34,123 nt of DNA. Source: a virus. Both the position numbers and the translations under genes were made by a program. The stretch lies in IMG/VR virus record IMGVR_UViG_3300010296_002331, positions 1 to 34,123 of that record; one strand, given 5' to 3'. Positions 1 to 34,123 of this stretch are shown piece after piece. Within the stretch, counting starts at the first letter, position 1, and each line of letters opens with the position of its first letter. Under the pieces are notes generated by a model, which saw nothing but the letters and a program-made list of their open reading frames with translations, was not told the DNA's origin and made no database searches.

Positions 1-91
1 ATTTTTTGCTTTTGCTTCTAATAGGCAACCAAGCAAACTTTTCAATATGCTTTTCGTTTGGTGATCCTATATAAGCACTTACTGGTTTCAT
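1..91 (-). CDS. Partial unknown protein, N-terminus only
   Basis: Thirty codons are visible, beginning MKPVSAYIGSPNEKHIEK, before the reading frame runs off the left edge. The start codon overlaps the thyX stop in an ATGA junction, so it is probably translationally coupled and the next gene in the same minus-strand operon. No motif is recognisable in so short a stretch and no function is proposed. The start is well supported by the overlap; the identity is not. Confidence 0.6.
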   Translation of the reverse strand, partial: MKPVSAYIGSPNEKHIEKFAWLPIRSKSKK

Positions 92-762
92 AGATCTGCT
101 GCTAGTGGAAATATTTTAGCAATAACTTCAGCACAGGCTTTAGCAATTTGCATATGTTCTTGTTGTGTACCATTAGCACCACGTAATTCGATGTAGTGTA
201 TCCACGATCTAATAGTGCCATTCATGTACATACGACTAACAGTATTTCCTTCAGGTAATACTGCTCTAGCCTGCTCTTTAGCAATGCCATTATCAATAGC
301 CCACTTGTAAGCAATCTTGGCTTCGTCTATAACACGTTCTTGCATTTGGAACCAACGATCTTGTAAGCCACCTTCGTATTCATCAGACATATCAAGTGCG
401 ATACTGTTTTGACGATTCTTAGGATCTTGTAATCTAGCATCACGCAATTCAAAATCCAAATCTTTTGTAGGGTCAGCATAACGCTGACTAAACTCTTGGA
501 AACTAAAACTTCTATGACGCAATATTTGTCGAGCAATATCTCTAGTAGTTTCAATTTCTAAACAAGCACTCACCATTTCAAATGGCGACCAGTGTGCGTG
601 TTTTGCCAAATAGCTGAGCAGTTTAGCAGATGTTTCTGTATTTAATTGGTTGTCGGGATTACTTACTCTTGCACAATAAGCAATTAAATCTTGTACATCT
701 TCAATACCTTCTGCAACAAAATTCTCAGAAGGTTGTGAATAACTTACTAATTTTATGTTCAT
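88..762 (-). CDS. thyX: Flavin-dependent thymidylate synthase ThyX
   Basis: Makes dTMP from dUMP using methylene-tetrahydrofolate and FAD-mediated hydride transfer, supplying thymidine for phage DNA replication in the cytoplasm. The signature RHRSFSFQEFSQRY at residues 82-95 matches the ThyX motif RHRxxSxNExSxRY. The HAHWSPFE segment near residues 55-62 and a C-terminal PEGNTVSRMYMNGTIRSW segment also fit the family, and 224 aa is a normal length. The ATG overlaps the stop of the SGNH gene (TAATG), and the gene ends in an ATGA overlap with the next one. It sits beside mazG in the operon, a common nucleotide-metabolism pairing in marine phages. The ferredoxin three genes upstream could in principle donate electrons, but that is speculation. 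Identification is firm. Confidence 0.97.
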   Translation of the reverse strand: MNIKLVSYSQPSENFVAEGIEDVQDLIAYCARVSNPDNQLNTETSAKLLSYLAKHAHWSPFEMVSACLEIETTRDIARQILRHRSFSFQEFSQRYADPTKDLDFELRDARLQDPKNRQNSIALDMSDEYEGGLQDRWFQMQERVIDEAKIAYKWAIDNGIAKEQARAVLPEGNTVSRMYMNGTIRSWIHYIELRGANGTQQEHMQIAKACAEVIAKIFPLAADL

Positions 763-1412
763 TATAATTCGTCCTTTATGTTTCTGTAAATTAATTGAGC
801 AAATGCTTTATGAGCTTTTTTTCCAGGGTGTGCGTCACCGCCATAATCTCTTAAACGTTTGGCTATTGTCATTATGTCAAAGTCGTCGTTGTCTACATCG
901 ATTACCCTACATAGATTAAATAAATCTTGGTATAATTTTAAATTACTTTTATCTAAGTGTGCTTGATTAAGCAAATGATAACATTTAACACCACGGTTTT
1001 CTAAAATTAAATTTGTACTAATAATTCTTAGAAGTGCATCGTGTTCAACTTCCACTGGACATGAGTTGTAATGCAAAAAATAATTTTTTGAAATATCGTT
1101 ATTGGCCCAATGGCCTATATCACTTATGCTTACTTCAGTATGTATTAAACAACTTCTATCTTTGTGCGGCCAAAGGAATATTGCAATATCTCCTTTTCTC
1201 CAATGCACCCTTTCCAAGGCCCAATAGCAATTTCTTTTAATAGATGTACCAAATTTAGAATGATTCTCGACGTCGATGCCTGTTATTTCTTGTAACACAG
1301 CAGGCCATGCGTATTTAGATGGCTTTGCATTTTTACCAATACGACCTGGACTTATACAGTCTGGTAACCCGTGTCCGTATGTTAAACTGCATCCTAAGGT
1401 CTTAATGGTCAT
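762..1412 (-). CDS. SGNH/GDSL-like hydrolase family protein
   Basis: A 216-aa protein with the SGNH block I nucleophile motif near its start (GCSLT, residues 7-11) and a C-terminal block V-like DAHPGKKAH, which would supply the catalytic Asp and His. Family members are esterases or acyltransferases acting on lipid or carbohydrate esters; the substrate here is unknown. No signal peptide or membrane segment is visible, so it probably acts in the cytoplasm or on a virion surface. It is joined to mazG upstream and thyX downstream by TAATG overlaps, so it belongs to the replication/metabolism operon rather than the structural block. A second protein with the same layout (GCSFT ... DYHP) lies at 20784-21683. 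The fold assignment is fairly safe; activity is inferred. Confidence 0.75.
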   Translation of the reverse strand: MTIKTLGCSLTYGHGLPDCISPGRIGKNAKPSKYAWPAVLQEITGIDVENHSKFGTSIKRNCYWALERVHWRKGDIAIFLWPHKDRSCLIHTEVSISDIGHWANNDISKNYFLHYNSCPVEVEHDALLRIISTNLILENRGVKCYHLLNQAHLDKSNLKLYQDLFNLCRVIDVDNDDFDIMTIAKRLRDYGGDAHPGKKAHKAFAQLIYRNIKDEL

Positions 1413-1735
1413 TAAAAGTCATTCTCTTTTACAAAGATGCCATCAATCATTTTGCCTTTACGATCTTTGATATCATTCCATGCTTGTTCTAAACAGTTCT
1501 CTATTGTAAGACCGTTTCTTTCAGCAATGTTGATTAGTACAACAATCATATCACCTATATCATCAGCAACATTTTTGCCCTTACAGATATTATCACTTAG
1601 TTCGCCCATTTCTTGAATAAGTTTTGCTAATTGATCTTTATCTGTGGAACCATCAATAAGATTTCTATCATGATGCCATTGAGTAATATTTCTAATTAAA
1701 TGATATGCTGTTGCCATGCTATGATCGTCTGCCAT
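1412..1735 (-). CDS. mazG: MazG-like nucleotide pyrophosphohydrolase
   Basis: A compact 107-aa all-helical protein with the metal-binding pattern of the MazG/dUTPase-like superfamily: an EMGELSD helix around residues 42-48 followed by a DDIGD helix around residues 58-62. It should hydrolyse a nucleoside triphosphate or ppGpp-like nucleotide to the monophosphate and pyrophosphate; the substrate is not readable from sequence. Phage MazG proteins are common in marine T4-like phages. The start has a strong Shine-Dalgarno (AAGGAG) inside the last codons of the ferredoxin gene, with one base between that stop and this ATG. It ends in a TAATG overlap with the SGNH gene. Confidence 0.88.
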   Translation of the reverse strand: MADDHSMATAYHLIRNITQWHHDRNLIDGSTDKDQLAKLIQEMGELSDNICKGKNVADDIGDMIVVLINIAERNGLTIENCLEQAWNDIKDRKGKMIDGIFVKENDF

Positions 1736-1736
1736 T

Positions 1737-2090
1737 TTAATCTCCTTTTCCTGGGTTAGGTGAAAAATGTTCTATAAATTTGTAAGGAATGTATTCCCAT
1801 TCTTTAGCATCTGCTGGAACATCCTCTGCTCTTTTTTGTGTGATGTTTGGCCACTGTTGTGCATACGTTCTATTTATTTCTGTCCATTCTTCTTGCTCTG
1901 CTGGACCGAGTTCGCTGTCTTGTAATATTGCATCTACAGGACATTCAGGAACACATACTCCGCAGTCAATACATTCGTCAGGATCTATAACTAACATATT
2001 TTCGCCTTCGTAGAAACAATCTACCGGACACACTTCTACACAATCCATGTGTTTACATTTCACACAGTTATCAGTTACAAGATATGTCAT
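1737..2090 (-). CDS. fdxA: Seven-iron ferredoxin, FdxA type
   Basis: A 117-aa soluble electron carrier. The cysteines sit exactly as in 7Fe ferredoxins such as Azotobacter FdI: C9, C17 and C50 for the [3Fe-4S] cluster, and C21, C40, C43 and C46 for the [4Fe-4S] cluster. The long C-terminal tail (WPNITQK ... ADAKEW ... [10 protein letters not shown]) is the one seen in alphaproteobacterial FdxA, which points to the source and probably the host. All ligands are intact, so it should be functional. Start and stop overlap gp44 (TAATG) and nearly abut mazG, so it is a true operon member and not a contaminating insertion. Its redox partner is unknown; ThyX, the radical SAM enzyme at 32859 and host enzymes are candidates. 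Confidence 0.95.
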
Positions 2091-3004
2091 TACAAATTTG
2101 CCAGTTTAATTAGTGTGGCTGCTAAATTTATTTCAGGATCAACTACTAGGGTGTGATCTACAAGTCCTTGTTTAATTATGAGTACTGCTTTGTCTTGCTG
2201 TTCTTCACTGCCAAACAATTCAATATTATCATACAACCAACGATACACTTCTTCCATTTCTTCTGGACGAATAGCACCGCATAGTAACTTACGAGCTTCT
2301 TGGATTTTACCTGCTTTAAACAGTTCTACCATTTCAAGTTTCCAGTCGCTTTCGCCTGTGTCACCTTCATTAGGTTTAAGTAAACTGTTATCCTGCACGT
2401 TCATCTGCACCATATTAATACACTTACGCAGATCTGGATAGGTTGCTTTTACATATGTATCCAGTGTGTCTAAATCAGGTGATACTCCTTCAGTAATAAG
2501 TATCTCTGCTACTCTGGCTGTAAACTCTGTTTGGTCAATTTTAGCAATATGAAAGCCTTGACAACGAGAATGTATTGCCGGAATAATTTTGTTTGGATAG
2601 TTACACGTTAAAATAAAACGTGCCGTAGTATGATACTCTTCCATTACACCACGAAGTGCTGCCTGTGCGTTAGGTGACAAGTAATCAGCCTCATCTAGTA
2701 GTACCACCTTAAAGTCCCCAAATGGGATCATTTGTACAAAGTTAACGATCTTATCACGAACATCGTCTACTGAGTTTGTTCGCGATGCGTTAATCTCTAG
2801 TATATCTAAATCATTTAAGTCTAGCTCATTAAATAATAGTCTGGCAAGAGTTGTTTTACCGATACCAGCATTACCACTAAAAAGCAAGTGCGGAATAGTT
2901 TTATCTTTGATCCAAGTTTCTATTTGTTTCCTTTGTGCTTCGTCGCGGAATACATAACCGTCAACTGTTTTAGGACGATACTTTTCTACCCATAATTCTT
3001 TCAT
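2090..3004 (-). CDS. 44: Sliding clamp loader large subunit, gp44-like
   Basis: AAA+ ATPase that opens and loads the sliding clamp at primer-template junctions. Walker [10 protein letters not shown] lies at residues 44-52, Walker B LLDEADYL near residues 103-110, sensor 1 LTCN follows, and the SRC arginine-finger motif (HSRCQGF) is near residue 154. The N-terminal LWVEKYRPK is typical of the RFC small subunit/gp44 family. Length 304 aa is close to T4 gp44. In T4 this gene lies between clamp gene 45 and small-subunit gene 62; here its neighbours are PsiE-like and ferredoxin genes, and neither partner is in the window. It overlaps psiE by an ATGA and the ferredoxin gene by a TAATG. Confidence 0.95.
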
Positions 3005-3432
3005 TCTTTATCCTTTCTTCGTAAACTTTCTTTTTCTAAACTTAATTTATCTTTCATACTCATGATGTAGGCACTAATTGCGAGTATTAAAATTCCTGAG
3101 CTTTCAAATATAATATTCAAAGCATCTGTGCCTTTTGTTTGTAGAACAATCATTCTAGTGAGAGCGGTCATTGCAATGATAAGCGGTAATGTAACTGGTA
3201 TTCTATGGTCTTTATAAAAAGCACCTACCATTCCTAGTATCTCTGCATATATAAACAACAGAAACAAATCTGCTAGAGCCATCTTTCCTTGACTGCTAAA
3301 CATATGTAAAATATCAAATCCTGCCGCCCAAACAGTTCCAGCAACAATAAACAGAAGTAATGCTTTTTCTACGTGTTGTATTAACCTACCTACAACACTT
3401 TTAATTTCTTTCTCTATGTTAGTCACTTTCAT
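3001..3432 (-). CDS. psiE: PsiE-like membrane protein
   Basis: A 143-aa integral membrane protein with about four hydrophobic helices: roughly residues 24-42, 55-74, 80-97 and 107-124. The central block DLFLLFIYAEILGMVG followed by YKDHRIPVTLPLIIAMTALTR matches the core of the PsiE (phosphate-starvation-inducible E) family. The biochemical role of PsiE is unknown; in E. coli the gene responds to phosphate limitation. The start lies inside the nucleotidyltransferase 3' end (14-nt overlap) and the stop overlaps gp44 by ATGA, so all three are co-translated. A charged, Lys/Glu-rich C-terminal tail follows the last helix. Family assignment is by motif pattern only. Confidence 0.78.
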   Translation of the reverse strand: MKVTNIEKEIKSVVGRLIQHVEKALLLFIVAGTVWAAGFDILHMFSSQGKMALADLFLLFIYAEILGMVGAFYKDHRIPVTLPLIIAMTALTRMIVLQTKGTDALNIIFESSGILILAISAYIMSMKDKLSLEKESLRRKDKE

Positions 3433-3841
3433 TTTCTCTCTCTGCTATTCGTTTACGTAAATCACTAGAACTAAATCTGTGATCTCTTTTGTTAAAGTAC
3501 AGATCTATATCTCGTTGGCGACATATGTCTTTTCCAGTAAAGTCTTTGTCTCTATATTCTTCACCTAATATTCTAACATCAATATGATACATAGTCAAGA
3601 TATCTTCTAGATCTTGTTCAGTACCATACGGAATAATTTCATCTACATAGCCAACTGCTTTGAGCTGTGTATATCTTTCTACAATAGTTTGAATAGGTGG
3701 ATTTTTACTAGGACGATCTACACTAGGGTCCATTTGCAAACCCACCATTAAATAATCACATTGATCTTTTGCATCTCTTAGCATTTGAACATGACCTGCA
3801 TGAAGCATATCAAATGTACTACACGTGAATCCTACTTTCAT
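3419..3841 (-). CDS. TagD-like cytidylyltransferase family protein
   Basis: A 140-aa nucleotidyltransferase of the glycerol-3-phosphate cytidylyltransferase/adenylyltransferase-like fold. HAGH at residues 14-17 is the HxGH nucleotide-binding motif, and SSSDLRKR near residue 121 is the ISSTxxR-like C-terminal motif. It would activate a phosphorylated small molecule with CTP or ATP; the substrate is not determinable. A similar gene is widespread in marine T4-like phages. It starts four bases inside the exonuclease gene (ATGA) and overlaps psiE by 14 bases. Confidence 0.9.
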   Translation of the reverse strand: MKVGFTCSTFDMLHAGHVQMLRDAKDQCDYLMVGLQMDPSVDRPSKNPPIQTIVERYTQLKAVGYVDEIIPYGTEQDLEDILTMYHIDVRILGEEYRDKDFTGKDICRQRDIDLYFNKRDHRFSSSDLRKRIAERENESD

Positions 3842-4383
3842 CGTTGTTTAACTCCAAAATGTTTATAAGACTGTTGCACACACTTTGCTTGATAAAAGCA
3901 ATCTGCTAATGCGTTGTGCAAACTTTCTTGTATTGCTTTACGTGGATCTTGTGGCATCATAGAAAATAACGTACGGCTGTCTCTAATTTGCCAGTAGTTC
4001 CAAGGTGCAGGTTTTTCTGCACATTTATATAAATCTTGTAAAATAACAAAGTCAAATGTAGGACCTTGACACCAAATATAATCTAGTCCTACACACCATT
4101 TGTTTAATTGACGTAACATTTCTTGTACAGTGACTCTATCATCGTGATCGCCAAATGCTTCATCTTGTATTTCTTGTGGCTGCGTTGCCCACCAAGCAAG
4201 GGTGTTATCATCAATAGAACGTCCATATTGCTCTGATTGTTCTTCTACATCTCCTCGCAAGTATAATGGACTGTGTGGTTCTGCGTCAGTAAACGGATCA
4301 AACTTAATAGCACCTAGTGTCATTACAACACTATCAGGTTCTACACCTAATGTTTCTAAGTCTATCATTCCGTGTGTAGCCAT
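3838..4383 (-). CDS. dexA: DEDDh 3'-5' exonuclease, DexA/Rv2179c-like
   Basis: A 181-aa RNase H-fold exonuclease. Catalytic motif I is IDLETLG (D8, E10), motif II is GPTFDF (D111), and motif III is HNALADC (H156, D161), giving the full DEDDh set. The TLGAIKFDP strand after motif I and the NTLAWWATQ segment are typical of the phage DexA/Rv2179c-like exonuclease family. T4 DexA degrades single-stranded DNA; relatives act on RNA, so the substrate is open. The ATG overlaps the stop of the 54-aa membrane protein gene (TAATG). It is the second gene of the operon led by the promoter at 4569-4597. Confidence 0.88.
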   Translation of the reverse strand: MATHGMIDLETLGVEPDSVVMTLGAIKFDPFTDAEPHSPLYLRGDVEEQSEQYGRSIDDNTLAWWATQPQEIQDEAFGDHDDRVTVQEMLRQLNKWCVGLDYIWCQGPTFDFVILQDLYKCAEKPAPWNYWQIRDSRTLFSMMPQDPRKAIQESLHNALADCFYQAKCVQQSYKHFGVKQR

Positions 4384-4547
4384 TATTGTTTCCTGTTCTC
4401 TTGCCCTATACCACTAATAATTAAAAATATTGAAACTGCTAACCACCAAGGATTTAGTTGGCCCCAGATTACACCAACTAATAATGTTATGCCTGTAGCA
4501 CCAGTAGTGCCTATTCCGCTTGCATTTGTAAAATCGGGAAATTTCAT
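4383..4547 (-). CDS. Small membrane protein, 54 aa
   Basis: A short gene starting MKFPDFTNASGIG and ending GIGQENRKQ. It has two hydrophobic stretches, roughly residues 16-28 and 33-46, separated by a short GQLNPWW turn, so it is probably a two-pass hairpin membrane protein. The start is decided by a strong Shine-Dalgarno, TTAAGGAG, five bases upstream, and the stop forms a TAATG overlap with the exonuclease. It is the first gene after the promoter at 4569-4597, and its ribosome binding site is one arm of the inverted repeat there. No family recognised. Confidence 0.75.
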   Translation of the reverse strand: MKFPDFTNASGIGTTGATGITLLVGVIWGQLNPWWLAVSIFLIISGIGQENRKQ

Positions 4548-4552
4548 GAAAA

Positions 4553-4593
4553 CTCCTTAACTGTAAACATTATATGTTCAAACAGTTAAGGAG
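4553..4593 (-). repeat. 12-bp perfect inverted repeat overlapping RBS and -10 box
   Basis: CTCCTTAACTGT (4553-4564) is the exact reverse complement of 4582-4593. Nested inside, AACAT (4566-4570) pairs with ATGTT (4574-4578). On the minus-strand RNA the 3' arm contains the AAGGAG ribosome binding site of the 54-aa gene, so a transcript reading through from upstream would hide it. Initiation at the promoter whose -10 lies in the loop would give RNA with only one arm. Confidence 0.85.
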
Positions 4594-4597
4594 TCAA
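4569..4597 (-). promoter_or_regulatory. Sigma70-type promoter for the thyX-gp44 operon
   Basis: TTGACT (4592-4597) and TATAAT (4569-4574) on the minus strand, 17 bases apart. It faces the ten-gene operon below 4547. The -10 falls in the loop of the inverted repeat at 4553-4593. Confidence 0.8.
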
Positions 4598-4608
4598 GTC
4601 TTTTGGTA

Positions 4609-5010
4609 TTATTGATTTATAAAAGAAGAAGGGTCTATATCGGCAGGGCCGTCACTAAATTCTTTGCCAATTTGCACACCGCTCGGTTTTTCATCACTCA
4701 TTGCAAGTATTGATTCTGTCTCTACCATGCGGATTTCTAATTCTTCGTTATCTACTTCTACTTTGAAGCCTCTGGTCCATCTGCCGTGTTCAACTAAAAT
4801 CCAGTCTCCTACGTTGTATGGGTCTTTATTTCTAGGGCCTTTATCAAAAACTTTACCCCATCTAGCATATACGCCATGAGCTTTACCGTCATCACTTTTA
4901 ATAATCAATCCACTTGCCGTAGTTTGATCACCAAAGTGCATATCCGATACTAATACTCTATCGCCTATTGCCTTTGGCTTGCCTTTAATAGTATTAACGT
5001 TAATTGCCAT
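4609..5010 (-). CDS. 31: GroES/gp31-like co-chaperonin
   Basis: A 133-aa protein resembling GroES and T4 gp31, which cap host GroEL and help fold the major capsid protein. After the N-terminal GDRVLVSDM strand comes a mobile-loop region, GDQTTASGLIIKSDD, then GxVxxxGP (GKVFDKGPR), VGDWILVEHGRW and a C-terminal LRM-like strand (LEIRMVETESILA), the same order as in GroES. It is longer than GroES by an acidic tail after about residue 105. The upstream gene stop overlaps this ATG region at 5010. It lies just upstream of the operon promoter at 4597. Function by homology of fold; specificity for GroEL is inferred. Confidence 0.85.
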   Translation of the reverse strand: MAINVNTIKGKPKAIGDRVLVSDMHFGDQTTASGLIIKSDDGKAHGVYARWGKVFDKGPRNKDPYNVGDWILVEHGRWTRGFKVEVDNEELEIRMVETESILAMSDEKPSGVQIGKEFSDGPADIDPSSFINQ

Positions 5011-5387
5011 TATTCACCTTTTGGAACAAAATTGCCGTCATCGTCTTCAACCCATTCAGCACTTTCTTCTGCTTCTTGTGCTCTAGTAACGGGTCTAGAA
5101 GTTGTAGTTTTTTCCATTTTTGCTGGCTCTTCGTCTGCTACTCCTGTAGACTTTACTACAGGTTCTTCGTCGAGTGCTCTACCTGCATTTTCAGCATAAT
5201 AGTCTCTTACTACATCTTCGTGCTTGCGAATAATTTTGCCGCCAGGACCTAATTCATCGCCTCTTGCATTTACGCGAGCATTACCAACAGCTGGGGTTAA
5301 TTCATTTCTTTTTCTCAACATATCCATGTCGATCTGTTTGCCCTGTGCAGTGCGGTAAATTTTTCTACCTTTTTGTCGTTGCGCCAT
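5010..5387 (-). CDS. Conserved phage protein of unknown function, 125 aa
   Basis: A hydrophilic protein starting MAQRQKGRKIYRTAQGKQID. The N-terminal half is basic, with a conserved-looking stretch NARVNARGDELGPGGKI near residues 36-52; the C-terminal half is acidic and low in complexity (EEPAK, EEPV, AEWVEDDDGNF) and probably disordered. The start has a good Shine-Dalgarno (TAGGAG) and a late promoter octamer at 5410-5417. Its stop overlaps the start of the gp31-like gene. The charge split would suit a scaffold- or DNA-associated protein, but nothing proves it. Confidence 0.75.
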   Translation of the reverse strand: MAQRQKGRKIYRTAQGKQIDMDMLRKRNELTPAVGNARVNARGDELGPGGKIIRKHEDVVRDYYAENAGRALDEEPVVKSTGVADEEPAKMEKTTTSRPVTRAQEAEESAEWVEDDDGNFVPKGE

Positions 5388-5409
5388 AATATATCTCCTA
5401 TTATATACG

Positions 5410-5417
5410 TATTTATC
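5410..5417 (-). promoter_or_regulatory. T4-like late promoter octamer GATAAATA
   Basis: GATAAATA on the minus strand, overlapping the stop of the 182-aa gene. It is followed by a TAGGAG ribosome binding site and the ATG at 5387. It matches the [N]ATAAATA late consensus. Confidence 0.6.
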
Positions 5418-5961
5418 TCAAGAACTCTCTCCAATCCAGGTCATATTGGATTGAATTAATTCTGTGTACACCTATCAAATACAGCACATAACTTGCTACA
5501 CTTGATCCTCTACCTACTCCCCATACAATATCGTTCTCACGCATAAAGTCTACAAGATAAATCATATAGCGTAGTAGGTCTGTCATTCCACGTTCTTTGA
5601 ATGCTGCATATTCTTCACACACTCGTACATACTCTGGCTGTTCATCTAGTTCAGTTGTACCTAGTTTTTCGTGTAGTTTTGTTTTTAAATATGCAGGAAC
5701 GTTTAATTCTTTGTATTCATTAGGCATAAACCATTCACCCTGACATACACCGTCAAAAGTCTTTTGATCTACATCTAGTGGAATATATTTTTGTAGTGTA
5801 GGAAGTCCTTGTTCACTCATTGCTGTGTTAAACTTATCTACATCATCTGAAGGATCACATAGTACCACATGAACTTTATCCGTATGACCTGAATAAATCA
5901 TATCGATTAAGTCGCGATTAGAAAATCGTGGAATACCTAGTTCATCTGTTTTCATAAGCAT
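5413..5961 (-). CDS. Stand-alone fragment of DNA polymerase III alpha (DnaE-like)
   Basis: A 182-aa protein whose C-terminal third aligns with the start of the DnaE palm: a helix (LLRYMIYLVDFMREND), the glycine-rich GVGRGSSVAS at residues 148-157 (E. coli GPGRGSGAGS), then YLIGVHRI, YDLDWREFLR. In DnaE the catalytic PDFDVDF motif begins about eight residues after this point, but here a stop codon comes first and no continuation is found in any nearby frame. It therefore lacks the catalytic aspartates and cannot be a polymerase by itself. The N-terminal part (residues 1-110) is unlike known motifs. M3 (position 5955) is an alternative start; neither ATG has a clear Shine-Dalgarno. Possibly a nucleotide- or DNA-binding remnant kept for another job. 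Confidence 0.75.
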   Translation of the reverse strand: MLMKTDELGIPRFSNRDLIDMIYSGHTDKVHVVLCDPSDDVDKFNTAMSEQGLPTLQKYIPLDVDQKTFDGVCQGEWFMPNEYKELNVPAYLKTKLHEKLGTTELDEQPEYVRVCEEYAAFKERGMTDLLRYMIYLVDFMRENDIVWGVGRGSSVASYVLYLIGVHRINSIQYDLDWREFLR

Positions 5962-5967
5962 TATGCT

Positions 5968-5996
5968 AGTTTAACTGATATTGATTAAACTGTCAA
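5968..5996 (-). promoter_or_regulatory. Possible sigma70-type promoter with small inverted repeat
   Basis: TTGACA (5991-5996) and a weak -10 TAAACT (5968-5973), 17 bases apart on the minus strand. AGTTTAA (5968-5974) and TTAAACT (5985-5991) form an inverted repeat over the same stretch. The -35 is perfect and the -10 poor; it lies in the 3' end of the 78-aa gene, just before the DnaE-like gene. Confidence 0.4.
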
Positions 5997-6207
5997 GTCC
6001 ATTTTCGCCGTTTTGGCTATTTAATTTGGACATTTCTTTTGCTCGACGAGCTCTAATTTCTTCTCTATACATTTCTATAATCATAGACAACTGCATTTGA
6101 AGATCTGGGTTACGAGTAGAAAAATATTTTTTTTGTAGATCTAATAGTTTTTCTTCTACTTCATGGTTAGATAAGGATTCTAAATTATCAATTAATGGAT
6201 GAGACAT
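5971..6207 (-). CDS. Small helical protein of unknown function, 78 aa
   Basis: Starts MSHPLIDNLESLSNHEVEEK and is rich in Glu, Arg, Lys and Leu, with predicted long helices over residues 14-60. The last residues (GLDSLINIS) are hydrophobic and could be a short peptide-docking tail. Its ATG overlaps the stop of the fibre gene at 6207 (TAATG), so it is translated with the structural block. No family recognised. A gp33-like late co-activator was considered because of size and position, but no diagnostic motif supports that. Confidence 0.7.
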   Translation of the reverse strand: MSHPLIDNLESLSNHEVEEKLLDLQKKYFSTRNPDLQMQLSMIIEMYREEIRARRAKEMSKLNSQNGENGLDSLINIS

Positions 6208-6782
6208 TACGGAGTGCTAAACGTACCTAAGTATCTACCAAATATTATTGAACCACCGTCATAAGTCCAAAATTCTGCAATTACTGGATTAGTTGAAGAT
6301 GTTACATTAAATGTTGATGGCCAATTTGCATCGAATTTAAAACCAGTTGATGCACCTAGCCATGTAATAGTTCTGTCAGTTCCGTCAGCAACTAGCTCAA
6401 CAAAAATTCTAGTAAATTTACCACTAGCATCAATTGTAGGGAAACCAGTTAAAGTAAAGGTTACGTTAGTACCTTCTACTTTAAACCTTTGATAATGTCC
6501 AAATTCATAATCTATAGTAGCATTTGGTAGAGTAATAGTTTCTTGATCCTTTACGGTTTCGGTGTATTGATCAAGCTCTGGCTTTATTAATTTTTTTCCT
6601 AAAAAGTTATTATCTTTATTAGTAAATGCTGAATTATCTTGTAAGTTAGTTACTTCAGTATTAGCAGATGCAAGACTGCTTTTGATAATTGCAAAATTAT
6701 CTCTAAAACCCTGAGAATCATTGTCCTGTCCTGCAACAGGAAAATCTGCATCTATTGTTGTACTTATAATATTACTAGCCAT
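6207..6782 (-). CDS. Virion fibre/structural protein, 191 aa
   Basis: A beta-rich structural protein. The N-terminus (DADFPVAGQDNDSQGFRDNFAIIK) is a degenerate copy of the module shared by the other fibre genes here (ND-G-G-RxxFxxxNxNF). A middle section TITLPNATIDYEFGHYQRFKVEG and a C-terminal WTYDGGSIIFGRYLGTF look like a compact beta domain that ends many phage fibre proteins. It has a late promoter at 6802-6809 and an AGAGGA ribosome binding site. It is the last gene of the fibre block, followed by an overlapping 78-aa gene. The role is inferred from module sharing and context. Confidence 0.75.
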   Translation of the reverse strand: MASNIISTTIDADFPVAGQDNDSQGFRDNFAIIKSSLASANTEVTNLQDNSAFTNKDNNFLGKKLIKPELDQYTETVKDQETITLPNATIDYEFGHYQRFKVEGTNVTFTLTGFPTIDASGKFTRIFVELVADGTDRTITWLGASTGFKFDANWPSTFNVTSSTNPVIAEFWTYDGGSIIFGRYLGTFSTP

Positions 6783-6801
6783 TTTTTATCCTCTGTACTG
6801 T

Positions 6802-6809
6802 TATTTATC
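6802..6809 (-). promoter_or_regulatory. T4-like late promoter octamer GATAAATA
   Basis: GATAAATA on the minus strand between the 1104-aa and 191-aa fibre genes, with an AGAGGA ribosome binding site between it and the ATG at 6782. Confidence 0.6.
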
Positions 6810-9800
6810 TAAACATTGAATTGATAATCTGGAAATTTGATATATTGATCTTGAGTCAGTCCAGTTGTTGCATCAATTATATATCTATCTATTTCTAAAT
6901 CTAATTGTTTAAAATCGAATCCTGAATTTAATAAGTTTAAACGTATTTGATTAGATTCGCCTTCTTTACAAAAACATAACGGTATTGCCATAATATAGCC
7001 TAGTTCTGCAACACCGCCTTCTTGTGCTGTGCGCATCCAGAGCGGCAAAAACCCTCTTTCTGTTTGTCCTACTGTGCGTAGCTCTTCTCTCATATTTGTA
7101 ATGTTACTAATATGCTTACCTATATCATTTCCGTCACTTGTTTTTACTCCAGTAGTATCTGCTTTTATTGTATCACCTTTTGGTCTATAAGCAAACGGAG
7201 CACTATCTGTTTCCCTTACTACTTTAACCTCCTGTCCGTCTCTAGTCACTACATCTGTATCACCAGGAAGTAATTTTAAGTCTTGTCCAGCTCTAGTCTC
7301 AAACAATATCTCGTAATCTGTAACAATGGTGTCTCCGATTTGAATAGCAGGAACACCGGTATCAGTTTTAAATTGATCGTCCTTAGTTTCATATTGTATG
7401 CTGTCTACAGTTACTTTGCCAAAATCATTTGCTACAGTAATTCTTTTATTAGTCTTTCCTTCTAAAGGTTCTGCAGGGTCGATAACTTCTACGTATACTA
7501 CTTCATAGATAATGTCATTAGTTCCTTCTAATTTTGCTACAGCAGTTTTTACATCGCCTAGTTTGTATCGGCGTCTTTTATGAAATCTAGCAGATTTAGA
7601 TACATACTCATTTATATTTTTTGTTTCTAATCCTGCATATGCTAAAATTTTAATTTCTTTTTGCAATCCAAATTCTGGGTCGTTAGGTCTATAAATTGCA
7701 CTTGGAGGAAATATAGTACTGTCTGCAATTAAACTATTGTAATCTAATCTTTGTTGCTGTTTAAGCATAGGTTTCATCACTAAGTTACTGTATAACAAAT
7801 CATCTTCGTCTAGAATTGTAATAGTAAATTCTCTTTGTATAGCCGAATACCCAAATCTATCTCTAGCATCAACTGTAAATTTAAATTGTCTGTCTATGCT
7901 AGTCGATCCGCCGTCAAACGAAGCTGTACCAGTATCAAAAATTGTTAAGCCGTCATTATTAATGTCGCCAAACTGTCTTACTTTTCCTACAATTTCTCCA
8001 TCGAACAACAGCTCTAATCCTGGTGGCAATCTTCCAGCAACTTTTGTATATACTAATCTAGCATTTGGAACAGTTGTAGTAGCAGTTACTGAAAGGGTAC
8101 TAATGAAGTTTGCTCTAATATTTCCTAAGTCTGAATCAGTGTTCCAAGTAATAGTGGAATCTACTTCTCCTAAAATATTTACAGTAAATGTTTTGTCTTT
8201 AAATGGTTGAACTACTTCGTCGTCACTATTAACACTTATTTCTTTATCAAAACTATCATTTTCTAGAACTGCCAAGCCAATATTCGTGTCAGAAACAAAT
8301 GCTCTAAATGATCCTTCGTTTAGATCGACTCTATCAATATTATCTCTAACCAAAATAACTTTTATGCTGCTCGCTACACTGTCTGCTGCTACAAATAATT
8401 TTTCAATAATGTTTATTGTAGTATCACTAGTATAAGGTGCTGAAAATTGTATAGTGCTGTCATCTGCTTTTGTTACGTAAATAGGCCCTAATGGTGATGC
8501 AAGAACACGTTGAATTTCGTCAGCAATACTAGGATTTCCTGTAGGTTGATCAGCACCTATTGAACTGTAATCAATTTCTATTTTGCCACCATCTCTGTGT
8601 ATAATTTTCCATTCAACATACGGTACAACTGTATTGATTGTGTTAACTTCTTCATCGGAATGAATTAATTTGCGTCCTTCTAATTCTTTCCTTTGAGCGC
8701 CTGTAATAGATTCTACAAAGAAATAATCATCATTAACTGATACTCCGTCGCTTACTATTAATGGGATTTGGGATTTTAAAACTTGATCTAAAATAATTAC
8801 ATCATAATTTTGATTGCTATCATCAACTGATATTACTCTATAACTAAAATCACCTATACCAATATATCGGCCTATAAGTTCTCTTAAATCATCAACATTA
8901 TCAGCGTTTTCATCAAATATGCCGCCACTGTTTTGTTCTAACTTATAAATTTTAACTTCATTTTTACCAACAAGTACATCTTCATAATATGTACCAACAA
9001 TGTTTACAATGTTTATGTCTGCTGTATATCTTGTTGCTCTAATAGTAAACTTGTATGGAATAGTTACAGCAGGTTGGTAAGGAACCCTGCCTGCAATTTC
9101 TCCAGTATTATTATCTAAAACTAGCCCTGGAGGTAGTTCGCTTACAGTATTGTCATCGTTAAAACTTTCTAAAGTATAAACAATTTTTCCTAATAGAGCT
9201 TCGGTATCTAACACATCTAAAAATAATGTGATGTAATTATTAGCTCTTCTAAATCCTAAGTTTGCTGGAGTTAACCAAATAGGTGTACGAACATACGTAT
9301 TGTCTGCTTTAAAAATACCGTCTGCTCCTGTCATTATTGTGTTATCGGAACGCAAGAAATCATCACCTACAACATAGATTCTAAACTTACGATCTATTAC
9401 AGTTTCGCCATCTGTAGCACTGACAATGAATTGATAAAAACGATTTAATTTGCGAGGCGATCTAGTTGGAATACTAAGATCGTAAAATGTACTATCATAA
9501 TAAAAACTAGCAAAACCATTTGCAGGTAGTATGCCAAAATCAAAAGGATAATTTGAAAATCCGTTAGTGTCATAATATCCAGAACCAGAACTATTATCTA
9601 ACGATAGTAAAGGTTCTGTAATACCAACAATTCTTCCGTCTTCTGTAAGTGATATACCAGGAGGTAGTTCTCCGTTTCCTGGTTTAATAAAGTATTCTAT
9701 TGTTTGTCCGGCTGCTATGTCGCTGTCTATTACTTGTAACTGGTAATCAACAGGAGACGTATCTAATACAAATAGTGTATCATTTGGACCAATAGCTAAT

Positions 9801-10123
9801 AAATCTTCAGGAGTAAGCCATACTGGTGTGTCAGGACCTTCTACAGTAATTCTAAAAGTCCTATCTTCAAAATAAAATTCACCCGAAGAGTCTTCGTTTA
9901 TGCTTGCTCTAATTACAAAAGTAAATACGCTAGTGCGTGTTACTTCAAATGGTGTACCTACAATATTAAAACCTTCAATACGTAAACCTGGAGGTAACTG
10001 TCCGCTAATTCTAGCCAGCGTGGCTTCGTAGGCAGTACTTATAGGAAGAGCAATAGTTGTTGTTGTTCTTTCCTGTATTGTGCCTAATGAAGTTCCTGAA
10101 GGTGCTGACCATAATTGAGCCAT
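6809..10123 (-). CDS. Large fibre/adhesin with He_PIG Ig-like domains, 1104 aa
   Basis: Begins MAQLWSAPSGTSLGTIQERT. At least four putative Ig (He_PIG, cadherin-like) repeats are marked by LPPGLxxxxxGxIxG: near residues 42-57 (LPPGLRIEGFNIVG), 150-168 (LPPGISLTEDGRIVG), 328-345 (LPPGLVLDNNTGEIAG) and 697-713 (LPPGLELLFDGEIVG). Each is followed by a strand of the type FxFxIxAxD. Such repeats form extended stalks in tail-fibre and adhesin proteins of marine T4-like phages. The C-terminal part from about residue 850 is different in character and ends in a mixed domain (FLPLWMRTAQ ... IPLCFCKEGES) that may dock on the baseplate. No catalytic motif is visible. The ribosome binding site is weak, with the upstream gene only four bases away, so coupling is likely. 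Confidence 0.85.
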   Translation of the reverse strand: MAQLWSAPSGTSLGTIQERTTTTIALPISTAYEATLARISGQLPPGLRIEGFNIVGTPFEVTRTSVFTFVIRASINEDSSGEFYFEDRTFRITVEGPDTPVWLTPEDLLAIGPNDTLFVLDTSPVDYQLQVIDSDIAAGQTIEYFIKPGNGELPPGISLTEDGRIVGITEPLLSLDNSSGSGYYDTNGFSNYPFDFGILPANGFASFYYDSTFYDLSIPTRSPRKLNRFYQFIVSATDGETVIDRKFRIYVVGDDFLRSDNTIMTGADGIFKADNTYVRTPIWLTPANLGFRRANNYITLFLDVLDTEALLGKIVYTLESFNDDNTVSELPPGLVLDNNTGEIAGRVPYQPAVTIPYKFTIRATRYTADINIVNIVGTYYEDVLVGKNEVKIYKLEQNSGGIFDENADNVDDLRELIGRYIGIGDFSYRVISVDDSNQNYDVIILDQVLKSQIPLIVSDGVSVNDDYFFVESITGAQRKELEGRKLIHSDEEVNTINTVVPYVEWKIIHRDGGKIEIDYSSIGADQPTGNPSIADEIQRVLASPLGPIYVTKADDSTIQFSAPYTSDTTINIIEKLFVAADSVASSIKVILVRDNIDRVDLNEGSFRAFVSDTNIGLAVLENDSFDKEISVNSDDEVVQPFKDKTFTVNILGEVDSTITWNTDSDLGNIRANFISTLSVTATTTVPNARLVYTKVAGRLPPGLELLFDGEIVGKVRQFGDINNDGLTIFDTGTASFDGGSTSIDRQFKFTVDARDRFGYSAIQREFTITILDEDDLLYSNLVMKPMLKQQQRLDYNSLIADSTIFPPSAIYRPNDPEFGLQKEIKILAYAGLETKNINEYVSKSARFHKRRRYKLGDVKTAVAKLEGTNDIIYEVVYVEVIDPAEPLEGKTNKRITVANDFGKVTVDSIQYETKDDQFKTDTGVPAIQIGDTIVTDYEILFETRAGQDLKLLPGDTDVVTRDGQEVKVVRETDSAPFAYRPKGDTIKADTTGVKTSDGNDIGKHISNITNMREELRTVGQTERGFLPLWMRTAQEGGVAELGYIMAIPLCFCKEGESNQIRLNLLNSGFDFKQLDLEIDRYIIDATTGLTQDQYIKFPDYQFNV

Positions 10124-10127
10124 TATA

Positions 10128-10841
10128 TTATACCAAAGTTCCTAAGTCAAAGGTTTCATCACCAGGTGCTACAAATGTGCCAAGGTCGATATCTGTCTGG
10201 CTGATTAAGTAATCAATCCAGTTGGTTATATTTTCAGTAAATCCACCAAAGTCTATATCATCAAAATATTTAGAAATTAATCTTATATCTTTTCCGTAAA
10301 CTAATCCGTCTAATGGTCCTAAGAAGTTAGTAGAAGTTATGTTGCCGGCATCTATAGTGCCTATGTTAACAAGATTGTTTCCAGCACCTTGTAGTTCTGC
10401 ACTTAATGTAGGATTAGGTTCTGTAACTAGTGGACCTTGACCGTCAATTAACACTTTATTATTCTGGGTGTCGACTCTAGTTGTAACGTAGTTGCCGCCT
10501 TGTATTCTTAATGTATCGCCGTCGCTTAATATAATGCCGCCAGCATCTGCTATAACATTTATAGATTGAAGTCCTCCTAATGCTGTAACAGTTATTCCGT
10601 TTGCACTTGAAGTTAAAGTTATATTGTCGCCTGCAACTATTTTTTTGAATTGTAAGTCATAACCTACCTTTTGAGAAAATAGGCCTTCGCCTGCTTCACC
10701 TAAATTGCTGGCTGTTGTTTGTTCTGGCTGACGTAAGTCTAGCTCTTCAAAGTTACTGTTTACCTTGATAAAGGCTTCTCTTAGATCATCGCCTGTACCG
10801 TCGTTTGCTATAGTACCTATGTTAATTAATGAAACTGCCAT
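10128..10841 (-). CDS. Virion fibre protein with NDGTGD N-terminal module, 237 aa
   Basis: Starts MAVSLINIGTIANDGTGDDL, then REAFIKVNSNFEELD: a clean copy of the module shared with the 105-aa and 2548-aa proteins. The rest is beta-rich and low in charge (ITLTSSANGITVTALGG, ILSDGDTLRIQGG), typical of phage fibre shafts. The C-terminal part (residues 180-237) is acidic and aromatic. It has a GAGGAT ribosome binding site. It lies in an uninterrupted minus-strand series of fibre genes, five to ten bases from each neighbour. A virion role is inferred; there is no sign of an enzyme. Confidence 0.8.
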   Translation of the reverse strand: MAVSLINIGTIANDGTGDDLREAFIKVNSNFEELDLRQPEQTTASNLGEAGEGLFSQKVGYDLQFKKIVAGDNITLTSSANGITVTALGGLQSINVIADAGGIILSDGDTLRIQGGNYVTTRVDTQNNKVLIDGQGPLVTEPNPTLSAELQGAGNNLVNIGTIDAGNITSTNFLGPLDGLVYGKDIRLISKYFDDIDFGGFTENITNWIDYLISQTDIDLGTFVAPGDETFDLGTLV

Positions 10842-10850
10842 TTTTTATCC

Positions 10851-11861
10851 TCATATCAAGTTTACCCAAGAACCGTTTTCATATCCTTGGAACTTATTAT
10901 CTGTTGTATTGTATATAATATCACCGTTAGCCGGAGTCAATTCATTCCTTGCAGTAGTTGTATATGAAGCAGCTCTAAACACAGAATTAAAAGTAACTGT
11001 GCCGCTTGTGCTTGTTAATGTAAGATCATCTTCGGCAGTTAGTGTCATAGTAGTTGCTGAATTAATTTCTGTTGCCCCAACACCAGTTATATTTAAAGTT
11101 TCAACAGTCAAGCTCGCTGCGTCAATTGGTCCTACTATTTTTCCATTTACACCATCTACCAACAGTGTAGAATCGTCAGCAAAAACACTTCCGTTTATGT
11201 CTGTTACACTAACTTCTCCTGCTGCAACACTGCCAGGAATCCATTGATCAAGTCCCGAATTGTAAACTAATGCTTGTCCGTCGGCAGGTTCATATAGCCC
11301 TGAAACTTGTACATCACTTATGTCATCTAATACATTAGGAATATCGAGTGATACTGGTCTAAATTCTTGGCCTGCATTACTCCATACTAGAGCTTGCCCG
11401 TTTGTAGGTATAACCGTATCAATATCAACATCAGCTAATTCACCTATACTTATAGTTGCAAGATTGCTAATATAACCTATATCATTTATTAGTTCGCTTA
11501 CCTGCGTAGGTAGTATAGAAGAAAGACTTATGCTGTTTCCGTTTGTAATACTTAAAGTATTTCCTACTAAACCTAAAGATTGATTATCAGTTTGATTAGT
11601 TAAAAAGCCAACATCATTGTTAAGCTCGCTAAGGTTTGTAGGTATTGTAGGTTTGTTTGATAGATCGTTATAGTTACCACTAAAACTTGCAGTAATACTT
11701 TGTCCTGCAACAGTTAAAGTTGCTACAGAAACGTCACCTGCTGCTGTTATATTCTGGACACCGACAATACTACTTCCAGTAAGATCAAGATTAGTACCAC
11801 TAGGTAATTCTTCAATTTGCTTATCTACGGTGTTAAGTGTTAGTGGAAATCTGTTTGCCAT
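10851..11861 (-). CDS. Virion fibre protein with GSVFADDST module, 336 aa
   Basis: A beta-rich fibre protein. It contains two copies of a tail-fibre repeat (PTNLSELNNDVGFLT near residues 75-89 and PTQVSELINDIGYIS near 118-132), two copies of a DGQALVY/NGQALVWS element with a W/F-P ending (about 154-170 and 194-210), and the module GSVFADDSTLLVDGVNGKI at residues 224-242. The C-terminus TPANGDIIYNTTDNKFQGYENG plus SWVNLI is a common end domain of phage fibres. It has a late promoter at 11886-11893 and a TAGGA ribosome binding site. Function inferred as part of the adsorption apparatus. Confidence 0.82.
   Translation of the reverse strand: MANRFPLTLNTVDKQIEELPSGTNLDLTGSSIVGVQNITAAGDVSVATLTVAGQSITASFSGNYNDLSNKPTIPTNLSELNNDVGFLTNQTDNQSLGLVGNTLSITNGNSISLSSILPTQVSELINDIGYISNLATISIGELADVDIDTVIPTNGQALVWSNAGQEFRPVSLDIPNVLDDISDVQVSGLYEPADGQALVYNSGLDQWIPGSVAAGEVSVTDINGSVFADDSTLLVDGVNGKIVGPIDAASLTVETLNITGVGATEINSATTMTLTAEDDLTLTSTSGTVTFNSVFRAASYTTTARNELTPANGDIIYNTTDNKFQGYENGSWVNLI
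11136..11192 (-). repeat. GSVFADDST module copy 1
   Basis: Encodes GSVFADDSTLLVDGVNGKI. Near-identical peptide segments occur at 11993-12049 (minus) and 26800-26856 (plus) in two other genes, although the DNA differs at many third codon positions. Confidence 0.85.
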
Positions 11862-11885
11862 GCTTTCAAATCCTATTATTATACA

Positions 11886-11893
11886 TATTTATC
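11886..11893 (-). promoter_or_regulatory. T4-like late promoter octamer GATAAATA
   Basis: GATAAATA on the minus strand, between the 105-aa gene and the ATG at 11861, followed by a TAGGA ribosome binding site. Confidence 0.6.
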
Positions 11894-11896
11894 GTA

Positions 11897-12214
11897 TTAC
11901 AAATTTGCTAATGCCCATGCTTTAAAAGCAGCATAATCACCAGCGCCGTCGTTTAGAGCAGTTTTTAAATCCGCTACTTTAACGTATCCAGGAATAACAC
12001 CATTTACAGCATCTACAAGTAATGTGCTGTCATCAGCAAACACACTACCTTTAAGATCGCCGATTACACTAGTTGAAATGCTTCCATCTTCTAAAGCAAC
12101 AAGTCTAGTATTAACGTCTGTAAAATTGTCATTTATTTTTGTAAATGCAGTGCGTAACGGATCGCCGTCGCCTTTATTTGCAGAACTTCCAACATTAATA
12201 GTTGATATCGCCAT
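11897..12214 (-). CDS. Short fibre-family protein made of two modules, 105 aa
   Basis: Almost entirely two shared modules: the N-terminal INVGSSANKGDGDPLRTAF / KINDNF unit (residues 6-31) and GSVFADDSTLLVDAVNGVI (residues 56-74), then a helical tail ending FKAWALANL. The other fibre proteins add long shafts to these modules; this one does not. It could be a linker or a cap that assembles with its larger relatives. It overlaps the end of the 2548-aa gene at 12214 and has a GGGAG ribosome binding site, so it is co-translated with it. Confidence 0.78.
   Translation of the reverse strand: MAISTINVGSSANKGDGDPLRTAFTKINDNFTDVNTRLVALEDGSISTSVIGDLKGSVFADDSTLLVDAVNGVIPGYVKVADLKTALNDGAGDYAAFKAWALANL
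11993..12049 (-). repeat. GSVFADDST module copy 2
   Basis: Encodes GSVFADDSTLLVDAVNGVI in the 105-aa protein; related copies lie at 11136-11192 and 26800-26856. Confidence 0.85.
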
Positions 12215-15200
12215 TATACTCTCCCTACTACAACTTCAATGACGCCACGGCCATCATCGTCTTTGTCTTGCAATGCTTTACCTATTACAGTTCCTACACT
12301 TGGCTGATTATCAACAATAGCGTATCCAGGTATTGAACTTGTAACTAGCAAATCACCTTTGCGAACCTTGCCTAATACTTTACATGGAACTCGACCTTGT
12401 AGTGCTACAGCAACCACGTGATCTCCTTCTAGTTTAGAGTTCATTAAGTGTGCTGGTTCAGTTGATACAATGCCTGCTACTCTACGATCACCTTTAGTGC
12501 TTGTAACTATTACTTCTTCTGTTCCACCAAATACTAAAACTGTACCAGGCTCATACTCTGCGTTTGCTAGATAGTTCTCAGCTAAGTCAGCGTATTGTGC
12601 TGACGTTGCCTTACCTTCAAATAGTGTAGCATATACAGTATTCCAAACATTGCCACTATCACCTAACGTTCTAGTGTTGTTGCCATCTGGAATAATACTG
12701 TTAGTTTCGCCGTTGAAGGTAATAGTATCACTGCTATCACTACCTAATGTAGTATTACCATTTACAGCAAAGTTGCCAGTAATGGTTCCGCCTGCTGTTG
12801 GAAACTTTGTATTAATCTGTGTTTGAATTGCACTTGTAACTCCGCCAACATAATTTAATTCTGTAGCAGTAGCAGTTAATGCAGTACCACCATATGTTAT
12901 ATTTGTAAAGTTACCTGTTACACCAAACACGTCTTGCCAACGCAAAGTACTAGTACCTATGTCATATGTGTTATTTGTATCTGGTACAAGAGCACTGCTA
13001 AATCGTGCGCCAATAGTAATACTATCTGCTGTAGCATCGCCTAGTGTGACGTTACCTTTTAGATTTAAATTATTTGCGTATATAGTATTGTATCGTAAAC
13101 TTGCTGTACCAATATCGTAAATGCCATCTGTGTCAGGCTTCAATCTTTCTTTTTCTACAAGTAAAGGAACAACACTGTCAGTAGTACCATCTTTAACAAA
13201 TATACCTACTTGACCTGCACTTGTAAAACCAGTGTTAGCACCTAAAGCAATACCTGTAGACGCAATAGTCTTTTCGTCATTGTCTTCTATAACTTTAGAA
13301 TAAATCCAATCAACTGCAAGTCTACTTTGATCATTATATGTAGCATTGTTATTTTGATAATAACCTTCAGCAGCGTCTGCGTTACCGATATCTAAACTTC
13401 CTGGCATTTCTATTATCATAGAACTGTCAGTGCCTTGTGCTGTAAATACAGTTGCCTGACCTGGTGTTTTAACATCAAGTCTAGTACCAGTCAAAGAAAG
13501 TATTTCGTAACTATCTGCGCCACCTAACTTTAAGTTATCAACTCTTATGCCGCCGTCGCTTTGTGTTCTAACTAAACTGTCTGCAGCACCAGTTGTAGTA
13601 ATGTCAATAGCACTTATATTGCCTGTTGAACCACTTACATTACCTAGTGCTTTGTTTGTAGCAATTTGTGGCAAGTCAGCAAAGTCGACATCATTTGCTT
13701 TTAGTGTTACCCAACCGTCAGTAACACTAAAGTCATCCGAGTCAAAACTTACTAAGCCTAAATCTGATTGTGAAATTCCACTAGCGTTTGCTCTTGTAGT
13801 AGCAGCATTCATAGCCAGTTTGCTTTGAGCAATAGCCGCTGATGCACTTACATCTGCGTTTTCAATACTGCCTGCTTTGTATGTTAAGGCTAACTCTGCA
13901 TCACTTGTATTTCTTGTAACAGTTATTGCAATTTCGTTATTAGTAGACTCAACACCGTTAGCAAGCTCATCAAACGGTCCGTCTAACACAGTGCCTGTAG
14001 GACCACCTGCTACTGTTAACACATCTCCGTCGGCTACAGAGCCACTAGTTGGAGTGTAAACAATTATAACAACATTGCCTAATATGTCATCTGAACCAAC
14101 TTGTGTATCTACAATAGTTCCTGCGCCACCGCTAGGAGCACCTGTAAAGTTTTGTCCTGCTGCAAAGTTGCCTACGCCACCAATGGTGTCACCGTCTACA
14201 AATACTCTCTTCTTGCCAGTAGTAACAAATAATTGTCCTGCAGTAACGTTAGGCATAGAGCTGTTAGTAACAGCAGTTGTTAGTGTGTTACGCAGTTCTT
14301 CGTAACTGTCTTGATTTGCTAATCGGCCGTCTACATATCCTTTGTTTGCAGCATCTGAATCTGATGTTGGAGTAGATATATTATTGATTTGATTACCGCC
14401 AACGTTCAAGGCGCCTGTCATTGTTTTACTACCGTCTAGAGCAACAACTCCAGGACCAATAATATTACCTACAGTATCACCTACATGGTCAAACCCTAAT
14501 CTTCTGTTTACATATCCTCTTACAGCACTTTGTACAGGTACTGTGTCTGGAGCATTGTTTACCATGCCATCGTCTGTACTAAATTCAGCAACAACAACAC
14601 CACGTTTAAATCCAATACCGTCTAAGTTTGAAAGTGCAATACTTGCACTAAATGTAACTGTACCAGTACCCTGGTCTACAACGAAGAATTTACCAACTCT
14701 AAATATACCATCTTGGTCTGTTGATACAAAGAACACTCTACCTTTACTGCGTTCTTCAGTTTCTTTAGATTGATCCGGAGTCCTTGGAAGACCTAAAAGT
14801 ACGTTAGGATAGTTAGAAGTATTAAATCCACCTGTACCAATATCTAGGAAGTCATGACCTGTAGCACGACAAGTTGAAATGTTAATAGTAATAGTTGCTG
14901 GTGCACCTGCCGGCAAACCCGCTCTTATGGTTACAGTGTTTGTACCTAACACTATACCAGTACCGTCGCCTCCTCTGAGTCCGACGCCCCTAGCTGGTTC
15001 GACTACATCACCGTCTGTAACATCACTTATTGTAATGTAAGCAAATGTTTCGCCGCCGGGTTCAACATAACTGTCAATTTGGTGTAGTTTACCGTTCCAA
15101 CCAAATATCATATCTCCATTGTTAAGTCTATCCTTTTCTGCATCTTCGGTAAGTTTCAATATAGCAATAGATCTATCGCCTTCGGTTGCACCTAGTGTAG

Positions 15201-18200
15201 TTCCGCCGTTAATATAAGCAGGTGTTGTATTACCTGTATCAAGGTTTGAAACAATCAGTCTAATATAATCATAGTTAATATCAAAACCTGTCAGTGCTTG
15301 GTCAGATTCTAAAGGTTCTCCTGTTGAGTTAGATGCTTGGAACGAAATACTTCTATATGTAGTTTCAACACTTTCGTCAAACACAACTGCTGTACTTGGA
15401 CGGATAATTAATTCATCTGCATCGGCTATCTCATCAAACACAAAATTACCATTCATTCTATGTATAACTAATTCACCGTCATCTAAATCACTTATCAAAC
15501 CGTCTTGACTAAAGCCGGCAGTACCTGTTGCAAAGTTTACTCTAAATATTTGTCCTGAATATCGTGGAGTTGTATCACTTGTTGCTGGAGTACCAGTTAC
15601 AGATGCTTCTTGAACCACACCAGATTCACTCACTTCATCAATAGTAATAGTTGCGTCATTAGCAGGAGTTGCGCCTCCAAATAATTCGCCGGAGACAGTT
15701 ATAGTTTCGCCTGCAAGATATCCTGTTCCTGTTCCTGAAATATTGTAAATTACATAATCTCTATCTTTTGTCTTACCAACTGTAAATGCTGCATTAGTAC
15801 CGCCTACACTATTATCAGTTACTCCAGTAACTGAATCAGTCAATCCAAACACAGCGTCTACTATGACACCTTCAACTTTAGCAACGTTTGAGGCTTCATA
15901 TCTTCCTAAGAGTAAATCTCCTGCATGATAAATTTCAAGCTCGCCTCTGTTTTGTATCGGATGGAAATTATCATATACGTGTACCGATAGCTGTTCAATT
16001 GTGTTCACTGCGGCAGTAGCAGTGACAGTTGTTGGAACAGTTGTGCCTGTTATTGTACCTGTGGTCGAAGGATGTGAACCTTGTGTTACAACTATAGTTC
16101 CTGTTGTATTCCAAGTTCCTGTAACATCCTTCAAATAAACTTTTGTTCCTGTTGCACCTGCTGCATCAAAAACCACGGTTCCTGTTGCACCTGAAGATTG
16201 AGTAAGTGTGTTTCCGTAATATAAATCAAAACTTGTTGCATCGTCTAAAAGCAAAGTTATCTGAGCCACTGCTGTTTTTAAAGGCTGGATCATGTTGTCT
16301 TTAAGAATAACTGCATCTGGAATTTCATTTGGGTCTGCGCCTTCAGCTACAAGACCAAAGTTACCATATGCATTTGATCCGTTAAGCGATCTAATTTCTG
16401 CACCATTTTTTGCATAATAAGAAGTATGGCAATAGTACGTAAACTGTGATACCTGCTCACACAATCCGCCGTTAACAACAACTAAGCCGTAACCTAAGTC
16501 ATTAATTTGTGTAAAGTCATTACCAAGCATAGATCTATTACCGCCTGTTTGAACAGTAATATCAAGTGGATAACTTTCTAAGTCAACATTTAGTAGGGTG
16601 TTTGTTACACCACTCATACCGGTGCCTTCGTTACTAGTTCTATCTAATATGAGCTTTGCAGTACCTACAACTGGATCCCACTCAGTAACAGCATTAACTT
16701 GGAAACGATTACCGTCTATGTAATATGGACAAGGTGTCTGAGGTTTTTTGTAGAACAATCCTTCGTTAGGATTACTTGCTACACTTAAAGTAAACGGATC
16801 GTCTTGAGATACTACTCTCATAGGAATGTTTGCACAGAAAGCGTCAATCATTTGTCCGCCTCTAAATGCTTGCCTATTAATACTTTGTGAGAAACTAGAG
16901 CCTACTTGAATATAAGGTGATTTTGTTAATACCTGTCCTTCCGGATCAAGCACACACATAAATCCGCCATGACCTTGTACAGTCAATCCTGTCATTCTAG
17001 TAGCATCGTTCATTAAGAACGCATCCATATCAAGATTACTCCTTGGTGGATTATAATCTGCATCAAATGCATATGCAACTAAATCTACAAGACTGTTTAG
17101 TGCTAGTCTTACGTTTGTTACAGAACCTGGAGATGTATCAATTTCTGCTGTTTTAGTTACGTCAATAACTTGTGGTACACTACCAAGGGCAGCAAAATTT
17201 TGATTAGCTAGAACGTCACTAGCAATAGTTTTAATATAAGTTATAGCAGCTTTGGTCTCAACTTCTTGACCTGCTACTGCTCCTAAGTAATATGCTGTTT
17301 GGTTCTCTAAACTTTTCTCTCTACCAGTAAATGTAAGGTCATGTATTAAACCATCTACAATTAATCCTGTATCTCGTCTACACTTAGATTCGTTATATAC
17401 TAATGATGGATAGTTTGCATTTATGTACTGTATGACTTCTTCAATTATAAAATCTTTGTTTAACTCTAATAGTCCAGGACCATCTGTGTAAAGTTTTCTA
17501 TTATAAACTGTTTTTCCTAAAACTCCATCATTATCCAAGTCCATAGGATTTGTTGGATCAACTAAGTAATGGAAACCAAAGTATCCGTCGACTGTGCTAG
17601 TTAGTGGATTAACATAATCAGTACCAGTGTATGGTAAGTTTACGTCAGGGAATCCTGTTACAGAACTTGAATCGCCAGTTAGTCCATCAAATTCTTTGTC
17701 TCGATAAAAATATATGTTTGCATATCTACTTTGAGACGAACGTCTCTTTGGTCTAATAATTGTACGTCTAAATTCGTCACCTACAATTGAAACGTTTGCA
17801 GGAACACGTATAGGAAAATCTTCATAGTAAATACCAGTTTCAACCATAACAGAAATTTGATTCCCTCGTACAGTATTACCAAACTCTATTTCTTCGCCTG
17901 GAATAAACTGTATTGGTTCAACCAAACGTATTTCTAATTCGTCGTTACCTGCAGGAGTTGAAGTTAATGGATCAGCTTCATATCTATATTGTACAATAAT
18001 ACCTTTTGCACCTGACTGTTTACCTACTACTAGTTTGCCGGGTAACAAATCTGTATTTCCAGGATCTCCTTGATCTACAAATCCAAAATTACCATTTGTA
18101 ACTGTTAATTGATAAAATGATCCGTCTACAATTACAGGAGCATCTAAAGGACCAGATTCAATTACATCTGTTATCACAACAAATTTTGCTGCTACTGATG

Positions 18201-19860
18201 CTAAACCAGTAGAATCAACTACTTGACTTACATCAATTTCTTGCGTAATGTCACTTTGCCTTGCAGTAACAGTTTCGTTCCTCAAAACTAAATCAGTTAT
18301 TGTTGCCAAGTAATTTATAGCGGCTATAGTCTCAACGCCTTGAGTAGTAATTGCTTTCTTTGCACTAGGACTAGAATAGTATCTAATACCTGCCCATCTA
18401 CTTAGATAGTTTGCATTATTACCAGAAAGTGTATCTAACACTATCGAGTCTAACATTAAGCCTACGTCTCTTGCACAAGTATCTTCTTCATAAACTAAAT
18501 CTGGATAAGTTTCATTTATGAATGCAGTAACTTCTGCCTTTAAAAATTCTTTGTTTGCTGCAATCAATATTGATACAGGTTCTCTACCTGCAACTATACT
18601 TTTTATAGCGGCACTGGTTACGTTTGATCTTTCTGCTGTTTCACCGTATGTAACTGTCTGCATATATGGACCAGGTTCGTACGGACTTGCTTCTTGTAAT
18701 ATTTCTGCTTCTTGACAAGCTCTATTAATAGTCTTAAATGCAAAGTTTTGTGATCGACCTTCCTTACCAGGGGGAGTGTAAATTTGGCTGTCAGTTCCTT
18801 GCTGGTTGACATACAAGTTTGTTGTAGATTCATATCTAGCATTGTCTACATAATATTTTGTTGCTGCCTGTAAGTCATCAGCACCATTAGGTGTTCCTTG
18901 TCCTTCTAAATCGCCTGGGTGGTCGCTTAGATTAAGCACACCTTCCATATTGTCGCCTTGCCTTCTAACTACTGACTTACGCGGCAACGCTTCGGTGTCT
19001 GCCCAAAATCCTGGAATATCACTGTCATATGCTAGATCAGTTAATGTTTGTGTTCCTGTACCTCCAGTAATTGTAATTGGACTTGTGTTGTTTTTTGCTG
19101 CTACAGAACTATTGTGTAAACTAATTTTGTCGCCATTAATGATTCTTATATAATAGGTATTACCATTTACTAGATTAGTGGCTGCTGTACCTGTTGATGC
19201 ATATTGATAAGCAGCACCATTTGATCCGCTGTCTAACCCGTGACCTGTAATTGTAACCTGTGTTGAATTGAATCCACTTATAGTAAATGTATACTCTGAA
19301 GCATCATTAGGTTCATTCCGCAAATTTGCACTAGCACCCGGTGCACCTCTTTTTAGATAACTTTCTCCACCGTGGCGTTTGGTAATAACTAAATCTTCTA
19401 TGGTAAAATCTTCACCATACTTGTTTGAAAGCGCCTGTGCTGCTGCTTCTGAAACTGCTGCTTTACCTATACCGAAGTTATTTGCATCTAGTGGTCCACC
19501 AAGTTGCGGTTCGGTATCAGATTGCACATTGTTAAATGCTGTTGTAATAACAATTTTACCATCCAACGAGTAATTAAATAGCAACGTATCGTCACCACTA
19601 TTACCTGTCAACGCACCATTAGATACTAACTCAACCGGTTCTAAACCCAGTTCGTCATTTTTAATACCAACTAATTTGTTGCCGTGACTGGTATAAGACG
19701 GAAACGCATCACTCAAACTAGTAAATGATATTTGACCTCCAATACCAAAAACTGCGTAAAGTTCTTGGAAGTTTTCATTTACCTTACGAAACGACTCGCG
19801 TATACTATCGCCTGTTCCGTCGTTACCTTCTACACCTATATTGACTTGTTGACGTGCCAT
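12214..19860 (-). CDS. Giant modular tail-fibre/adhesin protein, 2548 aa
   Basis: The largest gene of the window. The N-terminal module NIGVEGNDGTGDSIRESF / KVNENFQELYAVFG (residues 6-38) is shared with the smaller fibre proteins and probably anchors it. Next come a beta-rich segment with an ATKYYVDNARYE motif (near residue 340) and a FAFKTINRACQEAE element, typical of pectate-lyase-like beta helices. Two related helical repeats follow (about 430-525 and 798-882), then a beta-helix-like stretch with VPANVSIVGDEFRRTIIRP between them. A long beta shaft contains ANKGYVDGRL near residue 1840. The C-terminal domain (from about 2418) begins AQYADLAENYLANAEYEPG and ends VIEVVVGRV; this end domain is common in marine phage fibres. 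No catalytic residues can be assigned. The ATG has a GGAG site within the end of hesB. Confidence 0.88.
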   Translation of the reverse strand: MARQQVNIGVEGNDGTGDSIRESFRKVNENFQELYAVFGIGGQISFTSLSDAFPSYTSHGNKLVGIKNDELGLEPVELVSNGALTGNSGDDTLLFNYSLDGKIVITTAFNNVQSDTEPQLGGPLDANNFGIGKAAVSEAAAQALSNKYGEDFTIEDLVITKRHGGESYLKRGAPGASANLRNEPNDASEYTFTISGFNSTQVTITGHGLDSGSNGAAYQYASTGTAATNLVNGNTYYIRIINGDKISLHNSSVAAKNNTSPITITGGTGTQTLTDLAYDSDIPGFWADTEALPRKSVVRRQGDNMEGVLNLSDHPGDLEGQGTPNGADDLQAATKYYVDNARYESTTNLYVNQQGTDSQIYTPPGKEGRSQNFAFKTINRACQEAEILQEASPYEPGPYMQTVTYGETAERSNVTSAAIKSIVAGREPVSILIAANKEFLKAEVTAFINETYPDLVYEEDTCARDVGLMLDSIVLDTLSGNNANYLSRWAGIRYYSSPSAKKAITTQGVETIAAINYLATITDLVLRNETVTARQSDITQEIDVSQVVDSTGLASVAAKFVVITDVIESGPLDAPVIVDGSFYQLTVTNGNFGFVDQGDPGNTDLLPGKLVVGKQSGAKGIIVQYRYEADPLTSTPAGNDELEIRLVEPIQFIPGEEIEFGNTVRGNQISVMVETGIYYEDFPIRVPANVSIVGDEFRRTIIRPKRRSSQSRYANIYFYRDKEFDGLTGDSSSVTGFPDVNLPYTGTDYVNPLTSTVDGYFGFHYLVDPTNPMDLDNDGVLGKTVYNRKLYTDGPGLLELNKDFIIEEVIQYINANYPSLVYNESKCRRDTGLIVDGLIHDLTFTGREKSLENQTAYYLGAVAGQEVETKAAITYIKTIASDVLANQNFAALGSVPQVIDVTKTAEIDTSPGSVTNVRLALNSLVDLVAYAFDADYNPPRSNLDMDAFLMNDATRMTGLTVQGHGGFMCVLDPEGQVLTKSPYIQVGSSFSQSINRQAFRGGQMIDAFCANIPMRVVSQDDPFTLSVASNPNEGLFYKKPQTPCPYYIDGNRFQVNAVTEWDPVVGTAKLILDRTSNEGTGMSGVTNTLLNVDLESYPLDITVQTGGNRSMLGNDFTQINDLGYGLVVVNGGLCEQVSQFTYYCHTSYYAKNGAEIRSLNGSNAYGNFGLVAEGADPNEIPDAVILKDNMIQPLKTAVAQITLLLDDATSFDLYYGNTLTQSSGATGTVVFDAAGATGTKVYLKDVTGTWNTTGTIVVTQGSHPSTTGTITGTTVPTTVTATAAVNTIEQLSVHVYDNFHPIQNRGELEIYHAGDLLLGRYEASNVAKVEGVIVDAVFGLTDSVTGVTDNSVGGTNAAFTVGKTKDRDYVIYNISGTGTGYLAGETITVSGELFGGATPANDATITIDEVSESGVVQEASVTGTPATSDTTPRYSGQIFRVNFATGTAGFSQDGLISDLDDGELVIHRMNGNFVFDEIADADELIIRPSTAVVFDESVETTYRSISFQASNSTGEPLESDQALTGFDINYDYIRLIVSNLDTGNTTPAYINGGTTLGATEGDRSIAILKLTEDAEKDRLNNGDMIFGWNGKLHQIDSYVEPGGETFAYITISDVTDGDVVEPARGVGLRGGDGTGIVLGTNTVTIRAGLPAGAPATITINISTCRATGHDFLDIGTGGFNTSNYPNVLLGLPRTPDQSKETEERSKGRVFFVSTDQDGIFRVGKFFVVDQGTGTVTFSASIALSNLDGIGFKRGVVVAEFSTDDGMVNNAPDTVPVQSAVRGYVNRRLGFDHVGDTVGNIIGPGVVALDGSKTMTGALNVGGNQINNISTPTSDSDAANKGYVDGRLANQDSYEELRNTLTTAVTNSSMPNVTAGQLFVTTGKKRVFVDGDTIGGVGNFAAGQNFTGAPSGGAGTIVDTQVGSDDILGNVVIIVYTPTSGSVADGDVLTVAGGPTGTVLDGPFDELANGVESTNNEIAITVTRNTSDAELALTYKAGSIENADVSASAAIAQSKLAMNAATTRANASGISQSDLGLVSFDSDDFSVTDGWVTLKANDVDFADLPQIATNKALGNVSGSTGNISAIDITTTGAADSLVRTQSDGGIRVDNLKLGGADSYEILSLTGTRLDVKTPGQATVFTAQGTDSSMIIEMPGSLDIGNADAAEGYYQNNNATYNDQSRLAVDWIYSKVIEDNDEKTIASTGIALGANTGFTSAGQVGIFVKDGTTDSVVPLLVEKERLKPDTDGIYDIGTASLRYNTIYANNLNLKGNVTLGDATADSITIGARFSSALVPDTNNTYDIGTSTLRWQDVFGVTGNFTNITYGGTALTATATELNYVGGVTSAIQTQINTKFPTAGGTITGNFAVNGNTTLGSDSSDTITFNGETNSIIPDGNNTRTLGDSGNVWNTVYATLFEGKATSAQYADLAENYLANAEYEPGTVLVFGGTEEVIVTSTKGDRRVAGIVSTEPAHLMNSKLEGDHVVAVALQGRVPCKVLGKVRKGDLLVTSSIPGYAIVDNQPSVGTVIGKALQDKDDDGRGVIEVVVGRV
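17215..17461 (-). repeat. Internal protein repeat, copy 2, of the giant fibre
   Basis: Encodes NKDFIIEEVIQYINANYPSL plus VYNESKCRRDTGLIVDGL and following residues up to IASDVL. It aligns with the segment encoded at about 18290-18560: NK-F---EV--(I/F)IN--YP-LVY-E--C-RD-GL--D. Ends are approximate. Confidence 0.75.
18290..18560 (-). repeat. Internal protein repeat, copy 1, of the giant fibre
   Basis: Encodes NKEFLKAEVTAFINETYPDL plus VYEEDTCARDVGLMLDSI and following residues up to ITDLVL. Partner of the segment at about 17215-17461; both keep a single central cysteine in C-RD-GL. Ends are approximate. Confidence 0.75.
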
Positions 19861-20235
19861 TTATTTTAACTCCAATATTTTTTCGTTATCTAGTGTTTTG
19901 TTTGGATCAAATGTAATACTGATTCCGCATCCACAGGCTGATTGTGCGTTAGGATTATTAATTACAAAAGACTGCTGAAAAGTTTCTGTAACATAATCAA
20001 TTTCACATCCAAATAAGTACATTAGACTTATTGCTGTAATAACTAGACGCCCTGCACCTGTTTCAATTATTTCATCGTTTATACCAACGTCTTGTTTTTC
20101 GCAAGTATCCCATTGATATTCAAATCCTGCACAGCCTCCTCCAGTAACACCCAGCCTAATTGCAAAGACATTTTGTTCCTTACAAAGTTCATTTATCTTG
20201 TTATTTGCTGCTGTAGTTAGGGAAACTGTAAACAT
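19861..20235 (-). CDS. hesB: A-type iron-sulfur carrier, HesB/IscA family
   Basis: A 124-aa A-type scaffold/carrier that binds and delivers Fe-S clusters. The three ligand cysteines are present: C35 in GVTGGGCAGFEY, and C101 and C103 in SACGCGISITF. Spacing and length are normal for the family, with a short extra C-terminal tail (DPNKTLDNEKILELK). HesB-like genes are known from marine T4-like phages. Here it sits under a late promoter (20254-20261) and directly upstream of, and coupled to, the giant fibre gene. It may serve the phage's own Fe-S proteins (ferredoxin at 1737, radical SAM enzyme at 32859) or host ones; that is inference. Confidence 0.93.
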   Translation of the reverse strand: MFTVSLTTAANNKINELCKEQNVFAIRLGVTGGGCAGFEYQWDTCEKQDVGINDEIIETGAGRLVITAISLMYLFGCEIDYVTETFQQSFVINNPNAQSACGCGISITFDPNKTLDNEKILELK

Positions 20236-20253
20236 TATTGCTCCTTGTTATGT

Positions 20254-20261
20254 TATTTATC
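20254..20261 (-). promoter_or_regulatory. T4-like late promoter octamer GATAAATA
   Basis: GATAAATA on the minus strand ahead of hesB, followed by an AAGGAG ribosome binding site and the ATG at 20235. Readthrough would also transcribe the giant fibre gene. Confidence 0.65.
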
Positions 20262-20270
20262 GTATCATTT

Positions 20271-20276
20271 TATAAT
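20271..20276 (+). promoter_or_regulatory. Possible -10 box for the zinc-ribbon gene
   Basis: TATAAT on the plus strand, 22 bases before the ATG at 20299. No convincing -35 is found at 16-18 bases upstream, so this is weak. Confidence 0.3.
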
Positions 20277-20298
20277 CTTAATGTAACTAAATATATGT

Positions 20299-20586
20299 AT
20301 GTTTTTAGGAGAATTTGAAGTTAAGACCCGGCATACGCGGCTGAGCAAGAACGGAAAAATCCATACCTATACTGGAAAAAAAAGAATAGCAAAATTGCGT
20401 TGTGATAATTGCGAAGAAGAATTTACTAGAGAAAGAGGGTCAATGAATCCTAAAAGACTCAACAACAATTACTTCCATGTTTGTAGTAACTGTGATAGTA
20501 AAGTATTTGCACAGAAAAAAGGCATAGAACGCAAACAAATTTGGGATATGCCTGCGTCTATGGATATACCTATCAGTAAATTATAA
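20299..20586 (+). CDS. Zinc-ribbon-like conserved phage protein, 95 aa
   Basis: A basic protein with two CxxC pairs: C35-x2-C38 (RCDNCEEEF) and C62-x2-C65 (VCSNCDSKVF), a likely zinc-binding site. Between them lie RERGSMNPKRL and NNNYFHVC. The N-terminus TRHTRLSKNGKIHTYTGKKR is strongly basic, which suits nucleic-acid binding. It is plus-strand, divergent from hesB, and its stop directly abuts that of the minus-strand 55-aa gene (20586/20587). An AGGAG lies just inside the ORF, after the ATG, but no in-frame start follows it, so the ATG at 20299 is kept. Function unknown; DNA- or RNA-binding is inference. Confidence 0.75.
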   Translation: MFLGEFEVKTRHTRLSKNGKIHTYTGKKRIAKLRCDNCEEEFTRERGSMNPKRLNNNYFHVCSNCDSKVFAQKKGIERKQIWDMPASMDIPISKL

Positions 20587-20754
20587 TTATTCGGCTTTCC
20601 AAATAGTCCATGCACCATATGCAATAGCACCATATGCTAATAAGCCTGCAATTGGTTTAAATATTAAGAATGCAACACCGGCAGCAATTAAAACTGCACC
20701 GTCCCAAGTTGTTCTTTCTTCTAATCTATCCTTAGCCCAGTCTAATAGTTTCAT
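20587..20754 (-). CDS. Small membrane protein, 55 aa
   Basis: Starts MKLLDWAKDRLEERTTWDGA and ends AYGAWTIWKAE. An amphipathic N-terminal helix is followed by a glycine/alanine-rich hydrophobic region (about residues 19-50), long enough for one or two membrane passes. It has a clear TAGGAG ribosome binding site and a late promoter octamer at 20778-20785, so it is probably a real late gene. Holin-like size and layout are noted, but no partner lysis gene is visible. Confidence 0.75.
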   Translation of the reverse strand: MKLLDWAKDRLEERTTWDGAVLIAAGVAFLIFKPIAGLLAYGAIAYGAWTIWKAE

Positions 20755-20777
20755 TTTAATCTCCTAAAACTGTATAG

Positions 20778-20785
20778 TATTTATT
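20778..20785 (-). promoter_or_regulatory. T4-like late promoter octamer AATAAATA
   Basis: AATAAATA on the minus strand, overlapping the stop of the 299-aa SGNH gene and followed by TAGGAG and the ATG at 20754. Confidence 0.55.
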
Positions 20786-21683
20786 ACAGAAATAGGTGAG
20801 TTTTTGACTGTATAAAATATTTTGATGGTAAATCTTGTAAATTATTCAGTAAATCAGTATCACCCTCTATTTGAAATACATCATACGGCGTTGTAACTTT
20901 TTGTATATTATTATTTTTGTATAATTTTTTCATGTATTGCACAAATTCTATCATAAGAACTTTTTCTGTAAGTGCCGTACTTTTTGACCATTTATGTTTT
21001 TTAAAAATCTTTTTAAGATAAAGAAAATGTTCATCAGGAGTAGGATGATAATCTGCATAACATGGATGTATGCGTTTCATATCATTTTTTAATTTATTAC
21101 CTAGTTTATTGTTCCATAAAGTTTTGTAAAAGCTAGGAAGTATTTTTTGTTTTTCAGCAGGAAATGCAATTGACCCTATATTTTTTTCTGTTATAGGATT
21201 ATCATTTGCCAAATATTGATCCCAAGTATTGTGAATATCTACCATAGACAATTGATGACTGTTTGTTTTATTTAAGAATCCAGTAACCAAATGAATAGAT
21301 GCAAAGTCCCTTATAAAAAACCAATCTGGGCAAGTACCAAATTTATCTAACCATTCTTGATCATAAAACTGTTGTGTTGTTAAATTTCCCGGAACGGTCC
21401 ACGCAGGTGTTTCTTGTTCATTGTAAAAAATACGGTCTTCGCGATGTACATTAGACCAGCATACCATTACAAGATCGTCTTTAGTAAAATTATACTTAGA
21501 ATCAGCCTGAGCTATGGTATTAGCTATGTATTGATTGCCAGCCCCTGATCTGCCAAAATTATAGTATTCTGTGCCTGGCCCTGCTTCTAAGGCTACGAAA
21601 TCAGCCCATGTTGGCCATCCGTATTGTGTAAAACTACAACCAAATGCAAAAAATCGTTTTGGCGGTTCATTATAGAGTTTCAT
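20784..21683 (-). CDS. SGNH/GDSL-like hydrolase family protein, 299 aa
   Basis: The second SGNH-type protein here. Block I is AFGCSFT (nucleophile S17), a block II/III-like stretch is YNFGRSGAGNQYIAN (near residues 40-54), and block V is DYHPTPDEH (near residues 208-216), giving the Asp-His pair. These proteins are esterases or acyltransferases on glycans or lipids; the substrate is unknown. The C-terminal 75 residues are Lys-rich and outside the core fold. No signal peptide. It is under an exact TATAAATA late promoter (21700-21707), back to back with one facing the EF-hand gene, so it is probably expressed with virion genes and might modify a virion glycan or the host surface; that part is inference. 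Confidence 0.75.
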   Translation of the reverse strand: MKLYNEPPKRFFAFGCSFTQYGWPTWADFVALEAGPGTEYYNFGRSGAGNQYIANTIAQADSKYNFTKDDLVMVCWSNVHREDRIFYNEQETPAWTVPGNLTTQQFYDQEWLDKFGTCPDWFFIRDFASIHLVTGFLNKTNSHQLSMVDIHNTWDQYLANDNPITEKNIGSIAFPAEKQKILPSFYKTLWNNKLGNKLKNDMKRIHPCYADYHPTPDEHFLYLKKIFKKHKWSKSTALTEKVLMIEFVQYMKKLYKNNNIQKVTTPYDVFQIEGDTDLLNNLQDLPSKYFIQSKTHLFL

Positions 21684-21699
21684 TTCTAATCCTTTCGAA

Positions 21700-21707
21700 T
21701 ATTTATA
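21700..21707 (-). promoter_or_regulatory. T4-like late promoter octamer TATAAATA
   Basis: Exact T4 late consensus on the minus strand, with an AAGGA ribosome binding site ahead of the ATG at 21683. It is one base away from the opposite-strand octamer at 21709-21716. Confidence 0.7.
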
Positions 21708-21708
21708 G

Positions 21709-21716
21709 AATAAATA
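21709..21716 (+). promoter_or_regulatory. T4-like late promoter octamer AATAAATA
   Basis: AATAAATA on the plus strand, 30 bases before the ATG at 21747, with a TAAGGAG ribosome binding site between. Confidence 0.6.
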
Positions 21717-21746
21717 AAAGCAGCACTTAATTTAAGGAGAAAAATA

Positions 21747-22064
21747 ATGGATCCAGTAATTTTGTTTATTATTGTAGTTGTAGTACTTGGTGGTGCTCTT
21801 TGGTACTTTAACAGAGATTCAGGCAGTTTAGATATAGACCAGGACGGTGACGTTGATGTTCAAGATCTAAAAGTTGCTGTAGAAAAAACTGTTGAAGGTG
21901 TCAAAGAAGAAGTCAAGAAAAGACTACCTACAAAATCAAAATTGTCAGCAATGAAAAAAGCCGAGCTCGAAGAGTTAGGTAGAGAATTTGGTGTTGAGCT
22001 CGATAAGCGTAAGACCAAAGACAATATGATTGCTGATTTACAAAAAGAAGTTAAAAAGCAATAA
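21747..22064 (+). CDS. Membrane-anchored EF-hand protein, 105 aa
   Basis: Three parts can be seen. Residues 4-20 are a single hydrophobic membrane anchor. Residues 29-40 (DIDQDGDVDVQD) are a canonical EF-hand/dockerin-like calcium loop with Asp at positions 1, 3, 5, 9 and 12 and Gly at 6, followed by a helix. After a Lys-rich linker, residues 66-100 (SAMKKAELEELGREFGVELD...) resemble a SAP/HeH or Rho-N-like helix-extended-helix fold, which often binds nucleic acid. It has a strong TAAGGAG ribosome binding site and a late promoter. No named family is recognised; a calcium-responsive envelope or virion role is speculation. Confidence 0.8.
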   Translation: MDPVILFIIVVVVLGGALWYFNRDSGSLDIDQDGDVDVQDLKVAVEKTVEGVKEEVKKRLPTKSKLSAMKKAELEELGREFGVELDKRKTKDNMIADLQKEVKKQ

Positions 22065-22346
22065 CTATCTTTTTACAAAGTTAGAGAGAGTTTCAAAGTC
22101 TCTCTCTAACCTTGTTAACTTCCTTTCTAAAACATTTATCACTGATTTTTGATTATCAATTTGATTGCGTAAACTTTCCACATACTTTTGTGTAGGAAGT
22201 ATTCGTTGTACGCCATCCTCTCCTAGCAAGGTTATAGTATCAGCGCCTTGGCCTCTAATACCGCCTGCTACGCGATTTGGATTTTTATCAGTTGAAGGAG
22301 CGGCAGGTTTGTTACCCCTGCCATACATTTTATTCAAATAGTTCAT
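22065..22346 (-). CDS. Coiled-coil phage protein, 93 aa
   Basis: The N-terminal half is Gly/Pro/Asn-rich and flexible (MYGRGNKPAAPSTDKNPNRV), with ITLLGEDGVQRILPTQKYVE in the middle. The C-terminal 40 residues (LRNQIDNQKSVINVLERKLT ...) form a clear heptad coiled coil, so it is probably an oligomer. It follows the HNH gene on the same strand, and its stop is adjacent to the stop of the plus-strand EF-hand gene. Function unknown; a minor structural protein is the likely guess. Confidence 0.72.
   Translation of the reverse strand: MNYLNKMYGRGNKPAAPSTDKNPNRVAGGIRGQGADTITLLGEDGVQRILPTQKYVESLRNQIDNQKSVINVLERKLTRLERDFETLSNFVKR
22076..22114. terminator. Long hairpin between convergent genes
   Basis: GTTAGAGAGAG (22080-22090) is the exact reverse complement of CTCTCTCTAAC (22100-22110), with a 9-nt loop. 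The stem extends by three more pairs across one A/C mismatch. It lies just after the EF-hand gene stop and inside the 3' coding end of the coiled-coil gene. It lacks a proper U-tract, so a terminator role, most plausibly for the plus strand, is tentative. Confidence 0.5.
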
Positions 22347-22350
22347 AACG

Positions 22351-22358
22351 TATTTATT
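22351..22358 (-). promoter_or_regulatory. Possible late promoter octamer AATAAATA
   Basis: AATAAATA on the minus strand, only four bases before the ATG at 22346. A transcript started there would be leaderless. It overlaps the HNH gene stop. Confidence 0.4.
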
Positions 22359-22770
22359 TTTTCTTTCTGTACTGTTTCAAAAACATTCTACTTAGATCTG
22401 CAAGTTCTTCATTAGTAAAATCGCTTTTCCAAGTATTTGCTCGATGTGTTGCGAGTTGTACATTATCTGCTGTATAGTCTTTAGAAGAATCAATGCGATC
22501 GATTACACAGCTCATCGGATTACACCACTTGTTTTGCCAGGTATAGCCACCGCGGGTGAACTCTAATGGTTCGCCAGTAATAGCACAATTCCATTTTTGT
22601 TTTTCACCAATGGCGTAAACTTCAAACTTGGTCAGTGTGTTTGTTTTGCTTTTTTCACCTCTACTTTTGGCTCGACTAATATTACCTTGCAGAAACTGCA
22701 ATTTGTCGTAATCGATTTTTTTGAAACCTTGTGATTCTAGTAAGGCAATAGATTGCTTCTTAGACATCAT
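22354..22770 (-). CDS. HNH-type (His-Me finger) endonuclease
   Basis: A 138-aa protein with a zinc-ribbon/HNH-like core: C62 in WNCAITGEPLEF, then C83 and C88 in WCNPMSCVIDRID, followed by YTADNVQLATHRANTWKSD with N103 and H109 in the usual alpha-helix positions. Such proteins are nicking or cutting DNA endonucleases; phage copies can be free-standing homing enzymes or take part in recombination or host DNA breakdown. The N-terminal 55 residues are basic and may bind DNA. It follows the RHH gene with a GAGG site; a second ATG one codon in is an equal start candidate. Fold likely, role open. Confidence 0.72.
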   Translation of the reverse strand: MMSKKQSIALLESQGFKKIDYDKLQFLQGNISRAKSRGEKSKTNTLTKFEVYAIGEKQKWNCAITGEPLEFTRGGYTWQNKWCNPMSCVIDRIDSSKDYTADNVQLATHRANTWKSDFTNEELADLSRMFLKQYRKKK

Positions 22771-22782
22771 AATGTAGTCCTC

Positions 22783-22932
22783 TTATGAGTTTTCTTTAAT
22801 GAATTTTTCTATGAACTTTCTTACTTCTCTGCTAGCAGAAGTATCATCTGCTTCGCAAAGCTCTATGAACTTCTTCTTGTCTTCTCGATTAATCTTAACA
22901 AGAAGCTGGTCATTCTTTTCTTTCTTTGCCAT
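22783..22932 (-). CDS. Ribbon-helix-helix-like small protein, 49 aa
   Basis: Sequence layout MAKKEKNDQLLVKINREDKK, then FIELCEADDTSASREVRKFI, then EKFIKENS. This is the Arc/MetJ/CopG pattern: a short beta strand (QLLVKIN), helix 1 (EDKKKFIELCEA), a turn with TSASR, and helix 2 (REVRKFIEKFI). It would dimerise and bind DNA with its paired strands, so it is probably a transcription regulator. It has an AGGAT ribosome binding site and is first gene after a perfect sigma70-type promoter (22986-23014), consistent with early expression. It may regulate its own AT-rich, palindrome-rich divergent intergenic region; that is inference. Confidence 0.75.
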   Translation of the reverse strand: MAKKEKNDQLLVKINREDKKKFIELCEADDTSASREVRKFIEKFIKENS

Positions 22933-22976
22933 TTTTATATCCTATTAAATGGTTAGTTAATATATACTTAGTAATA

Positions 22977-22984
22977 TATAAATA
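22977..22984 (+). promoter_or_regulatory. Possible late promoter octamer TATAAATA
   Basis: TATAAATA on the plus strand, 48 bases before the ATG at 23033. It overlaps the downstream end of the divergent early promoter. Because this stretch is almost pure A/T, the match may be chance. Confidence 0.35.
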
Positions 22985-22985
22985 T

Positions 22986-23014
22986 ATTATACGTATATAC
23001 TATTTATATGTCAA
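22986..23014 (-). promoter_or_regulatory. Consensus sigma70-type promoter for RHH-HNH operon
   Basis: TTGACA (23009-23014) and TATAAT (22986-22991) on the minus strand with a 17-base spacer: a perfect consensus. It faces the ATG at 22932. Confidence 0.85.
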
Positions 23015-23032
23015 CCTATATTGGAGAACATT

Positions 23033-23377
23033 ATGAAAAAATTACTTATCTGCGCACTATTAACATTCGGAACAGTTGCGGCTTATGCTGATACTAGTGT
23101 GCGTATAACACAAATAGATATGTTTTCTATAACAACATCTAACAAATTAATATTACAGGATAAATTTGGTACAGCCTATGTTGCTCCTTTGAGCAAATGC
23201 TCTATTTCTAATGTAGTAGAAATGGAGAAACCAAATATATTCTTTGTACGAAATGTTGTAAAACCACAATCAACTGTGGTAGTTTACGACAAGAAAAACA
23301 GAAAGAACAGTGTTCGTTGCAACATTAATAAATTGGAGGAATATGACAAACTTACTTTACATATGGCAAAACTTTGA
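23033..23377 (+). CDS. Exported small protein with signal peptide, 114 aa
   Basis: The N-terminus MKKLLICALLTFGTVAAYA is a classic Sec signal peptide (positive start, hydrophobic core, AYA cleavage site before DTS). The mature part of about 95 residues is beta-rich with two cysteines, in LSKCSI and VRCNI, which may form a disulfide in the periplasm. The overall pattern faintly resembles DUF6491-type bacterial exported proteins, but I would not assign it. The start is the ATG at 23033, with GGAG eight bases upstream; a TTG at 23021 in the same frame lies within the ribosome binding site region and is rejected. It is divergent from the RHH operon. Confidence 0.75.
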   Translation: MKKLLICALLTFGTVAAYADTSVRITQIDMFSITTSNKLILQDKFGTAYVAPLSKCSISNVVEMEKPNIFFVRNVVKPQSTVVVYDKKNRKNSVRCNINKLEEYDKLTLHMAKL

Positions 23378-23438
23378 TTCTATTATGAAATCAGGTAGAA
23401 TCGAAAACGTAATTGACTACGCACTTAGTTCTTCGTAG
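23343..23438 (+). CDS. Possible 31-aa peptide with strong RBS
   Basis: A short frame, MTNLLYIWQNFDSIMKSGRI to ...ALSSS, opens five codons' width inside the end of the exported protein gene, in another frame, after a near-perfect Shine-Dalgarno (TTGGAGGAAT, 23333-23342). It ends inside the 3' end of the opposite-strand uvsE gene. The ribosome binding site is better than most in the window and argues for translation; the short length argues for caution. Confidence 0.42.
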   Translation: MTNLLYIWQNFDSIMKSGRIENVIDYALSSS

Positions 23439-24442
23439 AGCTTAATACTTGCCAAATTTTTCATCTTAGATTCGCACATAATATCTGCTGTATCTAGGAA
23501 CGAAAGAGCCCATTGGTTAACTGCTTTGTTAGGATAGTAATCTGAATGGGCTCGCAATTTCTGTTTCTTACAACCATGTATATCAATTAAGGCATTAATA
23601 TCATGAAAGCCTTCATGTATATCCTCTGTTTGCGGTAACCATTCATCTCTACTGTAACTGTAATGAATTACAGGACGCACACCACGCCACGAATCTATCA
23701 TGCGTAGATATCTATCGTCGGTGGGTTGAATATACTCTCCTGTAGCGACCCAGTGGTGGTGTATATCAAGCACGAGGGCAACGTGTTCTCGCAACTCCAA
23801 ACTTGCATCGACACCCCACGACATTTCGTCATTCTCGATTGTAATACAGTTCCGTGCTTCAGGCGATAATCTTGGTAAGACGTTGATGATGCCTTGTGGA
23901 CCTTGTCTGCCTGAAATGTGTACGTTGATCTTGAAGTCTTGGAATTGTTTGCCGAATCCCATGAGTTTTGCCATAGTCGCATGATATTCAAATTCCTCTA
24001 TGCTTCTATCTACAATCTCTGGGTTATCGCTAGCAAGAACAGTGAACTGGCCAGGATGGAAACTAAGACGTACATCCAGCCTACGAGCCGTATCGCCGAC
24101 TTTGAGTAACTCTCTTTCACAGTATTCTCTAAAGTCTCTAAGTTGCCATACATACCCCCATGTAGGCTCAGTATAGCAAGGTAGGATATCGCTACCGAGT
24201 CTAACCATTCGCAAATTTTGTGGTAAACTGCCAACATATTCTATAAGACGTCCAATTGACTGTATGTTGTGAACCATTATGTCCCACATACGCTGTTCTG
24301 CTACTTCTTTGGTTTGTCGATTTAACCAAGCAACAGTAGTAGCCTTTGTATTTAGCGGTCGTTGAATTTCTTCCAGCAGTTTTTTCTTCTGTGATTGATC
24401 GTGATGCAAATATTTGCAGGCAAAGCCTATACGTTTAGTCAT
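23417..24442 (-). CDS. uvsE: UV damage endonuclease UvsE/UvdE
   Basis: A 341-aa TIM-barrel, metal-dependent endonuclease that nicks DNA 5' of UV photoproducts and starts an alternative excision repair path. Diagnostic stretches are in order: MTKRIGFACKYLH at the start, MVRLGSDILPCYTEP (near residue 80), RLSFHPGQFTVL (about 145-156), NVHISG, ITIENDEMSWGV, LVLDIHHHWVATG, VIHYSYSRDEW and LRAHSDYYP. The His, Glu and Asp metal ligands of the family are all present, so it should be active. It is useful to a phage in sunlit surface water. It has its own early promoter (24449-24477), which overlaps the end of the glycosyltransferase gene. Confidence 0.95.
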   Translation of the reverse strand: MTKRIGFACKYLHHDQSQKKKLLEEIQRPLNTKATTVAWLNRQTKEVAEQRMWDIMVHNIQSIGRLIEYVGSLPQNLRMVRLGSDILPCYTEPTWGYVWQLRDFREYCERELLKVGDTARRLDVRLSFHPGQFTVLASDNPEIVDRSIEEFEYHATMAKLMGFGKQFQDFKINVHISGRQGPQGIINVLPRLSPEARNCITIENDEMSWGVDASLELREHVALVLDIHHHWVATGEYIQPTDDRYLRMIDSWRGVRPVIHYSYSRDEWLPQTEDIHEGFHDINALIDIHGCKKQKLRAHSDYYPNKAVNQWALSFLDTADIMCESKMKNLASIKLYEELSA

Positions 24443-24448
24443 GTGTAT

Positions 24449-24477
24449 AATATACTATCTTTTGTGGAAATTGTCAA
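24449..24477 (-). promoter_or_regulatory. Sigma70-type promoter for uvsE
   Basis: TTGACA (24472-24477) and TATATT (24449-24454) on the minus strand, 17 bases apart. The -35 overlaps the stop of the glycosyltransferase gene. The leader before the ATG at 24442 is very short or absent. Confidence 0.7.
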
Positions 24478-25319
24478 CACCAGTGTTCTTTGCACCAAGG
24501 ATCGATACAATCTTTTGGATTGGGCTGGCCATGAAAGACTGCAACACTGGTTTGGGGTAAAATATGAGGTTGTCCGGGTTGTTCAAAATTTCGATTGCCT
24601 TTATGATCTCTTACAATCTTTGCTCTTTTTCGCATTTCCCATTTATAACTTTGTATCCATTCCTGTGGCCAATAATCATAGTTTGCGCGGACAGTGTGAT
24701 AAATCCAATCTTGATCGCCATGAAATCTTCTAACATGACTATTAGTATTTGTTAAGAAGTCGTTATAAACATGAGCTTGATCGCCTACTGTAAGCCTAAA
24801 TACTGAACTGTTAAACTTTAACCAGTCTGGCCTCATTGATCTATTAAAATCTTTTATAATACAAAATGTTCCTGGCTTGTAATCGAATAGATAATCTATG
24901 TTTCGGAATATAATAACATCTAAGTCAAAAAATAATATTGTGCCTTGTAATTGTAAGTTAGGATTAAAAAACATAGGTTTATACCACCAGCCTGCTACTG
25001 GCAATTCTGGTAATGGTTCTATGCGTATGTTTGTGTTAATTCCTTTACTGTTTTCGGTAAAACATACGAACTCAAATTCGTGTGTACAATGCCGCTGTAC
25101 CATACTGTGTAATGTATTAACATACTCAGCACCGTACTTGTCTCCGTGCTTCAAACATACAATGTATTTTTTATCATCAGAGGTTACACTTTCTTGCGGC
25201 GAAATCTGTGAGCTTACTACACTTTTTTGCGTCTTAGTATTCGCTTTTTTGTGCTGCCTTAACGCTCTAACTTTTTTCCACTCGTCTTTAGTAAACTGAT
25301 TTTTATCAATTTTTGCCAT
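24474..25319 (-). CDS. GT8-like glycosyltransferase family protein, 281 aa
   Basis: After a Lys-rich N-terminus (MAKIDKNQFTKDEWKKVRAL) comes the fold core: KYIVCLKHGDKYGAEYVNTL, FEFVCFTEN, a DxD-type metal site GTILFFDLDVIIF (D132 and D134 in this start), WLKFNSSVFRL, GDQDWIYHTV, and an FHGQPNP near the C-terminus. This order is that of nucleotide-sugar-dependent family 8-like transferases. Donor and acceptor are unknown. The longer frame back to 25394 would overlap queD by about 90 bases; the ATG at 25319 overlaps by only 14 and fits better. It is the second gene after queD and may decorate host or virion surfaces. Confidence 0.8.
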   Translation of the reverse strand: MAKIDKNQFTKDEWKKVRALRQHKKANTKTQKSVVSSQISPQESVTSDDKKYIVCLKHGDKYGAEYVNTLHSMVQRHCTHEFEFVCFTENSKGINTNIRIEPLPELPVAGWWYKPMFFNPNLQLQGTILFFDLDVIIFRNIDYLFDYKPGTFCIIKDFNRSMRPDWLKFNSSVFRLTVGDQAHVYNDFLTNTNSHVRRFHGDQDWIYHTVRANYDYWPQEWIQSYKWEMRKRAKIVRDHKGNRNFEQPGQPHILPQTSVAVFHGQPNPKDCIDPWCKEHWC

Positions 25320-25791
25320 CAGCAAAGGACATCTTTTGAGTTTGATAAGGAGTGTAGATTGCTGAATTTGCGCCGTGTTCGCTACACTCTGCACTTTCGC
25401 ACCAGCATCGTCCGTTGCTCATTTCACGTACAAGATTGTCTGCAAACTTCCATGCATGATATGCAAACTTTTCTGCACCTACTCCGTCAAATATACGTAG
25501 CTCTGCAAGTCCTTTTTCTTCTAGTGCTTTTAGTGTTTCTAGTTCAGGGTCCGCTGAGTCAACAGCAACTTTATGATCAAAACTATCTTCTAGCCATGCT
25601 TTAAGTGGTTTTAGTCCACCAAAGTCAACTGCCCAATTTTTTTCATCTAATTCGTTGCATCCAAATACAAATTTAAATGCAAGACTGTATCCATGTAATA
25701 AATGACAGTGTGAATGCATTGCCTTTGGTTGACGGAACACTGCTGATAGTCCAATGTTGTGTCCATATGTTTTTGTGCTAAAATGTGCCAT
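25306..25791 (-). CDS. queD: 6-carboxytetrahydropterin synthase-like (QueD/PTPS family)
   Basis: A 161-aa T-fold enzyme of the 6-pyruvoyltetrahydropterin synthase/QueD family, which acts on dihydroneopterin triphosphate on the way to pterins or to preQ0 and queuosine. SHCHLLHGYSLAFKF carries the catalytic Cys (C29) and a zinc His (H33); VDFGGLKPLKAWLEDSFDHK and a C-terminal CSEHGANSAIY complete the pattern. The second zinc His of E. coli QueD (HGH) is Tyr here (HGY), as in an alphaproteobacterial subfamily. No other preQ0 pathway genes are in the window. It has its own consensus promoter (25819-25847) and an AGGAG ribosome binding site. Confidence 0.9.
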   Translation of the reverse strand: MAHFSTKTYGHNIGLSAVFRQPKAMHSHCHLLHGYSLAFKFVFGCNELDEKNWAVDFGGLKPLKAWLEDSFDHKVAVDSADPELETLKALEEKGLAELRIFDGVGAEKFAYHAWKFADNLVREMSNGRCWCESAECSEHGANSAIYTPYQTQKMSFADGKN

Positions 25792-25812
25792 ATATATTGC
25801 TCCTATAACTGT

Positions 25813-26427
25813 TTAGTTATTATAATTGAAGTTGTTTATATTGTCAAGTATAAAATTTTTCTTTTTCCATTTTTTAGGAATCTGCCAATTTTCTACATTA
25901 TAAAATTTAAAATCAATACTAGGATACAGTTCTATAAGTTTACCTATTTGTTCAACCCAATATCTAGGATCAACCGCAGTTTTTATTGATAGGTCGTAGT
26001 TGTCTGTATCTTTGTAAACATTATTAACTTTGCCTTCACTATTGCCATACAAATCAAAACCTATTAAACTAATAACTCTATCGTAGTTGTCTATTTGTGT
26101 AAGTGCTTTGATTGCTACTAACAAGGCGTAAGGGCCGCTACCCCAATGTATTGGTTCATCATATCTTTCACTTCCGGCATATGGCAAGTCAGGTAAGATA
26201 CGCATATTTTTTATGTCTGCAAACTCATTAAACCAACACTCTCTTGTGTAAATTAAACTAGTTTGATTGTAATTGTTATCTAATGCTTCTCTAACCATTT
26301 TGCGATCCACGCAGATTAAATGGCGCACATCACAATCTCTGTGTATTGCATTGCACCCAAACATAGTGGCGTTAACTTTAGTTAAGTCAATACCGTTTCG
26401 ACTTTCTCCGTTCCCAATTACAAGCAT
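25813..26427 (-). CDS. Possible sugar-transferase-like protein (GNGES type), 204 aa
   Basis: Begins MLVIGNGESRNGIDLTKV, then MFGCNAIHRDCDVRHLICVD and MVREAL. The opening GNGxSx(n)D followed by GCNAIxRD resembles the nucleotide-binding start of bacterial sialyltransferase-like (CST/GT42) and DUF115-like proteins. HWGSGPYALLVAIKAL and ISLIGFDLYG (with Asp) further along also suit that type. Donor and acceptor cannot be read. The frame extends to a GTG at 26451, but the ATG at 26427 begins right at the conserved motif; neither has a good Shine-Dalgarno. It sits upstream of queD and the glycosyltransferase on the same strand, and its stop lies inside queD's promoter. Confidence 0.6.
   Translation of the reverse strand: MLVIGNGESRNGIDLTKVNATMFGCNAIHRDCDVRHLICVDRKMVREALDNNYNQTSLIYTRECWFNEFADIKNMRILPDLPYAGSERYDEPIHWGSGPYALLVAIKALTQIDNYDRVISLIGFDLYGNSEGKVNNVYKDTDNYDLSIKTAVDPRYWVEQIGKLIELYPSIDFKFYNVENWQIPKKWKKKNFILDNINNFNYNN
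25819..25847 (-). promoter_or_regulatory. Consensus sigma70-type promoter for queD
   Basis: TTGACA (25842-25847) and TATAAT (25819-25824) on the minus strand, 17-base spacer. It lies over the 3' end of the upstream gene and faces the ATG at 25791. Confidence 0.85.
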
Positions 26428-26438
26428 ACCGTTATTTA

Positions 26439-26446
26439 CATAAATA
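26439..26446 (+). promoter_or_regulatory. T4-like late promoter octamer CATAAATA
   Basis: CATAAATA on the plus strand, 20 bases before the ATG at 26467, with AGAGGA between. It is the only plus-strand late site that serves a fibre-type gene. Confidence 0.6.
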
Positions 26447-26466
26447 CACACATAGAGGAAAAATTA

Positions 26467-26973
26467 ATGGCGAACCCAGCATATTACGACTTTTTTAGAA
26501 AAATTGTTTTACAACCAGACGGTGTAACACTTGAAGCAGATTCAGTAACTGACACGTTAACTATTACCGGTGGTACAGGCGTAGAACTAAGTCCTAATGA
26601 ATCTAACGATAGTTTTAATATTGGAGTTGATTACCAATTTGCTGTACCAATTGGCACTACTGATTTACAACTTACAGACATCAACTCAAACGATAGAACC
26701 ATAACACTAACTGCTGGGAACAATATTACTCTAACTCGTGTAACAGGCGGCGAAATTAGAATTGACGCCGATGACACATATGTATTAGGAGATGTACAAG
26801 GATCAGTTTTTGCTGATGATAGTACACTATTAGTAGACGGAGTTAGCGGAGCGATTAAATATTATCCTACTACACCTTCGGATTGGAACGGAACAGCACC
26901 AACTTCAGTTGGCGAAGCCTTGGATAGATTAGCAGTAGTTGTCAAAGCTCTAAATGCCGGAACTGGTGCTTAA
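26467..26973 (+). CDS. Virion structural/fibre-family protein, 168 aa
   Basis: A beta-rich protein with low charge (TLTITGGTGVELSPNE, ITLTAGNNITLTRVTGGEIR) ending in a helix (GEALDRLAVVVKALNAGTGA). Residues 112-130 are GSVFADDSTLLVDGVSGAI, the module shared with the 336-aa and 105-aa fibre proteins 15 kb away on the other strand. It lacks the NDGTGD N-terminal module. Late promoter (26439-26446) and an AGAGGA ribosome binding site. Its stop overlaps that of the minus-strand membrane protein gene in a shared TTAA. Role inferred from the shared module. Confidence 0.78.
   Translation: MANPAYYDFFRKIVLQPDGVTLEADSVTDTLTITGGTGVELSPNESNDSFNIGVDYQFAVPIGTTDLQLTDINSNDRTITLTAGNNITLTRVTGGEIRIDADDTYVLGDVQGSVFADDSTLLVDGVSGAIKYYPTTPSDWNGTAPTSVGEALDRLAVVVKALNAGTGA
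26800..26856 (+). repeat. GSVFADDST module copy 3
   Basis: Encodes GSVFADDSTLLVDGVSGAI; partner of 11136-11192 and 11993-12049 on the opposite strand. Confidence 0.85.
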
Positions 26974-27293
26974 TTGATATCTTTTTTAAGATCTTTTAGG
27001 TCTTTTTGTAGTTTTTGAAAGTTTTCAGATACTCTTACAATTAACCCACTAAATTGTGCAATACTGTATATTGCCCACCACCACCATATAAAGCCTATAG
27101 TAGCAAACAATGTTGCACCTACTGTAAGTGCGACTTGATAAACATTCTCATGGCCAAATAGATTTACAAAAAATAAAAAAGCAAGAAAACTCATTGGCAT
27201 AGATATGCCAGCGACTATCCACCAATTTATTTGTTTGTCAATAATTTTCTTTGCGTCTAGAAGAGCTTGCTGCTCGGAATTTTTTCTAGCCAC
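26970..27293 (-). CDS. Two-pass membrane protein, 107 aa
   Basis: Two strong hydrophobic segments (about residues 25-45 and 53-75, the second with an IWWWWAIY belt) between a charged N-terminus and a C-terminal coiled coil (VSENFQKLQKDLKDLKKDIN). The start is a GTG one base after the stop of the 374-aa gene, with no separate ribosome binding site, so translation is probably coupled. Function unknown; holin and envelope roles are both possible and neither is supported. Confidence 0.65.
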   Translation of the reverse strand: MARKNSEQQALLDAKKIIDKQINWWIVAGISMPMSFLAFLFFVNLFGHENVYQVALTVGATLFATIGFIWWWWAIYSIAQFSGLIVRVSENFQKLQKDLKDLKKDIN

Positions 27294-27294
27294 G

Positions 27295-28419
27295 TCATGC
27301 CCCTATCTGACCAAAAGGTTTCCAAATACCAGGGGTGCCGTCTTTAATACACACCCACCCGATATAACCTGTTGGTTTGGGGCTCTCGTTCCATACTATA
27401 TCGCCAAGTTTATATGATCCTGATGTAGGTACTTGGTCTCTGACTTCAAACTTTTTGTTCTGTACTCTAATAGGTCCTGCAATACTAGCATCTACATCTG
27501 CTTCTATAGTATTAACGCCTACGCCTAGTTTTCCGTGTACAGTAACTTTTGCATCATGTGTGCCTTTAATGCCTATATGTATGTGCCCGGTTTTGGAAAC
27601 TAAAATTCTTTGCGTGTCATCTGTTACAATTGATACATCACTGTTTGTCCAAGTACCAATTTTAACACTATCGCCTTCTGGTTCTATTATAAATTCTGCA
27701 TCAAGAGATGCTAAACTAAGCATTGCATTGGGTTGATCTGTACCAATACCCAAACGCATTGTGCCTGCATTCCAGTATACAAATTCGTCTATTTTAACAT
27801 CGCCTAAAACAGTTAGGTTGCGCAAACTGCCTACCTGTTGTAGATTAGACTTTGTAACACTAGAGCCTAGCTCATTAGCAGTTATTACTGGAATATTATC
27901 AATTGATAAACACTGATCTTTACCTAAGTCTATAGTTTCTGTAGTAAAGATACGATCAGGATTGGCACGATACACAAATTGTCTTGTATGTTCTTTGCCC
28001 TTCCACTGTAAACCCTTGCCATAGATTGAATTGACTTCGTCTGCAACAAATTCTAAAGGCGTCGTTCTTTCTTGTCTAATATCTGCTGAAAGTTCTTGTA
28101 CATGAAGTTTTGTAGCAGTAATTTCTCCACCAACGTGTAAATTACCCTCTACTTTAGTATCGCCTACAAGTGTATCAACATCAATAAAATCTGTTAATAT
28201 ACCATCGTCGTTGACCCTTACAACTAAACGAGAACTTTCGTCTTTTATCCCTGTGCTGGCAAACTTAGTAATTTTACCACCGTGTATATGATCTCCACTT
28301 AATTCTCTATTGCGGAGTTCTAACTTTGGAGGTTCAGCATAGGCTAAATTCTCAATAACAGTTGCTAGGTTATTAAGATCGTCGCGGATTTTTTCAATTG
28401 GCTTAATATCATTGCTCAT
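27295..28419 (-). CDS. Virion fibre/structural protein, 374 aa
   Basis: A beta-rich structural protein. The N-terminus MSNDIKPIEKIRDDLNNLAT is helical; then come repeated strands typical of phage fibres (VEGNLHVGGEITATKLHV; SLRNLTVLGDVKIDEFVYWN; MRLGIGTDQPNAMLSL; HGKLGVGVNTIEADVD) and a C-terminal domain VPTSGSYKLGDIVWNESP plus GWVCIKDGTPGIWKPFG. The G-(I/V)-G-T and GD-VWN motifs are widespread in the fibres of marine T4-like phages. It is preceded by a late octamer only five bases from the ATG. Confidence 0.8.
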   Translation of the reverse strand: MSNDIKPIEKIRDDLNNLATVIENLAYAEPPKLELRNRELSGDHIHGGKITKFASTGIKDESSRLVVRVNDDGILTDFIDVDTLVGDTKVEGNLHVGGEITATKLHVQELSADIRQERTTPLEFVADEVNSIYGKGLQWKGKEHTRQFVYRANPDRIFTTETIDLGKDQCLSIDNIPVITANELGSSVTKSNLQQVGSLRNLTVLGDVKIDEFVYWNAGTMRLGIGTDQPNAMLSLASLDAEFIIEPEGDSVKIGTWTNSDVSIVTDDTQRILVSKTGHIHIGIKGTHDAKVTVHGKLGVGVNTIEADVDASIAGPIRVQNKKFEVRDQVPTSGSYKLGDIVWNESPKPTGYIGWVCIKDGTPGIWKPFGQIGA

Positions 28420-28424
28420 ACAAG

Positions 28425-28432
28425 TATTTATC
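28425..28432 (-). promoter_or_regulatory. Late promoter octamer GATAAATA, leaderless spacing
   Basis: GATAAATA on the minus strand, then CTTGT, then the ATG at 28419. With T4 geometry the first transcribed base would be the A of the ATG. It overlaps the stop of the 423-aa gene. Confidence 0.6.
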
Positions 28433-29702
28433 AGTTTACTCGTAATAGCACTGTATCGACGTTTATCCTTCCATTGAGCTTGGTATCGGTGGTTTTGATG
28501 TCTTCCAAAAAGGTTCTAAGAGCAACTTTGCCAGCAGATTTAAATTCTTTAAGTTGATCATCGGGCTTTCTAAGAGTCTTTTGTACACTTTCTGTTTCTT
28601 TAAAACCTTGAATAGTTGTACCTTTGACCGTTAATCCAGAACCGTCTCTGCCCATGCCTTTTGGATCTACAATTTCTGCTACGTACTTGCCCAGTTTGCG
28701 TGTTTTACAATTAAACACCCAAAGCTCACTAGCACCGACAATTTCAGCAGGATTGATACTAGCCAAAGAGTATTTGTCATCTGTAGTTTTAAATTTTAGT
28801 TTTTCAATCTGTTTAGCCGCACTACGAAGTTTAGGCTTTCGTACTTTGCGTGTGGCTTTGCTTGCTTCAATTATTACATTACAAGCATCTATGATTTTTT
28901 GTAAAGCAGTTACTTTCTTTTTAATTTGAGCTTTGCTTAAATGAGCATAACCTTCTTTAAGTTGCTCTAACATATCTGCTTCATGTTCGTCCATTTGCTT
29001 AATCTTGGCAGGACTAGGCATATTTTGTAATTCAAGTAACTCTGCCAATTCATCCTCATAGAAGTTTATAATTTTACGAGCATGAGCTTGTGTAACTTGT
29101 CGCTTGGTAAAATGTTTAGATACATCAAACGATTTAGGATCAAACTTGTCAGGATCAACTGAAAACTCTTCTATCCATTCTTCTACATCTTCAACATAGA
29201 TACAAGACTGCTCATGGATACGCTCTTGAATGGTAGGAACTTTCTTTTTGACCGTTTCTTCTTTTTTCTCTTCTACAATTTTGTCCTTGCCGTTTTCTAT
29301 AGCAACTTTGACTCTTTTGTGTATGTGCTCGGTAAGCGGAGTAACTTCTCCGGTAGTGCCTTTCAACGTCAACCAATGATCAGCATATGTCTTATTGTAA
29401 TCAGGACAGCCATCTTTTAATACCATAACCAAACAACAGGTTGTAGTGCTAATAGCAGACATCCCGCTTGCGGCTTTAGCGGCCTTTACATCGTCTTTAG
29501 AATACTCGTTTGCTAACATCCACTCCCATACACTAGGTAGCATATCTGAGTCTTTGTAGTTTTCGTAATAGAAACGTTGAGCACCATGTAATAGTCTGCT
29601 AAACTCTTGTCCTGATAATTTCTCCCAGCCTTCAAAACTAGGTCCAACTACTTTGGCTCCGCGTTTAATGCGTGGTGCTAATTTTGCTTTTTTACGAGGC
29701 AT
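28431..29702 (-). CDS. Large phage protein of unknown function, 423 aa
   Basis: A Lys/Glu-rich soluble protein starting MPRKKAKLAPRIKRGAKVVG. Three zones can be told apart: a basic N-terminus with GWEKLSGQEFSRLLHGAQRF; a long charged helical middle (about residues 130-290) with coiled-coil character; and a C-terminal zone (about 300-423) with ELWVFNCKTRKLGKYVAEIV and LTVKGTTIQGF strands. It has an AGGAG site and a sigma70-like promoter (29732-29760), so it may be expressed early, unlike the fibre gene that follows it. No family recognised. DNA binding is possible from the charge pattern but unproven. Confidence 0.75.
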   Translation of the reverse strand: MPRKKAKLAPRIKRGAKVVGPSFEGWEKLSGQEFSRLLHGAQRFYYENYKDSDMLPSVWEWMLANEYSKDDVKAAKAASGMSAISTTTCCLVMVLKDGCPDYNKTYADHWLTLKGTTGEVTPLTEHIHKRVKVAIENGKDKIVEEKKEETVKKKVPTIQERIHEQSCIYVEDVEEWIEEFSVDPDKFDPKSFDVSKHFTKRQVTQAHARKIINFYEDELAELLELQNMPSPAKIKQMDEHEADMLEQLKEGYAHLSKAQIKKKVTALQKIIDACNVIIEASKATRKVRKPKLRSAAKQIEKLKFKTTDDKYSLASINPAEIVGASELWVFNCKTRKLGKYVAEIVDPKGMGRDGSGLTVKGTTIQGFKETESVQKTLRKPDDQLKEFKSAGKVALRTFLEDIKTTDTKLNGRINVDTVLLRVN

Positions 29703-29731
29703 CCTCTTCTCCTGAAAAGTTAATTTTTAAA

Positions 29732-29760
29732 AGTATATATGCCAAAGACAAAAAAATCAA
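29732..29760 (-). promoter_or_regulatory. Sigma70-type promoter for the 423-aa gene
   Basis: TTGATT (29755-29760) and TATACT (29732-29737) on the minus strand with a 17-base spacer; one base off consensus at the -10. Confidence 0.6.
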
Positions 29761-30017
29761 CCTTTTTTGAGTATAAAGAAAGATTCGTATTTAGGATCGA
29801 ACTCGCCTGTGATAGTAACTCTGTAGCCAAATGTGTTAGGATCAGCACTGATATGGTAGACTAAATCTGTACCATGTTCCATACACCACTTACCTAAATC
29901 AGTTTGTTGCCAGTCATATATAGGAGCCGCTACATAAAGATCAGGATCTTCAACATCTCCCATTATAAAGGAATGTACTTCAACCTTCACTTTCGAGATT
30001 CCACACACATCTAGCAT
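29757..30017 (-). CDS. Small protein of unknown function, 86 aa
   Basis: Starts MLDVCGISKVKVEVHSFIMG and ends YESFFILKKG; a compact alpha/beta protein with DPDLYVAAPIYDWQQTDLGK and a GYRVTITGEF strand. The reading frame is open for another 50 codons upstream but that part is out of character (Arg-rich, antisense-like) and overlaps the ligase gene by over 140 bases; the ATG at 30017, eight bases after the ligase stop, is preferred. Probably co-transcribed with the ligase. No family recognised. Confidence 0.6.
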   Translation of the reverse strand: MLDVCGISKVKVEVHSFIMGDVEDPDLYVAAPIYDWQQTDLGKWCMEHGTDLVYHISADPNTFGYRVTITGEFDPKYESFFILKKG

Positions 30018-30025
30018 TTTCGTGC

Positions 30026-31333
30026 CTATAACTTTTCGTGTATTTCGAATCCGCGGAAGGTTTTGAATCGCGGGAAACGAAGCGAGTAAGTACCATCTTG
30101 ATTTTGTGTAATAGCATCTGCTCGTACCTCTACTAATTGTCCTAAAATAGAATCTTTGTTTGCCCAAAAACTGTCGCGATTGTCATCACTAAACCCGGAC
30201 CCAACATTAACTTTAATGTGTCTTTCGTCGTCAACGCCTTCGCAAACAAATGCTCCAAGCCTTCCTTCATTCCTGCCAGTGCCTTCTTCAATTTCTTTTA
30301 CTTCTAGTGTAACTTCAATAAATGGTTTTGCTTTTAACCAAGCGTGTGTTCTTTTACATTCATAGGGTGCATCAACATCTTTGATCATTACACCTTCATA
30401 TCCACCGTCTACAGCCGCTTTATTAAGCTCTACAAAGCGTTTGTTGCCTTCGGGAGTGTCTAAGTCTACAGTTTCCCAGTCCAACGCTTGTACGTGCTCT
30501 AAGACGGTCTTATGCTCCTCTACCCAAGCCTTGGTTATTTCACTTCTAAAACTTTGTGGCTTATCCCACTCGCCCTTTTGGAAACAGCCTAATGGAATAG
30601 TATCAAACAAGTGTAGTACAGCATCATTTGCTTCTACATTGTCCTTGCGATGTACCTGCTTCATAAGGTCTTGGAAGTTAGCACTCATTACTTCGCCGTC
30701 GAGTACAAGCGGATAAGGTACTGGGTAGTCTTTGATTACTTGCTCAATCTCTGCTATAATATGTCCAAAGTTATGAAACTGCTTACCATTACGACTGAAC
30801 ATTTCTACTTTGTCGCCTTGGATAATAGTAATAACTCTTACACCATCTAGTTTGATTTCAATCTGTTTCTTGCCAACCATTTTCTTTTCATGCTTGGCTG
30901 AATCGTGTGCTAGAGCACAAGTGAAAATAGGAACAGTGCCCGGAACTACTTTGTTTACAGTTTTCTCTGAAACACCGCAACGCAGGTCTTTGATAAGGAT
31001 TCTACGATACCATCCGTTCCACTGTTCTTCAGTAGCAACATTCATTGATAATTGAATAGCATCACGTGCGGCGTGTCCTGTTAGCTCACGCTGTTGTAAT
31101 TTTTCAGCAAGTTCTTTAAACACTTCCCAAGACAATCCTTGTCCTGACAACACATCGGAACGCTCAGGAACTTGTTTTACTCCAAATGTTACTAGAGGAT
31201 CAAGAGCCATAGTTAAACCTTCAAAGAACTCTGGAAGTCCTTCTTCGTGTGCTTGTTTTAGGATTGCTTCTTTTCCTAGACGACTGTTGTCTGCTTCTAG
31301 TTTTTGGATAATATCTTGTGGTTGTGTTCTCAT
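30026..31333 (-). CDS. 30: ATP-dependent DNA ligase, T4 gp30-like
   Basis: Seals nicks in DNA using ATP, joining Okazaki fragments and repair patches. Motif I is EIKLDGVR with the adenylated lysine K161; motif III is MFSRNGK (near residue 178); IIIa is LVLDGEVM; IV is YEGVMIKD; V is AWLKAKPF; the C-terminal OB domain ends LRFPRFKTFRGFEIHEKL. An N-terminal helical domain precedes the core, with LIKDLRCGVSEKTVNKV as in T4 ligase. At 435 aa it is a little shorter than T4 gp30. All catalytic motifs are intact. It has a consensus early promoter (31364-31392) and a GAGG ribosome binding site. Confidence 0.95.
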   Translation of the reverse strand: MRTQPQDIIQKLEADNSRLGKEAILKQAHEEGLPEFFEGLTMALDPLVTFGVKQVPERSDVLSGQGLSWEVFKELAEKLQQRELTGHAARDAIQLSMNVATEEQWNGWYRRILIKDLRCGVSEKTVNKVVPGTVPIFTCALAHDSAKHEKKMVGKKQIEIKLDGVRVITIIQGDKVEMFSRNGKQFHNFGHIIAEIEQVIKDYPVPYPLVLDGEVMSANFQDLMKQVHRKDNVEANDAVLHLFDTIPLGCFQKGEWDKPQSFRSEITKAWVEEHKTVLEHVQALDWETVDLDTPEGNKRFVELNKAAVDGGYEGVMIKDVDAPYECKRTHAWLKAKPFIEVTLEVKEIEEGTGRNEGRLGAFVCEGVDDERHIKVNVGSGFSDDNRDSFWANKDSILGQLVEVRADAITQNQDGTYSLRFPRFKTFRGFEIHEKL

Positions 31334-31363
31334 ACTTGCCTCACTAATGCCTAATTAATAATA

Positions 31364-31392
31364 ATTATAGTATATAACCAACAATATGTCAA
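31364..31392 (-). promoter_or_regulatory. Consensus sigma70-type promoter for DNA ligase
   Basis: TTGACA (31387-31392) and TATAAT (31364-31369) on the minus strand, 17-base spacer. It faces the ATG at 31333 and is divergent from the sulfotransferase-like gene. Confidence 0.85.
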
Positions 31393-31410
31393 CCACAATG
31401 GTAAAAATGA

Positions 31411-31977
31411 ATGATAACAGTAATAGCATCGTATAGATCGGGCAGTAGTGCATTTTGTCAAAAATTGTCCGAACTAACCGGATACAAATATAATCAAGAC
31501 GCATTAACAGGCGAAACAATACATACTTATTTTAAAGAGTATCCAGAAGCAAGATTTACCAATCCAAAACAAATACATAAAATTATACCTGACCAAATAA
31601 AACATTGGGAAGATAGAGGATATTTTCCCGTGCTTGATTATATAGAACCAGCAACACGATTTTATTTAATAAGAGAAAACATCACTGAGCAAATTATAAG
31701 TTGGGTCCGTGCCCAAAATTCAAAAGCCTTTCATCCTTTCCAAGACAATTGGCAAGTAGAAGTCGAAGAACCGGTTAGAGTGAGACAACTTGAAAATACA
31801 GAAAAAATGTATGCAGAAATTTTACAAAGACAAAGCGAATTATATTATAGATATCCGGGTGTATTAGTAAAGTATGAAAATATTTTTTCTAAAGAAACAC
31901 GATATAAAAGACCAGATGTTGAAGTGCCAAACTGGACATCTAAATTAAAAATTAAAAATTACTTTCCAGGGACATAA
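31411..31977 (+). CDS. Sulfotransferase-like protein, 188 aa
   Basis: The N-terminus MITVIASYRSGSSAFCQKLS has the PAPS-binding P-loop form of sulfotransferases (Y/xRSGSSxL), near residues 7-15, and FYLIRENITEQIISWVRAQ (about 90-108) fits the second PAPS-binding element (R-x(n)-S/W). Sulfotransferases move a sulfate from PAPS to a hydroxyl on a sugar, lipid or peptide; the acceptor is unknown. At 188 aa it is short for the family. There is no good ribosome binding site, and an out-of-frame ATG lies four bases before the chosen one. The gene is one base from the next plus-strand gene, so the two are an operon. Confidence 0.7.
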   Translation: MITVIASYRSGSSAFCQKLSELTGYKYNQDALTGETIHTYFKEYPEARFTNPKQIHKIIPDQIKHWEDRGYFPVLDYIEPATRFYLIRENITEQIISWVRAQNSKAFHPFQDNWQVEVEEPVRVRQLENTEKMYAEILQRQSELYYRYPGVLVKYENIFSKETRYKRPDVEVPNWTSKLKIKNYFPGT

Positions 31978-31978
31978 A

Positions 31979-32887
31979 ATGAATTTTTATTTATGGGGAG
32001 GTTGTGAATTAGAAGATACAGTACCCCACTTACAAAAAAGAATGCCTTTAAGCAAATTTAACTATGTAGGCGGAACCTGCTGCGGCTCGCTTTTTTCTAA
32101 TGCAGGACCAGTTACTGAAGCAGTTTATAATTGGTATGAGCAACTAAAAACAACAGAACCAGAAAGATCTAAAAGAATACAGTCAGCAAAAAATCTTTAT
32201 CAAGAAGTAGTAGCCAAAGATTATTTTCCTGCTTGGATGCGAAAAGAAATTACAAAAGATGATTGGCTAATACTTAGTTTTAGTAAAGAAATTTATCCTA
32301 GATATAATTCTCCAGAAGAACATATAACTTTAGGGGATGATATGGTGCAAGCATTTAGTACTGCTACTAAATTGAAATTTCCAAAAAAAATTGTTAGTAA
32401 AGTACTTGACAGGAATCATCATGTTGGATTCGATGACGAGTATGTTATCCATACTTATAAAAATGAATGGGGACCAAAGTTAGCAGAATATTTTTACGAT
32501 ATTTTCCAAGATAGGGTTCTATTAGTACACAATGAACCGGCAAGAAGATATTATCATCCTACTGTAGGTGTTTATTGGGATTTACCAACTATTAACAGTA
32601 TGAGCCAAATTTATTTAAATTCAGGTGCAGGTAAGTATCATAATAAAAATAACTGGTACGAAGTGTCTAAAACAGTAAAGTTCTTACACACAGGATTTAG
32701 ACTGAGGTACCCTGCAAGGATACCACAAATCACATTGTCGCATACAGAAACTATAGGAGACGATCATCACAAGTATGGGCGCAATGTTTTTCATTATACA
32801 AGAGACACACATAAGTTGATTGCGAAAAGAATAATAAGCAAATTATCTACAATAATTGCTAAGAAGGACGAAACCAATACCTCTTAG
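31979..32887 (+). CDS. DUF6270-like protein, possible surface-polymer enzyme, 302 aa
   Basis: Begins MNFYLWGGCELEDTVPHLQK. The start (xWGGC followed by a YVGGTCCGS stretch) and the end (GDDHHKYGRNVFHYTRDTHK with a His/Asp-rich motif) resemble the SGNH-like layout of the DUF6270 family found in bacterial polysaccharide loci; this is a pattern match only. Middle segments: DDWLILSFSKEIYPRYNSPE and RVLLVHNEPARRYYHP. It follows the sulfotransferase-like gene with one intervening base, so the two products may act on one substrate. The last 29 bases overlap the radical SAM gene on the other strand. Confidence 0.55.
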   Translation: MNFYLWGGCELEDTVPHLQKRMPLSKFNYVGGTCCGSLFSNAGPVTEAVYNWYEQLKTTEPERSKRIQSAKNLYQEVVAKDYFPAWMRKEITKDDWLILSFSKEIYPRYNSPEEHITLGDDMVQAFSTATKLKFPKKIVSKVLDRNHHVGFDDEYVIHTYKNEWGPKLAEYFYDIFQDRVLLVHNEPARRYYHPTVGVYWDLPTINSMSQIYLNSGAGKYHNKNNWYEVSKTVKFLHTGFRLRYPARIPQITLSHTETIGDDHHKYGRNVFHYTRDTHKLIAKRIISKLSTIIAKKDETNTS

Positions 32888-33932
32888 GACAAGTATCATG
32901 CAGTTCCATGTTATTGTTTACGGCAGCATCTCTTAACATTACTTGATGTAAGAAATTAGTTATAGGCTTTCCTGGAACAAAATCGCACCACGGAGGTGTA
33001 ATTAATTCTTCCAAGTCAATAGTTTTAGGGTCACTCCACTGTATAAGTCTATGAGTAAGGCCATTAATATTAACCATGTAGTGATAAATGTTGTCGTCCC
33101 CTGCAATTTTTTCCCACTTGTATTGTTTTAATCTACATATCTGTCGTACTTTGTGAACATGGTCACTCAAATACCAACGAGGCTCTTCGGGACTACGGCC
33201 AATGTCACTTCCTGCTCTTATTCTAAAATGCGTTCTATCGTCTAATATGTTTTTTCCAATATGCTGAATTTCTTCAAGTACTTCAGGTAAATGATTTAAA
33301 TCTTCAAGAGTGTATCCTACGTAGTAAACAAACAAACCAACCTCGGCACAATTTTCAATTCCTTTGATTTGTTTGTCGTGTATTTTTTGTCCTTGATAAC
33401 TATAGTGATTAAGACCTAGCATTATGCCATCAACGCCTGCATCTTTAAGTTCTTTTACGTATTCTTTTTTATGAAAGTTTACGCCGTTAGTTAAAAGCAT
33501 AATTAATCCGTGCTGATTAGTTTCTTTTTGATATTTTTTTATACTAACAACTAGATTAGATAAATCTTTTCTAACTGTAGGCTCTGCACCTGCAAGAATA
33601 ATTTCTGTGTTTTTAGGCCAAGACTTTAATTGGTTTATTATAGTATCAATGGGCTTATCGACTATTTTTGCTTCAGGTTCGTGATAGCAATGAGGGCAAT
33701 TTAAATTGCATCTATCAGTAACTTCTATCATAATACTACTTGGTATATGGAAGCCTGGATATGTATGCTCAAGAGATTTATAAAATCTTGCGTTATTTTC
33801 TATTACGTACTCAGCTTCTCCACAACTTGGACAAGTCTTTTCCATAAGAATTTTATTATCTTTTTCTATTACTCGTGCAGGTATGTGTCTATAACAGTGT
33901 TCACATAAACTGGTAGTATTTTTATCAACCAT
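32859..33932 (-). CDS. Radical SAM enzyme with N-terminal zinc-ribbon
   Basis: A 357-aa radical SAM protein. The [4Fe-4S]-SAM motif is CNLNCPHC (C75, C79, C82). The N-terminus has two Cys pairs, C10-x2-C13 and C34-x2-C37, a rubredoxin-like zinc site; this front end followed by YPGFHIPSSIMIEVTDRCNL resembles radical SAM enzymes of the archaeal tetraether-lipid-synthase type. AGAEPTVRKDL and LLTNG(V) are the usual GGEP- and TNG-like SAM-binding elements. C-terminal cysteines (PPWCDF, DTCPKRY) may bind a further cluster. Substrate unknown. A TATAAATA late promoter lies five bases before the ATG. It would need Fe-S supply and an electron donor, which this phage also seems to encode. Confidence 0.88.
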   Translation of the reverse strand: MVDKNTTSLCEHCYRHIPARVIEKDNKILMEKTCPSCGEAEYVIENNARFYKSLEHTYPGFHIPSSIMIEVTDRCNLNCPHCYHEPEAKIVDKPIDTIINQLKSWPKNTEIILAGAEPTVRKDLSNLVVSIKKYQKETNQHGLIMLLTNGVNFHKKEYVKELKDAGVDGIMLGLNHYSYQGQKIHDKQIKGIENCAEVGLFVYYVGYTLEDLNHLPEVLEEIQHIGKNILDDRTHFRIRAGSDIGRSPEEPRWYLSDHVHKVRQICRLKQYKWEKIAGDDNIYHYMVNINGLTHRLIQWSDPKTIDLEELITPPWCDFVPGKPITNFLHQVMLRDAAVNNNMELHDTCPKRYWFRPS

Positions 33933-33937
33933 GCAAG

Positions 33938-33945
33938 TATTTATA
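33938..33945 (-). promoter_or_regulatory. Late promoter octamer TATAAATA, leaderless spacing
   Basis: Exact TATAAATA on the minus strand, then CTTGC, then the ATG at 33932. Same geometry and almost the same spacer as at 28425-28432. Confidence 0.65.
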
Positions 33946-33950
33946 ATACA

Positions 33951-34123
33951 CTAGGAATGGTAATTAAATTTTAACTCACCAGATGCCTTCCATTTAATAT
34001 AGTTGTATGGAATGTACCAAGATTTTTTTAACCAAGGTATGTGTTTTCTTACTTGTTTAGGACAATATGGTATCCAACCCAACTTGCGCCATTTTTTAAA
34101 TCCTTCATTACATTCTTCCATAG
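33951..34123 (-). CDS. Partial unknown protein, C-terminal end
   Basis: The last 56 codons of a minus-strand gene that comes in from the right edge: EECNEGFKKWRKLGWIPYCP, then KQVRKHIPWLKKSWYIPYNY and a short basic tail ending YHS. It is rich in Trp, Lys and Tyr. An ATG at 34119-34121 could be internal or the true start; the edge hides this. It lies upstream of the radical SAM gene on the same strand. No function assigned. Confidence 0.5.
   Translation of the reverse strand, partial: MEECNEGFKKWRKLGWIPYCPKQVRKHIPWLKKSWYIPYNYIKWKASGELKFNYHS

Follow-up and report, generated by a model that had tools for sequence, protein, structure and literature searches.

The window analysed here, the whole 34,123 nucleotides of the viral record IMGVR_UViG_3300010296_002331, carries on its minus strand a promoter set between the arms of an inverted repeat. 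The element lies between a gp31/GroES-like gene and a chain of genes that begins with a 54-aa gene and continues with genes for an exonuclease, a nucleotidyltransferase, a PsiE-like protein and a clamp loader. The features of the locus, from upstream to downstream, are as follows:

5410–5417, minus: GATAAATA, a late-promoter-like octamer upstream of a 125-aa gene and the gp31-like gene; source of putative late readthrough RNA
4609–5010, minus: gp31/GroES-like gene, upstream and co-directional; its stop codon lies 11 nt before the −35 hexamer
4592–4597, minus: −35 hexamer TTGACT, kept in nearly all relatives; its last three bases are the start of the 5′ arm
4582–4594, minus: 5′ arm ACTCCTTAACTGT, in the −35/spacer region; present in readthrough RNA only; covaries with the 3′ arm
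4569–4574, minus: −10 hexamer TATAAT, in the loop
4566–4578, minus: nested pair of 5 bp, AACAT/ATGTT, closing a 3-nt loop
4552–4564, minus: 3′ arm ACAGTTAAGGAGT, at whose beginning transcription is predicted to start (near 4562)
4553–4558, minus: Shine–Dalgarno sequence (SD) AAGGAG of the 54-aa gene, within the 3′ arm; the ATG is at 4547–4545
4548–4552, minus: U-rich tract TTTTC, from the stem to the start codon; terminator-like in most relatives
4383–4547, minus: 54-aa gene, product small and membrane-protein-like; first gene of the promoter-born operon; its stop overlaps the next start (TAATG)
3838–4383, minus: Rv2179c-like 3′–5′ exonuclease gene; the leading gene in many relatives, with its own SD in the hairpin
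2090–3004, minus: sliding-clamp loader (gp44-like) gene, a member of the same chain, whose genes overlap or abut

The 54-aa protein has no Pfam or PHROG match and none among named phages, and its 50 relatives in IMG/VR share the near-invariant motifs GIGTTGATG and GIGQE; the exonuclease has more than 300 relatives. As the 54-aa stop overlaps the exonuclease start and the following genes overlap or abut, silencing of the first gene may spread downstream by translational coupling. Elsewhere on the minus strand, a 182-aa ORF (5413–5961) shows similarity to a bacterial PolIII alpha subunit over just a part of that protein. The ORF has a match in PHROG 11127, a short family with proteins of its size, and so it may encode a protein in its own right instead of being a broken gene. 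The window also encodes a QueD-like 6-pyruvoyl-tetrahydropterin synthase and a thymidylate synthase (25306–25791 and 91–762, minus), hinting at modified nucleotides or nucleotide supply.

Anatomy and predicted folding of the hairpin

The inverted repeat, described earlier as a perfect repeat of 12 bp, is real and extends to 13 bp (4552–4564/4582–4594). It is the longest in the window when loops of up to 60 nt are allowed, and it flanks the −10 of a promoter whose hexamers match 11 of 12 consensus bases (TTGACT at 4597–4592, a 17-nt spacer, TATAAT at 4574–4569). Of 20 windows simulated with a first-order Markov model, 1 reached a repeat of 13 bp; by itself, this length is only borderline against chance. 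The 17-nt loop between the arms holds the nested pair (4578–4574/4570–4566), just as the preliminary description had it, and the SD of the 54-aa gene is indeed part of the downstream arm on the minus-strand RNA (4558–4553). The same description placed the −10 exactly in the loop; it does lie there, although the nested pair takes in its outer bases. The 151-nt region has a minimum free energy of −33.3 kcal/mol (z = −2.8). No Rfam family matched above its gathering score, and an miRNA match far under that score (E 0.09) was discarded as chance. Two more perfect inverted repeats, of 11 bp and with short loops, occur at 13700–13731 and 22080–22110.

When both transcripts were folded, the predicted SD accessibility in the window was 0.0004 in readthrough RNA and 0.25 in promoter-born RNA, the latter modelled as starting ∼7 nt after the −10 (near 4562, from promoter geometry), where the hairpin cannot form. 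Across 42 distinct elements, predicted accessibility was ∼0.00 in readthrough RNA and 0.03–0.79 in promoter-born RNA, compared with a median near 0.45 in readthrough RNA for 43 other sigma70-like promoters of one relative (G005). The preliminary description had proposed that readthrough RNA is silent for the 54-aa gene while promoter-born RNA is translated. The predicted folds, with the SD hidden in one RNA and partly open in the other, agree with this, as does the pairing kept in relatives; from these we infer the silence itself. The promoter-born accessibility of 0.25 is only moderate and counts against the explanation that we favour below.

Conservation and covariation of the arms

The same layout recurs at the homologous locus of IMG/VR contigs, with 37 distinct arm pairs. 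Upstream of the 54-aa gene or the exonuclease gene, whichever leads, the order is TTGACTCCT, arm, TATAAT, arm, AGGAG, often UUUUCUU, and the start codon. The arms vary from lineage to lineage (for example, CTCCTTAAC/GTTAAGGAG, CTCCTTGCTTG/CAAGCAAGGAG and CTCCTCTACT/AGTAGAGGAG), and because they vary, a search of viral contigs for the exact pattern of the window element found none; a search for near DNA matches in the phage collection was likewise empty. Thus, a structure that had been suggested for comparison with related genomes is found there, with its pairing kept though the arm sequence has changed.

Because the MAFFT alignment placed gaps within the arms, these were anchored at CTCCT and AGGAG before pairs were counted. 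At the seven positions beyond CTCCT/AGGAG, 88% were paired in the 37 distinct arm pairs, compared with 56% when 3′ arms were swapped between elements (maximum over 1000 swaps, 68%) and 27–48% when arms were slid. Sense-strand wobbles in these arm pairs were G·U in 25 cases and A·C in 3, which points to sense-strand RNA as the pairing molecule and is unexpected for an operator, a cruciform or an antisense RNA. Changes on both sides that keep a pair were numerous, with 60 at positions 5–10 by a parsimony count on the exonuclease tree, a rough figure given the many weak branches of that tree and possible swapping of the element.

Relatives that keep the promoter but not the arms had been named as an observation that would speak against the proposal. 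They do occur in part: in L035, L054–L061, L103, L118, L124 and L142 the promoter is kept with weak or absent arms. Promoter and SD without good arms in some relatives indicate that the device is dispensable in some lineages and can be lost. In five further contigs (L078, L086, L100, L111 and L113), a tRNA-Arg, which needs no SD, lies behind the promoter at the same locus (near 2910–2987); there the hairpin arms are absent, and no other terminator was found between the upstream gene and the tRNA. Relatives of the gp31-like protein (L003–L014) lack an adjacent 54-aa gene, and the element travels with the exonuclease locus.

A form-independent scan took in the window and nine relatives, with 177 sigma70-like promoters in all, and the expectation was obtained by swapping spacers between promoters. 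The enrichment of SD-hiding arms had first been seen in three genomes. SD-covering helices of at least 11 bp were present at 16 of the 177 promoters, where 0.82 would be expected and none of 100 swaps gave more than 4, and helices of at least 9 bp at 23, where 3.8 would be expected. Hairpin promoters abutted the preceding stop codon more often than the others (13/17 versus 66/160, P = 0.009) and more often had a late promoter within 3 kb (8/17 versus 23/160, P = 0.003), P values that are optimistic as the groups are small and include homologous loci. The exact form TTGACTYCT...AGGAG occurs essentially once per genome, at the exonuclease locus; the three extra matches are a coding-like one common to G007 and G018 and an arm-less promoter in G002. 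At other loci of the same genomes, the arm sequences are unrelated to it. In G001 (125573), G003 (185708, minus; L185:5708) and G008 (153622), and in weaker form in G004 (334665), a second conserved promoter-in-hairpin locus lies before a short gene whose product begins MTMHLVGPY or MTMSLARGL. On the comparative data, conservation with covariation, together with the genome-wide enrichment over spacer swaps, is the decisive evidence against chance.

Late promoters showed no such excess: none of 192 in the same genomes had SD-hiding arms of at least 11 bp, with 0.7 expected. A possible case of T4 polarity was seen in G003 (178484, minus; L184:18484) and G005 (124756, plus; L169:4756), where a late octamer lies between GTTTCCTAAG and TTTAGGAAAC arms that cover the SD region.

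In unbiased 8-mer counts upstream of ORFs, GATAAATA was the top motif in G003, G005 and the window and the second in G004. All five copies in the window lie just upstream of ORFs on the minus strand (5417, 6809, 11893, 20261 and 28432). The octamer looks like a T4 late promoter in variant form; the octamer of T4 itself, TATAAATA, shows no enrichment in the window. G003, G004, G005 and the window share one arrangement: late promoters stand in a run before structural-type and chaperonin genes, this run stops upstream of the element, and the exonuclease/clamp-loader operon comes next. The labels 'late' and 'early' used here rest on motifs, promoter type, gene content and, in 4 of 10 records, a gp55-like late sigma factor. 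The element closes the late-promoter run and opens the replication operon; with the timing of the operons presumed on this basis, its polarity would be opposite to that of the T4 cases.

Terminator, operator and other readings

The most serious alternative is that the hairpin serves mainly as an intrinsic terminator for the late operon upstream and shares its sequence with the next operon's promoter for economy of space. The SD would then owe its place in the 3′ arm to its G-rich core, well suited as a stem base beside a U-tract. Base composition fits this reading: the 8 nt after the SD contain a mean of 4.9 T in hairpin promoters compared with 2.2 in the 160 others, and a d'Aubenton-Carafa-type score was above zero for 29 of 49 locus elements and 1 of 160 non-hairpin promoters. 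In the window, where the stem is followed by TTTTC, the score is a modest 7.1; a simple terminator scan did not list this hairpin, whose loop exceeds the limit of the scan. However, several relatives keep the stem without a U-tract (L016, L034, L036, L046, L053, L064 and L131), so that the SD pairing is the constant. Where the tRNA follows, the hairpin is lost with no other terminator in its place, and an interrupted stem with an apical part that holds the −10 is unusual in a terminator. We regard a mainly terminating role as possible but unlikely. Termination and a translation block are compatible, and termination may add to SD hiding rather than replace it. Late transcription probably also ends in part at the hairpin; both functions would insulate the operon, and either of them may dominate.

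The palindrome had also been suggested as a DNA operator, at which a dimeric repressor would cover the promoter. A dyad spanning a promoter is the usual operator layout, but the arm sequences differ widely while complementarity is kept, both among relatives and between loci of the same genomes, and the mismatches are strand-specific, G·U on the sense strand and not A·C. In addition, the SD is part of the arms in every case, and there are no arms where no SD follows. This makes an operator very improbable. We give as little credence to the stem as an RNase III-type processing site that parts the late from the replication message: the readthrough stem, of 13–19 bp with an apical extension, would suit such a site, but no feature is specific to processing, and the constant presence of the SD in the stem, with arms only at SD-bearing promoters, would be left without an explanation. 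A functionless chance palindrome, which the borderline length of the repeat might have allowed (13 bp in about one in twenty simulated windows), is refuted by its covarying recurrence in dozens of contigs and by the enrichment over swaps, and we consider its probability negligible.

Relation to T4 hairpins and proposed mechanism

Hairpins of this kind are known from T4 gene e, soc, 49 and I-TevI/mobE, in which the SD also lies in the 3′ arm, the promoter between or within the arms, and promoter-born RNA is without the 5′ arm (PMC3014915, PMC2988022); the leaders of e and 49 were inspected in this analysis. Synthesis from long transcripts of gene e is reduced 100-fold (PMC3014915), and all T4 genes described with this mechanism are late genes on early or middle messages (PMC2988022). 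In contrast, the promoter here is of the sigma70/early type, TTGACT-17-TATAAT, and not a late promoter of the TATAAATA type, and the gene behind it opens a replication operon that follows late genes, on the presumed timing. The analogy to gene e drawn in the preliminary description thus holds for the mechanics, with the timing reversed by the host-type promoter and by a replication operon downstream of late promoters. Further differences from T4 are the covariation of the arms, seen over dozens of lineages, the presence of several such loci in a genome and a U-tract after most stems.

Two other systems share parts of the design. In IS10 and IS50, the inverted repeat at the element's end hides the transposase start in readthrough RNA; these elements likewise have a host-type promoter inside, a hairpin that forms only in readthrough RNA and a translation block as insulation. 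Their arms are ends of a mobile element, whereas the arms here are promoter spacer and SD and are probably not mobile, and no transposase or element ends were found among the annotated genes at the hairpin locus. Intrinsic terminators share a stem base richer in G+C followed, in most copies, by a U-tract; they differ from the element, which has a promoter in the loop, the SD as stem base and some copies without the U-tract. By clamp loader, the nearest named phages are the PA5oct group (56% identity). PA5oct itself was rejected as a carrier, as at the homologous junction its chaperonin gene is followed at once by the clamp loader, and no promoter separates the two. Within the collections and literature searched, we know of no studied phage that carries the element, and the literature searched yielded no marine precedent and no promoter–terminator–SD precedent.

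We consider it probable that the element is a cis-acting insulator, a superimposed promoter and RNA hairpin that would confine expression of the replication operon to transcripts of its own promoter and shut out late readthrough. RNA that begins at the GATAAATA promoter at 5417, passes the late-type operon of the 125-aa and gp31-like genes and enters from upstream would carry both arms, and its fold would pair the SD AAGGAG with CTCCTT, leaving the 54-aa gene and the overlapping chain untranslated. A host-type sigma70 polymerase at TTGACT-17-TATAAT would start RNA near 4562, inside the 3′ arm, and this promoter-born RNA, without the 5′ arm, would have its SD exposed. The replication operon would then be expressed from its own promoter only, while late readthrough RNA stayed silent; in most copies, the stem and U-tract would probably also terminate part of late transcription. 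We infer from sequence where transcription starts, when each operon is active, that readthrough RNA is silent and that coupling carries this silence downstream. A broader reading, to which we give about even chances, is that a boundary element of ∼50 bases is three things in one, a terminator of the late operon, a promoter of the replication operon and a lock on leftover late readthrough RNA, and that a clade of uncultivated T4-like phages employs it at several loci, its timing the inverse of that in T4.

Such a design would fit an insulator, made of a promoter, an SD lock and a probable terminator, into ∼50 bp, and the covariation supports a promoter-embedded riboregulator from comparative data alone. 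For a large group of uncultivated T4-like phages, it would mean that the logic of T4 is reversed, with replication genes kept silent on late messages at several loci.
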